From Streptomyces altiplanensis (GTDB lineage Bacteria; Actinomycetota; Actinomycetes; Streptomycetales; Streptomycetaceae), in NCBI GenBank assembly GCA_003719395.1, contig RHMC01000009.1, positions 1-64,000 of the forward strand: 64,000 nt of DNA, read 5' to 3'. Both the position numbers and the translations under genes were made by a program. Within the stretch, counting starts at the first letter, position 1. Every line of letters starts with the position of its first letter. This document shows positions 1 through 64,000 of this stretch, piece after piece. The notes below the pieces were generated by a model, which saw nothing but the letters and a program-made list of their open reading frames with translations, was not told the origin of the DNA and ran no database searches.

Positions 1-29
1 GGCCGCGGGCCGCCGCGTCGCCGTACCGC

Positions 30-1574
30 TCAGCGGGCCAGCCATGCCCTCTCCAGCTGTACGCGTCCGTAGCCGGGCAGGGTCGGCAGGCCGCGCACCG
101 GGGCCGCCGCGAGGTCGATGCCGTCGGCCACGCCCCACAGCAGGTAGCCGGAGTCGTCGTGCTCGATCCGCTGGAGCTCGCGCAGCGCCTCGGCGCGCCC
201 GGCGGCGTCCTTGGTGGCGGTGACCTTCCGGTACGCCGCGTCGAACTCGGCGTTGTCCCAGGCGGCTTCGTTCTGTGCCGAGTCGGAGACCATGGTCTTG
301 CTGGCGAGGAAGACGACGGAGTCGTTGGTGCCCCAGTAGGTGACGTAGAGATCGCCCTTGAGCCACGTCTTGTCCCAGAAGGTGGCGGACTCCTGCTTGA
401 CCACCTCGATCCGTACACCGGCCTCGCGGACCTGGGTGGCGAAGAGCGTCGCGGACTCGGCGAGACCGGAGATGTCCTCGGTGGTCAGCAGTCTGTACGT
501 CCTGGAGGTGTCGAAGCCGGCCTCCTTCAGCAGCTTCCCGGCCCTCGCCAGGTCGCGCTCGCGCTGCGGGATGTCCTTGGCGTAGGCGGGGTCGCCGGTG
601 CCGAGGATGTCGTTGCCGACCTTGCCGTAGCCGGACAGCACCTGCTCGACCATCGCGTCGCGGTCCACGGCCAGCTTCAGCGCCTCGCGCACCCTGGGGT
701 CGGCGAAGGGGCCGGACTCCGTGCGCATGACGACGGGCATCGCCATGTCGTCGGGGCGGCGGACGATCTGGATGTCCTTGCGCTTCTCGGCCGTACGGGC
801 GGCGACCGCGCCGACGTTGGAGGCGACGTCGATCTGTCCGGCGAGCAGGGCGTTGGACATGGCCTGCGGGGACTCGAAGATCTTGACCTCGACGGCGTCG
901 AGGAGGACTTCGCCGCCGTACCAGTCGTCGTTGCGCACGAGCCGGGCGTTGCCGGAGCGGAACCACTCCAGCTTGAACGGGCCGGTGCCCGGGGCCTTCC
1001 CGATGTCCTTGTCCTTCGTGCCCTTCGGGAGGACGAAGGTGGTCAGGCGCAGGAGCAGGGGCAGTTCGGCGTTGGCGTAGTCCGAGACCAGGACGACGGT
1101 GCGGTCGCCCTCGGCCTTGATGTTCGCGGCCTTGATGCCGGGCAGCCGGGAGGCGCCGGAGGGGGTGCCGCGCAGCCGGCGCAGCGACCAGACGACGTCC
1201 TCGGCGGTGACCGGGGTGCCGTCGTGGAACGTGGCGCCCTCGGCGAGGGTGAAGCGCCAGGTCTTCAGGTCGCCCGACACCTTCCAGCCGGTGGCCAGGC
1301 GCGGGGCGGTGTTGCTCTTGGCGCCGGGGGCGGTGAGCGTGTCGTGGACGAGCGCGATGACGAGGTAGTCGCTCTCGTTGGCCTGGGTTCCGTGCGGATC
1401 GCGCGTGATGGCGCCGGCCCGGCCGAGGGCGCCGATTCTGAGAGTGCCGCCCTTCCTGGGCTCGGCGTCCGTGCCGGCGGGCCCGGCCGCAGTGCCGCCG
1501 TTCCCCGAGCAGGCGGCGAGGAGTGCCGTCGTGACGGTCGCTCCGCCGGCCCACAGCACTTGACGCCTGTTCAT
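30..1574 (-). CDS. ABC transporter solute-binding lipoprotein, family 5 (peptide/metallophore type)
   Basis: About 514 residues, the usual size for DppA/OppA/NikA-type (family 5) binding proteins. The N-terminus reads MNRRQVLWAGG and runs through a hydrophobic stretch to a lipobox LLAAC, so it is exported, possibly by Tat (RRQVLW), and anchored as a lipoprotein. I place the start at the ATG at 1574 because the 12 codons upstream would put charged residues before the signal peptide. TGPFKL and the C-terminal YLLWG segment are typical of the family. An iron box lies 39 bases upstream, and the gene diverges from the metallophore-like operon, so I infer it captures the returning metal complex. 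Its permease and ATPase genes are not in the window; they may lie left of position 1. The substrate is inferred only. Confidence 0.85.
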   Translation of the reverse strand: MNRRQVLWAGGATVTTALLAACSGNGGTAAGPAGTDAEPRKGGTLRIGALGRAGAITRDPHGTQANESDYLVIALVHDTLTAPGAKSNTAPRLATGWKVSGDLKTWRFTLAEGATFHDGTPVTAEDVVWSLRRLRGTPSGASRLPGIKAANIKAEGDRTVVLVSDYANAELPLLLRLTTFVLPKGTKDKDIGKAPGTGPFKLEWFRSGNARLVRNDDWYGGEVLLDAVEVKIFESPQAMSNALLAGQIDVASNVGAVAARTAEKRKDIQIVRRPDDMAMPVVMRTESGPFADPRVREALKLAVDRDAMVEQVLSGYGKVGNDILGTGDPAYAKDIPQRERDLARAGKLLKEAGFDTSRTYRLLTTEDISGLAESATLFATQVREAGVRIEVVKQESATFWDKTWLKGDLYVTYWGTNDSVVFLASKTMVSDSAQNEAAWDNAEFDAAYRKVTATKDAAGRAEALRELQRIEHDDSGYLLWGVADGIDLAAAPVRGLPTLPGYGRVQLERAWLAR

Positions 1575-1612
1575 TTCCACGTACGTCCCCGTTCCGCTTC
1601 GCCCAATCATGC

Positions 1613-1631
1613 TTAGGTTTGCCTACCCTAA
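1613..1631. promoter_or_regulatory. iron box (DmdR1/IdeR-type operator) for the binding-protein gene
   Basis: TTAGGTTTGCCTACCCTAA is a 19-base imperfect palindrome matching the actinobacterial iron-box consensus TTAGGTTAGSCTMACCTAA at about 15 positions. It lies about 40 bases upstream of the binding-protein ATG, the usual place for Fe-DmdR repression. The match is seen directly; regulation is inferred. Confidence 0.8.
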
Positions 1632-1721
1632 TGCGGTTGAGGCCGCAACCCCACCCTCTTTCTCAACCGCTTTATTCACAACGCGACTTGGGGGCGACTT
1701 CAAGCGAACATGACTTAAAAC

Positions 1722-1740
1722 TAAGGTTTGCCTAACCTAA
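1722..1740. promoter_or_regulatory. iron box (DmdR1/IdeR-type operator) for the biosynthetic operon
   Basis: TAAGGTTTGCCTAACCTAA is a near-perfect iron box, a better match than the one at 1613. It lies 54 bases upstream of the dioxygenase ATG and probably overlaps the promoter of the rightward operon ending in the MATE exporter. Two boxes in one divergent intergenic region imply that both arms are shut off when iron is plentiful. Confidence 0.88.
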
Positions 1741-1794
1741 GTTGACTGCTACGTTCGGGCCGTCCCAGCCACCCACGGAACGGACGACCTTGCC

Positions 1795-2788
1795 ATGAGC
1801 ACGGCAGCCGCACCTGTCCGCCAGCTCGATGCCCGCACGGCGGGCGAACTCCGCCGGGCCGCGGAGAAAATCCTCGCCGAATCCGGCACGTCCGCTGTCT
1901 CCCGGCCCCTGCTGGAGCAAGTCGCCCGGCAGGCCGGAGAGTTCAGTGACACCTTGCGCCATCACTGCCGCCCCGTCGACACCGCCGACGGCCTGTTCGT
2001 CCTGCGCGGTCTCGAAGTCGACGACGAGGCTCTCGGCCCGACACCCGCCGACTGGGCGGCGCCGGCCGGAGCGGCGCCGTGCACGACATCGGCCTGCTGC
2101 TGCTCGCCACCGTGATGGGCACTCCCCTCGCCTGGGAGGGCCAGCAGGACGGCCGCTTCGTCCACAACATCGTGCCGTCCACCGGCCACGAGACCGAACA
2201 GACCGGCGCCGGCAGCACCGTGCTGCTCAGCCCGCACACCGAGGACGCCTTCCACCCCGGCCGCGCCCACCTGCTGATGCTCGGCTGCATGCGCAACCAC
2301 GACAACATCGCCACCACCGCCGCGAGCATCCGCAAAGTCCGCCTGACGGACGAGGACATCGCCGTCCTGACGCGCCCGGCGCTGCCGATCCTCCCCGACG
2401 ACGCCTACGCCGACGCCCAGGGTTACGCCGACGGGGCGCCCCCTCCCGTACCGGCCCTGTACGCGTGCGACGAAGGACTGACGCTGCGCTTCGACCCGGC
2501 GTACACGCCGCTGGAGAACGCCGACGAGGGGTACCGGGCCGCGTACGGCCGGCTGGCGGCGGAACTGGCCCGCGTCTCGGTCGCGGTCAGCCTCGCGCCG
2601 GGTGAGGTCCTCGTCGTCGACAACGACCTGGTGGTGCACGGCCGGGTGCCGTTCGTGCCGCGGTACGACGGCACGACCGGTGGCTCAAGCGCGCCTCCGT
2701 CCGCGTCCCCGGGCGGCGCACCCGCCCCCCGGCGGAAGCCCGCGAGCACGGCTACGGACAGACCGCCCTCGAAGCGCACGCCGCCTGA
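1795..2788 (+). CDS. Fe(II)/2-oxoglutarate dioxygenase, VioC/asparagine-oxygenase-like (frameshifted)
   Basis: Member of the clavaminate-synthase-like (TauD) family, closest in feel to amino-acid beta-hydroxylases such as VioC (arginine) and AsnO. The facial triad is visible: HTED near residue 143 and a distal His in VVDNDLVVHG. A second Arg-rich stretch after RYDGT would hold 2-oxoglutarate. The family needs about 330 residues in one frame, but here the frame changes near 2070 and again near 2675. Reading through both gives a full-length protein ending EAHAA at the TGA at 2786-2788. First gene of the iron-regulated operon, 30 bases before the SbnB-like gene. In an EDHA-type pathway it would hydroxylate arginine; that substrate is inferred from context. 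Confidence 0.82.
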
Positions 2789-2818
2789 ACACCCGCCCAC
2801 GGACCGGAGGGACCCGCC

Positions 2819-3821
2819 ATGACCGGCACACCGACCGCCCCCGACGACAAGCACCTGCGGATCCTCTCCACCAGTGACCTGGCCGGGATCGACATATCCC
2901 TGGCCGACGTGGTCGACACGGTGGAGGGCGCCTACCGCACCCTGCACGCCGGGGAGTCCGACAACCCGCGCAAGCTGACCGTCAAACCGCGCGACGGACA
3001 CTCGGTGTCGTACGCGATGCTCGGCCGGGACGGCTCCCGCGACGTCGTCGCGATCAAGACCTCGTACAAGCACGGCCTCGACAAGGACCGGGACGCGCAG
3101 CACTACTACACGGCGCTCACCCTGTACGACGACGTCACCGGCCTTCCGCTGGCGATGATGGACTGCTCCCGCATCGGCTCGCTGCGCACCCCCGCCGTCT
3201 CCGCGCTGCTGGCGCGCGAACTCGCCGTCCCCGGCGCCCGCAGCGCGCTCGTCATCGGTACGGGCACCCAGGGCCGCCTCGCGCTTCCCTTCCTGCTCAC
3301 CACGCTGCCGGACCTGGACCGCCTGATGCTGTCCGGCACCCACCCCGACGGCATCGCCGCCGTACGCGAGCAGGTGCGGGCCCACTTCCCGGACCGTGAC
3401 GTGGAGGTCGTCACCGACCTGCGGTCCGCCGCCGGCGAAGCGGACGTCGTGGTCGCCACCGCCGGGCCCCACACGCCCGCCGCCGTCGAGGCCGAGTGGC
3501 TGAAACCCGGCGCGCTGTCCGTGCTCGTCGGCCACGCCTCGCCCCCTCGGCCCTGCACGGGGCCGACCGGGTCGTCGCGACGAGCGAGGCCCAGATGAAC
3601 GTCACCGGCACGGACATGGCCGACGCCGACGGCAAACTCCCGTCCGTCGACGCCGAGTTCCCGCCCGTGATCGCGGGAGCCGCCGTGGGCGCCGCTCCCC
3701 CGGCGAGCGGATCTTCGCGTACAACAGCGGTCTCGTCGTCACCGACATCGCCCTCGGCCACCGCTTCGCCCAGCTCGCCATCGCCCAGGGGCTGGGCACC
3801 GAGGTGGCGCTGTGGCAGTGA
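2819..3821 (+). CDS. ornithine cyclodeaminase-family dehydrogenase, SbnB-like (frameshifted)
   Basis: NAD(P)-binding protein of the OCD/mu-crystallin family. The Rossmann motif VIGTGTQGR is near residue 148, preceded by GSLRTPAVSAL, the hallmark substrate-binding segment. SbnB of staphyloferrin B synthesis oxidatively cleaves an N-linked amino acid to give 2,3-diaminopropionate. Relatives in EDDS-type pathways are thought to work in the reductive, opine-forming direction. The frame breaks near 3540 and again near 3700; continuing through both gives ERIFAYNSG and an end at VALWQ (TGA 3819-3821), about 333 residues, normal for the family. The start is the ATG at 2819 behind GGAGGG. The stop overlaps the GTG of the next gene (GTGA), so the two are translationally coupled. 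Confidence 0.85.
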
Positions 3822-5183
3822 GCACCGCCGACTGGCCCACGCTGCCCGCCCTGCCCGACCCGGCCACCGCCGCGGTCCTCGGCAGCGGGCTGCTGGAGGA
3901 ACTCTCGTACGCCCTCGGGGGCCCGTTCCACTTCCTGCTGCCCGAGGCCTTCGACGCCAATCTCCGGGAGCTGCGGGCGGCTCTGGACGAGGCGGGCGTG
4001 GACGGGTCCGTGTACTACGCGAAGAAGGCCAACAAGGCCGCCCTGTGGGTCGAACGCTGCTCCCTCAACGGCGCGGGCGTGGACGTCGCGTCGGCGGGCG
4101 AGCTGCGGGAGGCCCTCGGGCACCGCGTACGCGGCGAGAACATCGTCGTCACGGGACCGGCGAAGGATGCCGGCCTGCTGCGGCTCGCGACGCAGCACGG
4201 TCGCCCTGATCGCCGTCGACGCGCTCGACGAACTCGACGCGCTCGTCGCCACGGTGCTGAGCGGCACGCGGCGCCCCGCCAGGCTGCTTCTGCGCTGCCT
4301 GCCGCCCGGCCAGCGGCAGAGCCGCTTCGGCATGAACGACGCCGAACTGGCCACCGCGACGGAAGTGTGCCTGCGGGCGGGTGACGCCGTACGCATGGAG
4401 GGCTACAGCTTCCACTTGTCGGGATACGCGATCCAGCCGCGCGCCGACCTCGCGGCGCACCTCGTCGGCCTGTGCCTCAAGGCCCGCGTCCAGGGCCTGG
4501 AGGCCGGCCGTGTCAGCATCGGCGGCGGCCTGCCGGTGAGTTACACCGACGCGGACAGCTGGCACGCCTTCCTCAGCGGGCAGAGCAGTCGGCACTACCA
4601 CGCGGGCAAGTCGTTCAACAGCGGTGACTTCTACCCCTATTACGCACCGGCCGCCGGAGCCGACGCGCTGCGCGCCCTCCTGGCGGCCCGCCCCGAGGGG
4701 CACGCGGGGAGTCTGGCCGGACTGCTCAAGGAGGCGGGGGTCGAGCTGCTGATGGAGCCCGGACGCGCCCTGTTGGACCGGGCGGGCGCGACCGTGTTCC
4801 GTGTCCAGGGAGTCAAGGAGCGGGGCGGCTACCGGCTGCTGACCGTCGACGGGAGCAGCCTGAGCCTGTCGGAGCAGTGGTTCAACAGCGAGTACCTGCC
4901 CGATCCGCACCTGATCTCGCGTGGTACGGACGCTCCTTCCGGTACGTGGCCCGCCTGCGTCGGGGCCGCGACCTGCCTGGAGTCGGACATGGTCAGCTGG
5001 CGGAAGATCCCCTTCCGACGTCGGCCCGGCATCGGTGACCTGCTGGTCTACCCCAACACTGCCGGTTACCAGATGGACTCCAACGAGTCGCCCTTCCACG
5101 ACCTGGCCGTCCCGCCGAAGGTCGTCGTCGACCACACCGGACGCCCGCGCCCGCGCTGGCGGCTGGACCGTCACTTCACCTGA
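3818..5183 (+). CDS. fold-III PLP-dependent decarboxylase, Y4yA/LysA-like (frameshifted)
   Basis: Resembles diaminopimelate/ornithine decarboxylases and the Y4yA-like PLP family. YYAKKANKA near residue 65 carries the Schiff-base lysine, EPGRALLD near residue 310 is the phosphate-binding segment, and GDLLVYPNTAGYQMDSNES near the C-terminus supplies the active-site cysteine-loop equivalent and Tyr. The frame breaks near 4195, after LLRLATQHG, and resumes with VALIAVDALDEL; joined, the protein has about 455 residues. I take the GTG at 3818, which overlaps the upstream stop. In this operon it would remove the carboxyl group from a Dap-type intermediate to create an ethylenediamine backbone. That role is inferred; an ordinary amino-acid decarboxylase is the alternative. 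Confidence 0.82.
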
Positions 5184-5197
5184 CAGGAGCATGCAAA

Positions 5198-6232
5198 ATG
5201 CCCGGAGCACTTCAGCGCCCCGCCGTGGTCTCCCGCGTGTCCGACCTCATCGGCCGCACTCCCCTGCTGGAACTGGCCACCACCGGGACCGGCAGCCGTC
5301 TGCTGCTGAAACTGGAGATGTTCAATCCCACGGGTACGGCGAAGATCCGGATGGCGCGCCAGATGATCACCGACGCCGAGGGGCGCGGTGAACTGCGCCC
5401 CGGCGGCCGGATCGTCGAGTCCACCTCGGGCAACACCGGCCTCGGGCTCGCCGTCGTCGCCGCCGAACGCGGCTACGCCTTCACCGCCGTCGTCGACAGC
5501 CACGCCTGCGCCGACAAACTGCGCGCGATGAAGGCGCTGGGCGCCGAACTCGTCCACGTCGACGAGGACGGGGCCGGGGCCGGAGAGCTCGCCACGGCGG
5601 CCCGCGAGGAGCTCGCCGAAGAGCTGGCCCGGGGCCGGGACAACACCGTCTTCACCGAGCAGCACAACAACCCGAGCAACGGCGTCGGCTACCACCCCGT
5701 CGCCCACGAACTCCACGAGGCCCTCGACGGCCGGCTCGACGTCCTCATCGGCGCGGTCGGCACCGGCGGGGCTCTGTGCGGCACCGCCCGCGAACTGCGC
5801 CGGCTCATCCCCCGCTTCTCGACCGTCGGCGTCGAACCGAAGGGGTCGATCGCGTTCGGCGGCCCCGCCCACGACTACTACCAGTCGGGCACGGGAACCC
5901 CCGAGGGAGCCGAAATAGGCGCCCTGGTCGACTTCGCCCTGATCGACGAGGGCGTGAAGGTCGGGGACGTCGAAGCGTTCGCGGCCTGCCGCGCCGTCGC
6001 GCGTACGGGCCTGCTGATCGGCGGGTCGGCGGGGGGCGTCGTACACGAAGCCCTGACCCGGCTGCCCGTTCTCCCGCCCCGTACCACTATGGTCGCGCTG
6101 GTCAACGACGGCGGGGAGAAGTACATGGACAGCGTCTACGACGACGACTGGATGCGGGAGCGGGGCCTGCTCGACCCCGCCGCCGAGCGGGAGATCGAAG
6201 AGCTCCTGGCCAAACTCCGCGGGAACCGATGA
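5198..6232 (+). CDS. cysteine-synthase-like PLP enzyme, SbnA-like (diaminocarboxylate synthase)
   Basis: Intact, 344 residues, fold-II PLP family. NPTGTAKIRMA (Lys near residue 47) is the PLP lysine motif, STSGNTG binds the substrate carboxylate, and GTGGALCG is the phosphate loop. SbnA-type enzymes replace the leaving group of O-phosphoserine or O-acetylserine with the amine of a second amino acid. The usual K-D-R of cysteine synthases is K-I-R here, arguing against routine cysteine synthesis. Clear ribosome site AGGAG 8 bases before the ATG at 5198. It starts 15 bases after the decarboxylase and overlaps the exporter start (ATGA at 6229). The expected product is an N-(2-amino-2-carboxyethyl) amino acid, with aspartate as partner if the pathway is EDDS-like. 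Confidence 0.88.
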   Translation: MPGALQRPAVVSRVSDLIGRTPLLELATTGTGSRLLLKLEMFNPTGTAKIRMARQMITDAEGRGELRPGGRIVESTSGNTGLGLAVVAAERGYAFTAVVDSHACADKLRAMKALGAELVHVDEDGAGAGELATAAREELAEELARGRDNTVFTEQHNNPSNGVGYHPVAHELHEALDGRLDVLIGAVGTGGALCGTARELRRLIPRFSTVGVEPKGSIAFGGPAHDYYQSGTGTPEGAEIGALVDFALIDEGVKVGDVEAFAACRAVARTGLLIGGSAGGVVHEALTRLPVLPPRTTMVALVNDGGEKYMDSVYDDDWMRERGLLDPAAEREIEELLAKLRGNR

Positions 6233-7658
6233 CCCTGATGCCGGCCGCTCTCCTGCGCGACAGCCGCGCCCTCGCCGCCCTCGCCGTCCCACTCGTCCTC
6301 ACCCAGCTCGCGCAGGTCGCGCTCACCACCACCGACACCGTGATGATGGGCATGCTCGGCACCCGGGAACTGGCGGCGGGCGGTCTGGCCCTCGTCATCT
6401 TCAACCAGCTGCGCACCATGGGCGTGGGTCTGGTCACCTCCGTCGGCAACCAGATCGCCGCGGCGGCGGCCCGCCGCCGAGCAGGCCACCGCGACGCGCG
6501 TCCCGGGGCGTACCGGACGGCCGGACCGAGGAGCGGCGCGAGGACGTGCGCGCCATCGTGCGCGCGAGCATGGCCGTGGCGACACTGGCCGGTGCCGTCG
6601 GCGCCGTACTCATGATCCTCATCGGCCAGGTCCTCGTGCGGCTCGGCCAGGACGCCGCCGTCGTCGAGCTGACCCAGACCATGCTGCTCGCCCTGGCGCC
6701 CGGCCTGCTGCCGTGTCTGTGGTTCCAGGCCGTCCGCCAGTTCACGGTCGGCATGCGCCGGCCGCAGGCGCTGCTCCAGATCACCATCGCGTCAATCGTC
6801 GTCAACGCGGGCCTGAACTGGATCCTGATCCACGGCACTTGGGGCCTTCCGCGACTCGGCCTCACCGGCATCGGCGTCGCCACGTCCACCGTCCACCTCC
6901 TGTCCTTCGTCGCCCTGTACGTCTCGGCGAAGCGGGACGGCGAGCTGGCGCCCCTGCTCACACTGAACGCGGCCAAAGCCGATCCGGCCACCGTCAGGCG
7001 GCTCGTCGGCCTCGGGGTGCCGATCGCGGCGACGTACGGCTCGGAGGCCGGTTTCTTCTCCGTCACCGCGCTGATGGCCGGAGCCTTCGGGCCCGCCGCC
7101 CTCGCCGCGCACACGGCCGTCAACCAGCTCGTCTACATCGTCTTCCAGGTGGCCGTCGGGCTCTCGCACGCCGCGTCCATCCACGTCAGCCGCGAGCTCG
7201 CCCTCGGCCGTACCGACAACGCGCGCCGCATCAAGAACACCGCACTCGCCTGTGCGGCGGCCGTCATGGCGGTCGTGGGCGCCGTCTATCTCACCGTGCC
7301 CCGGCTCGTCCTGCGTCCCTTCCTGGACTCCGGCTCGGACCAGGCGCCGGCCATCGCCACGCAGCTGCTCGTCGTCACGGCCTTCCTCCAGTTCTTCGAC
7401 TGCGCGCAGAACATCGGGGTCGGGCTGCTGCGCGGCCTCGACGACACGAAGAGCGGTTTCCGCATCACCCTGATCGGCTACTGGGCGGTCGGCCTCCCCG
7501 CGGCGTGGCTCCTCGCCCACCCCCTGGGACTCGACACGCTGGGCATCTGGCTCGGCCTGCTCACCGGTCTGGCCACCACCGCCGCGCTGCTCCTGCGCCG
7601 GTACTCCAGCTCCCTCGCCGCCCGGACCGGCACCCGTTCGGCAGTAGCGCCCGCGTAG
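6229..7658 (+). CDS. MATE-family exporter (frameshifted)
   Basis: Twelve-helix MATE (NorM/DinF-like) transporter. It begins with LLRDSRALAALAVPLVLTQL, includes TTDTVMMGMLG in the first helical pair, and has the matching second half (PIAATYGSEAGFFSV). About 476 residues after correction. The frame is lost near 6475 in a GCGGCGGCGG run and recovered by about 6520; one extra base restores continuity. ATG overlaps the stop of the SbnA-like gene, so export is coupled to synthesis. MATE exporters accompany the EDDS-type clusters I know of, so I infer it secretes the apo-metallophore. Last gene of the iron-regulated operon; 39 bases separate it from the next gene. Confidence 0.87.
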
Positions 7659-7697
7659 CAACCGGAAACCTGACAGATAATCGTATATTTTCCGTCA

Positions 7698-8569
7698 GTG
7701 ATCATTTTTGTACGAAGATCGGCAGCAACGGTCGTACTCGGCGCGGCTCTCGTCGGGTGCGGCAGCGGCGTCGGCGAGTCACGGGGCTCGCTCGCCACCC
7801 AGCCATCGGCATCTGCTTCCGCCTCCGCCTCCGGGCGGCCCGTCCCCGTCCCGTCGCCGGAGCGGGCCGCGCCGCCCACCCTCGCGGCGGGCCCCGGCGG
7901 TCTCACCCCCGTCTTCGAACGCGCCCTCGACACCCGTACCAAAACCGTCGCGCTGACCTTCGACGCCGACATGACGGCGGACCAGGGCCCGCGGGCCGCA
8001 GGCGGCGAGCACTTCGACAACCCCGCCCTGATCGCCTCGCTGCGCAGGCTGAAGGTGCCGGCGACGGTCTTCATGACGGGGCGCTGGGCCGAGGAGTACC
8101 CGGACCAGGCACGCTCCATCGGACGGGACCCGCTCTTCGAGATCGCCAACCACTCGTACAGCCACCACGCCTTCACGTCCCCCTGCTACGGCCTGCCGAC
8201 GGTCTCCGGGCAGCAGATGCGCACCGACGTGGAGCGCGCCTTCGCCGCGTTCCGCAAGGCGGGAGCGCGAAACATCGTCCCGTACTTCCGTTTCCCCGGA
8301 GGCTGTTACGACGACGGGCCCTGCGCGCACTGGCCCCGGCGAAGGTGACGGCGGTCCAGTGGGACGTGGTGAGCGGCGACGCGTTCGCGCGCGACGGGGA
8401 AGCGGTGGCCGAGCAGGTCCTGGCGGGTGTGCGGCCCGGCTCGGTGGTGGTGATGCACTGCACGCGCAGCGCGGCGCCGGTGACCGAGCAGGCGGTCCTG
8501 CGGATCGTGCCGGAGCTGCGCGAGCGCGGCTACCGCTTCGTGAAGGTGTCCGAGCTCATGAAGCGCTGA
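7698..8569 (+). CDS. polysaccharide deacetylase lipoprotein (NodB domain, frameshifted)
   Basis: Starts at the GTG at 7698. The N-terminus has a signal peptide ending in lipobox LVGC and then a Ser/Ala-rich linker of about 40 residues. The NodB domain follows: TFDADMT (metal-binding and catalytic Asp), HSYSHH (metal ligands) and FRFPGG. The frame breaks near 8325 at YDDGPCA and continues to VSELMKR, giving about 290 residues. A cell-surface carbohydrate esterase acting on N-acetylated polysaccharide or peptidoglycan is likely. It follows the metallophore operon at 39 bases but has no obvious role in it. Its last codons overlap the end of the convergent GNAT gene. Confidence 0.85.
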
Positions 8570-9104
8570 GGGAGCCGAGGGAACGGGCCGGTACTTCGTA
8601 CAGCGTCTCCATGCCGTCCTCCTCGTCCCACAGTTCGCCGGCCTCCGTGAAACCGAAGCCGGTGATGGTGGCCAGGGACGCCACGTTGTCGGGCCGGACC
8701 GACGCCCGGACCGTGGTCACGCCCGGCTCGGCGGCGGCCCGGCGCAGCAGTTCGACGAGGGTGGCCCTGGCGTATCCCCGGCGGCGGAAGGCGGGGTCGA
8801 CGGCGTAGCCGATCTCGACCATGCCCCGGTCGTCGGGCGGTCCGTGGAACCCGCCGTGCCCGACGACGGCGCCGCCGGGCCCGCACACCGCGAGCCGCCC
8901 GCACCAGTGCGCCCGCGCGGGGTCGCCGGCCATCTGCCCGAGGCGGTAGCGCCACAGCCACAACGCGCTGTCGGTCAGGAAGAAGCCGGTCAGGGCGACC
9001 CCGGCCTCGGCACTCGCGCCGGCCAGGTCACCGTCCAGCAGGGCGGTCATGACCGCCCCGTCCAGCTGCACGAAGCGGATCTGCTGCTCGTCCCGGTCTG
9101 TCAC
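8556..9104 (-). CDS. GNAT-family N-acetyltransferase
   Basis: About 182 residues from the GTG at 9104 (TDRDEQQIRFVQLDG). I prefer this start because the sequence upstream is low-quality and shared with the end of a neighbouring small gene. The acetyl-CoA site is RRRGYARATLVELL, followed by the GNAT beta-strand and helix VTTVRASVRPDNVASLATI and GFTEAGELWDEEDG. Substrate unknown. Converges on the deacetylase gene with a 14-base overlap of coding ends. Confidence 0.82.
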   Translation of the reverse strand: MTDRDEQQIRFVQLDGAVMTALLDGDLAGASAEAGVALTGFFLTDSALWLWRYRLGQMAGDPARAHWCGRLAVCGPGGAVVGHGGFHGPPDDRGMVEIGYAVDPAFRRRGYARATLVELLRRAAAEPGVTTVRASVRPDNVASLATITGFGFTEAGELWDEEDGMETLYEVPARSLGSLSAS

Positions 9105-9148
9105 CGTGCAGATGTTCCCGGGGCGCCCGACGGGCTGTCCACCGGATT

Positions 9149-9286
9149 TCACCCCGAGCAGGCCGTGCGCTGCGCCTCCTGCCATGCGCAGACGGGGCAG
9201 TACACGACGCCCTTGACCGACTCCGGGTGCTCGGTCGGCTTCCGGCACAGCACGCATTCGGCGTACGGCGGGTTCTCCTCGTCCAT
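9149..9286 (-). CDS. small zinc-ribbon protein, 45 residues
   Basis: Begins MDEENPPYAECVLC at 9286. Two Cys pairs (CVLC and CPVC, 22 residues apart) form a classic zinc ribbon. Such tiny conserved proteins are common in Streptomyces; function unknown. It lies between the ABC permease stop and the GNAT gene on the same strand. Confidence 0.65.
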   Translation of the reverse strand: MDEENPPYAECVLCRKPTEHPESVKGVVYCPVCAWQEAQRTACSG

Positions 9287-9300
9287 GCGTACGAGCCTAC

Positions 9301-9965
9301 TCAGCCGCGCCGCGAACTGAGCGCGCAGACCACCGCGGCCGCACCGCCCGCGATCAGCGCGGCGAGGACGAGCGGCACCACCGGCGTGTGCACCGCTCCG
9401 GTCCGCGACCCCGTGACGAGGCCGGCGACGGCGGACCGCGCCGGCGATCCCGCGGCCACCAGGGCCAGCAGCGCGCCGAGCGCGTGACCGGCACCGACCA
9501 GCCGGGCCTGCGCAGCAGCGGCCAGGTGCACAGCGCGCCGACCGCCGCCCCGACGAGCGCGCACACCAGCACGGCGAGCAGCCCCGCCAGCGCGGCCGGC
9601 CCCGGCGGAACGGCCACCCGCCCGTCGCCGCTGACCGCCTGCTGATCAGCGCCAGCACAGCGGTCGCCACCCCGCCGAGGACGACGGCGCCGCCCAGCGC
9701 GGCGAGCAGGCACGCGAGGTGAACCCGCGCGGGCGAGGTCGCCGCGGCGGCGCAGTCGCGGGCGGCGGGCGGCTCGTTGGTCGTACAGATCCGGACGAGC
9801 CAGGCGGCCACGGGCAGCAGGCCGGCGGCGCCGTACCCGAGCGAGTCGAGCACCGGCTGCCGGACCGCACCCCGACGACGAGGAACAGCGCGTACAGCAG
9901 AACGGTGGCAGCCACCGCTGCGACCGCAGGAGCAGGGCCACCTGATACCGGACAAGCGCACTCAC
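9301..9965 (-). CDS. ABC transporter membrane subunit (several frameshifts)
   Basis: A hydrophobic protein of about 220 residues whose helices appear piecemeal in all three frames: AVAAVAATVLLYALFLVVGV, LGYGAAGLLPVAAWLVRIC, LAALGGAVVLGGVATAVLAL, LAVLVCALVGAAVGALCTWP and VPLVLAALIAGGAAAVVCA. At least four single-base losses are needed to join them. GTG start at 9965 (SALVRYQVALLLRSQRW) overlaps the stop of the ATPase gene (GTGA), so it is the partner of that ATPase. Substrate unknown; six helices suggest a small ABC-2-like exporter. Confidence 0.7.
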
Positions 9966-10969
9966 CGCCCGGCCCGCCTCCCCACCGGCGCAGAGCCTCC
10001 GCCGTCCGTGTCTGACGCGTCTGCCGCGTCTGCCGCGTCCGGCGGCGCGGCACTGTCACCGTGCCCGTGGTCCCGGAGGTCCGGGACGGCGGAAAGCACC
10101 CCTCGCACGTGCCACGGCGGACGGGCGCCCAGGAGCGCTCGCAGCACCGCGTCCGAGTGCACCGCCGGCACCGTCAGGCGTACGCCGCCGTCCGGGCCGC
10201 GCACCACTTCCGGGGTCCCGGGCAACCCGGCCGGCAGCGGCGCTCCCTCCGGGCCCACCGCGTCGATCCGGCGCCGGGCCGACGCGACCGCACCGGCGCC
10301 GGCGGCAGCCGCCCGCACCACTCCCCCGCCCCCGACCCGGAGCACCGCGTCCACCGCTCCCGCCAGGCGCCCCGCGTCGTGGTCGACGAAGACCACCGTC
10401 GCGCCGGCCGCCACCCGCTCGGCCACCACCCGGTCCAGCTCGCCCCGGGCCCCCGCGTCCAGTCCGGTCCACGCCTCGTCCAGGACGAGCAACTCCGGTT
10501 CCGCGACGAGCGCCTGGGCCACGGCGACCTTCTGGCTGGTGCCCTTGGACAGTTCGGACAGCGGCGTACGGGCGTACCCCGCCGCCCCGAACCGCTCCAG
10601 CCACTCGCCGGCCCGGTCCCGCGCCACCGACCGCTCCAGCCCGTGGATCCGCCCGAGGTGGACGAGGTACCCGGCGGCGGTGAACGGCAGCGCCGCCGGG
10701 AAGCGTTCGGGGACGTACGCCGTGCGCGGCCGCCCCTCCACCTGCCCGGCCGTGGGCGCGTCGATGCCCGCGAGCAGCCGCAGCAGCGTCGACTTCCCGC
10801 TGCCGTTGGCGCCCTCGACCCGCACCAGGGCACCTCCTCGACGCACCGGCCCGGACAGGCCGGAGCCGGGATCGAGGCCAGGACCGGGGCCGAGGCCGAG
10901 GTCCACGCCGCGCAGGATCCAGGGGCCGCCGACGCCGTACCGGCGGCCCACCCCGACGAGTCTCAGCAC
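9962..10969 (-). CDS. ABC transporter ATP-binding protein
   Basis: 335 residues with Walker A GANGSGKST near residue 55, signature LSKGTSQ near 140 and Walker B LLVLDEAWTGLD near 160, followed by the H-loop (VDHDAG). The LSKGT form of the signature is typical of ABC-2 export ATPases. Two oddities are a Gly/Pro-rich insertion (about residues 27-46) before Walker A and a long acidic, low-complexity C-terminal tail. Coupled to the downstream membrane subunit by a 4-base overlap. Its start lies 2 bases after the stop of the AIM24-family gene, so all three are probably one transcript. Confidence 0.88.
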   Translation of the reverse strand: MLRLVGVGRRYGVGGPWILRGVDLGLGPGPGLDPGSGLSGPVRRGGALVRVEGANGSGKSTLLRLLAGIDAPTAGQVEGRPRTAYVPERFPAALPFTAAGYLVHLGRIHGLERSVARDRAGEWLERFGAAGYARTPLSELSKGTSQKVAVAQALVAEPELLVLDEAWTGLDAGARGELDRVVAERVAAGATVVFVDHDAGRLAGAVDAVLRVGGGGVVRAAAAGAGAVASARRRIDAVGPEGAPLPAGLPGTPEVVRGPDGGVRLTVPAVHSDAVLRALLGARPPWHVRGVLSAVPDLRDHGHGDSAAPPDAADAADASDTDGGGSAPVGRRAGR

Positions 10970-10971
10970 CG

Positions 10972-11649
10972 TCAGCCGGACGCCGGCTTCTCGAGCTTGA
11001 GCTCGCTCGGCCGGACGATGACGAAGCCGTCACCCTGGAGCATCAGCTGGACCGCCTCGCCCGAGCCGCCCCGGATCATGGAGCCGACCGACTGCGAGCG
11101 GTGCAGCGACGTGCTGAGCTGGGCGCTCCAGCCCACCACCGCGTCGGTGTCGACGTACACCGGCTGCTGCTGGGTCACGGGGATCACGATGGGGCTGCCC
11201 TCGCAGATCACGGCGAGCTTGCCGTATCCGGTGAAGAGGCTGTTGAAGAGGCCGCCACCGGTCATGCCGGCGCCCTTCACCGTCTTGATCTCGTACGAGA
11301 GGGTCGCGTCGAAGCACAGCACGTTGCGGCCGTTGACGGTGAGCGCGTCGCCCTGCTCGATGTCGACGATGAAGCAGTTCTGCGCCTCGTGCGCGAACCA
11401 CGCCTCGCCCTGGCCGCGCACCGCCATCAGCGCCAGGCCCTCGCCGGTCACCGCGCGCTTGAGCATGCCGCCGATGCCCTGGCCCTTGCGCTCGAACTGG
11501 AGGTTGCCGCGGAAGGCGATCATCGAACCCTGCCGGGCGTGCATCTCTCCGTTGACCGCGTACTTCACCGACTTGGCGTTCTGGAGGGTCATTCCGGGAA
11601 CAGTGGCCTGCTGCGCCATGTTCTCTGTGGCAAAAAGATCGCTCTTCAT
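10972..11649 (-). CDS. AIM24-family protein
   Basis: About 225 residues. The AIM24 (DUF124) beta-helix fold is recognisable from MIAFRGNLQFERKGQG, GEGLALMAVRGQGEAWFA and VNGRNVLCFDATLSYEI. I choose the ATG at 11649 because GAGG lies 9 bases upstream. Members are soluble bacterial proteins of unsettled function, sometimes linked to membrane stress. First gene of the probable three-gene transcript with the ABC pair. Confidence 0.85.
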   Translation of the reverse strand: MKSDLFATENMAQQATVPGMTLQNAKSVKYAVNGEMHARQGSMIAFRGNLQFERKGQGIGGMLKRAVTGEGLALMAVRGQGEAWFAHEAQNCFIVDIEQGDALTVNGRNVLCFDATLSYEIKTVKGAGMTGGGLFNSLFTGYGKLAVICEGSPIVIPVTQQQPVYVDTDAVVGWSAQLSTSLHRSQSVGSMIRGGSGEAVQLMLQGDGFVIVRPSELKLEKPASG

Positions 11650-11735
11650 GCGGAGCATCCTCGCCCGGAGCCATTGGTTCCGCCAAGCTGCCCGGGGAGG
11701 AGATGTCCTCCGGCCCGGCTGGCAGACTGGGCCGG

Positions 11736-12497
11736 GTGAGCGACAACGGCATCCCCGAGACCCCCGGCAGTCCCTTCCGGCACGAGCGGACGGCGCGCGA
11801 CGAGGCCCCCCAGTTCGTGCTGCCCCTCGTCGTGCACATCGAGAAGGCCGATCCGCCGGCCCGTACGGACGCCCTGGAGACCGCGGCCCGCGCGGTGCTG
11901 ATGATGCTCTCCGACGAGCGGTCGCTGGGCGAGGGCGAATGGGCCGGGGCCGTGCGGCTCTGGCAGGACGCCCGGATCCGCAAGGTGGTGCGGCGGGCGC
12001 GCGGCGCGGAGTGGCGCAAGGCGTCCGCGCTGCCCGGCATCACGGTCACGGGGAACGCAGGGAACGCAGAGGACCCGGGGAACGCGGCGGAGGTGCGGGT
12101 CTTCCCGCCCGTGCCGCTGGACGGCTGGCCCAAGGAGCTGGCGAAGCTCCAGGTCTCGGGGACGGACCTGGACGATCCGGAGCCCCCGGCCCCGGCCGCC
12201 GCCGACGGCGCGGTGCTGTGGCTGAGTCCGGACCTGGACATGTCGGCGGGCAAGGCGATGGCGCAGGCCGGCCACGGAGCCCAGCTCGCCTGGTGGGAGC
12301 TGTCGGAGGTGGAGCGAAAGGCGTGGCAGGCCGCCGGTTTCCCGCTCGCGGTGCGTACGTCCGAGGCCGGGCGGTGGCAGGAGCTCACGGCGAGCGGGCT
12401 GCCGGTCGTGCGGGACGCGGGGTTCACGGAGATCGCGCCCGGCTCCTGCACGGTGGTCGCGGACCATCCGGCGCTGCGCAGGGCGCCGCGTCCCTGA
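11736..12497 (+). CDS. peptidyl-tRNA hydrolase, PTH2 family
   Basis: About 253 residues from the GTG at 11736. The C-terminal half holds the PTH2 core: DLDMSAGKAMAQAGHGAQ, where the conserved KxxAQ-H segment binds tRNA and performs catalysis, and TVVADHPA near the end. The N-terminal 130 residues (VVHIEKADPPARTDALE) are an actinobacterial extension. It cleaves peptidyl-tRNA released by stalled ribosomes, in addition to a bacterial Pth expected elsewhere. Divergent from the AIM24 gene with 86 bases between. Confidence 0.82.
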   Translation: MSDNGIPETPGSPFRHERTARDEAPQFVLPLVVHIEKADPPARTDALETAARAVLMMLSDERSLGEGEWAGAVRLWQDARIRKVVRRARGAEWRKASALPGITVTGNAGNAEDPGNAAEVRVFPPVPLDGWPKELAKLQVSGTDLDDPEPPAPAAADGAVLWLSPDLDMSAGKAMAQAGHGAQLAWWELSEVERKAWQAAGFPLAVRTSEAGRWQELTASGLPVVRDAGFTEIAPGSCTVVADHPALRRAPRP

Positions 12498-12632
12498 ACC
12501 GGGTTTCTCCCGTACGCCGTTGAACGCGTCGGATGCGTCACACGTACCCACGGATACCTGCAAGCAGGTTGTCCGGCCGTCCGGCAGACGGTTGGTTCGT
12601 CGGTGTCACGTATCTGCCCGGGAGACATCTTG

Positions 12633-13418
12633 TTGCGACGCATCAACGGAACCGCGCTCGTCATCGCGGCACTTGTCGCCACCATCGGCGCGCTCGCCTT
12701 CCCCGTCTGGTCCTACGCGGACCGTTCGGGCACCGGTCAGGCCAATCTGAACGCCTCCACGGTCGCGACCCAGTGGGGCCCGCTCTCCGCCACCGACCGG
12801 GACCTGCTGGTGAAGGTGCGGCTGGCGGGCCTGTGGGAGCTGCCCGCCGGCCAGCAGGCGATCGAGCGCGCCCCGAGCGAGGCGATAAAGGAGGCCGGCG
12901 ACCACCTGGTCGTCGGCCACACCGACCTCGACAAGCGGGCCCGCACGGTGGCCGCCCAGCTCGGCGTACCGCTGCCCAACCAGCCCACCGAACAGCAGCA
13001 GGGCTGGCTCAGGGAGCTGTCGGCGGCGAGCGGGCAGGAGTACGAGCGGAAGTTCGCCAACATCCTGCGGAGCGCGCACGGCAAGGTCTTCTCCCTGATA
13101 GCCCAGGTCCGGCACACCACCCGCAACAGTCTCATCCGGCAGCTGGCGAGCGACTCCAACCAGACCGTCCTCGACCACATCACCATGCTGGAGGCCACCG
13201 GCCTGGTCGACTTCGACGCCCTGGCGAACGAGGCCGCGGGCACCGCAACCGCCAGTCCCTCGGGTCCCCCGCCGCCCGACGGCTCGGTCACGGTCCCGTC
13301 GCCCCCGCCGGCGGAGCCGACCGGTGACCAGACCTTCACCTCGCGGCCCTCCGCGCAGCCCGAGGGCGAGATCGGCAGCCCGGCGGTCAACACGGACCGC
13401 CCCGCCCCGTCGCCGTAA
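12633..13418 (+). CDS. DUF4142 secreted protein with Pro/Ser-rich tail
   Basis: About 261 residues. After a signal/anchor helix (TALVIAALVATIGALAFPV), the DUF4142 helical domain runs to about residue 185 (LSATDRDLLVKVRLAGLWE ... QTVLDHITMLEATG), followed by a Pro/Ser/Thr-rich low-complexity tail. No good ATG exists; a TTG at 12633 (or 12630) sits 6 bases after GGAGAC, a better ribosome site than any for the GTG at 12603. DUF4142 proteins are extracytoplasmic and of unknown function. It lies 90 bases upstream of the MNIO gene on the same strand and might share its transcript. Confidence 0.78.
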   Translation: MRRINGTALVIAALVATIGALAFPVWSYADRSGTGQANLNASTVATQWGPLSATDRDLLVKVRLAGLWELPAGQQAIERAPSEAIKEAGDHLVVGHTDLDKRARTVAAQLGVPLPNQPTEQQQGWLRELSAASGQEYERKFANILRSAHGKVFSLIAQVRHTTRNSLIRQLASDSNQTVLDHITMLEATGLVDFDALANEAAGTATASPSGPPPPDGSVTVPSPPPAEPTGDQTFTSRPSAQPEGEIGSPAVNTDRPAPSP

Positions 13419-13508
13419 CCTCAAATCAACCTCTGAACGTCCCCTCCCGCGGATTCGCCGCCGCTCGCCGGGGCCATTACCCCTGCACGAAGCGGTGGAG
13501 GGGGAAAC

Positions 13509-14861
13509 ATGGAACGTCTCGGTACGGGGATCGGCTGGCGGCCGGAGACAGCCGACGCGGTGGAGCGGCTGCCCGGGATCGACTGGGTCGAGGCGGTCGC
13601 GGAGAACATCTGCCCCGGCCACCTCCCCGAGTCCCTCCTCCGGCTGCGCGCACGCGGCACGCGGGTGATCCCGCACGGCGTCTCGCTGGGCCTGGGCGGC
13701 GCCGACCGTCCGGACGAGGGCCGGCTGGCGGACCTGGCGGCGACGGCCGAGGCCCTGGGGGCCCCGCTGGTCACCGAGCACATCGCGTTCGTACGGGCGG
13801 GCGGCCCCCTCACGGCGAGTCCGCGTCTGGAGGCGGGGCACCTGCTGCCGGTGCCGCGCACCTGGGACGCCCTCGACGTGCTGTGCGAGAACGTCCGTAT
13901 CGCGCAGGACTCCCTGCCGGTGCCACTGGCGCTGGAGAACATCGCGGCGCTGGTCAACTGGCCGGACGAGGACATGACGGAGGGCCAGTTCCTGGCGGAG
14001 CTCGTGTCCCGTACCGGCGTCCGCCTCCTGATCGACGTGGCCAACCTCCACACCAACCACGTGAACCGGGGCGAGGACCCTTCGGCCGCGCTGGACGAGC
14101 TCCCGGTGGAGGCGATCGCGTACGTCCACGTGGCGGGCGGCGTCGAGAAGGACGGTGTCTGGCACGACACGCACGCCCACCCGGTGTCCCGGCCGGTCCT
14201 CGACATCCTGTCCGACCTCCGCTCGCGCACCGACCCTCCGGGCGTGCTCCTGGAACGCGACGACAACTTCCCGCCCCTGGAGGAACTGGCCGGGGAGCTG
14301 ACCAGGATCCGCACGGCCCTGGCGGCCCCGCGCCGCCTCGCCCCCGGGCGCCGGGCCCCCGGCCTGCCGGGCGGAGGCCGCGCCTGGGGCCCCGGCACCG
14401 CTCCGTCCCGCACGTGCGCCGACGACGCACCGGACGGCGACGCTCCGGACGAAGGCGGGGCCCGGGACTGCGGCGGCCCCGAGTGCGCCCCCACCCGCAC
14501 GCGCGTCGCTCTCGCGCAGACCGCGCTGCTCTCCGCGCTCGAGCGCCGGGACCCCCGCCCCCGCGGGGTTCGACGCCGCGCGCCTGCGGGTGCAGAGCCG
14601 CGCGCTCGCCGGCAAGCGGGCCGACGTCGTGGCCAAGGTCGCCCCGGAGCTGCCGGGGATCCTCGGGAGCGGCTACCGTGCCGCGTTCCTCGCGTACGCC
14701 GCGTCCCGCCCCATGACGTCCGGCCACCGCCGCGACGCACTGGACTTCGCCGAGCACCTGCTGGCCACCGGCCGGCCCGGGGACGACGTCGCCCGCAGGC
14801 TCCTGACCCACTGGTGGCAGGACCGCGCGGCCCCGCGCCCGCCCCCGCCGTACGACCCTGA
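13509..14861 (+). CDS. DUF692 multinuclear non-heme iron oxidase (MNIO) with fused C-terminal partner-like domain
   Basis: The first 280 residues are a DUF692 TIM barrel (MbnB/TglH family). Metal ligands are visible in order: [69 protein letters not shown] and [10 protein letters not shown]. These enzymes use two or three irons to rearrange Cys residues in peptides. After a Pro/Ala-rich linker, a helical domain (about residues 335-445: [57 protein letters not shown]) resembles the separate partner protein usually encoded beside MNIOs. The frame slips near 14545 and returns near 14830, so the stop at 14859-14861 is probably right. RBS GGAGGGGG before the ATG at 13509. Next gene 46 bases on: the Cys-tail membrane protein. 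Confidence 0.87.
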
Positions 14862-14907
14862 TTCGTCCGTGCGGCGCGTGCCGCACTCCTCAGGAAGTGA
14901 CACTCCG

Positions 14908-15928
14908 ATGCCCCTGGTCCTCCCTGCCCTGCTGATCACGCTCGCCGTGGTCTCGGCCTCCCTCACCCTGACCCTCGGTGTCCGGGCCCTGCGCCGGTCC
15001 TCCGGCGGCGGCCCCGCCCATGCCCACGACCTCATGGAGGTCGCGTTCCTGAACGGCGGCCCCTCCCGGGCCGTGGACACCGCGCTCGCCTCGATGCAGT
15101 CCGACGGCCGCCTCGCGATCGGCGGCCCCGGCATCGCCTCGGCGCGGAGCACCCTCGCCCGTGACCCGGTGGAGCGGACCGTGTTCGCGGAGCTCGCCGC
15201 CGCGCCCAACGGCGCGCTGCACACCCTGCGCCACGCGGTGATGCGCAGCGCGACGGTTCAGGAGATCGGTGACAGTCTCGCGTTCCGCGGCCTGATGGTG
15301 GAACCGCGGGCGGCCCGCAAGTGGCGCTCCGGCAGCATCGCCCTGCTGGTGGCCTGTGCCCTCGGGGTGCCCGTCGCCCTCGTGGTGACGATGGTGGTGT
15401 CGGTCCTGGAGGAATCCTTCGCCCCGTTCGTCCTCATGGTGCTGCCCGCCCTGCTCCTGGGGATCGTGTGCGGCGCGGTCAACGCGTTCCGGGCGGGCGC
15501 CCGGGTCACCCCTGCGGGCCGCGCGGCGGTCAGGGCGTATCGGGCCGCACACGCGGACCGGTCCGACGTGGGCCACCTGGTCGCCCTGAACGGCCTGCGG
15601 GGGCTGCCGACCTCGTGCTGTGGGAGCAGCTGCGGACGGCGGCGCGGCTGACCCCCGGCATACCCCGTGCCTCTTCCCGCAGGCCGTCGCCGGACAACGG
15701 CGACAACAGCACCGCGTACGCGACGGTGGCCGTGGTCTGGTGCGCCGGTTCCAGCTCCGGAGCTTCGAGCTGCGGCTCCAGCTCGGGCGGTTCGGGCTCC
15801 GGGCACGACTCGGGGTCGGGGGCTCCGGCGGGTCGAGCTGCGGCAGCGGCGGCGGATCCAGCTGCGGCAGCAGCGGTGGGTCGAGCTGCGGCGGCGGGGG
15901 CGGATCCAGCTGCGGCGGCGGATCCTGA
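14908..15928 (+). CDS. TIGR04222-like membrane protein with SSCG-repeat tail (frameshifted)
   Basis: About 340 residues after correction. It starts at the ATG at 14908 behind AGGAAG, with one N-terminal helix ([19 protein letters not shown]). A soluble domain follows ([31 protein letters not shown]-like). Two central helices come next ([37 protein letters not shown]), then [14 protein letters not shown]. Frame losses near 15605 and 15815 (a G run) hide the C-terminus. Corrected, it becomes almost pure Gly/Ser with five SSCG units ending SSCGGGS at 15928. From memory this N-terminal architecture with a near-uncomplex tail is TIGR04222, known to neighbour DUF692 genes. I infer the tail is modified by the MNIO. 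Confidence 0.8.
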
Positions 15929-15936
15929 CGGGCGGC

Positions 15937-15972
15937 GCGCCCCCGCTCCCCGCCGCCGGCCGGCGGGGGCGC
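15937..15972 (+). terminator. hairpin after the MNIO/Cys-tail operon
   Basis: Perfect 10-base inverted repeat GCGCCCCCGC / GCGGGGGCGC with a 16-base loop, beginning 9 bases after the Cys-tail stop. There is no T-run. A transcription end is inferred from position and stability. Confidence 0.6.
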
Positions 15973-16086
15973 ACCGCCCTCACGGCCCGTCGGGTCATTG
16001 ACCCCGACACCGCCCACCGGTGCTTTACTTCGCCAACTGCCCCACCAAGTATCCCTTTTGTCATGTAACTGCACGAAGGGAACGCG

Positions 16087-17692
16087 ATGAGAGCACTGGC
16101 GATGTACGGGACCCTGGCATCTCTCGGTTCCCTGGCCCTGACCTCCCTCGTCGCCGCCCCGGCGGGCAGCCGCCGAACCCCCCGCCTCCCCCGAAGCCCG
16201 CGGCACCGCGCTCGCCGCCCAGCGCGCGGCCGCCGCCGGCATCGCCTTCGGTACGTGCCCCGAGGCCGAGGCCCTGCCCGCACCGGTCGAGTGCGGCACC
16301 TTCAAGGTCCCCCTCGACTACGCCGCCCCCGGCGGCCGCCAGATCTCACTGACCGTCAGCCGCGCCCGCGCGACCGGAAAGCCCGCCGCACGCCAGGGCG
16401 CGCTCGTCTACAACCCCGGCGGCCCCGGCGCCTCCAGCATGTACTTCCCGATGGCGGGCGCGATGCCCGAGTGGAAGCGGACCGGCGCGGCGTACGACCT
16501 CGTCGGCTACGCCCCGCGCGGCGTCGGCCGCTCGGCCCCGCTCTCCTGCCGGGACCCCAAGGACTTCGCCGGGGCGCCCAGCCAGTCCCCGACGCACCCC
16601 TCCCACGCGTACAAGCAGCAGCAGATCGCCCGGGCCAAGGCGTATGCCGACGGTTGTGCCCGCAGGGCGGGCGGCGCGCTGCGCCACTACACCTCGCTGA
16701 ACAACGCCCGCGACCTGGACGTGCTGCGGGCGGCACTGGGTGAGAAGAAGCTGACCTTCATGGGCGCCTCGTACGGCACCTACTTCGGCGCGCTGTACGC
16801 GACGCTCTTCCCCTCCCACGTACGCCGCATGGTCTTCGACTCGCCCGTCAACCCCGACCCCCACCAGATCTGGTACCGCAACAACCTCGACCAGTCACTC
16901 GCCTTCGAGGGGCGCTGGAAGGACTTCCGCACCTGGGTCGCCAAGCACGACCGGACGTACCGCCTGGGCGCCACGCCCGACAAGGTCCGGCTCAGCTACG
17001 AGAAGGCGCGCGCCCGGCTCTCGCGCGAACCGGCGGGCGGCACCGTGGGCCCCGGCGAACTCCAGGCGGCGATGCTGAGCGCCGGTTACTACGACGACTA
17101 CTGGGCGATGCGCGCCACGGCGCTCTCGGAGTACCTGAAGGGCAATCCGAAGCCGCTGATCGAGCAGGCGTCGCCCCGGCCCGAGGCGATGCGGGACGAG
17201 GAGAACGGCAACGCCGTCTACACCGCCGTCGAGTGCAACGACGCGCCCTGGCCGACCGACTGGTCGGTGTGGAACCACGACAACAGCCTGCTCGCGCTGC
17301 GCGCGCCCTTCGAGACGTGGAACAACGTGTGGATGAACCTGCCGTGCGCCCACTGGAGCGCGCCGCGGCAGCAGCCCCTGGACGTCGGTACGGGGCCGGG
17401 TGAGCTGCCCCCCACGCTGATCCTGGCCGCCGAGCGGGACGCGGCGACGCCGTACCCGGGCGCGCTGGAGCTTCAGCGGCGGCTGGCCGGATCGGTGCTG
17501 GTCACGGAGCGGGACGCCGGCACGCACGGCATCGGCGGCGGCGAGAACGCGTGCGTCAACGGTCACCTGGAGACGTATCTCCTGACCGGTCGGACACCGG
17601 TGCGGCGCGCGCAGTGCGCGCCGCACCGGGAGCCGAACCCGGTGTCGCTGGACGAACGGGCGGTGGCGAAGGAGCCGGTGCCCGCTGTCTGA
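16087..17692 (+). CDS. secreted alpha/beta-hydrolase, tripeptidyl aminopeptidase type (frameshifted)
   Basis: About 534 residues. ATG at 16087 follows GAAGGGAACGCG. The signal peptide is LASLGSLALTSLVAAPA; the frame slips right after it, near 16167, and resumes AAEPPASPEARG. The catalytic set is that of the Streptomyces SlpD/SlpE tripeptidyl peptidases: GALVYNPGGPGAS (oxyanion), GASYGTYFG (nucleophile Ser), AERDAATP (Asp) and GTHGIGGG (His), with the C-terminal TAP-like segment containing two Cys. One unusual feature is GYAPRGVG where most relatives have DPRGVG. It acts outside the cell, releasing tripeptides from peptide N-termini. Confidence 0.88.
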
Positions 17693-17722
17693 TCTTCCGG
17701 GTCTGGGGTGGCGGGCCGCCGC

Positions 17723-18460
17723 TCAGGCGAGGCCCGCCACCAGGTCTGCGACCGACTTGCGCCGACCAGTGTAGAAAGGCACCTCTTCGCGCACGTACAT
17801 GCGGGCCTCGGAAGCGCGCAGGTGACGCATCAGGTCGACGATGCGGTAGAGCTCGTCGGCCTCGAAGGCCAGCAGCCACTCGTAGTCGCCGAGCGAGAAC
17901 GACGCGACCGTGTTGGCGCGCACGTCCGGGTAACCGCGCGCCATCTTGCCGTGGTCGGCGAGCATGCGACGACGGTCCTCGTCGGGCAGCAGGTACCAGT
18001 CGTACGAGCGCACGAAGGGGTAGACGCTGACGTAGTCGCGCGGCGTCTCGTCGGCCAGGAAGGCCGGGATGTGCGACTTGTTGAACTCGGCGGGGCGGTG
18101 CAGCGCCATGTTCGACCAGACCGGCTCCAGCGCGCGGCCCAGCCTGGTGCGGCGGAAGAGGTTGTACGCCTCCTGGAGCTGGTCCGCGGTCTCCGCGTGC
18201 CACCAGATCATGACGTCCGCGTCGGCGCGCAGCCCCGACACGTCGTACGTGCCGCGCACGGTGACGTCCTTGGCCGCGAGCTGGTCGAACAGCTCCTGGA
18301 CCTCGTCGGCGAAACCGGCGCGCGCGGTGTCGTCGGGCAGCACGTCCCGAAGCTTGAAGACGGACCACAGGGTGTAGCGGATGACGTCGTTGAGGTCCTT
18401 GGCCTTCTTGCCGGCGTTCGGCCCTCGGGGGGATGTCACAGTCTCCGGAGCATCAGTCAT
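17723..18460 (-). CDS. hemQ: coproheme decarboxylase HemQ (ChdC)
   Basis: 245 residues from the ATG at 18460, intact. Actinobacterial chlorite-dismutase-family enzyme performing the last step of heme b synthesis in the coproporphyrin-dependent route: coproheme to heme b with H2O2. The motif [13 protein letters not shown] contains the conserved catalytic Tyr; [20 protein letters not shown] carries the proximal His-loop equivalent region, and [18 protein letters not shown] is the usual C-terminal signature. Its ATG lies 4 bases after the stop of the upstream coproporphyrinogen oxidase gene, so both are one transcript. Confidence 0.93.
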
Positions 18461-18464
18461 GTCC

Positions 18465-19892
18465 CTATTCTCCCGTGCCGTGATCCGTGCCCCGCGCCGG
18501 GTCCGGGGTGAGCATGATCTCGTCGGCCGCGCGCGTGCCGCTCGCGATGCACGCGGGGGATGCCCACACCGTCGTACGCCGCCCCGCAGACCCGCCAGTC
18601 CCGGCAGCTTCGCGACCTCGCCCCGCACCCGCGCGACCCGGTCGGGGTGGCCGACGGGATACTGCGGCAGGCCGCCGATCCACCGGGTCACCTCGGTGGC
18701 CACGGGCCGGGCCGCGAGGCCGGTCGCCGCGCCGAGGTCCGCCAGGGACACGTCGACGAGTTCACCGTCCTCGCGGTGCAGGTGTTCCTCCTCGCCGTAA
18801 CGGCCGATGGAGGTGCGCAGGAGGAACAGGTCGGGGGCGGAGGCGTTCGTCCAGTTCCACTTGCGGGTCGAGAAGGTGGCGGCCTTGATGGTCCGCCCGT
18901 CCACGGGCGGCACGAGGAAGCCGGACCCTTGGGGCATCGCCTCCACGTCCCGGCGCCGGAACGCCATGGTCACCAGGGCCATCGACGCGTACTCGACGGC
19001 GGACAGCTCGGCGGCCGCGGCCGGTGACTCGGCGGCGAGCAGCGCGGCGGCGGACCAGGCGGGGGCCGCGAGGACGACGGCGTCGGCCGCGATCACCCGC
19101 TCGTCGGTACGTACCTGCCAGCCGCCGGCGTCACGCGTCAGCCCGAGCACGGGCGTGCGCAGGAGGATCTCGCCGCCCCGGGCGCGCACCGCGTCGGCGA
19201 GCGGCGCCGGGCAGCGTGCCGATGCCTCCCGCGATCCCCATGAAGACGGGACCGGTCTGCTGCTTCTCGCCCGCCCGCCGCTGGATCTCCCGTACGCCGT
19301 CGAGGAGCGAGTCGTACGCCCGCGCCGCCTCGAAGAGCTGCGGCACGGCGGCGCGCATCGACGTCCGGTACACATCACCGGCGTACACGCCGCCGAGCAG
19401 CGGCTCCACCAGCCGGTCGACGACCTCCCGGCCGAGACGGGCCGCGACGTACGCGCCGATCGCGATGTCGTCGCCGACGTCGTGCGCGGCAGTTCGTGGT
19501 CGCGGCGCATCCGGGCGAGGGCGTCCTCGGAGAGGACGCCGCCGAGCACCGCCGGGTCGCCCGGCACGCCCATCACGTGGCCCTTGGGCATGGGGGTGAG
19601 CGTGCCCCGGTTCCACAGCGACGCGGTGGCGGTGGCGGGCGGCTGGAGCCGGTCGCCGAGCCCCACCGCACGGGCCAGGGCGACTGCCTCGGGGCGCCGG
19701 GCGCGCATCGACTCGGTGCCCAGGTCGACGGCGCGCCCGCGATCTCACCCGCCAGGAGCTTGCCGCCGAGCCGGTCCGTCGCCTCCAGCAGGGTCACGCG
19801 CGCACCGGCGCCGGCCAGCCGGTGCGCGCGGCGAGCCCGGCGATGCCGCCGCCGATGACGACGGCAAGGCCCGTACGAGGTTCCACGTTCAT
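18465..19892 (-). CDS. cgoX: coproporphyrinogen III oxidase, HemY/CgoX type (multiple frameshifts)
   Basis: FAD-dependent oxidase making coproporphyrin III, the step two before HemQ (iron insertion lies between). The start is the ATG at 19892: [22 protein letters not shown] with the dinucleotide-binding [24 protein letters not shown] and [21 protein letters not shown] follow in other frames; then [20 protein letters not shown] and, after another slip near 18585, [16 protein letters not shown] at the C-terminus. At least five single-base losses (near 19815, 19740, 19490, 19215 and 18585) fragment it. Domain order is complete, giving about 480 residues, so I treat it as one functional gene with sequence errors. 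Often called hemG or hemY in Streptomyces annotations. Confidence 0.88.
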
Positions 19893-20021
19893 GGGGTCCA
19901 CTCTCTCAAACCCGGAACGAGTCCTGACCGTGACCGCTTCGGGACCGGAAAACGGCAACCCCCTCCCCCGTCCCGCACGTCGAACCGGCAACATCCACCA
20001 CGACGTTCGGGGGGAACCGAC

Positions 20022-21000
20022 ATGCGTGCAGCACGTACGTCCGGGCACCGTTCTTCCAAGGTCCTCGCGACCGCTCTGCTCACCGCTTCGCTGGCGCTCG
20101 GCGGATGCGGCGCCTCCAACAACGATGAGGCCGGCAGCAAGAGCGCGGCCGACGCTCCGGCCGGGGGGCGGGCGGAGCGGGCGTCGGCGACGGCGCGCGG
20201 CCGACTCGGGGGCGAAGGCGCCCGCCGACGGGACCGGGGCGAAGAAGCCACCGCTCGCCAAGACCCATGTCATCCGTACCGCGACGCTCTCGGTCGAGGT
20301 CGCCGACGCCACGAAGGCGCTCGCCACGGCCCGTACGGCGGCCGAGAACGCCGGGGGCATCGTCGGCAACGAGACCACCGAGCGGATCGACGACGGTCAC
20401 GTCTACTCCCGCATCGTCCTGCGCGTCCCGCAGGAGGAGTACGACGCCGTGCTGAAGGAGCTCTCCGGCACCGGCAAGCTGCTGAACCGCAAGGCCGAGG
20501 CCAAGGACGTCACCGAGCAGGTGGTGGACGTCGACAGCCGCATCACGTCGCAGCGCACCAGCGTCGCGCGCGTACGGGACATGATGGACCGGGCCACCGA
20601 GCTCAGCGATGTGGTCATGCTGGAGGGCGAGCTGAACACCCGCCAGACCGAGCTGGAGGCCCTCCTCGCCCAGCAGGCGTCGCTCAAGGACCGTACGAGC
20701 ATGGCGACCATCACCCTCGAACTCTCCGAGCCCGAGGCGGAGGAGACCGGGGAGGAGGACGACAGCCCCGGCTTCACGGACGCGCTCGGGGGCGGCTGGG
20801 ACGCCTTCGTCACCACCCTCAAGTGGGTCGCGATGGCGCTCGGCGCGGTGGCCCCGTTCGCCGCGGCGCTCGCCCTGCTGTACGTCCTGTGGCGGCTGCT
20901 GCGGGGCAGCCTGCCGCAGCGGCGGACGGCCGCACCCGCGCCCGTGCCCGCGCCCGCCGGGGAACCGCAGGAAAAGAAGCGGGAGGAGCCGCAGGAATAG
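20022..21000 (+). CDS. DUF4349 lipoprotein (frameshifted)
   Basis: About 325 residues. ATG at 20022 behind GGGGGGAACC; signal peptide with lipobox LALGGC. A frame slip near 20185 precedes the DUF4349 domain: HVIRTATLSVEVADATKALA, IVLRVPQEEYDAVLKELS, the coiled-coil heptads around SRITSQRTSVARVRDMMDR, and SMATITLELSEPE. A single transmembrane helix follows (WVAMALGAVAPFAAALALLY), then a short basic cytoplasmic tail. Members are membrane-anchored extracytoplasmic proteins of unknown function. Divergent from cgoX. Confidence 0.83.
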
Positions 21001-21048
21001 CCCCGCACGTAGCGTGTCCTTCGGACGTACGGACTGAGAGGACACGCC

Positions 21049-22459
21049 ATGGCAGCGGCGGAGCGACTGGTGGTCATCGGCGGCGACGCGGCGGGCATGT
21101 CCGCCGCGTCGCAGGCCCGCAGGCTCAAGGGCCCGGACGAGCTGGAGATCGTCGCCTTCGAGCGCGGTCACTTCACGTCGTACTCGGCCTGCGGCATCCC
21201 GTACTGGGTCGGCGGAGCCGTCACGGAGCGGGACGAGCTGATCGCCCGTACCCCCGAGGAGCACCGCGCGCGCGACATCGATCTGCGGATCCGCACCGAG
21301 GTCACCGAGATCGACGTGGCGGGCGGCCGGGTCCGCTCGCGCGACCTCGAATCGGGCGGCGAGTCCTGGACCGGCTTCGACAAACTGGTCGTCGCGACCG
21401 GCGCCCGGCCCGTCCGCCCGCCGCTGCCCGGCATCGACGCCCCGGGCATGCACGGCGTGCAGACCTCGACGACGGCCAGGCCCTGATACTCCCTGGAGCG
21501 GACCGGGGGGGCGGCGCGCGGTGGTCGTCGGGGCGGGGCTACATCGGCGTCGAGATGGCGGAGGCGCTGGTCGGCCGCGGGTACGAGGTGACCGTCCTGA
21601 ACCGGAGCGAGCAGCCGATGTCCACCCTCGACCCGGACATGGGGCGCCTCGTGCACGAGGCGATGAACGGCATGGGCATCACGACCGTCTCCGGCGCAGA
21701 GGTCACCAAGATCCTCACCGGCGGCGACGGCCGCGTCAGGGCGGTCGCCACGGACGGGGACACCTACCCCGCGGACGTCGTCGTCCTCGGCCTCGGCGTC
21801 GAACCGGAGACCACGCTGGCACGCGGGGCGGGGCTGCCGGTCGGAGCGTACGGCGGCCTGGTCACCGACCTCTCCCTGCGCGTGAGGGGCCACGACAACA
21901 TCTGGGCGGGCGGCGACTGCGTCGAGGTGCTCGACCTCGTCTCGGGCCGCCGCCGCCACATCGCGCTCGGCACGCACGCGAACAAGCACGGCCAGGTGAT
22001 CGGCTCGAACGTGGGCGGCGACTACGCGACGTTCCCCGGCGTGGTCGGTACGGCGGTCAGCAAGGTCTGCGACCTGGAGATCGCGCGCACCGGTCTGCGC
22101 GAGAAGGACGCGCGTGCGGAGGGGCTTCAGTTCGTGACGGCGACGATCGAGTCCACGAGCCGCGCCGGGTACTACCCCGGCGCGTCGCCCATGACGGTGA
22201 AGATGACCGCGGAGCGCCGGACGGGGCGGCTGCTCGGCGTCCAGATCGTCGGCCGCGAGGGGCGGGCAAACGCGTCGACATCGCGCCGGTCGCGCTCACC
22301 GCCGGCATGACGGTGGACCGGATGACGGCCCTGGACCTGGGCTACGCCCCGCCGTTCTCCCCGGTGTGGGACCCGGTGCTGGTGGCGGCCCGGAAGGCGG
22401 TCGCGGCGGTGCGGGCCGGAGCCGACCGGGGGGCGCCGTCCAGCCCGTCCGGCGCTTGA
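21049..22459 (+). CDS. FAD/NAD-dependent CoA-disulfide reductase/NADH oxidase family (frameshifted)
   Basis: About 470 residues after correction. N-terminal FAD site VVIGGDAAGMSAA, then SYSACGIPYWVGG whose single Cys (near residue 46) is the redox-active cysteine of CoA-disulfide reductases and Nox-type oxidases. YIGVEMAEALVGRGYEVTVL is the NAD site, and IWAGGDCVEV the second FAD motif. The frame slips near 21470 and again near 22265; after the second, VDIAPVALTAGMTVDRM and the dimer-interface tail ending SPSGA are recovered. It would reduce CoA or bacillithiol-type disulfides, or O2. Start ATG 21049 behind GAGAGGACACGCC. Confidence 0.85.
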
Positions 22460-22539
22460 GGACACGCCCGGAAAGCGTCCGGGGGGGCGAGGCCCGGCCC
22501 CCCGCCCCCCGGCAGGGGGACAGACCCGCCGCGGGCATC

Positions 22540-23616
22540 CGCCCCGAGCGCGCCGCGTGCGCGTGTGGACGTACTCCGTCAGGCGGGTCAGCGCGTCGGG
22601 ATCCGTCGCCGGCAGGACGCCGTGACCGAGGTTGAAGATGTGGCCCTCCAGGCCCGCCGCGCGGCCAGCACCTCGTCCGCCTTCGCCATGACCGCGTCCG
22701 GCGTCGAGAAGAGGACCGCGGGGTCGAGGTTGCCCTGGAGCGCCTTGCCGGGGCCGACGCGGCGTGCGGCCTCGTCCATCGGGACCCGCCAGTCGACGCC
22801 GACGACATCCGCGCCGGCCTCGCCCATCAGCCCGAGCAGCTCGCCCGTGCCCACACCGAAGTGGATGCGCGGTACCCCGTACGACGCCACCGCGTCGAAG
22901 ACCTTCGCGGACGCGGGCATCACGGAGCGCGTGTAGTCGGCGGGGGCGAGCGCCCCGACCCAGGAGTCGAAGAGCTGGACGGCGGACGCGCCCGCCTCGA
23001 TCTGCACCTTGAGGAAGGCCCCGGTGATCTCCGCGAGCCGGTCGAGGAGGTCGGCCCACAGCTGCGGGTCGCCGTACATCAGGGCCTTGGTGTGCTCGTG
23101 GTTGCGCGAGGGGCCGCCCTCCACGAGGTAGCTCGCGAGGGTGAAGGGCGCACCCGCGAACCCGATGAGCGGGGTGGAGCCGAGCTCACGCGTGAGCATC
23201 CCGATCGCCTCGGTGACGTACGTGACGTCCTCGGGCGTCAGGTCGCGCAGCCGGGCGAGATCGGCGCGGGTGCGGACCGGCTCGGCGATGACAGGGCCGA
23301 CGCCGGGCTTGATGTCGAGGTCGATGCCGATGGCCTTGAGCGGCACCACGATGTCGCTGAAGAAAATGGCCGCGTCGACGTTGTGGCGGCGCACGGGCTG
23401 CAGCGTGATCTCGGTGACCAGCTCGGGCCGCATGCACGACTCCAGCATCGGAATGCCCTCGCGCACCTTCAGGTACTCCGGCAGCGAGCGCCCCGCCTGC
23501 CGCATGAACCAGACCGGCGTGTGCGGCACCGGCTCGCGCCTGCACGCCTTCAGGAAGGTCGAGTCGTACGTCTGGCTCTGCGGGCCGTCCATGGGGCGGC
23601 GGTCGTTGGCACTCAC
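22540..23616 (-). CDS. hemE: uroporphyrinogen III decarboxylase (frameshifted, 3' end unresolved)
   Basis: Converts uroporphyrinogen III to coproporphyrinogen III, upstream of the CgoX/HemQ steps. GTG start at 23616. The family signature [15 protein letters not shown] is near residue 35, [14 protein letters not shown] near 85, [17 protein letters not shown] near 155, [10 protein letters not shown] near 220 and [11 protein letters not shown] near 275. A frame loss near 22665 separates AARRAG from [18 protein letters not shown], the conserved C-terminal motif. After TRLTEYVHT no stop appears in any frame until well inside the convergent gene, so a further error is likely and the end given is approximate. 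Confidence 0.9.
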
Positions 23617-23706
23617 GTCCAAATCTTCGCACGCGGGCCGAAGCGGTTGTCGCGGGGCGGGTGTCCTTCCCTGCGCGAGACCCGCGTTCCGCCTACTCTT
23701 CCCCGC

Positions 23707-24372
23707 ATGGCTCCGGCTCAGGGACGACTTTCGGATGAAGCTGACGGCAGGGGCGGCGCGGGGGACGACTCCGTTCCGCTCGCGTTCCGTCAGGCGGTCG
23801 ACGCCCTGCGCTCGGCGCGCCTGCGTCCCGAGCTGGAGGTGGAGCCGACCCGCCCGCCCCAGCGGCTCGCGCCGTACGCGTACGCGCTGGAGGCGGCGGT
23901 CGTCCACGACGACGAGGACCTGGCGGACGGCCGGCTCGTGCTCCTGCACGACCCGGCGGGCCACGACGCCTGGCACGGGACGTTCCGGCTGGTGACGCTC
24001 GTACGGGCGGAGCTGGAGCCGGAGATGGCGTCCGATCCGCTGCTTCCCGAGGTGAGCTGGTCCTGGCTGACGGGCGCCCTGGAGGCACGCGGGCTGTCGT
24101 ACGCGGAGGCGAGCGGCACCGTGACGCGGGCCGGCTCGTACTACTTCGGCGGGCTGGCCGAGCGCAGGCCCGCGACGCAGATCGAGATCAGGGCGTCGTG
24201 GACGCCGCGCGAGGGGCGTGGCGGGGTGCCCGACACGGCGGCGCACCTGGCGGCCTGGTGCGACCTGCTGGCACAGATCGCCGGACTGCCTCCGGCGGCC
24301 GCCCAGGGGCCGGGTTCCGTGGACGCCGGTGTGGTGTCGCTGCCGCAGCGGCGGGGCCCGCAGGTGTCCTAG
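23707..24372 (+). CDS. DUF3000 family protein
   Basis: 221 residues, intact, ATG at 23707. Actinobacterial DUF3000 protein: [27 protein letters not shown] and [19 protein letters not shown] are its conserved blocks. Cytoplasmic, no known motif for catalysis. Divergent from hemE with 90 bases between and followed by a textbook terminator. Function unknown; conserved beside hemE and the next response regulator in Streptomyces. Confidence 0.85.
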
Positions 24373-24384
24373 CAGGCGATGCGA

Positions 24385-24411
24385 GGGCGCGCCGGTACGG
24401 CGCGCCCTTTT
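24385..24411 (+). terminator. rho-independent terminator after the DUF3000 gene
   Basis: Stem GGGCGCGCCG / CGGCGCGCCC (10 base pairs) with loop GTA followed at once by TTTT. It lies 12 bases after the DUF3000 stop. Confidence 0.9.
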
Positions 24412-24602
24412 GCGTGCGCCGTACGAGCGATTCTCCACCCGACCGATCACGCATCCGAATTGCCCGAATTGTTACTCACCAAATCGTGATCTTTCCCTAA
24501 AGGAGAGCGGCACTGCTGCCGAAGAGGTCAATGACCCTTCAGCACGGTTCCCCCGGCTACTTCCCCGAGCCGGCGAGTTCCGCCACTCCCCCAGGAGGCC
24601 TG

Positions 24603-25266
24603 GTGTCCGTTCTCCTCGAGCAGCCCGCAAGCCTGGTCGCCTACCGCCCTAACAAGCCGACGGCCATGGTCGTCGTGGCCGACCCGCGCGTCCGCTCCAC
24701 CGTCACCCGCCATCTGTGGGCCCTTGGAGTACGTGACGTCATCGAGGCGTCGTCCATCGCGGAGGCACGTCCCCGCGTCGGCAGCCCGCGCGACATCTGC
24801 GTTGCCGACGTCCATCTGCCCGACGGTTCCGGGCTGACCCTGCTGTCCGAAACCCGCGCCGCGGGCTGGCCCAACGGGCTCGCCCTCTCCGCCGCCGACG
24901 ACATCGGTGCCGTACGCAACGCCCTCGCGGGCGGCGTCAAGGGCTATGTCGTCACCGGCACGCGCAACAACATCGGACACCCCACCCGCCCCGGCGCCGC
25001 CCCCATCGGCGCCGTGGCCGCACGCATGCAGCGCCGCCCCCCGGGTGCCCCGAGCCACCCGGGCGGCTACCGAGAGCGCTCCGGCCGCCGAGGTCGAGGT
25101 GCTCAGACTGGTCGCGGAAGGCCAGTCGAACAAGGCGATCGGTGTCTCGATGGGGCTCTCCGCCCTGACGGTCAAGAGCCACCTCGCCCGTATCGCACGC
25201 AAGCTCGGCACGGGCGACCGTGCCGGGATGGTCGCGGTGGCGCTGCGCACCGGCATCATCCACTGA
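24603..25266 (+). CDS. orphan LuxR-type response regulator (frameshifted)
   Basis: About 221 residues. I start at the GTG at 24603 (SVLLEQPASLVAYRPNKP) because GGAGG lies just before it; the ATG at 24531 lacks a site. The receiver domain keeps the phospho-acceptor Asp in CVADVHLPDGSG and the Lys in GGVKGYVV. The frame slips near 25075; after it the LuxR helix-turn-helix EVEVLRLVAEGQSNKAIGVS and LTVKSHLARIARKLG follow. No sensor kinase is adjacent. A hairpin lies 19 bases downstream. Strongly conserved in Streptomyces; target genes unknown to me. Confidence 0.87.
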
Positions 25267-25284
25267 TCGGTCCACACCCCCCAC

Positions 25285-25317
25285 GCGCCCGCCGACGGAA
25301 CGTTCCGCCGGCGGCGC
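25285..25317 (+). terminator. hairpin after the response regulator
   Basis: Long interrupted inverted repeat centred on GGAACGTTCC (left arm 25285-25300, right arm 25303-25317), one mismatch and one bulge, no T-run. Position after a stop codon suggests termination. Confidence 0.5.
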
Positions 25318-25444
25318 CCCTCATTGCGGTGCCCGGGAAGGGCACATGGGGGGGACATCGCGCCGGTACTGGTTTTCGCAGGTCACCCGCACTTTCGAGG
25401 ACGAGTGCAGGTCAGGCGTTCGCTCGTACAGATACCCTTTACGC

Positions 25445-26724
25445 GTGACCGACGCCCAAGAGACCGCAGCAGAGCCAGACCTGCGAAACCCCGGGGGCGC
25501 CCCCCCGGACGACGTCGAGACGGCGCCGATTCCCTTGTTGGAGCCTCGTGAAGGCATTCCGCCGGTGGTTGCCACCCAAGAGGCACTCGACGAAGTCGTC
25601 GCGGCTTTCGCCCGCGGCACCGGCCCCGTGGCCGTCGACGCCGAGCGGGCGTCCGGATACCGGTACGGGCAGCGGGCCTACCTCGTACAGCTGCGCCGCG
25701 AAGGCGCGGGCAGCGCGCTCATCGACCCGGTCGGCTGTCCCGACCTCTCCGCCCTGGGGGAGGCCCTCGCCGACAGCGAGTGGATCCTCCACGCCGCCAC
25801 GCAGGACCTTCCGTGCCTGCGCGAAATAGGCATGGTGCCCACCCGGCTCTTCGACACGGAGCTGGCGGGCCGGCTCGCGGGGTTCCCGCGCGTGGGTCTG
25901 GGCGCGATGGTCGAGTCCGTCCTCGGATACGCCCTGGAGAAGGGCCACTCCGCGGTCGACTGGTCCACCCGTCCGCTGCCCGAGCCCTGGCTGCGCTACG
26001 CCGCGCTCGACGTGGAGCTGCTCGTCGACCTGCGGGACTCGCTGGAGGAGGAGCTCGACCGGCAGGGGAAGCTGGAGTGGGCCCGTCAGGAGTTCGACGC
26101 CATCGCGTCGGCTCCGCCCGCACCGCCCCGCAAGGACCCGTGGCGCCGTACGTCGGGGATGCACAAGGTGCGCCGCCGGCGCAGATGGCGATCGTGCGGG
26201 AGCTGTGGAACGCCCGGGACCGGATCGCCCAGCGGCGTGACGTGTCGCCCGGCAAGGTGCTCAGCGACACCGCGATCGTCGAAGGCGGCCTCGCCGTGCC
26301 GGCGAACGTACAGGCGCTGTCCGCACTGCCCGGCTTCGGTCACCGCATGGGACGCCGGCAGCTGGAGCAGTGGCAGGGGGTCGTCGACCGCGCCAAGGCA
26401 CTGCCCGACTCGGAGCTCCCGCAGCCGGGAGCGGCGGTGACGGGCCCGCCCCCGCCGCGTTCCTGGGCGGACAAGGACCCCACGGCGGCGGCCCGGCTGT
26501 CGGCCGCGCGGGCGGCGGTCTCGGCGCTCGCCGAGGAGCTGGGGATGCCTCAGGAGAACGTGATCACCCCGGACACGGTGCGACGGGTCTGCTGGGAGCC
26601 GCCGAAGGACGCGACGCCGGACGCGGTGGCCGCTTCGCTGGCGTCGTACGGCGCGCGTCAGTGGCAGATCGAGCTGGTGGCTCCGCTGCTGACCAAGGCG
26701 CTGACCGCGACGGCGGCCGCCTGA
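25445..26724 (+). CDS. rnd: ribonuclease D (3'-5' exonuclease plus HRDC, frameshifted)
   Basis: About 426 residues from the GTG at 25445. The DEDD exonuclease motifs are present: VAVDAERA (Exo I), HAATQDLPCLRE (Exo II) and LRYAALDVELLVDL (Exo III with Tyr). The frame slips near 26180 at RRRRQMAIVRELW, where one lost C restores it. Then comes the HRDC domain: ARDRIAQRRDVSPGKVLSD, ALSALPGFGHRMGRRQLEQW. A Streptomyces C-terminal extension (SALAEELGMPQENVITPD) ends the protein. It trims RNA 3' ends, including tRNA precursors. Confidence 0.92.
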
Positions 26725-26752
26725 CCGCGGGTGGTCGGACCGCTCCGAGCGC

Positions 26753-26782
26753 AAGCCCCCGGCCGTCCGCGGCCGGGGGCTT
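26753..26782 (+). terminator. terminator after rnd
   Basis: Perfect 12-base-pair stem AAGCCCCCGGCC / GGCCGGGGGCTT with a 6-base loop, 28 bases after the rnd stop; weak T-run (TTCTCC). Confidence 0.8.
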
Positions 26783-26921
26783 CTCCGTGTGACCTTCACC
26801 GCTCCCGCCGTGGGGGGTGGGCAGCTTGGTTACCCGCAAGTAGCATGGCGGTATGCGTCACGCCCACGCGGCGTGCCGTGTGTGCAGCAGTGCCACCCCG
26901 CACCCTGGAGGAGAGCCAATC

Positions 26922-28151
26922 GTGCCTCGTACCGTCAGGGATGTCGTCTTCGTCGACGGCGTCCGCACCCCGTTCGGCAAGGCGGGCCCGAAGGGCATCT
27001 ACCACGAGACCCGCGCCGACGACCTCGTCGTCAAGTGCATCCGGGAGCTGCTGCGCCGCAACCCGGATCTCGACCCCGCCCGCATCGACGAGGTCGCGCT
27101 CGCCGCGACCACGCAGATCGGCGACCAGGGTCTGACGCTGGGCCGCACCGCCGGCATCCTCGCGGGCCTGCCCGAGACCGTTCCCGGCTACTCGGTCGAC
27201 CGCATGTGCGCCGGCGCGATGACCGCCGTGACCGCGATCGCGGGCGGCGTGGCCTTCGGTGCGTACGACATCGCCGTCGCCGGCGGCGTCGAGCACATGG
27301 GCCGCCACCCCATGGGCGAGGGCGTCGACCCGAACCCGCGCTTCGTCAGCGAGAAGCTCGTCGACGAGTCCGCTCTGTTCATGGGCATGACCGCGGAGAA
27401 CCTGCACGACCGGTTCCCGCACCTCACCAAGCAGCGCGCGGACGAGTACGCGGTCCGCTCGCAGGAGAAGGCCGCCAAGGCGTACGCCGACGGCAAGATC
27501 CAGGCCGACCTGGTGCCGGTTTCGGTGCGCCGCACCAACCCGGAGGCCGGTGAGACGGGCTGGGGCCTGGCCACCGCCGACGAGCCGATGCGTCCGGGTA
27601 CGACGCTGGAGAACCTGGCCGGCCTGAAGACGCCGTTCCGCGCGCACGGCCGGGTCACTCCGGGCAACGCGGCCGGCCTCAACGACGGCGCGACCGCCTC
27701 GCTGATCGCCGCCGAGGACGTGGCGCGCGAGCTGGGCCTGCCGGTCAAGATGCGCCTCGTGTCGTACGCCTTCGCGGGTGTCGAGCCCGAGGTCATGGGC
27801 ATCGGTCCGGTCCCGTCGACGGAGAAGGCGCTGGCCAAGGCCGGTCTGTCGATCTCCGACATCGGGCTGTTCGAGGTCAACGAGGCCTTCGCCGTGCAGG
27901 TGCTGGCCTTCCTCGACCACTACGGCATCGCGGACGACGACCCGCGCGTCAACCAGTACGGCGGCGCGATCGCGTTCGGCCACCCGCTGGCCTCCTCGGG
28001 CGTACGCCTGATGACGCAGCTGGCGCGGCAGTTCGAGGAGCAGCCGCACGTCCAGTACGGCCTCACCACCATGTGCGTCGGTTTCGGCATGGGCGGAACG
28101 GTCATCTGGGAGAACCCGCACTTCGACAAGGCCGCCGGAGGCAACAAGTGA
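26922..28151 (+). CDS. fadA: acetyl-CoA C-acyltransferase (thiolase), beta-oxidation
   Basis: 409 residues, intact. GTG start at 26922 behind GGAGGAG. Catalytic residues: nucleophile Cys in SVDRMCAGAM near residue 95, His in AFGHPLASSG near 352 and Cys in TTMCVGFGMGG near 384. Cleaves 3-ketoacyl-CoA with CoA to release acetyl-CoA. Its stop overlaps the fadB GTG (GTGA), forming the fatty-acid oxidation complex operon. It lies downstream of the rnd terminator with about 140 bases of promoter space. Confidence 0.94.
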   Translation: MPRTVRDVVFVDGVRTPFGKAGPKGIYHETRADDLVVKCIRELLRRNPDLDPARIDEVALAATTQIGDQGLTLGRTAGILAGLPETVPGYSVDRMCAGAMTAVTAIAGGVAFGAYDIAVAGGVEHMGRHPMGEGVDPNPRFVSEKLVDESALFMGMTAENLHDRFPHLTKQRADEYAVRSQEKAAKAYADGKIQADLVPVSVRRTNPEAGETGWGLATADEPMRPGTTLENLAGLKTPFRAHGRVTPGNAAGLNDGATASLIAAEDVARELGLPVKMRLVSYAFAGVEPEVMGIGPVPSTEKALAKAGLSISDIGLFEVNEAFAVQVLAFLDHYGIADDDPRVNQYGGAIAFGHPLASSGVRLMTQLARQFEEQPHVQYGLTTMCVGFGMGGTVIWENPHFDKAAGGNK

Positions 28152-30289
28152 GCACCACCACCACTGAGCTTCTGAAGGGCGCGGCCGAGCTGTTCCCGGG
28201 CGAGGTCGTCACGCAGGCGCACGTCCGCCACATCGACCTCCCGTCCGGCGCCGGGCGCTTCGCGCTCATCACGCTGGACAACGGCCTGGACCACACCAAG
28301 CCGACCACCTTCGGGCCGCAGTCCCTGGCGAACCTGAACACCGCCATCGACCAGGTCGAGAAGGAGGCCGCCGAGGGCGCCGTCGTCGGTGTCGGCCTCA
28401 CCGGCAAGCCGTTCATCTTCGCCGTCGGCGCCGACCTCAAGGGCGTCGAGCTGCTGAAGCGCCGCGAGGACGCGCTGGCGATCGGCAAGGGCGGTCACGA
28501 GGTCTTCCGCCGCCTGTCCGGGCTCGCCGTCCCGACCTTCGCGTACTACAACGGCGCGGCGATGGGCGGCGGCGTCGAGGTCGGCCTGCACTGCTCGTAC
28601 CGCACGGTCTCCTCCGCGCTCCCCGCCTTCTCCCTGCCCGAGGTCTTCCTCGGTCTGGTTCCGGGCTGGGGCGGCTGCGCGCTGCTGCCGAACCTGATCG
28701 GCGCCGACCGCGCGGTTTCGGTCATCATCGAGAACTCGCTCAACCAGAACAAGCAGCTCAAGGGCAAGCAGGTCTTCGAGCTCGGGATCGCCGACGCGAT
28801 CTTCGAGGGCGCCGACTTCCTGGAGCAGTCGCTGATCTGGACGGCGTCCGTGCTGCGCGGCGAGCTCCAGGTCGTACGCCCGGACATCGACCGCGGCGAG
28901 GCCTGGGACCAGGCCGTCGCGCGCGGCAAGGCGGTCGCGGACTCCAAGGTGCACGGGGCCGCCCCCGCGGCGTACCGCGCGCTGGAGATCGGCGCGGCGG
29001 CGAAGAACGGCGACCTGAGCGCCGGCTTCGACGCCGAGGACGCCGCGCTGGCCGACCTGATCATGGGTGACGAGCTGCGCAGCGGCATCTACGCCTTCAA
29101 CCTGGTCCAGAAGCGCGCGAAGCGCCCGGCCGGCGCGCCGGACAAGTCGCTGGCCCGCCCGGTCACCAAGGTCGGCGTCGTGGGCGCCGGTCTGATGGCC
29201 TCTCAGCTGGCGCTGCTCTTCCTGCGCCGCCTGGAGGTGCCGGTCGTCCTGACCGACATCGACCAGGAGCGCGTCGACAAGGGTGTGGGCTACGTCCACG
29301 CCGAGATCGACAAGCTGCTCGGCAAGGGCCGCATCAACCAGGACAAGGCCAACCGTCTCAAGGGCCTGGTCTCGGGTGTGCTGGACAAGGCCGAGGGCTT
29401 CTCCGACGCCGACTTCATCATCGAGGCCGTCTTCGAGGAGATGGGCGTCAAGCAGAAGGTGTTCGCAGAGGTCGAGGCGGTCGCTCCGGCGCACGCGATC
29501 CTCGCCACCAACACCTCCTCGCTGTCGGTCTCCGAGATGGCGTCGAAGCTCAAGCACCCCGAGCGGGTCGTCGGCTTCCACTTCTTCAACCCGGTCGCGA
29601 TCCTCCCGCTCCTGGAGATCGTGCGCGGCGAGCAGACCGACGACGCCTCGCTGGCCACGGCCTTCGGTGTCGCGCGCAAGCTGAAGAAGACCGCGGTGCT
29701 CTGCAAGGACGCCCCGGCGTTCGTGGTGAACCGCATCCTCACCCGCTTCATGGGCGAGATCCAGAACACCATCGACGAGGGCACCCCGGTCGAGGTCGCC
29801 GAGAAGGCCGTCGAGCCCCTCGGTCTGCCGATGTCCCCGCTGGTGCTGCTGGAGCTGGTCGGCCCGGCCATCGGTCTGCACGTCTCGGAGACCCTGAACC
29901 GCGCCTTCCCGGAGCGCTTCACGGTGTCGCCGAACCTGGCGGCGGTCGTCAAGGCCGGCAAGCGCGGCTTCTACGTCTACTCCGCCGAGAACGGGTTCAA
30001 GCCCGAGCTGGACCCCGAGGTCGCCGCTCTCCTCAAGCAGGGCGACACCGTCTTGACGGAGGAGAAGGTCCGCACCCGCGTCATGGAGGCGGTGGCGCAG
30101 GAGATCGGCCTGATGCTCCAGGAGGGTGTCGTCGCCGAGGCGCAGGACATCGACCTCTGCCTGATCACGGGCGCCGGCTGGCCCTTCCACCTGGGCGGCA
30201 TCACGCCGTACCTGGACCGCGAGGGCTACGCGGAGCGCGTGAACGGCAAGAAGTTCCTGCCCCAGGGCGTGGCGAGCGTCCCGGCGTAA
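28148..30289 (+). CDS. fadB: 3-hydroxyacyl-CoA dehydrogenase / enoyl-CoA hydratase
   Basis: 713 residues, intact, GTG start overlapping fadA. N-terminal crotonase domain (about residues 20-220): oxyanion holes at FIFAVGADLKG and NGAAMGGGVEVG, followed by FLGLVPGWGG. Rossmann motif VGVVGAGLMASQ near residue 345 opens the dehydrogenase half; the catalytic His lies in VVGFHFFNPV near 475, with NRILTRFMGE and the second C-terminal dehydrogenase domain after. Performs hydration and NAD-dependent oxidation of enoyl-CoA. Followed by a terminator hairpin. Confidence 0.94.
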   Translation: MSTTTTELLKGAAELFPGEVVTQAHVRHIDLPSGAGRFALITLDNGLDHTKPTTFGPQSLANLNTAIDQVEKEAAEGAVVGVGLTGKPFIFAVGADLKGVELLKRREDALAIGKGGHEVFRRLSGLAVPTFAYYNGAAMGGGVEVGLHCSYRTVSSALPAFSLPEVFLGLVPGWGGCALLPNLIGADRAVSVIIENSLNQNKQLKGKQVFELGIADAIFEGADFLEQSLIWTASVLRGELQVVRPDIDRGEAWDQAVARGKAVADSKVHGAAPAAYRALEIGAAAKNGDLSAGFDAEDAALADLIMGDELRSGIYAFNLVQKRAKRPAGAPDKSLARPVTKVGVVGAGLMASQLALLFLRRLEVPVVLTDIDQERVDKGVGYVHAEIDKLLGKGRINQDKANRLKGLVSGVLDKAEGFSDADFIIEAVFEEMGVKQKVFAEVEAVAPAHAILATNTSSLSVSEMASKLKHPERVVGFHFFNPVAILPLLEIVRGEQTDDASLATAFGVARKLKKTAVLCKDAPAFVVNRILTRFMGEIQNTIDEGTPVEVAEKAVEPLGLPMSPLVLLELVGPAIGLHVSETLNRAFPERFTVSPNLAAVVKAGKRGFYVYSAENGFKPELDPEVAALLKQGDTVLTEEKVRTRVMEAVAQEIGLMLQEGVVAEAQDIDLCLITGAGWPFHLGGITPYLDREGYAERVNGKKFLPQGVASVPA

Positions 30290-30305
30290 CCTCGTCCGCT
30301 GTACG

Positions 30306-30349
30306 CGCCTGTGCCCCGGCCCGCCAAGACGGTGTGCCGGGCACAGGCG
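30306..30349. terminator. bidirectional hairpin between fadB and the propeller gene
   Basis: CGCCTGTGCCCCGGC and GCCGGGCACAGGCG pair with one bulged C across a 15-base loop, between two convergent genes whose stops are 78 bases apart. Confidence 0.75.
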
Positions 30350-30366
30350 TTGAGGAACGGGCGGGG

Positions 30367-31460
30367 TCAGACGCGGGTCCAGGCCGCCAGGGCCAGGCCC
30401 TCCTCCGGCTTCTGGCGGGCCACGTGCAGCGCGCCGTCCCGGCCGATCGCCGCGAGGTCGACGCGGCCCGCGCCGTCGACCGCCAGCGCCGGCGCGCCCA
30501 CGCATTCCCCGCCCGTCGCGGTCCACCACACCCCCGTCGCCCTCGGCCTGCGTCAGGCATGCCGCGAGCACGGGCCGGCCGTCGCTGCCGCGGTGGGCCA
30601 GGACCGTGCAGTCGTGGCCGCCGATCTCGGCGCGCAGGGCGGCGGGCGGGCTGTCCGCGGGGCTGCCGGACAGAGCGATGGGGTCCTCGCCGGGGCGGTG
30701 GGCGGTGATGCCCTTGGAGTCGGGGGCGTTCCAGTAGTACGTGACGCGGTCGTCGGCGGTCTCCAGACCGGTGACCGTACGGACCACCGGGGACAGCGGG
30801 ACGTTCTCGGCCTGGGTCAGCCCGCCCCCGGGCTTCTCCTGCGTCCAGCGCAGCGCCCCGGCCTCCGCCGGGACGAGGACCTCCACCGTGCCGGACGCCG
30901 TGGCCACCGCCACCGGACCGTCATGGGCCTTGCTGCCGCGCAGGTCCTTCCAGCCCTCCCACTTCCCGTTCGCGGCCTGACGGCGCATCTGGAGGCCGCG
31001 CCCGGCGTTGCGTACGAAGACGTGGACCGAGCCCGCCGTGTTGACCGCGGCGGCCGGAACGCCGATCCTGAGGCCGCGTTCGGCCGCCTTGTACGGGTTG
31101 CCGAGGGAGTGCCAGGCGGTCATCGGACGGCCGGTCTGGTACTGGATGGCGTGCACGATGTCCACCGCCCCGGCCTTCTCGCGCCGGCCGATGAAGTGCA
31201 CGTAGCCGTCGGGGCCCTGGGCGAGGGTGATGTCCTCGGTGCCGGGCGCCGGGAAGAAGTGCGGTCCCGTCCACTCCGGGCCGCCCGGAGCCGTCTCCGT
31301 CCAGCGCAGCAGGCCCGCCGTCGGTGGGGGCGTAGGCGGTGAGCCGGCCGTCCCTGCCGCGCAGAAGCCATCCGCTCGTCCCCGGCCCGGTCGCGAGCGG
31401 GGGAGGGCCGGACGGGGAGGAGGAAATCGGCTCGGCCTTACGCGCGCTCCGCGGCCTCAT
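30367..31460 (-). CDS. PLL-like beta-propeller protein (frameshifted)
   Basis: About 363 residues from an ATG at 31460, ending WTRV at the TGA at 30367. Repeats of about 45-50 residues carry the G-x-V-x-V-F-V/L pattern of tectonin/PLL lectin propellers: SVHVFVRNAGRGLQMRRQ, TVEVLVPAEAGALRWTQE, VHFIGRREKAGAVDIVH, and a last one (VDLAAIGRDGALHVARQ) in another frame. Slips near 31330 and 30545 break it. No convincing signal peptide is seen, so location is unclear. Possibly a carbohydrate-binding or scaffold protein; no catalytic motif seen. Start is tentative since no ribosome site is evident. Confidence 0.62.
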
Positions 31461-31575
31461 GGCGTCACGCCAACCTTCTGTGCATCGGCTTTTCGGTTCT
31501 CCGTGATATCGAACAAGCATAGCGTTTTGCCTGGTGACGCTGGTTCGTACAGCATGCTCGTGCTAAGAGAACGGT

Positions 31576-31973
31576 ATGAGAACCCTGGTCGTCGTGGACG
31601 CTGCCAATGTTGTCGGATCCGTCCCCGACGGCTGGTGGCGCGACCGCCACGGGGCCGCCGAGCGCCAGCGCGACCGCCTCCGGCCATACGCCGACGAGGG
31701 CCTCCCGGGCCTCCCGGGCCCGCTCTCCGTCGTCCTCGTGTCGAGGGCGCCGCCCGCGATGTCACCTCCGTGCCCGGCGTACGGGTCGAGGCGGCGCCCG
31801 GCAGCGGCGACGACCGGATCGACGAGGTGGTCGCGGAGGGGGCGGGCAGGGGGGCGGCCGTCCTCGTCGTCACCGCCGACCGGGAGCTCAGACAGCGCGT
31901 GGAGGCGTACGGCGCACGGTGCGCGGGGCCGCGCACCGTGCGGCCCCGGCCGGGCGGCGCTGACGGGCCGTAG
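31576..31973 (+). CDS. NYN-like (PIN-fold) small protein (frameshifted)
   Basis: About 132 residues, ATG at 31576. LVVVDAANVVGS with the DAAN motif, a GDDRIDE acidic cluster and AVLVVTADRELRQRV match the conserved acid positions of NYN/YacP nuclease folds. The frame slips near 31750 (one lost G in GTGGTCGAG) between LSVVLV and VEGAARDV. Probably a metal-dependent RNase; Streptomyces annotations often call it an NTP pyrophosphohydrolase. Divergent from the propeller gene. Confidence 0.72.
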
Positions 31974-32166
31974 GGGGCAGTGGCTGAATTCCTTGCGCAG
32001 GGAGGCGGTTCGCGCCGGCCGTGGAGGACGTGCGGGGGCGGGGCCGGCGGCCGCGTGAGCATGCGCGCCGAGGCGTCCGGCCCCGCGGCCCCCGCCGGAG
32101 CGGGGCGTACGGAGCCGGGATGTGCCTGCCGCAGAACCGTGTCCGCCGGACGCAACGGCCCCGTAC

Positions 32167-33684
32167 CTAGTACTTGGCGTCGTCGCCGAGGCGGCCGAGG
32201 CGGCTGTGGCTGCGGCCGTAGACGAAGTACAGCAGGAAGCCCAGCGCCATCCAGACGGCGAACCTCAGCCAGGTCTCGGCGGGCAGGTTGAGCATCAGCC
32301 AGATCGAGCGCGGCCACCGAGAGGAGCGGGACCAGCGCACCCACGGGGTGCGGAAGGCCCGGTGCAGGTCGGGCCGGGTGCGGCGCAGGACGAGCACGCC
32401 GAGGGCGACGACGACGAAGGCGAAGAGCGTGCCGATGTTCACCAGCGTCGCGAGCTCGTTGATGCTGGTGAAGCCCGCGATGATCGCGATGATCACGCCG
32501 AGCAGGACGGTCGGGCGGTAGGGAGTGCCGAACCGGGGGTGCGTGACGGAGAAGAACCGCGGGAGCAGCCCGTCGCGGCTCATCGCGAAGAACACGCGGG
32601 TCTGTCCGAGCAGCAGGATCATGCACACCGTGGTGAGGCCGACCGCGGCGCCGAAGCTGATGACACCGGCGTAGAAGGGGTGCCCGGTGGCCTTGAAGGC
32701 GTCGGCGAGCGGGGCACTCACCGACAGTTCGCTGTAGTGCTGCATACCGGTGACCACGAGCGACACGGCGACGTACAGCACGGTGCAGATGAGGAGCGAG
32801 CCGAGGATGCCGCGCGGCATGTCCCGCTGCGGGAGCTTGGTCTCCTCGGCGGCGGTGGCCACGACGTCGAAGCCGATGAAGGCGAAGAAGACGACGGAGG
32901 CGGCGGTGAAGATGCCCATGACGCCGAAGTTGGTGGGCGCGTAACCGAAGATCAGCTGGACCAGGGGGGCGTCCATGCCCGATCCGGCGGGCTGCTGCAC
33001 GGGGTCGGGGACGAAGGGCGAGTAGTTGTCGGCCTTGACGAAGAACGAGCCCGCGACGATCACGATCAGGACCACGGTCACCTTGACGGCGACCACGACC
33101 GCGGTGACCCGGGCGGAGAGCTTCATGCCGAGCACCAGAATGACCGTCAGCAGCAGCACCAGGACGAAGGCCAGGATGTCGAAGCCGAATCCCTCCGCCA
33201 CGTCGGGGCCGGAGAGCACCTCGGGCATGTTCCAGCCGACGTTGTCCATCAGCGAGCGGACGTAGCCCGACCAGCCGACCGCCACCACCGCCGTGCCCAG
33301 GGCGAATTCGAGGACCAGGTCCCAGCCGATGGTCCAGGCGACCAGTTCACCGAGTGAGGCGTACGAGAAGGTGTACGCGGAACCGGCCACCGGGACGGTG
33401 GAGGCGAACTCGGCGTAACAGAGTGCGGCGAGAGCGCAGACGACGCCCGCGGCGACGAAGGCGAGGGCGGTCGCGGGGCCCGCCGTCTCCTTGGCCACCT
33501 TGCCCGTGAGGACGAAGATGCCGGTGCCGATGATGACCCCGACGCCGAAGACCGTCAGGTCCAGTGCGGAGAGGGACTTCTTGAGCGCGTGCTCCGGCTC
33601 CTCCGTGTCGCGGATCGACTGTTCGACCGTCTTGGTGCGGAACATGCCGCCTTTGACCGGCCCTGGGTCGTGCTGCGTACTCAC
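32167..33684 (-). CDS. APC-superfamily amino acid permease (CAT type)
   Basis: 505 residues, 12 or more helices. GTG start at 33684 behind GGAGGT. After a cytoplasmic N-tail, SALDLTVFGVGVIIGTGIFVL is the APC substrate-binding helix 1; FFAFIGFDVVATAAEETK is the helix 6 signature. Between 32290 and 32350 the frame leaves and returns: expected PLVPLLSVAA reads as RWSRSSRWPR, so one lost and one gained base are likely there. Transports basic or other amino acids by proton coupling; specificity not readable. About 190 bases downstream to the NYN gene hold nothing I recognise. Confidence 0.88.
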   Translation of the reverse strand: MSTQHDPGPVKGGMFRTKTVEQSIRDTEEPEHALKKSLSALDLTVFGVGVIIGTGIFVLTGKVAKETAGPATALAFVAAGVVCALAALCYAEFASTVPVAGSAYTFSYASLGELVAWTIGWDLVLEFALGTAVVAVGWSGYVRSLMDNVGWNMPEVLSGPDVAEGFGFDILAFVLVLLLTVILVLGMKLSARVTAVVVAVKVTVVLIVIVAGSFFVKADNYSPFVPDPVQQPAGSGMDAPLVQLIFGYAPTNFGVMGIFTAASVVFFAFIGFDVVATAAEETKLPQRDMPRGILGSLLICTVLYVAVSLVVTGMQHYSELSVSAPLADAFKATGHPFYAGVISFGAAVGLTTVCMILLLGQTRVFFAMSRDGLLPRFFSVTHPRFGTPYRPTVLLGVIIAIIAGFTSINELATLVNIGTLFAFVVVALGVLVLRRTRPDLHRAFRTPWVRWSRSSRWPRSIWLMLNLPAETWLRFAVWMALGFLLYFVYGRSHSRLGRLGDDAKY

Positions 33685-33863
33685 CGGCGTACCTCCGACT
33701 GTCGGCTGTCGCCCAACCTTGAAGTGAGCGAGTTTCAGTCATGATCGTGAGTGAACCGGTCACTCCCCACGAGGACCGCCGCCCTGTTTCACCCGATGGG
33801 AGGCACGGACCGGTATGCGTACCGGCCCTGCGAGTTGACCCTTTTGGCCGACCGAAACGCGGA

Positions 33864-33896
33864 AGACCCGCCCGGCGCTTCTGACCGGGCGGGTCT
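33864..33896 (-). terminator. terminator after dxs
   Basis: Perfect 12-base-pair stem AGACCCGCCCGG / CCGGGCGGGTCT with a 9-base loop, 20 bases past the dxs stop on the minus strand. Confidence 0.85.
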
Positions 33897-33915
33897 CCTG
33901 TCCGTACGGGATGCG

Positions 33916-35829
33916 TCAGTCGCGCGTGGCCTCGGCCGGCTCGTCCTCCAGACGGCCGTCCAGCCTGGCCACCAGACCCGTCACCTGACGGGCGATGTCC
34001 GGGGCCGTCAGACCGATCTCGGCCATGACCTCCTTGCGGGAGGCGTGGTCGAGGAAGCGCGGCGGGATGCCGAAGTCGCGCAGCGGTACGTCGACGCCCG
34101 CGTCCCGCAGCGCCTGGGCGATCGCGGAGCCGACACCGCCGGCGCGGCTGTTGTCCTCGACGGTGACGACGACGCGGTGCTGCTCGGCGAGCGGCGCGAG
34201 CGCCTCGTCGACCGGCTTGACCCAGCGCGGGTCGACGACGGTCGTGGTGATGCCCTGCCGGTCGAGGAGGTCGGCGATCTCCAGGCCGATCGGCGCGAGC
34301 GCGCCGACGGAGACGAGGAGGACGTCCGCGGCGCCTTCGGCGGGCCTGCGCAGGATGTCCATGGAGCCGGCCTTGCCCACGGCCTTGACCGCGGGGCCGA
34401 CCGCGCCCTTGGAGAAGCGGACGACGGTGGGCGCGTCGTCGACCAGGACGGCCTCGCGCAGCTTGGGCGCGGACTGGTCGGCGTCGCGCGGGGCGGCGAT
34501 CCGCAGGTTCGGGACGCACTGGAGGATCGACATGTCCCACATGCCGTTGTGCGAGGCGCCGTCGGTGCCGGTGACGCCCGCGCGGTCCAGGACGAAGGTG
34601 ACACCGCAGTCGTGCAGGGCGACATCCATCAGGACCTGGTCGAAGGCCCGGTTGAGGAAGGTCGCGTACACGGCGAAGACGGGGTGCAGGCCGCCGGTGG
34701 CCAGGCCCGCCGCGGAGACCGCGCCGTGCTGCTCGGCGATCCCGACGTCGTACACCCGGTCCGGGAACGCCTTCGCGAACTTGTCGAGGCCGACCGGCTG
34801 GAGCATCGCGGCGGTGATCGCGACGATGTCCTCGCGCTCCTTGCCGAGCTTGACCATCTCCTCGCCGAACACCGACGTCCAGTCGACGCCCGAGGAGGCG
34901 ATCGGCAGACCCGTGTCGGGGTGGATCTTGCCGACGGCGTGGAAGCGGTCCGCCTCGTCGGCGAGGGCCGGCTGGTAGCCGCGGCCCTTCTCGGTGAGGC
35001 AGTGCACGATGACGGGGCCGCCGAAGCGCTTGGCGCGCTGGAGCGCGGACTCCAGGGCCTCGATGTCGTGGCCGTCGATCGGACCGACGTACTTCAGGCC
35101 GAGGTCCTCGAACATGCCCTGCGGGGCGATGAAGTCCTTGAGGCCCTTCTTCGCGCCGTGCAGGGTCTCGTAGAGCGGGCGGCCGACGACCGGCGTGCGC
35201 TCCAGGATGTCCTTGCCGCGGGCGAGGAAACGCTCGTAGCCGTCGGTGGTGCGCAGGGTCGCGAGGTGGTTCGCGAGGCCGCCGATGGTCGGGGCGTACG
35301 AACGTTCGTTGTCGTTGACGACGATCACGAGCGGGCGGTCCTTGGCGACGGCGATGTTGTTCAGCGCCTCCCAGGCCATGCCGCCGGTGAGCGCGCCGTC
35401 ACCGATGACGGCGACGACGTGGTCGTCCTTCTTCAGGACCTCGTTGGCCTTGGCGAGGCCGTCGGCCCAGCCCAGGACGGTCGAGGCGTGCGAGTTCTCG
35501 ATCACGTCGTGCTCGGACTCGGCGCGCGAGGGGTAGCCGGACAGGCCGCCCTTCATCTTCAGTTTCGAGAAGTCCTGGCGGCCGGTGAGCAGCTTGTGGA
35601 CGTAACTCTGGTGTCCGGTGTCGAAGAGGATCTTGTCCTTCGGCGACTCGAAGACACGGTGGAGAGCGATCGTCAGCTCGACCACACCGAGGTTGGGCCC
35701 CAGGTGTCCGCCGGTCTTCGAGACCTCGTCGACGAGAAATGTCCGGATCTCGGCGGCCAGCCGGTCCAGCTGCTCCGGGGTGAGCCGGTCCAGATCGCGC
35801 GGTCCCGTGATGCGGGTCAGCAGCGCCAC
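33916..35829 (-). CDS. dxs: 1-deoxy-D-xylulose-5-phosphate synthase
   Basis: 637 residues, intact. GTG start at 35829 ([15 protein letters not shown]) with GGAGG upstream; a longer reading would add a Pro/Arg-rich leader. Condenses pyruvate and glyceraldehyde-3-phosphate to DXP, entry to the MEP isoprenoid path. TDP-binding [16 protein letters not shown] near residue 145, [13 protein letters not shown] near 75, and the transketolase pyrimidine domain [15 protein letters not shown] near 410. Monocistronic, flanked by its terminator and by the xylH terminator upstream. Confidence 0.95.
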
Positions 35830-35953
35830 CCGTGCCTCCTTGCAGTTGAACTGTCTGCTTGCCGGTCTGTCGAGTCTAATGTTCCGCCCGCGACTGTAGT
35901 CATCGGGCGGCGGGTTCCGCCTCACGCGTCGGCCGGGGCCGGGCGCACGCGCG

Positions 35954-35991
35954 CGCGTGCCCCGGCACCGGGGTCCGGTGCCGGGCACGCG
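35954..35991 (-). terminator. terminator of the xylFGH operon
   Basis: Stem of 7 plus 10 base pairs (CGCGTGC, bulged C, CCGGCACCGG / CCGGTGCCGG, GCACGCG) around loop GGT, 13 bases after the xylH stop. Confidence 0.82.
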
Positions 35992-36004
35992 TGGGGCGAA
36001 GCGG

Positions 36005-37307
36005 TCAGGCGCGGCCCGCCGTCTTCTGGGTCTTGCGGGTGACGGAGTCGATCACGACGGTCGCCAGCAGGACACCACCGGTGATCATGTACTGGATCGG
36101 GGTGGCGATGCCTTCGAGGGCCAGGCCGTACTGGATCGAGGTGATCACCATGACGCCGAGGAGCGCGTTCCAGGTGCGGCCGCGGCCGCCGAAGAGGCTG
36201 TGCCGCCGATGACGGCCGCCGCGATGACGTTCATCAGCAGGTCGCCGGCGCCGCGCTCTGGTTGGCCGCGGCGATCTTGGAGGCCCAGAACAGGCCACCG
36301 ACGGCCGCGAACGTACCGGCGATGGCGAAGACCGAGATCCGGACCGCCGTGACGTTGATGCCAGCACGCCGGGACGCCTCGACGCTGCCGCCCAGCGCGA
36401 AGACCTTGCGGCCGTACGCGGTGCGGCGGAGCACGAAGTCGGACGCCACCAGGACCAGGAGGAAGAGCAGCACCGCGAGCGGCAGGCCCTTGTACTGGTT
36501 GAAGGTGGCCGCGGCGGCGAAGGCCAGGACGGCGAGCAGCGCCGTGCGCAGGACGATCTCGCTGAGCGGCCGGGACGGGACGCCCGCGGCCTCGCGGCGG
36601 CGGCTGTCGGTGAAGGAGGAGAGGAAGAAGGCGGCGACGGCGACCACGGCGAGGCCGTAGGCGGCGGCGACGTCCGAGAAGTAGTACGTCGTGAGCTGGC
36701 CGACCAGGCCGTCGGAGTCCAGGTTGATCGTGCCGTTGCTGCCGAGCAGCTGGAGCATGAAGCCCTGCCAGAACAGCAGGCCGGACAGGGTGACGGCGAA
36801 GGCGGGGGCGCCGATCCGGGCGAAGAAGAAGCCGTGGATCACGCCGATGAGGGCGCCTCCGACGATCGCGGCGACGATCGCGAGCCATTCGTTGATGCCG
36901 TTGGTGACGCTCAGTACGGCGACGATGGCGCCCGAGACACCGCTGACCGAGCCGACCGACAGGTCGATCTCGCCGAGCAGCAGCACGAAGATGATGCCGA
37001 CGGCCATCATGCCGGTGGCGACCATGGAGACGGCGATGTTGCTGAGGTTGCCCGCGGACAGGAAGTTCGAGTTCAGGCCCTGGAAGATCGCCCAGATGAC
37101 GATCAGGCCGATGACGACGGGTATGGAGCCCAGGTCGCCGGCGCGCATCTTGCGCTTGAACTCGGAGAGGTAGCCGGCGAAGCCCTGCTCGCGTACGAGC
37201 AGCCGCGGGTCGACGGCCGTGACGGCGGCGGGGGCGGGGGCCGGCGCGTCGTCGGCGGCGGCCGGGTCGGCCTTGCCGAGGGGCGTGGAGGTCTTGTCGG
37301 TGCTCAC
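36005..37307 (-). CDS. xylH: CUT2-family sugar ABC permease, XylH-like (frameshifted)
   Basis: About 434 residues after correction. ATG at 37307 overlaps the ATPase stop. Long Ala/Pro-rich cytoplasmic N-tail, then ten helices including [20 protein letters not shown], the CUT2 permease signature, and [20 protein letters not shown], the EAA-like coupling segment. Two single-base losses near 36240 and 36200 break the region [20 protein letters not shown]; afterwards [19 protein letters not shown] and the last helix are recovered, ending QKTAGRA. Partner of the XylG/XylF-like genes; substrate xylose inferred from the Streptomyces xylFGH neighbourhood with rok7B7. Confidence 0.9.
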
Positions 37308-38083
37308 TTCTGAACCTCCGCGTTGCGCGCCGCACGGCGGGTCACGGCGTTGTCCGTGGCACCGGTGATGGCGGAAATGATCTCTTCCTGCGAGGTGGAC
37401 GCGACGTCGAAGACGCCGTTGTTGCGGCCCAGCCTCAGGACCGCCACCTTGTCCGCGACGGCCTTGACGTCCGCCATGTTGTGGCTGATGAGGATGACCG
37501 CGTGGCCGCGGTCGCGCAGCCGCTCGACGAGGTCGAGGACCTGCGCGGTCTGCTCGACACCGAGAGCGGCGGTCGGTTCGTCGAGGATCACGAGCTTGGG
37601 CTCGCCGAGCATGGATCGGGCGATGGCCACGGTCTGGCGCTGACCGCCGGAGAGCGAGGCGATCGGGATGCGCACGCTCGGGATGCGGATGGACAGCGTG
37701 GTGAGGAGCTCACGGGCGCGGCGCTCCATCTCGACCTCGTCGAGGACGCCGCGCCTGCGGAGCTCCCGGCCGAGGTAGAGGTTGCCCACGACGTCGATGT
37801 TGTCGCACAGCGCGAGGTCCTGGTAGACGGTCGCGATGCCGAGGTTCTGGGCGTCGTGGGGCTTGCTGATCTGTACGGCGCTGCCTTCCCACTCGATGAC
37901 ACCGTCATCGATGGGGTGCACGCCGGCGATCGTCTTGACCAGCGTGGATTTTCCGGCGCCGTTGTCGCCCACCAGGGCGACCACTTCACCGGCGTGGACC
38001 TCAAGCTCTACGTCGGTGAGCGCCTGGACGGCACCGAACCGCTTGGAGACCCCTCGCAACGCCAGCACGGGCGTAGCGGACAC
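37304..38083 (-). CDS. xylG: sugar ABC transporter ATPase, single-domain XylG-like
   Basis: About 259 residues. I take the GTG at 38083 because AAGGAG would abut the ATG at 38092 but is 9 bases from the GTG. Walker A GDNGAGKST near residue 42, Q-loop ATVYQDLALC, signature LSGGQRQ near 145 and Walker B LVILDEPTAALG near 167. Most CUT2 ATPases carry two fused ABC domains (about 500 residues); this one has only one and must dimerise. Stop overlaps xylH start. Confidence 0.9.
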   Translation of the reverse strand: MSATPVLALRGVSKRFGAVQALTDVELEVHAGEVVALVGDNGAGKSTLVKTIAGVHPIDDGVIEWEGSAVQISKPHDAQNLGIATVYQDLALCDNIDVVGNLYLGRELRRRGVLDEVEMERRARELLTTLSIRIPSVRIPIASLSGGQRQTVAIARSMLGEPKLVILDEPTAALGVEQTAQVLDLVERLRDRGHAVILISHNMADVKAVADKVAVLRLGRNNGVFDVASTSQEEIISAITGATDNAVTRRAARNAEVQK

Positions 38084-38178
38084 GTGAACCATCTCCTTCG
38101 CCGCCTGACCGGCGGGGATGCCGCGCCAGGGGGAAGGCGGCGCGGAGGTCGAGCAAGAAAGGGGGGTGCGGGGTGTTC

Positions 38179-38230
38179 TGTCCGGCGCCCGGCCCGAGCT
38201 GCGGGGCTGTGGAGGGCGGGGCGCCGGACA
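38179..38230 (-). terminator. hairpin between xylF and xylG (possible attenuator)
   Basis: Perfect 11-base inverted repeat TGTCCGGCGCC / GGCGCCGGACA with a 30-base loop in the 186-base gap between xylF and xylG. Such hairpins let the binding protein be made in excess over the membrane parts. Confidence 0.55.
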
Positions 38231-38269
38231 GGCTTCAGCCGCGGGTGAATCCCGTGAGGAACGGGGGAC

Positions 38270-39394
38270 TTACTTCAGCCCAAGCTTGTCGCAGGCGGCC
38301 TTGTACTTGGGGGTGCAGATCTCGGCGACCGTGTAGATGCCGTCGGCGAGGACGGTGTCCTTGATGTTGTCCTCGGTCAGCGAGACGACCGGCACGAGCA
38401 CGCTCGGGATGCCCTTGACGCTGGCGTTGTCGACGGTGTCCTTGGCGATGGAGTCGAGCTTCTCGCCCTTGGCCAGTGCGACGGCCATCTCGGCGGCGGC
38501 GGCCGCCTCGGGGGCGTACGGCTTGTAGACGCTCATGAACTGCTCACCGGCGACGATGCGCTGCACACCGGCGAGTTCGGCGTCCTGGCCGGTGACCGGC
38601 GGGAGCTTGGAGAGGCCGGCGCCCTTGAGGGCGGTGATGATGCCGCCCGCCATGCCGTCGTTGGCGGAGTAGACGCCGTCGATCTTGTCCTTGCCGAGCG
38701 CGGAGAGCGCGCCCTCCATGTTGGCGTTGGCGTTCTCCGGCTTCCACTCCTTGGTGTCGTACGACTTCCCGATCTTGACCTTGCCCTCGAGCTCGGCCAG
38801 CGCGCCCTTCTTGAAGAGCTTGGCGTTCGGGTCGGTGATGGCGCCGTTCATCATGACGATCTGGGCGTCCTTGGCCTTGTCGCCCAGCGCTTCGAGCAGG
38901 GCCTTGCCCTGGACGTGGCCGACCTCTTCGTTGTCGAAGGAGGTGTACGCGTCGATCGGGCCCTCGGCCAGGCGGTCGAAGGCGACGACCGGGATGCCCT
39001 CGTCCTTGGCCTTCTTCACGCCGTTGGCGACCGCCTTGGCGTCCACCGCGTCCAGGATCAGCACGTCGACCTTGTTGGTGATCATCGTGTCGATCTGCTG
39101 CGTCTGGACGGTGGCGTCCTGCTTGGCGTTGGCGTAGACGACCTCGCCCTTGCCGCCGGTCAGCTCGCTGATCTTCTTCTCGATCAGCGGCTTGTCGAAC
39201 TTCTCGTAACGCGCGGTCTGATTCTCCGGAAGCAGCAGGCCTATCTTGAGGGCGTCGGTCTTCTTTCCGCCCTCCGACTCCTTGGCTCCCCCTGCGGCGT
39301 TCCCGGACTCCTTGGCGCTGCCACAGGCGGCGAGGGAAACGGCCATCGCGGTGGCGGCCACGGCCACGGCGGCACGACGCATACGCGTGTTCAC
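38270..39394 (-). CDS. xylF: CUT2 sugar-binding lipoprotein, XylF-like
   Basis: 374 residues, intact. Signal peptide with lipobox SLAACG. The periplasmic-binding fold of the XylF/RbsB group is clear: LKIGLLLPENQTARYEKFDKP, VDVLILDAVDAKAVANGVKKA, GIPVVAFDRLAEGPIDAYTSF, and hinge region DGVYSANDGMAGGIITAL. The FDRL and DAYTSFDN segments are closer to xylose-binding XylF than to ribose-binding RbsB. First gene of the operon, downstream of rok7B7, with 121 bases of promoter region between. Confidence 0.9.
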   Translation of the reverse strand: MNTRMRRAAVAVAATAMAVSLAACGSAKESGNAAGGAKESEGGKKTDALKIGLLLPENQTARYEKFDKPLIEKKISELTGGKGEVVYANAKQDATVQTQQIDTMITNKVDVLILDAVDAKAVANGVKKAKDEGIPVVAFDRLAEGPIDAYTSFDNEEVGHVQGKALLEALGDKAKDAQIVMMNGAITDPNAKLFKKGALAELEGKVKIGKSYDTKEWKPENANANMEGALSALGKDKIDGVYSANDGMAGGIITALKGAGLSKLPPVTGQDAELAGVQRIVAGEQFMSVYKPYAPEAAAAAEMAVALAKGEKLDSIAKDTVDNASVKGIPSVLVPVVSLTEDNIKDTVLADGIYTVAEICTPKYKAACDKLGLK

Positions 39395-39515
39395 TTCAGA
39401 AACCTCCCTGACGAGGCCGCGTCGTTGCGGCCGAGGTGGCTGGAAGTCAACTCCGCCCGGATGGCAGCGTCAAGGAGTAAATCCTTAACGAGATGACAAC
39501 GGTGCCATTCGTTAT

Positions 39516-40715
39516 CTAAGTGAAGGCAGGTGCACTCGCGGGCAGGGCGCTGTCCAGAAGGGTCGAATCACCCATTTCATTGAGTACGAGCGCGAGCGCG
39601 CCCAGGACTTCGGACCGTCCGCCGAGCGCCCCCGGAAGCACCGAGAGCTGCCTGGCCGCACTCGGGATCGCGTACCGCGAGACCGAGTCGCGGATCGGCC
39701 CGAGCACCAGCTCACCGGCTTCCGCGAGGTCTCCGCCCAGTACCACCCGGCTGGGATTGAGCAGGTTGCAGAGGTTGGCCACCCCGCTGCCGATGTGGCG
39801 GCCCACGTCCCCGATCACCCGGCGGCAGCCCGGATCGCCCTCGCGCGCGAGCCGGACCACGCGCTCCATGGTCAGATCGTCGCCGTGGCTGGACTGCAGC
39901 AGCGGCAGGACATACCGGGCGGCCGTGAAGGTCTCCAGGCAGCCGCGGTTGCCGCAGCGGCAGACCGGGCCCGACTCGTCGAGCGTGATGTGCCCGATCT
40001 CGCCGGCCGTGCCGCCGGGCCCCCGGTAGATCTGGCCACTGATCACCAGACCGGCGCCGACACCGCTCGCGACCTTGATGTACGCCAGGTCCTTGACCCC
40101 GCGCCCGCTCCCCCAGACCAGCTCGCCGAGCGCGCCGAGGTTGGCGTCGTTGTCGACGTACACGGGCACGCCGAGGCGTCCGGCCAGCTCCTTGCTCGGG
40201 TTGATGCCCTTCCAGCCCGGCAGGATGGACGTCGAGCCGAGCGTGCCGGACTCCACGTCGATCGGACCCGGTACGCCCAGGCCGACGCCGATCACCTTGT
40301 CCTGGCTGAGGCCGCTCGCCGCGATCAGCCGCTTGACCAGCTGTTCCGCCCGGTCGAAGCCCTCGGCGGCCGAACCGTCGACGTCCAGCGGCTCGGCCTC
40401 CTCGGCGAGCACCTGGTGGGCGAGGTTGCCGACGGCGACGCGCAGGTGCGTATGGCCGAAATCGACGCCGATGACGATGCCGGCGTCGCCGCTGAGCGAG
40501 ACGCTGCGCGCCCGGCGGCCGCCCGCGGAGGTCGGGGTGACCTCGACGGTCCCGCCGTCCTTCAGCTCGCGCACGATATTGGACACCGTGGCTGCGGAGA
40601 GCCCTGTGCTCCTGGCGATCTCTGCCTGGGTGAGCGAACCTGCCATGCGCACGGCACGTACGACCCGCTCCAGGTTGGCCCGGTGCAGTGACGTCTGCGA
40701 CCCCGGAGTCTCCAT
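39516..40715 (-). CDS. rok7B7: ROK-family transcriptional regulator Rok7B7
   Basis: 399 residues, intact, ATG at 40715. Winged helix N-terminus: GSLTQAEIARSTGLSAATVSN. ROK sugar-kinase-like domain follows with GVDFGHTHLRVAVG (ATP-loop equivalent), DNDANLGALGELVWGSG and the zinc motif CRCGNRGCLET. Position between xylFGH and ngcEFG is that of S. coelicolor SCO6008 (Rok7B7), reported to influence carbon control, xylose uptake and antibiotic production. I infer it responds to xylose or a related sugar and controls one or both flanking operons. Confidence 0.9.
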   Translation of the reverse strand: METPGSQTSLHRANLERVVRAVRMAGSLTQAEIARSTGLSAATVSNIVRELKDGGTVEVTPTSAGGRRARSVSLSGDAGIVIGVDFGHTHLRVAVGNLAHQVLAEEAEPLDVDGSAAEGFDRAEQLVKRLIAASGLSQDKVIGVGLGVPGPIDVESGTLGSTSILPGWKGINPSKELAGRLGVPVYVDNDANLGALGELVWGSGRGVKDLAYIKVASGVGAGLVISGQIYRGPGGTAGEIGHITLDESGPVCRCGNRGCLETFTAARYVLPLLQSSHGDDLTMERVVRLAREGDPGCRRVIGDVGRHIGSGVANLCNLLNPSRVVLGGDLAEAGELVLGPIRDSVSRYAIPSAARQLSVLPGALGGRSEVLGALALVLNEMGDSTLLDSALPASAPAFT

Positions 40716-40812
40716 TGACTCTCCTCTTTCTCCAACATGTGAACTCTAAGATGAGCCTTTCGGCTTGCCCCCCGTCAAGACCTTGAGCGTGGCAGGAGCC
40801 GTGACGGAACGC

Positions 40813-40849
40813 CGAACCGCCCGTCGGCAGGATGCCGACGGGCGGTTCG
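40813..40849 (-). terminator. terminator of the ngcEFG operon
   Basis: Perfect 17-base-pair stem (40813-40829 with 40833-40849) around loop GGA, 30 bases beyond the ngcG stop on the minus strand. Confidence 0.9.
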
Positions 40850-40878
40850 TACACGGACGGGGGCGGGTCCCCGCGGCG

Positions 40879-41805
40879 CTATTTCAGGGCGCCCGCGGTC
40901 AGGCCCGAGACGACTTGGCGCTGGAAGACGATGTACGCCGCCAGAACCGGCAGCATCGCCATCACCAGGCCGGCGAAGAGCCCCGACCAGTCGCCCTTGT
41001 AGCCCTGGCTGGTCGCGAGCTCGACCAGCCCCTGGGAGAGCACCCGGTTGTCCGGGTTGTTGTTGAGCACCGTCGGCAGCATGTACTGGTTCCACTGTCC
41101 CAGGAAGTTGAAGATGCCGACGCTGATGAGGCCGGGCTTGGCCATCGGCAGCATCACCTGGAAGAAGATCCTGGTGTGCGAGGCGCCGTCGATCATCGCC
41201 GCTTCCGCCACCGAGGTCGGCAGCGTACGGAAGAAGGAGGTGAGGAAGAAGACGGTGAAGGGCAGCGAGTACGCGATGTAGACGAGGATCAGGCCCGGCA
41301 GCGTCTCCAGCATCCCCATGTTCTTCAGTACGTAGAACAGCGGCACCAGGGCCAGCATGATCGGGAAGCTCATTCCTCCGACGAAGAGGAAGTAGATGAA
41401 GCGGTTCCCGGGGAAGTCGAAGCGCGCGAGGACGTACGCCGCCATGGAACCCAGCAGCAGCGTGCCGATGAGCGAGCCGCCGACCACGAGGATGGTGTTG
41501 AAGAAGTAGTCGCTCATGTGCGCTTCGGACCAGGCCCGCGACCAGTTCTCGAAGTGCAGCCTGTCCGGCAGCGAGAACGGCGACTCGAAGATCGACGCGT
41601 CGTCCTTGAAGGACGTCATCACGGCCCAGAGCAGCGGCATGACGACCATGAAGGCCCAGAGGACGAGGACGCCGTGCGAGAAGACGTTGAGCGCGCTGCC
41701 GGTGACGTCCTTCTTCGGCTTCGCCGGGGCCGGGGCGCCCGCCTTCTCCGGGGAGGGCGGGCGGCCTTCGGTGACGCCTGCGGGCGGGGTGTCAGTGGTC
41801 TTCAT
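40879..41805 (-). CDS. ngcG: sugar ABC permease NgcG (N-acetylglucosamine/chitobiose type)
   Basis: 308 residues, intact, MalG-like CUT1 permease. Pro/Ala-rich N-tail, six helices, EAA loop EAAMIDGASHTRIFFQVMLP coupling to the shared ATPase (MsiK, encoded elsewhere). ATG overlaps the ngcF stop (41805). The C-terminus FQRQVVSGLTAGALK is typical. No ATPase lies in the operon, as is usual for MsiK-driven transporters. Assignment to Ngc rests on the rok7B7 synteny (SCO6005-6007 in S. coelicolor, from memory). Confidence 0.88.
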   Translation of the reverse strand: MKTTDTPPAGVTEGRPPSPEKAGAPAPAKPKKDVTGSALNVFSHGVLVLWAFMVVMPLLWAVMTSFKDDASIFESPFSLPDRLHFENWSRAWSEAHMSDYFFNTILVVGGSLIGTLLLGSMAAYVLARFDFPGNRFIYFLFVGGMSFPIMLALVPLFYVLKNMGMLETLPGLILVYIAYSLPFTVFFLTSFFRTLPTSVAEAAMIDGASHTRIFFQVMLPMAKPGLISVGIFNFLGQWNQYMLPTVLNNNPDNRVLSQGLVELATSQGYKGDWSGLFAGLVMAMLPVLAAYIVFQRQVVSGLTAGALK

Positions 41806-42815
41806 CAGAACTCCAGCCGCTCACGCCGGCCCACTCGCATGACCAGGGCCGCAAGAGCCAGGGTGATGACGAGCAGGGCCACACCGATCGTTGTCGCATA
41901 GCCTGCCTGGCCGTCCCGGAACGCCGTCTGGTAGACGTACAGCACCAGGACGGTCGTCGAGTAGTCGGGGCCGCCGGGGCCCACGGTCATGATCTGGACG
42001 ACCGCGAAGGACTCCGCGCCCAGGGCGAGGATTCCCATGTAGACCCAGCCCGACTGCACGGTGTCCCAGAGCAGCGGAATGGTGATTTTGAAGAATGTGG
42101 TGATCCGGCTCGCGCCGTCCAGCAGCGCCGCCTCGTAGAAGTCCTTGGGAATGGACGCCATGCCCGCCGAGAAGAGCACCACGAAGAACCCCACGGTGGA
42201 CCAGACGAGCACCGCCATGACCGCCCAGAGCGCGGTGTCCGGGTCTCCCAGCCACTGCGGCTGCACGCTGTCGAGGCCGATGGCCCTCAGCAGCCCGTTG
42301 ATCGCGCCCTCGTTCGGGTTGTACGCGAAGGCGAAGAGGACGGCGACGATGGCGATCGACAGCACCTGCGGGAAGAAGTACGCGATCTTGTAGAAGCCCG
42401 AGCCCCGGACTCCCGCGATCGCGGCGCCCTTCCGGCGCCGTCCGCCGACATTGAGCATGAAGGCGAAGAAGAGCGCGAGGCCGAGCGTCACCAGCGGCAG
42501 CAACAGTGCGAAGAGCAGGCTGTGCCCCAGTGAATCCCAGAAGATCTGGTCTTCCAGCATCCGGCTGTAGTTGTCGAAGCCGACCATCTTGAAGTCCGGG
42601 CTCAGGCCGGTCCAGTCCGTGAACGAATAGTAGATGGACTGGATGAACGGCCAGATGACGAAGATTGCGTACAACGCCAACGGAGCCGCCAAAAACCCCA
42701 CGATGAACCGGTACTTGCCGTGTTGCATGGTTACCGACCCCGATCTTCCGGCGTGTGCCGCCGCTGGTTCTGCGATCTCCCGGGGGCCCGCCCCCGGGGC
42801 CCCCGGGTTGCTCAC
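41805..42815 (-). CDS. ngcF: sugar ABC permease NgcF
   Basis: 336 residues, intact, MalF-like. GTG start at 42815 overlaps the ngcE stop. YSFTDWTGLSPDFKMVGFDNY is the usual periplasmic loop after helix 1 and EAALLDGASRITTFFKITIPL the EAA loop. Forms the membrane channel with NgcG for chitin-derived sugars. Translation is coupled to both neighbours by 4- and 1-base overlaps. Confidence 0.88.
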   Translation of the reverse strand: MSNPGAPGAGPREIAEPAAAHAGRSGSVTMQHGKYRFIVGFLAAPLALYAIFVIWPFIQSIYYSFTDWTGLSPDFKMVGFDNYSRMLEDQIFWDSLGHSLLFALLLPLVTLGLALFFAFMLNVGGRRRKGAAIAGVRGSGFYKIAYFFPQVLSIAIVAVLFAFAYNPNEGAINGLLRAIGLDSVQPQWLGDPDTALWAVMAVLVWSTVGFFVVLFSAGMASIPKDFYEAALLDGASRITTFFKITIPLLWDTVQSGWVYMGILALGAESFAVVQIMTVGPGGPDYSTTVLVLYVYQTAFRDGQAGYATTIGVALLVITLALAALVMRVGRRERLEF

Positions 42816-44256
42816 TGATGCTTGTAGTGCTTGATGGACTGGTCCTTGGCCGCCGCGTCGGCGAAGCCCTGGATCTTCTTGATGGTCTCGGCCGGGGTCG
42901 CTCGGCGGCCATCATCTCGCCCAGACCGGCGACACCGATCTGCTCCTTCTGGAGCTTCACGTACCAGTCCTGGAGGCGCGGGTTGACCACGTTCTCGCCG
43001 GCCTTCTCCAGGGCGGCGCTGGCGGACTTCAGACCCGGGGTCAGCTCGATGCCCTCGGTGCCGCCGTTGAGCGCGGTCAGGGACTTCACGCTCTCGGTGA
43101 AGTTCTTCGACGACGCCTCGCTGAGCATGATGCGCAGCTGCTCCATGCCGCCATCGGGGTTCTTCGCCGACTTCGGGACGATGAACGGCTCGCCGCCGGA
43201 GGCCCAGATGGTGCCGAACGGCAGCTTGTCCGAGCTGTCGAGGCCGGAGGGCGCGCCCACGGCGAGCTTGAAGTCGGCCGGCATCGTCTTGGCCGCCTCG
43301 TTCTCCACCCACGAACCGTTCGGGATGAAGAGCGCCTTGCCCTGGGTCCAGGCGGTCTGCGACTGGATGTGGTCGATGCCCGGGGTGCCCTTGAGGATGT
43401 AGCCCTTCTTGAAGAGCTCGTAGTACGCCTCGAACGCGGCCTTCACGGCCGGGTCGGACCAGGCGTTCGGCTCCAGGTTGTCGATCTTGTCGAGGACCTC
43501 GCGGCCACCGATCTTCGCGATGAACGGGTAGAGCGAGAACGGCAGGTAGTACGGGTGCTTGCCCGCGTACGTCCAGCCCGCGATGCCCTTCTTCTTCGCC
43601 TTGGCGCAGAGGGCGAGCATGTCGTCCCAGTTCTCCGGGTACGTCGCGTCGAGCTTCTCCAGCGCCGTCTCGGAGTACCAGACGCCGTAGACCGTGTACG
43701 CGTAGTACATGATCCAGACCGGGTCGCCGTCGAACTGGCCCATCTCGACGATGCCGGGCCGCAGCGTCTCGCGGACCGTCTTGCTCGGGTCGTCGATGGA
43801 GGCGGCGTCCAGCAGCGGCGTGAGGTCGGTGAGCTGCTTCTTGCCGACGAGGACACCCATGTCCATCTGTTCGGCGCCCGAGTTGTCGATCAGGTCCGGG
43901 GGCGTTCCGCCGTTGAACCTCGGCTGCAGCTGCGACCTGATCTTCTGCGTCGAGGAGAACTTGACCTCCGCCTTCGGGTAGGTCTTCTCGTAGACGGCCT
44001 TGGCGTCCTCGGCGTACTTCGTTCCGAATCCACCGTCGAAGATGACGATTTCGAGCGGCGCGCTCTCATTGACACCCAGCGGGTTCTTCTCGGTCTTCTT
44101 GCCCTTTTCGACCTTCTCGTCGCCGCCGCTGTCGCCGCTCGCGCAGGCGGACAGGAAGCTCATCGTCGGAACGGTGATCAGGCCGAGTGCGGCAGACCGC
44201 TTGATCAGATCGCGACGGCCAAGGCCCTCATTGTTGTGGGCGGAGGTGGATCCCAT
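42812..44256 (-). CDS. ngcE: sugar-binding lipoprotein NgcE (frameshifted near the end)
   Basis: About 482 residues from the ATG at 44256 (GAGGA 7 bases upstream). Tat-like GRRDLIKRSAALG and lipobox FLSACA make it an exported lipoprotein. CUT1 binding-protein features: LEIVIFDGGFGTKYAEDAKAV, GTPPDLIDNSGAEQMDMGVL, DPVWIMYYAYTVYGVWYSETA. A lost base near 42900 hides the C-terminus, ETIKKIQGFADAAAKDQS and KHYKHQ in the correct frame. NgcE of S. coelicolor binds chitin oligosaccharides; here the ligand is inferred. A DasR-like site lies about 215 bases upstream. Confidence 0.88.
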
Positions 44257-44471
44257 GCTCAAGTCCTCGCCTTCTCCAGGACTCAGGCGGTGTACCGGTC
44301 GCCCGTACTTATTTCGCCTAGGCGAAGGGCCCCGCCACCGCAGTCAAATGACGCTGGGTCGTGCTGAGTTGCAGAAGGTACGGACATAGCGTTCGGCAAC
44401 CGCCGCAGCAGCTTCCCCCACCGGTCCCCGTCCCCCTGGCCCGCGGCCGCGAAACGGCGTTGCAGACGCCG

Positions 44472-44487
44472 ACAGGTATAGTCCACT
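44472..44487. promoter_or_regulatory. possible DasR site (dre) in the ngcE/GH92 divergent promoter
   Basis: On the minus strand AGTGGACTATACCTGT matches the dre consensus AGTGGTCTAGACCACT at 12 of 16 positions. DasR is the GlcNAc-responsive GntR repressor of chitin uptake in Streptomyces, fitting ngcE. The match is imperfect, so the call is tentative. Confidence 0.45.
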
Positions 44488-44687
44488 TCACATCAACTGG
44501 GCAAGATCGAAAGCAAGTTTGGACGGCAGTCTTTCCCTAGTTGAGACCTCACGGATACGTGGGGCGCGCACGCAGTCGTCCGCGCGACCGCGCGGACACG
44601 GCGCACCTCCTTCACCTCCCCTTTCACTTGCAACACCCTTGACACCATCGGCGACTTGGCTCCCTACTGGGTCTCAGGCACTGCCCA

Positions 44688-44701
44688 TGACAACGTTGTC
44701 C
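44688..44701. promoter_or_regulatory. LacI-type operator palindrome before the GH92 gene
   Basis: TGACAACGTTGTCC contains a perfect 12-base palindrome GACAACGTTGTC with the central CG typical of LacI/GalR-family operators. It lies 21 bases upstream of the GH92 ATG, between promoter and ribosome site, a repressing position. No LacI gene is in the window. Confidence 0.6.
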
Positions 44702-44721
44702 AAGGGGAGGAAAAGTCCGGG

Positions 44722-47700
44722 ATGCAGCACACACCTCGGTACGCACCACGCCATACGGCGGCCGCCGTCGCGGCGACCGCCCTGCTGCTGGTCGCCACGG
44801 CCCCTTCCGCGGCCGTCGCCCAGCCCGCCCCACCGCAGGAGCAGGAGCGCAGGTTCAGCTCCTCCTTCGAGACCGGCGAGCCCGAGCCGGACTGGCGCAA
44901 CACCGTAGAAACCGGACCCGGTGGCGAGAAGCGCTCCTCGGGGGTCGACGGCGGATACAGTGCCGGGATTCCGGGCAATGTGACCGACCGCGTCGTCGAA
45001 CTGCGCGCCAGTGGTGAGAACGCCGGCGGCGGAGAGGTCAAGGAGAACCTCGTCGACGTCCAGTCCGCCACCAAGTGGCTGGCCTTCGAGCCGACCGCCT
45101 GGGTCGAGTTCGATCTGGACGAACCGGCCAGGATCGTGACATACGCCCTTACTTCGGCCAACGATCACGCGGAGCGCGACCCGAAGGACTGGACGCTCAA
45201 GGGGTCCGCCGACGGCGAGGAGTGGAAGGTCCTGGACACCCGCGAGGGACAGGCCTTCGCGAAACGCTTCGAGACGAAGACCTACGCTTTCGAGAACGGC
45301 ACGGCCTACGCGCACTACCGTCTCGAAATCACCCGCAACAACGGCGCCTCGGACGCCGTCCAGCTCGCGGACGTTCAGTTCTCGAACGGTGACGCCTCCG
45401 CGCCCGCCCCGGACGACATGCGCAGCCAGGTCGACCGCGGGCCCTCGGGCTCCCCCACCGCCAAGGCGGGCGCGGGCTTCACGGGAAAGCGGGCGCTGCG
45501 GTACGCCGGCACGCACAAGCCGCAGGGCCGGGCGTACTCGTACAACAAGGTCTTCGACGTCGACACGCGTGTCACGCGGGACACCGAGCTGTCGTACCGG
45601 GTCTTCCCCTCCCTCCCGGAGACCGACCTCAACTACCCCGCCACCCACGTGTCGGTCGACCTGGCCTTCACGGACGGCACCTATCTGAGTGATCTGCGCG
45701 CCGTCGACCAGCACGGCGCGGTCATGTCCCCGCAGGGCCAGGGCGCCTCCAAGACGCTGTACGTCAACCAGTGGAACCACAAGGCCTCGCGGATCGGCGC
45801 GGTCGCGGCCGGCAAGACCGTCGACCGGGTGCTGGTGGCGTACGACTCCCCGAAGGGGCCGGCGAAGTTCAGCGGCTGGGTCGACGACATCACCATCGCC
45901 CCCAAGGCGCCGGAGAGGCGTTTCGCCCACCTCTCCGACTACGTGTCGACCACCCGCGGCACCCATTCCAGCGGCGCCTTCTCGCGCGGCAACAACATCC
46001 CCGCCACCGCGGTCCCGCACGGCTTCAACTTCTGGACGCCGGTGACCAACGCGGCCTCCACCAGCTGGCTCTACGACTACGCCCGCGGCAACAACAGCGA
46101 CAACCTCCCCACCATCCAGGCGTTCAGCGCGAGCCACGAGCCGAGTCCGTGGATGGGCGACCGCCAGACGTTCCAGCTGATGCCGTCCGCCGTCGCGGGC
46201 ACCCCGGACGCCGCCCGCAAGGCCCGCGCCCTGCCCTTCCGTCACGAGAAGGAGACGGCCAAGGCGCACGAGTACGGCGTCACCTTCGAGAACGGCCTGA
46301 AGGCCGAGATGACGCCGACCGACCACGCGGCGATGATGCGGTTCACCTATCCCGGTGACGACGCGAGCGTCATCTTCGACAACGTGTCGAACGACGGCGG
46401 CCTCACCCTCGACCCGGCGACCCGCTCCTTCACCGGCTTCTCGGACGTCAAGAGCGGCCTGTCCACCGGCGCCACCAGACTCTTCGTGTACGGCGTCTTC
46501 GACGCACCGGTCACCTCGGGCGGCAAGCTCAGCGGCGGCGGGGGCGACGACGTCACCGGTTATCTCCGCTTCGAGCCGGGCGACGACCGCCGGGTGACGC
46601 TGCGCCTGGCGACTTCGCTCATCAGCGTGGACCAGGCGAAGAAGAACCTCGCCGACGAGATCCCGGCGGGCACCCGCTTCGAGCACGTCAAGGACCGGGC
46701 GCAGAAAGCCTGGGACGACGTCCTCGGCCGCGTCGAGGTCGAGGGCGCGAGCCGCGACCAGCTGACGACCCTCTACTCCAGCCTCTACCGGCTGTACCTG
46801 TATCCGAACTCCGGCTTCGAGAACACCGGCACCAAGGCCCGCCCCAGGCAGCAGTACGCCAGCCCCTTCTCGAAGCAGACCGGACCGGACACCCCGACCC
46901 GCACCGGCGCGAAGATCGTCGACGGCGAGGTGTACGTCAACAACGGCTTCTGGGACACCTACCGGACGACCTGGCCGGCGTACTCCTTCCTCACCCCCAA
47001 GAAGGCCGGCAAGCTCGTCGACGGCTTCGTCCAGCAGTACAAGGACGGTGGCTGGATCTCCCGCTGGTCGTCCCCCGGTTACGCCGACCTGATGACCGGC
47101 ACCTCCTCCGACGTGGCCTTCGCCGACGCGTACGTCAAGGGCGTCGGTTTCGACGCCGAGGCGGCGTACGAGGCGGCCCTCAAGAACGCCACCGTCGTAC
47201 CGCCCTCCTCGGGCGTGGGCCGCAAGGGCATGGAGACCTCCCCCTTCCTGGGCTACGCCTCCACCAGGACCCACGAGGGTCTCTCCTGGTCCCTGGAGGG
47301 CTACCTCAACGACTACGGCCTCGCGAAGATGGGCGAGAAGCTCTACGCGAAGACGAAGAAGGCGCGTTACAAGGAGGAGTCGGAGTACTTCCTGAACCGC
47401 GCCCGCAACTACGTCAAGCTCTTCGACGGCAAGGCCGGCTTCTTCCAGGGCCGCGACCTCAAGGGCGACTGGCGGGTCCCGTCCGAGCAGTACGACCCGC
47501 GCGTGTGGGGGTACGACTACACCGAGACCAACGGCTGGGGCTACGCCTTCACCGCGCCCCAGGACTCCCGCGGCCTCGCCAACCTCTACGGCGGCCGCGC
47601 CGGCCTCGGCGACAAGCTCGACCGCTACTTCTCCACCCCGGAGACGGCGGCCCCCGAGTTCACCGGCTCGTACGGCGGCGTCATCCACGAGATGACGGAG

Positions 47701-48558
47701 GCGCGCGACGTGCGGATGGGCATGTACGGGCACAGCAACCAGGTGGCCCACCACGCGACGTACATGTACAACGCCGCCTCGCAGCCCTGGAAGACGCAGG
47801 AGAAGGTCCGCGAGGTCCTCTCCCGCCTTTACACGGGCAGCGAGATCGGCCAGGGCTACCACGGCGACGAGGACAACGGCGAGCAGTCGGCCTGGTACCT
47901 CTTCTCCGCGCTCGGCTTCTACCCGCTGGTCATGGGCAGCGGCGAGTACGCGATCGGCTCGCCGCTCTTCACCAAGGCGACCGTCCACCTGGAGAACGGC
48001 CGCGACCTGGTGGTCAGGGCCCCGAAGAACAGCGCGAAGAACATCTACGTCCAGGGCCTGAAGGTCAACGGCAAGCCCTGGAAGTCCACCGCACTCCCCC
48101 ACAGCGTGCTGGCGCGCGGCGGCACGCTGGAGTTCGAGATGGGCCCCGAGCCGTCCTCGTGGGGCACGGGCAGGAAGGCCGCGCCCGTCTCCATCACCCA
48201 GGACGACAAGGTGCCGTCGCCGCGCGGCGACGCGATCACGGGCTCCGGTCCGCTGTTCGACAACTCGTCGGCCACGAACGCGCGGTTCGAGAGCATCGAC
48301 CTGCCGGTGAAGCCGGACACCCGCGCCCTCCAGTACACCCTCACCTCCTCGGAGCGCGCCGAGGCCCCCCGGGGCTGGGTGCTCCAGGGCTCGCGGGACG
48401 GTGAGGAGTGGCGGGATCTCGACAGGCGTACGGGAGAGTCCTTCGCCTGGGACCACCAGACCCGCGTCTTCACCGTCGCCAGCCCGCACGCGTACGACAA
48501 GTACCGGCTGGTGCCGGACGGGCCGGCGACCCTCGCGGAGGTGGAGCTCCTGGGGTAA
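44722..48558 (+). CDS. secreted GH92 alpha-mannosidase with F5/8-type domains
   Basis: 1278 residues, intact despite its length. ATG at 44722 behind GGGGAGGA; the 22 codons upstream lack a site. Signal peptide to AVAQPAPP. Two beta-sandwich modules follow (about 60-200, discoidin-like: TAWVEFDLDEPARIVTYALTS; about 215-390). The GH92 domain runs from RFAHLSDYVSTTRGTHSSGA to about residue 1110: NNGFWDTYRTTWPAYS, GRKGMETSPFLGYAS, EARDVRMGMYGHSNQVAHH and GYHGDEDNGEQSAWYLFSAL with the acidic catalytic pair. A second discoidin-like domain ends it (GWVLQGSRDGEEWRDLDRR). GH92 enzymes are Ca-dependent exo-alpha-mannosidases acting on N-glycans or yeast mannan. Confidence 0.92.
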   Translation: MQHTPRYAPRHTAAAVAATALLLVATAPSAAVAQPAPPQEQERRFSSSFETGEPEPDWRNTVETGPGGEKRSSGVDGGYSAGIPGNVTDRVVELRASGENAGGGEVKENLVDVQSATKWLAFEPTAWVEFDLDEPARIVTYALTSANDHAERDPKDWTLKGSADGEEWKVLDTREGQAFAKRFETKTYAFENGTAYAHYRLEITRNNGASDAVQLADVQFSNGDASAPAPDDMRSQVDRGPSGSPTAKAGAGFTGKRALRYAGTHKPQGRAYSYNKVFDVDTRVTRDTELSYRVFPSLPETDLNYPATHVSVDLAFTDGTYLSDLRAVDQHGAVMSPQGQGASKTLYVNQWNHKASRIGAVAAGKTVDRVLVAYDSPKGPAKFSGWVDDITIAPKAPERRFAHLSDYVSTTRGTHSSGAFSRGNNIPATAVPHGFNFWTPVTNAASTSWLYDYARGNNSDNLPTIQAFSASHEPSPWMGDRQTFQLMPSAVAGTPDAARKARALPFRHEKETAKAHEYGVTFENGLKAEMTPTDHAAMMRFTYPGDDASVIFDNVSNDGGLTLDPATRSFTGFSDVKSGLSTGATRLFVYGVFDAPVTSGGKLSGGGGDDVTGYLRFEPGDDRRVTLRLATSLISVDQAKKNLADEIPAGTRFEHVKDRAQKAWDDVLGRVEVEGASRDQLTTLYSSLYRLYLYPNSGFENTGTKARPRQQYASPFSKQTGPDTPTRTGAKIVDGEVYVNNGFWDTYRTTWPAYSFLTPKKAGKLVDGFVQQYKDGGWISRWSSPGYADLMTGTSSDVAFADAYVKGVGFDAEAAYEAALKNATVVPPSSGVGRKGMETSPFLGYASTRTHEGLSWSLEGYLNDYGLAKMGEKLYAKTKKARYKEESEYFLNRARNYVKLFDGKAGFFQGRDLKGDWRVPSEQYDPRVWGYDYTETNGWGYAFTAPQDSRGLANLYGGRAGLGDKLDRYFSTPETAAPEFTGSYGGVIHEMTEARDVRMGMYGHSNQVAHHATYMYNAASQPWKTQEKVREVLSRLYTGSEIGQGYHGDEDNGEQSAWYLFSALGFYPLVMGSGEYAIGSPLFTKATVHLENGRDLVVRAPKNSAKNIYVQGLKVNGKPWKSTALPHSVLARGGTLEFEMGPEPSSWGTGRKAAPVSITQDDKVPSPRGDAITGSGPLFDNSSATNARFESIDLPVKPDTRALQYTLTSSERAEAPRGWVLQGSRDGEEWRDLDRRTGESFAWDHQTRVFTVASPHAYDKYRLVPDGPATLAEVELLG

Positions 48559-48690
48559 CCCGGGGCACGGGGAGGGCCGGCCCGGCGGCCGGTCCTCCCT
48601 GCCGCGCATCCGCCACGGCGTTGTAATCATTCGTGTGCGCAGTGTCACTGCGGACGGCTACGCTCGGTGTGCGCGGAAGGAGCGTTGCCC

Positions 48691-48975
48691 ATGCCTCAGC
48701 CCAAGGACCTCGATCCGTACACCGACCCGAGGTCGTTCTACGGCTCGGAACTGCGCCGTCCGCGCGAAGCCGGTGGGCACTCGCAGGAGCAGCTCGGGGA
48801 GCAGGTCTTCTGCTCCGGCGCGTACACCGGCCAGCTCGTCGAGGAACCCGCCCTGGTCGCCCAGTTCCGATCGGCCTACGATCTGGCCAGGGCCGCCGCG
48901 CTGTCACCGGAGGCGTCCCTGGCCCTGATCGAGTCGGCGGCGAAGGACTGCACGACACATGATCACCACACATGA
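48691..48975 (+). pseudogene. XRE-type HTH regulator with internal deletion
   Basis: 94 residues, whereas this Streptomyces family (HTH plus DUF5753, partner of DUF397 proteins) normally has about 280. The start is canonical (MPQPKDLDPYTDP) with RSFYGSELRRPREAGGHSQE and CSGAYTGQLVE of the HTH. The text then jumps directly to the family's C-terminal end, AYDLARAAALSPEASLALIE. About 180 residues are missing at an in-frame junction near 48840. A DNA deletion, not a single-base error, explains this. Overlaps the DUF397 gene start, as intact pairs do. DNA binding is probably lost or altered. Confidence 0.72.
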
Positions 48976-49171
48976 CCTGAGCACAGCCGCGTGGCGCAAG
49001 TCCTCGTACAGCAACGGCGACGGGGGCGACTGCGTCGAGATCGCCGACGGCTGCCCCGGCGGCGTCGTACCCGTCCGCGACAGCAAGACCGCACCCGGGG
49101 GCCCCGCGCTCGTGTTCCGGGCCGCGGGCTGGGCGCCCTTCGTCACCGCCGTCAGGAACGGCGCGCTCTGA
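48959..49171 (+). CDS. DUF397 family protein
   Basis: 70 residues, intact. AAWRKSSYSNGDGGDCVEIAD and VPVRDSKTAPGGPALVF are the DUF397 hallmarks. These small proteins act with the HTH/DUF5753 regulator encoded just upstream (BldB/AbaA-like pairs). The ATG at 48959 overlaps the end of the deleted HTH gene, so the partner regulator here is damaged. Confidence 0.88.
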   Translation: MITTHDLSTAAWRKSSYSNGDGGDCVEIADGCPGGVVPVRDSKTAPGGPALVFRAAGWAPFVTAVRNGAL

Positions 49172-49183
49172 CCGCCCGGGAGT

Positions 49184-49226
49184 CGCCGAAGGGCCGCACC
49201 CCGTCACCGGGATGCGGCCCTTCGGC
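49184..49226. terminator. bidirectional hairpin between DUF397 and acnA
   Basis: Perfect 14-base-pair stem GCCGAAGGGCCGCA / TGCGGCCCTTCGGC between convergent genes, 12 bases after the DUF397 stop and 15 bases from the acnA stop. Confidence 0.85.
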
Positions 49227-49241
49227 GTCAGGCTGTGACGA

Positions 49242-52073
<2,832 letters not shown>

Positions 52074-52140
52074 GACAGTCTCCTTCTTCAATGTGCGCGT
52101 TTCTACCGCATCCTGCCGCCACGACCCCCTGGCCATCCGC

Positions 52141-52159
52141 TAAGGTAAGACTTAGTTAG
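52141..52159. promoter_or_regulatory. possible iron box upstream of acnA
   Basis: TAAGGTAAGACTTAGTTAG agrees with the iron-box consensus TWAGGTWAGSCTWACCTWA at about 14 of 19 positions, best in the left half. It lies 68 bases upstream of the acnA GTG. Weaker than the two boxes at 1.6-1.7 kb; it could also be partly -10/-35 promoter sequence. Confidence 0.4.
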
Positions 52160-52201
52160 GTCACCCTTACCGGTCGGCGGCTGCGGTACGCCTTCGGCAG
52201 A

Positions 52202-52219
52202 TATCTCGATGTCGAGATA
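52202..52219. promoter_or_regulatory. perfect palindromic operator upstream of acnA
   Basis: TATCTCGATGTCGAGATA is a perfect inverted repeat (8-base arms, 2-base centre) 129 bases upstream of acnA. Its core, ATCTC-N6-GAGAT, recurs at the murA2 promoter (54952). Binding protein unknown; the XRE domain of MurA2 is a candidate by inference. Confidence 0.7.
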
Positions 52220-52396
52220 ACTCTAGTACATGGCCGTGGCCCGGTCATGTCCGGAGGGCGCGCGGACGGGCGTGCGGGCTGCGCGTCGCGGCCGGAGCGG
52301 GGCGCCCGGCGGCCCGCGCTGCCGTCGGTGAACGCATGACGGATACGGCTGTTCCCCCGCCCCTCCTGGGGGGCGGGGGGACAGATCCCGGCCGCC

Positions 52397-52436
52397 AGAA
52401 GGCCGGTGGGCCCTGTCCTAGAAGGCCGGTGGGCCC
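52397..52436. repeat. 23-base tandem duplication at the oxidoreductase 3' end
   Basis: AGAAGGCCGGTGGGCCC occurs at 52397-52413 and 52420-52436, period 23. It covers the stop codon and the last codons of the flavin-dependent oxidoreductase gene on the minus strand. Because 23 is not a multiple of 3, the copy beyond the stop is out of frame. Confidence 0.75.
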
Positions 52437-53286
52437 GTTCGATGCGGCGCAGCACCGGTGCGAGCCGGTCGATCTCGTCGCTGCTCTGGAGCTGCCGTTC
52501 GTCCCACCAGGTGGCGCCGGCGTCGATCAGCGGGCCGATCAGGTCGTGCGCCTTGGCCGCGTCGGCGGGGCTGACGCCGCCGAGGACGATCTCGAAGGGG
52601 CCGGTGTGCCGTTCGTCGCGGTGCCGGCGGACATAGGAGACGAGGTCACGGACCTGGTCGACCGGCGGAGCATGTCCGTGCCCGGCGGAGGTGAACAACG
52701 GGACCGCGCCGTCCCAGCGGGCGGCTCGGCGCATCGGCGGGCGGTTCGGCCAGAATCCGGCGACCCAGACCGGCGGGCGGGGCCGTTGCACCGAGGCGGG
52801 CAGCAAGGTCACGTCCCGGACCCGGTAGTGCCGCCCGTGATGGTTCACCGGCTCCCCCGACCAGTAGCGCCGCAACAGGTCCAGGCCCTCGTCCAGGCGC
52901 TCGGCGAGCACGACGGGGTCGGTCGGCTCGCCGAAGCTGCCGAACTCGTCCTCGATCGGCCCGCCCAGGCCCGTACCGAAGATCACCCTTCCGCCGCTGA
53001 GGGCGTCCAGGGTGGCCACCTGGCGGGCGAGCTGCTGCGGGCGCCGCCGGGCGACCGGGGTGACCAGCGTGCCCAGCCTGATCCGGGAGGTCGCCAACGC
53101 CGCAGCGGTCAGCAGCATCCAGGGGTCCCCGAAGGCCCGGCCCCGGCGCAGGTTCTTGTCATGTACCACGTGGTCCCAGACGAACAGCCCGTCCCAGCCC
53201 GCCTGTTCGGCCGCCGCGGCCACCGCCGCGACCGTCCTGGCATCGGCGAAGTCCCCGAAGTTCGGAATGTTGACCGAAAAGCGCAT
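52418..53286 (-). CDS. LLM-class (luciferase-like) flavin-dependent oxidoreductase
   Basis: About 289 residues. ATG at 53286 (MRFSVNIPNFGDFAD). Luciferase-like TIM barrel using FMN or F420: GWDGLFVWDHVV, LATSRIRLGTLVTPVARRRP, GGRVIFGTGLGG, PPVWVAGFWPNRPPMRRAARWDGAV. The reading frame as given runs on to 52156 with an unlikely basic tail; a single lost base near 52443 would end it at a TAG at 52418-52420 with GPPAF, the usual family length. I use that end. Substrate unknown. Divergent from the BBE-like oxidase. Confidence 0.8.
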
Positions 53287-53491
53287 CCCCGCATACTGCT
53301 CCGCCGCGGCGGACACGGCAATCAAAAAAACAGCGGCCCCCGGTGAACTTTTGGAAAGCGCTCGGCCTGGCGCCGTATGCCGGTCGGCGCCTCGGCGCGC
53401 CGTATCACCGGCGGTCGGGAAAACTTGACGGCAGGTGTCAGGTATGGGCGGAAGCATCTCCGTCGGACCACGAGAGACGGAGGCACTTCCC

Positions 53492-54964
53492 ATGACCACG
53501 ACGCGTTTCCCGGCCGCCGGGACCAACGGGATCAACGGAATCAAGGCGCTGCGCGACGGCGTGCGGGGGCCCGTGCTCCTGCCCGGCGACGAGGGGTACG
53601 ACGACGCGCTCGCCGGGTTCCAGACCGCCAGCCGGCACCGGCCCGCCCTGGTCGTCGGCGCGGAGGAGACCGCCGACGTCCGGGCCGCCGTGGGATTCGC
53701 GGCGGCGCGCGGGCTGCCGGTCGCCGTGCAGGCCACCGGGCACGGGCTTTCGGTGGTGGCGGACGGCGGGGTGCTGATCGTGGCGCGCCGGATGCGGGAG
53801 GTCCGTGTCGACGCGCGGGCACGGACCGCCTGGTTCGGGGCGGGCGTGGTCTGGGGGCAGGTGGTCGAGGCCGCCGCGCCGCACGGGCTGGCGCCGCTCA
53901 GCGGGTCGGCCGCCGGGGTGGGAGCCGTGTCGTACACCCTGGGCGGCGGGATCGGGCTGCTGGCCCGGCAGTTCGGATACGCCGCCGACCAGGTGCGGGG
54001 CGCGGAGATCGTCACCGCGGACGGCGCGTCGCGGTACGTCACCGCGCAGAGCGACCCCGAGCTGTTCTGGGCGCTGCGCGGGGCGGGGCACAACTTCGGG
54101 GTGGTGACCGGCCTGGAGGTGAACCTGGTGCCCGTCGATCGGGTGTTCGGAGGTGGGCTCTATTTCGAGGGTGCACTGGTGGAGGACGTGCTGCGGACGT
54201 ACGCCGGCTGGAGCACGGCCGTGCCGGAGGAGATGACGTCGTCGGTCGGCCTCATCGCGTACCCCGACCTGCCGCAGCTCCCCGCGGCACTGCGCGGGCG
54301 CTATGCCGCGCACGTACGGATCGCCTTCAACGGTGACGCCGCGGAGGGCGAGCGGCTGGTGGCGCCGCTGCGCGCGATCGGGCCGCGGCTCGTCGACGAC
54401 CTCGGGGAACTCCCGTACAGCGAAGGGGAGTCCATCTACAAGGACCCGCCCTTCCCGCACGCGTACACCGGCACCAACGCCATGCTCCGCGAACTCGACC
54501 CGGCCGCGCTCGGGGCCGTGCGCGAACTGACCGGGCCCGACCGGCCCTTGATGACCGTCGTGGACCTGCGGCACCTGGGCGGCGCGCTCTCGCGCGAGCC
54601 GGCCGTGGCGAGCGCGGTCGGCAACCGCGACGCGCGGTACATCCTGCGGGTCATCACGATGCTGGACGGGCCCGACGACATCGAACAGGCCCGCCGGACG
54701 CAGGAGCGGGTGCTGGAGGTGCTCGCGCCGTGGACCACCGGCAGCTCGCTGCCGTTCCTGTACGGCGACGGGGAGCGGGCGGGCGAGGAGCAGACCCGGA
54801 CCGGCTACGCCCCGGACGCCTACCGGCGGCTGAGGGAACTGAAAGCGCGTCTGGACCCCGCCAACCTCTTCCGCTTCAACCGCAACATTTCCCCTGCCCC
54901 TGCCCCTGCCTCTCCGGCCCCCGCGCCCACACCCACCCCTCGGAATGCGGCATCTCATATCTGA
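53492..54964 (+). CDS. BBE-like FAD-linked oxidase
   Basis: 490 residues, intact. Start at the ATG at 53492 behind GGAGG. Vanillyl-alcohol-oxidase fold: PALVVGAEETADVRAAVGFA, VQATGHGLSVVADGG whose His binds FAD covalently, SYTLGGGIGLLARQFGYAAD, and the BBE C-terminal domain AYRRLRELKARLDPANLFRF. The Cys used for a second FAD link in berberine-bridge enzymes is absent (GSAAGVGAVS), so attachment should be mono-covalent. An unusual Ala/Pro repeat tail follows FRFNRNI. Substrate unknown; often sugars or phenolics. Its stop lies inside the murA2 operator. Confidence 0.87.
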   Translation: MTTTRFPAAGTNGINGIKALRDGVRGPVLLPGDEGYDDALAGFQTASRHRPALVVGAEETADVRAAVGFAAARGLPVAVQATGHGLSVVADGGVLIVARRMREVRVDARARTAWFGAGVVWGQVVEAAAPHGLAPLSGSAAGVGAVSYTLGGGIGLLARQFGYAADQVRGAEIVTADGASRYVTAQSDPELFWALRGAGHNFGVVTGLEVNLVPVDRVFGGGLYFEGALVEDVLRTYAGWSTAVPEEMTSSVGLIAYPDLPQLPAALRGRYAAHVRIAFNGDAAEGERLVAPLRAIGPRLVDDLGELPYSEGESIYKDPPFPHAYTGTNAMLRELDPAALGAVRELTGPDRPLMTVVDLRHLGGALSREPAVASAVGNRDARYILRVITMLDGPDDIEQARRTQERVLEVLAPWTTGSSLPFLYGDGERAGEEQTRTGYAPDAYRRLRELKARLDPANLFRFNRNISPAPAPASPAPAPTPTPRNAASHI

Positions 54965-54967
54965 GAT
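54952..54967. promoter_or_regulatory. ATCTC-N6-GAGAT operator at the murA2 promoter
   Basis: ATCTCATATCTGAGAT: inverted repeat ATCTCA/TGAGAT, ending 11 bases before the murA2 ATG at 54979. This would cover the transcription start or -10 region of a short-leader message. Shares its exact half-sites and spacing with 52203-52218. Confidence 0.65.
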
Positions 54968-54978
54968 AACCTGCCGCT

Positions 54979-56508
54979 ATGGCAGACGACTACCTCGTAC
55001 GCATCGGCAAGCTCATCCGTGACGCCCGTCAGCACCGGGGCTGGACACAGAGTCAGCTCGCCGAGGCGCTGGGCACCAGCCAGAGCGCCGTGAACCGCAT
55101 CGAGCGCGGCAACCAGAACATCAGCCTTGAGATGATCGCGCGCATCGGTGAGGCTCTCGACAGTGAAATCGTCTCGTTGGGGTACGCGGGACCGATGCAT
55201 CTACGTGTCGTCGGTGGACGACGTCTTTCCGGTTCGATCGACGTGAAGACGAGCAAGAACGCGTGTGTGGCGCTGCTTTGCGCCTCGCTGCTCAACAAGG
55301 GCCGCACCGTACTGAGGCGCGTCGCGCGCATCGAGGAGGTGTACCGCCTGCTGGAGGTGCTCAACTCGATCGGCGTGCGCACCCGTTGGGTCAACGACGG
55401 GAAGGACCTGGAGATCGTCCCGCCCGCCGAGCTGGACATGGACTCCATGGACGCCGAGGCGGCGCGCCGGACGCGGAGCATCATCATGTTCCTCGGCCCG
55501 CTGCTGCACCGCATGGACCACTTCAAACTCCCGTACGCGGGCGGCTGCGACCTCGGCACCCGCACCATCGAGCCGCACATGATCGCGCTGCGCCGCTTCG
55601 GCCTGGACATCACCGCGACCGAGGGCATCTACCACGCGGTGGTGGAGCCTTCGGCCGGGCCCGACCGCCCGATCGTGCTGACCGAACGCGGCGACACGGT
55701 GACCGAGAACGCGCTGCTCGCGGCGGCCCGGCACGACGGCGTGAGCGTCATCCGCAACGCCTCGTCCAACTACATGGTCCAGGATCTGTGCTTCTTCCTG
55801 GAGGCGCTGGGCGTACGGGTCGACGGGATCGGCACGACCACGCTGACCGTGCACGGCGTACCGAACATCGACGTGGACGTCGACTACTCGCCCTCCGAGG
55901 ACCCGGTCGAGGCGATGAGCCTGCTCGCGGCCGCCGTGGTGACGGGTTCCGAACTGACGATCCGCCGGGTCCCGATCGAGTTCCTGGAGATCGAGCTCGC
56001 GGTGCTGGAGGAGATGGGCCTCGACCACGACCGGACGGGCGAGTACGAGGCCGACAACGGGCGTACGCGGCTGGTGGACCTGACCGTACGGCCCTCCAAG
56101 CTGGAGGCGCCGATCGACAAGATCCATCCGATGCCGTTCCCCGGGCTGAACATCGACAACGTGCCGTTCTTCGCGGCGATCGCGGCAGTCGCCCAGGGGC
56201 AGACCCTGATCCACGACTGGGTGTACGACAACCGCGCGATCTACCTGACGGACCTCAACCGCCTCGGCGGCCGTCTCCAGCTCCTGGACCCGCACCGCGT
56301 CCTGGTCGAGGGCCCGACCCGGTGGCGCGCCGCCGAGATGATGTGCCCGCCGGCGCTGCGGCCCGCCGTGGTCGTCCTGCTGGCGATGATGGCGGCCGAA
56401 GGCACGTCCGTACTGCGCAATGTGTACGTCATCAACCGCGGGTACGAAGACCTCGCCGAGCGCCTGAACTCGATCGGCGCGCAGATCGAGATCTTCCGCG
56501 ACATTTGA
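54979..56508 (+). CDS. murA2: UDP-GlcNAc enolpyruvyl transferase-like protein with N-terminal XRE HTH (MurA2)
   Basis: 509 residues, intact, ATG at 54979. Residues 8-65 form an XRE helix-turn-helix: IGKLIRDARQHRGWTQSQLA, LGTSQSAVNRIERGNQNIS. From about 73 the EPSP-synthase/MurA fold follows: LSGSIDVKTSKNACVALLCAS (the MurA Lys/Asn pair GSK-N is present as TSKNA), GCDLGTRTIEPHMIALRRFG and IHPMPFPGLNIDNVPFFAAIA. The usual active-site Cys loop (about residue 115 in MurA) is not obvious: RIEEVYRLL and later PYAGGCDLG are the only nearby segments. From memory this is the S. coelicolor SCO5998 type beside acnA. Either a sensor that reads UDP-GlcNAc or an enzyme that autoregulates; operator in its own promoter supports DNA binding. 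Confidence 0.9.
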   Translation: MADDYLVRIGKLIRDARQHRGWTQSQLAEALGTSQSAVNRIERGNQNISLEMIARIGEALDSEIVSLGYAGPMHLRVVGGRRLSGSIDVKTSKNACVALLCASLLNKGRTVLRRVARIEEVYRLLEVLNSIGVRTRWVNDGKDLEIVPPAELDMDSMDAEAARRTRSIIMFLGPLLHRMDHFKLPYAGGCDLGTRTIEPHMIALRRFGLDITATEGIYHAVVEPSAGPDRPIVLTERGDTVTENALLAAARHDGVSVIRNASSNYMVQDLCFFLEALGVRVDGIGTTTLTVHGVPNIDVDVDYSPSEDPVEAMSLLAAAVVTGSELTIRRVPIEFLEIELAVLEEMGLDHDRTGEYEADNGRTRLVDLTVRPSKLEAPIDKIHPMPFPGLNIDNVPFFAAIAAVAQGQTLIHDWVYDNRAIYLTDLNRLGGRLQLLDPHRVLVEGPTRWRAAEMMCPPALRPAVVVLLAMMAAEGTSVLRNVYVINRGYEDLAERLNSIGAQIEIFRDI

Positions 56509-57030
56509 CCGGCGCGGTGTCGTGCCCTTTGGAGACAAGGGGCACAACACCTCAACATGCCAACTGACCTGCGAATACTTACCTTCACGGCCCTTCACTG
56601 ATCACTGTTGTTTTTCAGCACCTTGTGCAACGCCCGCGCAAGATGATCTTGAATGGTTGACAGTGCGTCAGAAAAATGCGTTCCGGGGGCAAACGCCCCT
56701 GGTACGCCCCTCGTCTGCCCGGGGTGCGCCTCGGCACAGACAGGCTTTGTGGCTGGGGGTTCCGGTGTCGTCGAGGAGGCTTGCGGGCTTGTCGCAGTGC
56801 CGGCACGGTCGTGGCGCAGAAAGGATGCGGGAGGGGTCGCTCCAGCCGACAGTCTGCTGCGTCAGCAGTGAAGCCGCATTGGACGCTCGGGCGGGGAGGT
56901 GTCCACATCCGCATTCCGCAAGCCGGAATGCTGGACCGACGAGCCTGAGCCCATGGACGTCGGCGGCCGTCTGCGTTCTGCCGCCCTCACCCCGGGGCGT
57001 CGCCTGACAGATCCTCGGGACGTGTGGCCC
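56509..57030. other. no intact gene; possible zinc-finger remnant
   Basis: About 520 bases after murA2. On the minus strand around 56730-56805 a frame reads PCRHCDKPASLL and PSHKAC, a CxxC...HxxC zinc-finger-like piece, without start, end or partner domains. It may be a relic of a larger gene. Nothing else supported here. Confidence 0.3.
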
Positions 57031-57348
57031 CCTCCCGGCGTCTTCCGCACCGACTTCCTCGACACCAGTTCCCTGTCGACCCCTGCGGGGCGCATCGCCG
57101 CCTACGACGGCACCCCTGCCCACACCACCCTGGACTGGGCCGACACCGCGAACCACACCCAGCTCGGGGACCCCGTCAAGGGCGCCGCCCTGATCCACGA
57201 GGTCGTCAGCGGCGACAAGCTTCCCGGGCGTCTGGCCCTGGGCCGTGACGCGATCGAACGTCAACTGGTCAAGATCCAGAGCCTTCAGGACGACCTCGCG
57301 GCCTGGCAGGACACGTCCTCCGCCACCGCCTGCGACGACGCCCTCTGA
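57031..57348 (+). pseudogene. C-terminal fragment of a short-chain dehydrogenase
   Basis: About 105 residues in frame to a TGA at 57348: PGVFRTDFLDTSSLSTPAGR, PAHTTLDWADTANHTQ, GDPVKGAALIHEVVSGDKLP and LGRDAIERQLVKIQSLQDDL are the distal third of an SDR. Nothing upstream encodes the NAD-binding or YxxxK parts: the sequence before 57030 is unrelated in every frame. A gene remnant. Confidence 0.7.
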
Positions 57349-57419
57349 GCGCCTTCAGCCGCGCCTTTTGAAGACAGGAAGTACCCCAGGCCATGACACC
57401 CTGCTGACCGGACGGCCGC

Positions 57420-57606
57420 GTGGCCGTGGTGACCGGCGCCTCCAGCGGAATGGGTGCGGCCACCGCTCGCCGGCTCGCCGAACTCGGAGCCGCCGTCGCC
57501 GTCGTCGCCCGCCGCCAGGAGAAGCTCGAAGCGCTCGCCGCCGACATCGCCTCGACGGGCGGAAAGGTACTCTCCCTGCCCGTCGACGTCACCGACCGCG
57601 CCTGTC
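57420..57606 (+). pseudogene. N-terminal fragment of a short-chain dehydrogenase
   Basis: VAVVTGASSGMGAATARRL and AVAVVARRQEKLEALAADIA, then LSLPVDVTDRA: a clean Rossmann start of an SDR of the same type as the fragment ending at 57348. Homology stops at about 57606 and the frame ends at 57686 after unrelated sequence. The order is tail first, head second on the same strand, so this is two truncated copies or a permuted gene. Confidence 0.7.
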
Positions 57607-57776
57607 CTCGGAGCGGGCCGCTTGCGCAGCCGGGCGGCCGCGGGCCCGGCCGGGCAAGGTTCTTCAGGGCTTGCCCGGAGGCGTGATCGATACGCGCGAC
57701 CCATGGACCAGCCGCGCCGCGTCCGTCATCTCGCCGAGCGGGACCCGAATGAGAGATACGCCCGCAAGCGCGCAGG

Positions 57777-58682
57777 TCAGATGCGGATGACAATCTTCCC
57801 GCGGGTGCGTCCGCGCTCGGCCTGCACATGGGCGTCGGCGATCCGCTCCAGGGGATAGGTCTGTTCGACACGGGGTGTGTAGCGGCCTTGCCTGCCCAGT
57901 TCCGCGGCCTCGGACAGGAGGGTGGAGTCGTTCTCCGCGTCGACCACATGGGTGCCCAGGCGCCGCCCGCCTGCATGGTCGGCGACCGTCGCAACGCGCG
58001 TGGGGTCACCCGTGATCGCGACGAGGTCGTCCAGGGAACCGGAGGCCGCGGTGTCGAGCGTGACGTCGACGCCGTGCCGAACGAGAGCGGAGAGGCGCTG
58101 CGCGAGACCGGGACCGTAGGTCGTGGGAACGGCACCGAGAGAGGTGAGGAAGGCGTGGTTGCGCTCGCTGGCTGTCCCGATCACGGTGGCACCTCGGGCC
58201 ACAGCGATCTCGACTGCCGCACTGCCCACGCCTCCGGCGGCGCCCTCGACGAGAAGGGTGCGCCCCGACAGGGGTCCGAGCGCGTTCAGACCACGCAGCG
58301 CGGTCACGGACGCGAGGCCGGCGCCCGCGGCCTGCTCATCGGTCCAGGTCTCGGCGGCGTGCGCCCAGGCCGAGAGGACGGCCAGCTCTGCGGTCGCGCC
58401 GGTGACACCGCCCAGTCCGAAGACGCGGTCGCCGATGCTCACCCCCTGCACCCCGTCACCGATTTCGTCGACCACACCGACGGCGTCGCGTCCAGGAACG
58501 GCGGGCAGCTCCACGGGGAGCAGCTCCCGCAGGGCGCCGGCGCGGAGCTTCCAGTCGATCGGATTGACGCCGGCCGCCGCGACGCGAACACGGATCTCCC
58601 CCGGACCGGGGTGGGGGTCGGGAGCCTGCTCGATCCTCAGGCTCTTCGGGCCGCCGAATTCGTGGAAGCGGGCTGCACGCAT
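57777..58682 (-). CDS. zinc-independent quinone oxidoreductase (MDR family)
   Basis: 301 residues, intact, ATG at 58682. Medium-chain dehydrogenase fold: PGPGEIRVRVAAAGVNPIDW, PAVPGRDAVGVVDEIGDGV, cofactor motif LLVEGAAGGVGSAAVEIA (NADPH), C-terminal HVQAERGRTRGKIVIRI. Zinc-binding Cys residues are lacking, as in quinone reductases. Divergent from an HxlR regulator, the classic arrangement for a redox- or electrophile-induced gene. Confidence 0.9.
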   Translation of the reverse strand: MRAARFHEFGGPKSLRIEQAPDPHPGPGEIRVRVAAAGVNPIDWKLRAGALRELLPVELPAVPGRDAVGVVDEIGDGVQGVSIGDRVFGLGGVTGATAELAVLSAWAHAAETWTDEQAAGAGLASVTALRGLNALGPLSGRTLLVEGAAGGVGSAAVEIAVARGATVIGTASERNHAFLTSLGAVPTTYGPGLAQRLSALVRHGVDVTLDTAASGSLDDLVAITGDPTRVATVADHAGGRRLGTHVVDAENDSTLLSEAAELGRQGRYTPRVEQTYPLERIADAHVQAERGRTRGKIVIRI

Positions 58683-58948
58683 AATCCTCTGCCTTACCTT
58701 TGCCGGGCTAGATGATGGTGTTCTTTCGACGCCCGTGGCTCCGGTGAGGGGCTGGCCGGCAAGCTGGCTGCCGGCCGGAGGAGGACGGGTGCGGATCAGT
58801 GAGGTCGCCGATCAGGCGGGCGGCCGCCCTCCCCCCGAAAAGCGGATTCCGCCCGGCGTAGGAATACCTCCCGCTGCGCCGATGCTCAGGAAGATATCCA
58901 GAAGGTCGGTCACCATCTGGATACCAAGACGGGCGACGGGAGACCTCG

Positions 58949-59335
58949 ATGACACAACGGCGGCCGCTGCCACCCGACTTGTTCGACGAGCTGTGCCCGT
59001 CCTCGCTGCTCCCCTTCCGCTTCGGTGACAAATGGGCCTCCATGGTCCTCCTCTGCCTGGACGACGGCCCGCGCAGATACTCCGAACTCCGCGTGCCGCT
59101 GCGCCGCGTCACCCCGAAGGCACTGACCCAGTCGCTCCGAGGCTTGGAGCGGAACGGGTTCGTGTCACGCACGGTGCACGCCGACCCGAAACTGCGGGTG
59201 GAGTACGCGCTCACACCGCTGGGCCGCAGCATGCTGGAGCCGCTGGACGCCGCGTGCCGTTGGGCGGTCGAGCACTGGGACGAACTGCTCGACGCCCACG
59301 AGGGCGGCGAGGACGCCGCCTCCCCCGTCGGCTGA
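58949..59335 (+). CDS. HxlR-family transcriptional regulator
   Basis: 128 residues, intact. Winged-helix HxlR fold: FGDKWASMVLLCLDDGPRRYSE, VTPKALTQSLRGLERNGFVS, VEYALTPLGRSMLEPL. A Cys at residue 16 (DELCPSSLL) sits where redox-sensing HxlR members such as YodB/HypR have theirs. Likely represses the divergent quinone oxidoreductase; 266 bases lie between them. Operator not clearly identified. Confidence 0.88.
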   Translation: MTQRRPLPPDLFDELCPSSLLPFRFGDKWASMVLLCLDDGPRRYSELRVPLRRVTPKALTQSLRGLERNGFVSRTVHADPKLRVEYALTPLGRSMLEPLDAACRWAVEHWDELLDAHEGGEDAASPVG

Positions 59336-59339
59336 CCTC

Positions 59340-59749
59340 GAACCTGCTCAGAACCCCTGACACCATGGTCTGCGGAGGATGCTGCTGTCGCTCGCCGGTG
59401 ACCAGGAAGACGCGGGGCAGGCCGGCCTCTCAGGCCCTGCCGCGTCGGCGGCGTGGCCCCCCGCCGGGCACTTTCTCAGCTCGTTGATCCTGTGTGGTTC
59501 ACGCGAACCTCGACGGCCTTTCGCGCGCGTCCGTCCTCGCCCGGTGGCGCACACTCCCTCACCTGTGCGCCGGGCTCCCGTAACCGCAATGCGAGCGCCA
59601 CCAGCGGTTCGACATCCCACGCGCGGCCCACAGGTCGGCAACAACGCACGCACCGCGCGTCTCCCGTCTCCGCGGGTACCGGTCTCGGTCGGCGGTCGTG
59701 CGGTCTGACAGGGGCCTCGCCCCAAGCCTCCCGGGGCGCTCTGCATGGA
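59340..59749. other. about 400 bases with no supported gene
   Basis: No frame here shows a recognisable family or convincing start. Codon bias is poor in all frames compared with the neighbours. Probably decayed sequence. Confidence 0.4.
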
Positions 59750-59784
59750 GCAAGGGCACGGAGGGGAAACCTCCTTGCCCTTGC
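59750..59784. terminator. strong hairpin, terminator-like
   Basis: GCAAGGGCA / TGCCCTTGC outer stem (9 base pairs) with inner GGAGG / CCTCC and loop GGAAA, followed by TTTG. It lies about 190 bases past the SDR stop (minus strand) and 415 bases past HxlR, with no intact gene between. Confidence 0.7.
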
Positions 59785-59973
59785 TTTGTATCCGCGGTGA
59801 GGGACGACCTCTCGTCGAGGACGCCTGGCTCCGTCCCGTGTTCGGTGCCACGACGGGGGACGACCCGGTTGATCCCTGCGGTCCGGCCCTGCCTGGCCTA
59901 CTCGTCCCGCTGACCCACCAGGGATTACGGGACAGCCCGCAGGTGGTGGTTTGCCGCTGGCTGGTAGCGGCCT

Positions 59974-60720
59974 TCAGAGCTGGGTTTCTCCGCCGTCCAC
60001 CGCCAGTTCGACGCCGGTGGTGTACGTGGCGTCGAAGGCGAGGAACGCAGCCGCCTTCGCGAACTCCTCGACGGTGCCGTAGCGCTTCATGGGATTACTC
60101 GCGGTCCGCTCCGCCCTGAACCGGTCGGCGGCCTCCTTGGACAAGCCCATCGTTTCCAGGATCCCCGAGTCGATGGGACCTGGGCTGATCGCGTTCACAC
60201 GGATCCCTCGCGGAAGCAGCTCGCGGGAGAGGGTGCGGGCCATCGAGCGCAGCGCCGCCTTGCCCGCCGCGTAGACGCTGGTGTCCATCAGGCCCATGAC
60301 GTTGGCGATCGAGGTGGTGAGGACGACGCCGGCATCCTCGCTCAGCAGCGGGGCGAGCTTCTGTACGGAGAAGAAGGCACCCTTGACGTTGATCGCGAAC
60401 AGCTCGTCGTACATCTCCTCGGTCGTGGAGTCGAGGGGCGTGAGGGGTGAGACGCCGGCGTTGACGAAGAGGGCCTCGACCGAGCCGAGGTCGCTCTTCA
60501 CCCGGTCGGCGAGTGTGTCCAGGTCGGCCAGTGAGGCCACATCGGCCCGGACGGCCACGGCCTTCGTGCCGAGCCGCTCGCGCGCCGCGTCGAGCTTGGC
60601 CTGGGACCGGCCGGTTATCACCACGCGGGCTCCGCCTCGCACCAGCAGCTCCGCCACCGCGAGTCCCATGCCGCTGCTGCCACCCGTGATCACGGCGTTC
60701 TTGTCGCTGTACTTACCCAT
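59974..60720 (-). CDS. short-chain dehydrogenase/reductase
   Basis: 248 residues, intact. ATG at 60720 (MGKYSDKNAVITGGSSGMG) has GGAG 10 bases upstream; the ATG at 60741 has none. Cofactor motif GGSSGMG, VNAGVSPLTPLD, catalytic TSIANVMGLMDTSVYAAGK (Ser, Tyr, Lys) and NAISPGPIDSGIL. Substrate unknown. Downstream on the same strand of the truncated aldo/keto reductase; intact among several broken SDR pieces. Confidence 0.88.
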   Translation of the reverse strand: MGKYSDKNAVITGGSSGMGLAVAELLVRGGARVVITGRSQAKLDAARERLGTKAVAVRADVASLADLDTLADRVKSDLGSVEALFVNAGVSPLTPLDSTTEEMYDELFAINVKGAFFSVQKLAPLLSEDAGVVLTTSIANVMGLMDTSVYAAGKAALRSMARTLSRELLPRGIRVNAISPGPIDSGILETMGLSKEAADRFRAERTASNPMKRYGTVEEFAKAAAFLAFDATYTTGVELAVDGGETQL

Positions 60721-60788
60721 GCTGAAGTCGCTCCGTTCCATCGCCGAACCATGGTGGTACGTCTAAACATCGCCGTTCGCGGGACGCG

Positions 60789-61418
60789 TCAGCGGCGGGT
60801 CTCGATCTCCATGTCACCCGAGATGACCGTGCGGATGTGGTCGCCGGCGAGCAGGTCGTGCGGATTTCCGAGGCCGATGGCGCTGACCTCGTCGAGCCGG
60901 GCCAGCTGGGAGGGAGTGAGGTCGACTTGGAGGGCACCCAGGTTGTCCTTGAGCTGCGCGACCGTACGAGCGCCGATGACCGGTGCCGCCACGCCCGGGG
61001 CGTTCAGGGTCCAGGCCAGTGCGACCTGGGCGGGTGTGTGGCCCAGCTCCGTGGCCACCTCCTTCACCACATCGGCGATGGCGAGGGTGCGTTCGGTGAC
61101 CATGCCCAGGGCGGCGTTGAGGCTCCTGCGGCTGCCGGCCGTCTCGCCGGCGACCGGGCCCGCCGGGTTCAGGTCGTCCCGGCCGTACTTGCCGGTGAGC
61201 ACCCCGCCGCCCAGCGGGGAGAAGGGGACCACGCCCAGTCCCATCTCGCGTGCCATGGGGATGAGGTCGCGCTCCCCGGTACGCTCGATCAGGCTGTACT
61301 CGATCTCCAGCGCGACCAGCGGCGACCAGCCGCGCAGGTCGGCGATCGTCTGCATGCGCGACACCTGCCAGGCCGGTGCGCTGGAGACCGCCACGTACAG
61401 GACCTTGCCCTCAGCCAC
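60789..61418 (-). pseudogene. C-terminal two thirds of an aldo/keto reductase
   Basis: About 209 residues: GKVLYVAVSSAPAWQVSRM, LEIEYSLIERTGERDLIPMA, GLGVVPFSPLGGGVLTGKYG, PVIGARTVAQLKDNLGAL. The first 130 or so residues, with the catalytic Asp, Tyr, Lys and His, are absent; at about 61418 the sequence becomes unrelated. So the enzyme cannot be active. Confidence 0.78.
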
Positions 61419-61426
61419 CCCATGGG

Positions 61427-61545
61427 CACCTCGGCGGCCACCCGGGGCGCTGTCGTCACCGGCGGATCGTGTGGCGACCGCCGGGCCGTCGCCCAGAGGA
61501 TCGCCCAGGACGGCCTGGCGGTCGTGGTGAACCACGCCCAGGACA
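61427..61545 (+). pseudogene. N-terminal scrap of an SDR, head-on to the aldo/keto reductase fragment
   Basis: On the plus strand GAVVTGGSCGDRRAVAQR and IAQDGLAVVVNHAQD resemble the Rossmann start of an SDR (expected GGSRGIGRAVAQRLAQ). It ends within about 40 codons. It abuts the broken end of the aldo/keto reductase, marking a recombination junction near 61420. Confidence 0.5.
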
Positions 61546-61713
61546 CGGTTGCTTCCTCTGGGCTCTCACGTCCCAGTTTCCAGGTGTCCAAGATCAAGGG
61601 GAAGCTTCAGCCTGTGGCTGTAAACGATGGATGCTTCGCGCCCCAAGGTCACTCCTTCGAGGCTCAGCACTTGTACGTCCGCGTACAACTCGTAGGGTGG
61701 CAGGGAGAGTTAC

Positions 61714-62328
61714 GTGCGAAGAAAGGTTCAGGCAATGGCTTTGCGACAGAGGCTGGGACTGAGACGCGGGCGTGCCGCCTTTCGGGCACAAGAGATTTCG
61801 GTCAAACTTTCGATCCCGTTCGTCGCGGAGATCAACGGGGTGTGGGTGCCCGCAGAACCTGAGCGGGAGGCCTCGTGGGAGCTGTATGTCGAACTCGCCA
61901 CTCGCATCTCGGTTGTCGAGCTGGGAGAGGATGACGGGCTGCTGCGGGAGGCGCTGTCCTCCCTCTACACGGTATTTGGGACGACGCGGGAGATCCTGCG
62001 TCGGTACGGCCCCGCCGTCGCGCCGCGAGTGGCACCGGGGAACGTGACCTTCGGCGTGCTGGCTGTCAATGTGCTGAATCTTTCCATCCGGCCGCTGCTG
62101 AGCCGATGGCATCCACTGCTGACCGCACACGAGGCGACACGCAGCCCCCAGATCGATCCGGTCGCACACGAGCGCCAGTGGGCGCGAGCAGCGGAACTGC
62201 GGGCAGAGATCGAGTCCGTGAGGAAGGTGCTGCTGGCGCTTGCACAGACTCTGAACGAGGTTGCGGGTGTCGGCGACCTGATCACCGTACAGATGCCACG
62301 CCAACAGCAAGTGCGAGGAACGACCTGA
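61714..62328 (+). CDS. uncharacterised protein, 204 residues
   Basis: I do not recognise a named family. GTG at 61714 has GGGAGAG at good spacing; the ATG at 61735 is the alternative. An amphipathic body (IPFVAEINGVWVPAEPEREA, WELYVELATRISVVELGEDD, LLREALSSLYTVFGTTREIL) leads to a Trp/His-rich centre (LSIRPLLSRWHPLLTAHEA) and a helical end (AELRAEIESVRKVLLALAQT). No signal peptide or membrane helix. Such proteins often sit near WD40/NTPase genes in Streptomyces, as here, but function is unknown. Confidence 0.6.
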   Translation: MRRKVQAMALRQRLGLRRGRAAFRAQEISVKLSIPFVAEINGVWVPAEPEREASWELYVELATRISVVELGEDDGLLREALSSLYTVFGTTREILRRYGPAVAPRVAPGNVTFGVLAVNVLNLSIRPLLSRWHPLLTAHEATRSPQIDPVAHERQWARAAELRAEIESVRKVLLALAQTLNEVAGVGDLITVQMPRQQQVRGTT

Positions 62329-62719
62329 GTCTGTCCCTCAACCCTCCGACCGTCGCAGGGCGGTGGGGCCTTCTCGACATTTTCGAGGTGCCGGCGGCCG
62401 GCGGGTGTGACCGGCGACGGCTCTGCCCGATGTGAACATCAGCCCCGGGGTGGCCGAGGACTACTGGGTCTCTGGCTCGACAGAGGCGCAGCGCAGGGAC
62501 ATCCGATGGGAGCCCATGACTGATCAGAGAACCGCGGTTGCACAGGCTTTGCGCCTGGTCTCGAGCCGCTTCCTGCACGCGTCGGGTGCCGTGCTCGGAG
62601 GCTCTGCGGCCCAGGACTGCGCCACCTCACCCAGTGATCCGGATGGGGCCGTACTCCTGCCGGGCCCGATGACGTGGCGCACCGGGAAGAGGGTGTGGCA
62701 GGACCTACGGGAAACTGAC
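62329..62719. other. about 390 bases with no supported gene
   Basis: Frames are open here because of GC content, but I see no family motif, ribosome site or consistent codon bias. Possibly decayed continuation of the serine-peptidase fragment to the right. Confidence 0.4.
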
Positions 62720-62938
62720 GGCCTGCTCCCCTTGAGGGCGGGAGCCGTGAGACCGAGGGCGATCACACGGGCCTGCACGCCGCTGACACCGGGGGCGTGC
62801 ATGGCCGCGACGTCCCGGCGCAATCGCTCGGCGTACGAGGGACCGGTGGGGCGGGCGACGGCGGGAGCCACCCTGGTGACCGAGCAGCACGGCGGCGCCG
62901 GCTGCCGCGGCGAGGCGCTTTCGAAGAGTCAGATCCAT
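62720..62938 (-). pseudogene. N-terminal fragment of a serine-type D-Ala-D-Ala carboxypeptidase/beta-lactamase-like protein
   Basis: ATG at 62938 opens a signal-peptide-like MDLTLRKRLAAAAGAAVLLG. After a one-base slip near 62875 comes YAERLRRDVAAMHAPGVSGV and QARVIALG, typical of the start of secreted DD-peptidase (class C) proteins. The SxxK catalytic region and all else is missing; downstream is unrelated. Remnant. Confidence 0.5.
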
Positions 62939-63051
62939 GGCCGCACGCCAGTTTCGCCCCTGGGCGGGACACGATCCGGCACACCTCAGGATCGAGCTGG
63001 GGATCTCCCCCCGAACGCGGGCCGTCCCCGGTCGGCTTGCCGCCCCGGCGC

Positions 63052-64000
63052 TCACTTCGGGCAGAGCGGGCGGGACGCGGGTCCCGGGGGTACGCCCTCG
63101 CGCCACCGGTCGGCGGTGAACGAGCCGCCCGGCCCATCCGCACAGTGACCGAACCGGATCCACCGTCGCTTCGACGTTCCACAGCCGTGCTGTGCCGTCC
63201 TTGGCCCAGCTGGCCAACGCCTTACCGCCGGAGGTGAACGCCGCACCGGTGACACCCGCGCCGTGCCCCTCCAGCGGATCGCCGATCTGGCGCTCGGTGG
63301 CGACGTCCCAGAGCCGGACCGTGTGGTCGTTGCCCCCGGTGGCGAGGGTGCTCCCGTCGGGGCTGAACACCACGGACGTGACGCCGCCGCGGTGGCCCCT
63401 CAGTGGGGCCCCGATCCGCTCGTGTGTGACCGCGTCCCAGAGCCGGACGGTGTCGTCGCGGCTCGCGGTGGCGAGCGTCGTGCCGTCCGGGCTCCAGGCC
63501 ACCGCCGCTATCTGCGCGGTGTGATCGATCGGGGTCTCGCCGATACGGCGGTGCGTGGCCATGTCCCAGAACGCCACGGTGCCGTCCTCCGTGACGGTGG
63601 CGAGGGTGCGGCCGTCCGGGCTCAACGCGACGCTGACGGACCAGGCACCGAGTGCTGTGCCGGTGGGAGGCCGTGCCGCCAGGTCCCATACGTGTACGGA
63701 GTCCGGACCGCCGCTGACGATGGTCCTGCCGTCCGGGCTGAAGGACAGCGCACCGACGTCGCCTGTGTCGAGCAGCGGTTCGCCGACGGGGCGGCGGGCC
63801 GCGACGTCCCGGAGTCGTAGCCCGTCGGCCCCGATCGCGAGCACGGCACCGTCGGGGCGGAACGCGAGGCTGGGGCTGATGCCGTCGGCATCACGGGCCA
63901 GCGGATCGCCGACCCGGCGTCGTGTGGCGACGTTCCAGAGGCGCACGGTCTCCTCGGAGTCCACGACGGCCAGGGCCCGCCCGTCCGGGCTGAGCGCCGC
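63052..64000 (-). CDS. WD40 beta-propeller protein, 5' part outside window (frameshift near the end)
   Basis: Seven WD repeats are visible, each with an SPDG turn and an RLWD/VWD end (TVRLWNV, DGLRLRDV, SVHVWDL, TVAFWDM, TVRLWDA, HTVRLWDV, TARLWNV). After a slip near 63150 the C-terminus reads GSFTADRWREGVPPGPASR and ends CPK at 63052. This tail (LC...G.sft...W..yvPPgP.yr..Cp) is typical of Streptomyces nSTAND NTPase or trypsin-like proteins with WD40 sensors. The effector/NTPase half lies beyond the right edge. Confidence 0.82.

Follow-up and report, generated by a model that had tools for sequence, protein, structure and literature searches.

The locus under study lies on the forward strand of the window, by which we mean the whole 64,000-nucleotide (64-kb) stretch of DNA that was analysed, and comprises an MNIO (DUF692) gene followed by a gene for a TIGR04222 membrane protein and a low-complexity stretch with SSCG repeats. 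The MNIO catalytic domain (13509–14321) matched PF05114 (MbnB_TglH_ChrH) with 265.5 bits against a cut-off of 25 (E 5.7e-79), which confirms the enzyme family named in the initial annotation, and is followed by a partner-like helical C-terminal domain (14500–14829), the homology of which is spread over two frames with a break at approximately 14545–14579. The TIGR04222 membrane protein (14908–15651) opens at the ATG at 14908 and scored 142 bits against a cut-off of 43, so that the second gene had also been recognized correctly as encoding a membrane protein; its stop at 15651 precedes the tail. The tail was read in two parts, namely a second-frame part (15603 to approximately 15831; ...VVWCAG...SSCG), which resembles the corresponding stretch of intact relatives, and a third-frame part (from approximately 15831 to 15928), which the reading frames show to hold four SSCG motifs and a stop codon. 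The upstream neighbor (12603–13418, same strand) encodes a DUF4142 domain (PF13628, E 2.6e-19).

As assembled, the low-complexity tail is out of frame with the TIGR04222 domain, whereas a single frame continues into ...VWCAG...SSCG... in intact relatives; the TIGR04222 profile itself does not demand such a tail. The SSCG motifs start at 15625 in the TIGR04222 frame, at 15765 in the second frame, and at 15833, 15857, 15881, and 15905 in the third. The repeats previously described as a five-fold C-terminus of the membrane protein are real up to 15928, but number six over three frames, four of them consecutive in one frame, and do not form the C-terminus of the TIGR04222 protein in this assembly. 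The MNIO gene is broken within its C-terminal domain (homology ends at 14579 in frame 3 and starts at 14545 in frame 1), and since its homologs pass from frame 3 to frame 1 at this break, the gap of 46 bases that had been placed between the two genes is an artefact, and the MNIO C-terminus that had been assigned (to 14861) follows the wrong frame. Three neighboring genes (15994–17689, 21055–22271, and, on the minus strand, 18563–19729) are likewise broken in comparison with the intact relative L046, as is this genome's copy of a small tail protein described below, which breaks inside the tail. Because these genes are affected in the same manner and their relatives are intact, the frame breaks appear likelier to be assembly indels than signs of a dead or dying locus; the source genome is in 458 contigs and is 90.7% complete. 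With several genes between 13509 and 22271 split across frames, ORF-based readings elsewhere in the window deserve distrust.

An association between TIGR04222 proteins and MNIOs has been reported, together with Ser/Gly/Cys tails and the hypothesis that these tails are substrates, and the accessible text of that paper gives no function for the pair (Antoine et al., 2025; PMC12452194). The present locus resembles the published pairs in its families, their adjacency, a Ser/Gly tail with Cys, and the proposed role of the tail, and shows the arrangement in which TIGR04222 follows the MNIO, the minority order in that paper (more than 10% of cases). The initial annotation stated that no published function was known for this pairing, and this holds for the source just cited, but the pairing and the substrate hypothesis had already been published in 2025. 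Our literature search, in which most of the papers that surfaced were judged from their listing alone, found no tested function of the pair.

A search with eight tail-type TIGR04222 proteins yielded 463 relatives, the best 80 of which were kept; all 80 are titled Streptomyces, and the sample thus favors close kin. An MNIO lies upstream in 78 of these best 80 loci, and the other two (L157 and L174) start at contig ends. Outside the genus, 19 MNIO loci were picked by hand and non-randomly from 49 such genomes, and a Cys-tailed TIGR04222 protein was found near the MNIO in 16 by profile and in a 17th (L300) by eye. The profile found none near the MNIO in L301 and L303; since it also missed the TIGR04222 neighbor known in G106 (L091), misses at the picked loci may be false. 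In an even sample of the phylum (158 genomes), an MNIO was present in nine genomes, TIGR04222 above the cut-off in six, and both in five. Linkage is not universal: of 1372 genomes with TIGR04222 genes, 490 were reported to have no MNIO gene in the accessible part of PMC12452194, and at L072, L074, L075, and L089, a Cys-Gly-tailed TIGR04222 protein is encoded at a distance from the genome's only MNIO. Another TIGR04222-like family, with Gly-rich C-termini containing zero to four Cys, was observed off the MNIO at L082–L089 in genomes without the tail-type protein. A tail-less TIGR04222 paralog was considered as an MNIO substrate and dropped, as the Cys residues of its first-helix CxxLC motif vary.

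The readable tails of the best 80 of 463 relatives contain six to 11 Cys residues in 79 out of 79 cases (L110, which is off frame, was left out), with Cys-to-Cys spacings of five to nine residues in 409 of 510 intervals; within the twelve most frequent contexts, the residue after Cys is Gly in 411 instances and Ser in 153. Chance can be set aside in view of these numbers and of a six-frame reading of the 64 kb, which gives nine SSCG motifs, six of them within the 300-base tail stretch. Comparison of 28 independent close pairs showed substitutions at 4.1% of aligned Cys positions, 8.0% of Ser, and 6.3% of Gly, while losses through gaps occurred at about equal rates for Cys (24 gapped vs. 187 kept) and Gly (94 vs. 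687). A profile of the tail alone recovered one of five positive controls and DNA patterns at most 36 of 80, and neither was counted as evidence of absence.

The nine putative iron-ligand residues, placed by reference to MbnB (H, H, E, D, N, H, D, H, and E), are present in the window and at all 22 loci with an MNIO and no adjacent tail-type TIGR04222; the 95 other MNIO rows have the same nine, except that three of the positions show a single gap each. The curated cut-off of MNIO_BufB (NF050167), 310 bits, was reached neither by the broken frame of the window (182.6) nor by the intact enzyme of L102 (171.4). Leaving the window out, the MNIO and a further domain of approximately 135 residues share one frame at 35 of 37 loci of the genus (the exceptions being L039 and L043) and, in the named set drawn from the best 80 of 463 relatives, at 77 of 78 (the exception being L115). 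The same domain occupies a separate open frame, that is, a separate gene, in L034, L039, L043, L091, and the Streptomyces locus L304, and also at 18 of the 19 chosen loci of other families, where the match was weak in L302 and absent in L301.

The C-terminal domain, from L102 and as the piece in the window, had no Pfam match, DUF2063 included, up to an E value of 10. An AlphaFold2 model of the L102 domain (pLDDT 82.7) gave 8hi7_A (Z 5.9) and 7dz9_C (Z 5.5) as its top PDB matches after realignment, the next being at 3.5, all within the range (Z below 8, or below 13 for helical bundles) in which a match may reflect a merely common arrangement; Foldseek alone returned nothing significant for the model (best E 2.5; 8hi7_A, E 5.5; 7dz9_C, E 2.8). 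A model of the full-length MNIO matched TglH, 3bww, and MbnB, and because it is the other chains in the entries for TglHI and MbnABC that match the MNIO, 8hi7_A and 7dz9_C were read as TglI and MbnC. The domain therefore looks like a fused partner protein of the MNIO, a reading of the model for which the Z values alone are no proof and which is supported by the existence of the domain in both split and fused forms. TglHI and MbnBC are comparable with the fused enzyme in that their partner chains are its best structural matches, but carry these partners on separate chains. MovX provides a precedent for a further domain fused at the C-terminus of an MNIO, and the part fused in Streptomyces resembles other partner chains. 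An engineered HvfB-HvfC fusion has been described as more active than the co-expressed pair, with 5-thiooxazole as its product, in the accessible text of PMC13419390, and a natural single-chain enzyme would be similarly handy for testing.

Among the 38 Streptomyces with a whole MNIO (the window included, and G028, in which a contig end leaves only part of the gene, excluded), a tail-type TIGR04222 protein lies beside the MNIO in 16 and not in 22; L053 is cut by its contig. The proposed pairing of an MNIO with a tail protein is supported by linkage, at 78 of the best 80 of 463 relatives and at 16 of 19 chosen loci outside the genus, but the 22 genomes speak against a simple exclusive pair. A whole-genome profile search, in which at most the best 72 candidates were scored per genome and seven controls reached 1e-27 or better, found no other site in the 22 genomes that encodes a tail-type TIGR04222 (best E 6e-18). 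In a quick MNIO tree, 21 of the 22 cluster together with L046 apart (SH-aLRT 89 for the L046 branch, which was drawn open), and because the label needs two changes on this tree, MNIO retention without the tail was not counted as 22 separate events.

The whole-genome search also gave two matches to the tail only, in G010 and G016, both of which are small single-pass proteins. We regard this as an undescribed protein family; the examples scanned had no Pfam or NCBIfam match above the cut-off. In its members, an N-terminal hydrophobic segment and a stretch rich in Arg precede the SSCGGG repeats, usually with an SWWAGG-like motif and often with His in between. They are encoded near a DUF2617 gene (PF10936), the flanks of which were read in 37 of the 38 Streptomyces (no DUF2617 match was found in G001). 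At this site, which is unlinked to the MNIO, the small tail protein is present in 19 of the 22 MNIO-only genomes and in 13 of the 16 with a TIGR04222 tail. The misses in the former group are G001 and two genomes with fewer than 600 bases before DUF2617 on the contig (G017 and G014), and those in the latter are the window genome, with its frame-broken copy, and G018 and G035, in which the protein is absent from the syntenic site and had no genome-wide match. An anchor swap, in which the small protein replaces the TIGR04222 tail, had been suggested by a seemingly complementary distribution, as the initial tail-only matches all came from genomes lacking the TIGR04222 tail; it was dropped because this synteny check found the small protein in both groups. 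No small tail protein was present at the DUF2617 site of G037, which belongs to another family. The small tail protein was seen near DUF2617 at L183, L184, and L198–L237, with a neighbor in L184 that we take to be a spermidine-synthase-like gene. DUF2617 has been placed in polyamine-linked operons, according to the accessible text of PMC11237479.

A profile (A8) was built from 34 of 39 small-tail ORFs (70–127 residues). Among Streptomyces genomes outside the building set, it matched at E ≤ 1e-3 in nine of ten with an MNIO (G308 was missed, and the match in G435 was weak, with two Cys) and in one of five without (Fisher p 0.017, uncorrected for kinship, with at most the best 129 candidates scored per genome). 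A pooled comparison (37 of 46 vs. one of five, p 0.012) was set aside because most of the MNIO-bearing genomes had supplied rows to the profile. The MNIO-less match was in G008, an assembly of 740 contigs in which neither an MNIO nor a TIGR04222 match was detected; G263, G397, G463, and G442, the last of which was counted as MNIO-less on account of a distant hit only, did not match. The initial annotation had held that broad occurrence of the Cys tail in genomes lacking the MNIO would speak against the pairing; the tail-type TIGR04222 loci seen gave no such case, and the small tail protein gave one, G008, among the five MNIO-less Streptomyces. In the nearest other family, A8 matched none of 14 genomes, 13 of which have no MNIO of any kind. 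Outside Streptomyces, a small single-pass protein with a Gly/Ser tail and one Cys adjoins the MNIO in G244 and G476; no small-tail match lay beside the MNIO in 20 other carriers. Matches away from the MNIO were a TIGR04222 tail in G410 and what looks like a chance match in G419, and the plasmids searched gave none.

Regarding the side of the membrane on which the tails reside, 13 of 16 Streptomyces TIGR04222 members have exactly three hydrophobic segments. Over the 15 residues that follow the final segment ahead of the tail (in L033, the third of four), the net charge is positive in 14 of the 16 and neutral in two. Of the 15 members that have a third segment, 12 show a neutral or negative stretch following segment 2. 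In the small tail protein, the stretch after the sole segment is net positive in all 34 cases. Upstream of the first segment, charge counts give a net value of 0 or −1 in all 16 TIGR04222 members and of zero or below in 33 of 34 small tail proteins, which differs from the positive n-region of a Sec signal peptide. With topology defined by net charge counts and start codons picked by script, this pattern favors cytoplasmic tails in Streptomyces for both carriers, and the suggestion of the initial annotation that the tail is a surface tail is accordingly disfavored. Among 14 TIGR04222 proteins from other families, four have an extra hydrophobic stretch before the tail that could place it outside, and the published periplasmic reading may therefore hold there.

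We propose that a self-contained enzyme modifies a tethered Ser/Gly/Cys tail in the cytoplasm and thereby gives a membrane-fixed metal-binding patch, a reading for which we see equal grounds for belief and for doubt. The locus would then consist of a maturation enzyme, with an MNIO and a fused partner domain in one chain, and one membrane-anchored substrate; the enzyme would bind the tail on the cytoplasmic side and oxidize its Cys residues. The products would probably be copper-binding heterocycles, such as 5-thiooxazoles, forming a fixed patch at the membrane's inner face, the copper role being suggested by analogy only. The same enzyme may act in trans on the small single-pass carrier, which would explain the retention of the MNIO in genomes that lack the TIGR04222 carrier. 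What the analysis observed are the genes, their fusion and linkage, the makeup of the tails, the conserved putative iron ligands, and the distribution of charges; the tail as substrate, the fused domain as partner, the product, the metal, and the function are deduced from these. A broader version, in which the tail is portable and one fused enzyme serves several unrelated cytoplasm-facing anchors, with products that stay on the membrane and are not released, is put forward more tentatively, as we consider it somewhat short of an even prospect.

The published interpretation also has the MNIO modify the TIGR04222 tail, and the topology predicted in the accessible text of PMC12452194 places the low-complexity tails in the periplasm, where they would act as an anchored bufferin-like metal trap. 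The possible extra helix in the four members from other families is consistent with this, but the positive charges after the last segment in 14 of 16 TIGR04222 proteins and in 34 of 34 small carriers, together with the neutral or negative stretch after segment 2 in 12 of 15, point the other way as far as charge counts go, and we consider a periplasmic trap unlikely for Streptomyces. It is also rather improbable, in our judgment, that the tails are never modified and serve as thiol, metal-binding, or redox tails, with the enzyme acting elsewhere and its proximity due, for example, to shared regulation. Retention of the MNIO without a tail-type TIGR04222 in 22 of 38 Streptomyces and the Cys-Gly tails found away from an MNIO would fit such a situation, as would MNIOs with non-Cys substrates, since a Streptomyces MNIO hydroxylates homocitrulline, according to the accessible text of PMC13174530, and not every MNIO acts on Cys. 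Against this stand the linkage, seen at 78 of the best 80 loci and, in other families, at 16 of the 19 that were chosen, and the small tail protein, which 19 of the 22 MNIO-only genomes possess. The Cys residues may instead be roleless by-products of a drifting Gly/Ser low-complexity sequence, as single-base changes interconvert the codons GGC, AGC, and TGC, tail length and spacing vary, the related proteins L082, L084, and L088 end in Gly-rich tails with zero or one Cys, and Cys is lost through gaps about as frequently as Gly. However, each of the 79 tails has at least six Cys, and aligned Cys changes less than Ser or Gly by a modest margin, which makes drift a very improbable account.

Among comparable known systems are the bufferins, oxazolin, and captophorins, in which an MNIO and a PME-type 1 partner act on Cys-rich precursors, some with EGKCG repeats, with 5-thiooxazole and copper binding described in the accessible texts (PMC12668002; PMC13419390). 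Bufferin-type precursors carry Sec signal peptides, and the partners are DUF2063 proteins, as far as the accessible text of PMC12452194 goes. The present locus shares an MNIO, a putative partner, and a candidate Cys-rich substrate with these systems, but differs in having membrane proteins as carriers, a partner-like domain that matches nothing in Pfam, and SSCG in place of EGKCG. The TIGR04222-MNIO pairs of PMC12452194, the tails of which are argued to be periplasmic, are described in its accessible text with neither an MNIO-partner fusion nor a small single-pass tail family. The pairing is known; the additions that we consider worth following are the fusion found in nature, a second family of carriers, and a cytoplasmic location of the tails, as favored by the charge counts. 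If the tails are substrates, MNIO chemistry would also occur fixed to the membrane, whereas the MNIO products in the accessible literature are peptides, many with Sec signals; in that case, the unlinked small protein would also imply that MNIO substrates are not always findable from the gene neighborhood.

Further single-pass proteins with Ser-rich SSCGSS tails were observed at other sites in G026 (L235, 3498–3869) and G027 (L236, 3501–3860), both of which also carry the small tail protein at the DUF2617 site. In the window, an alpha/beta-hydrolase-like gene and two further genes follow 3' of the MNIO locus (17750–20378), and similar genes are present in L040, L044, and L046; the two genes after the hydrolase-like gene are presumably hemQ and hemG.
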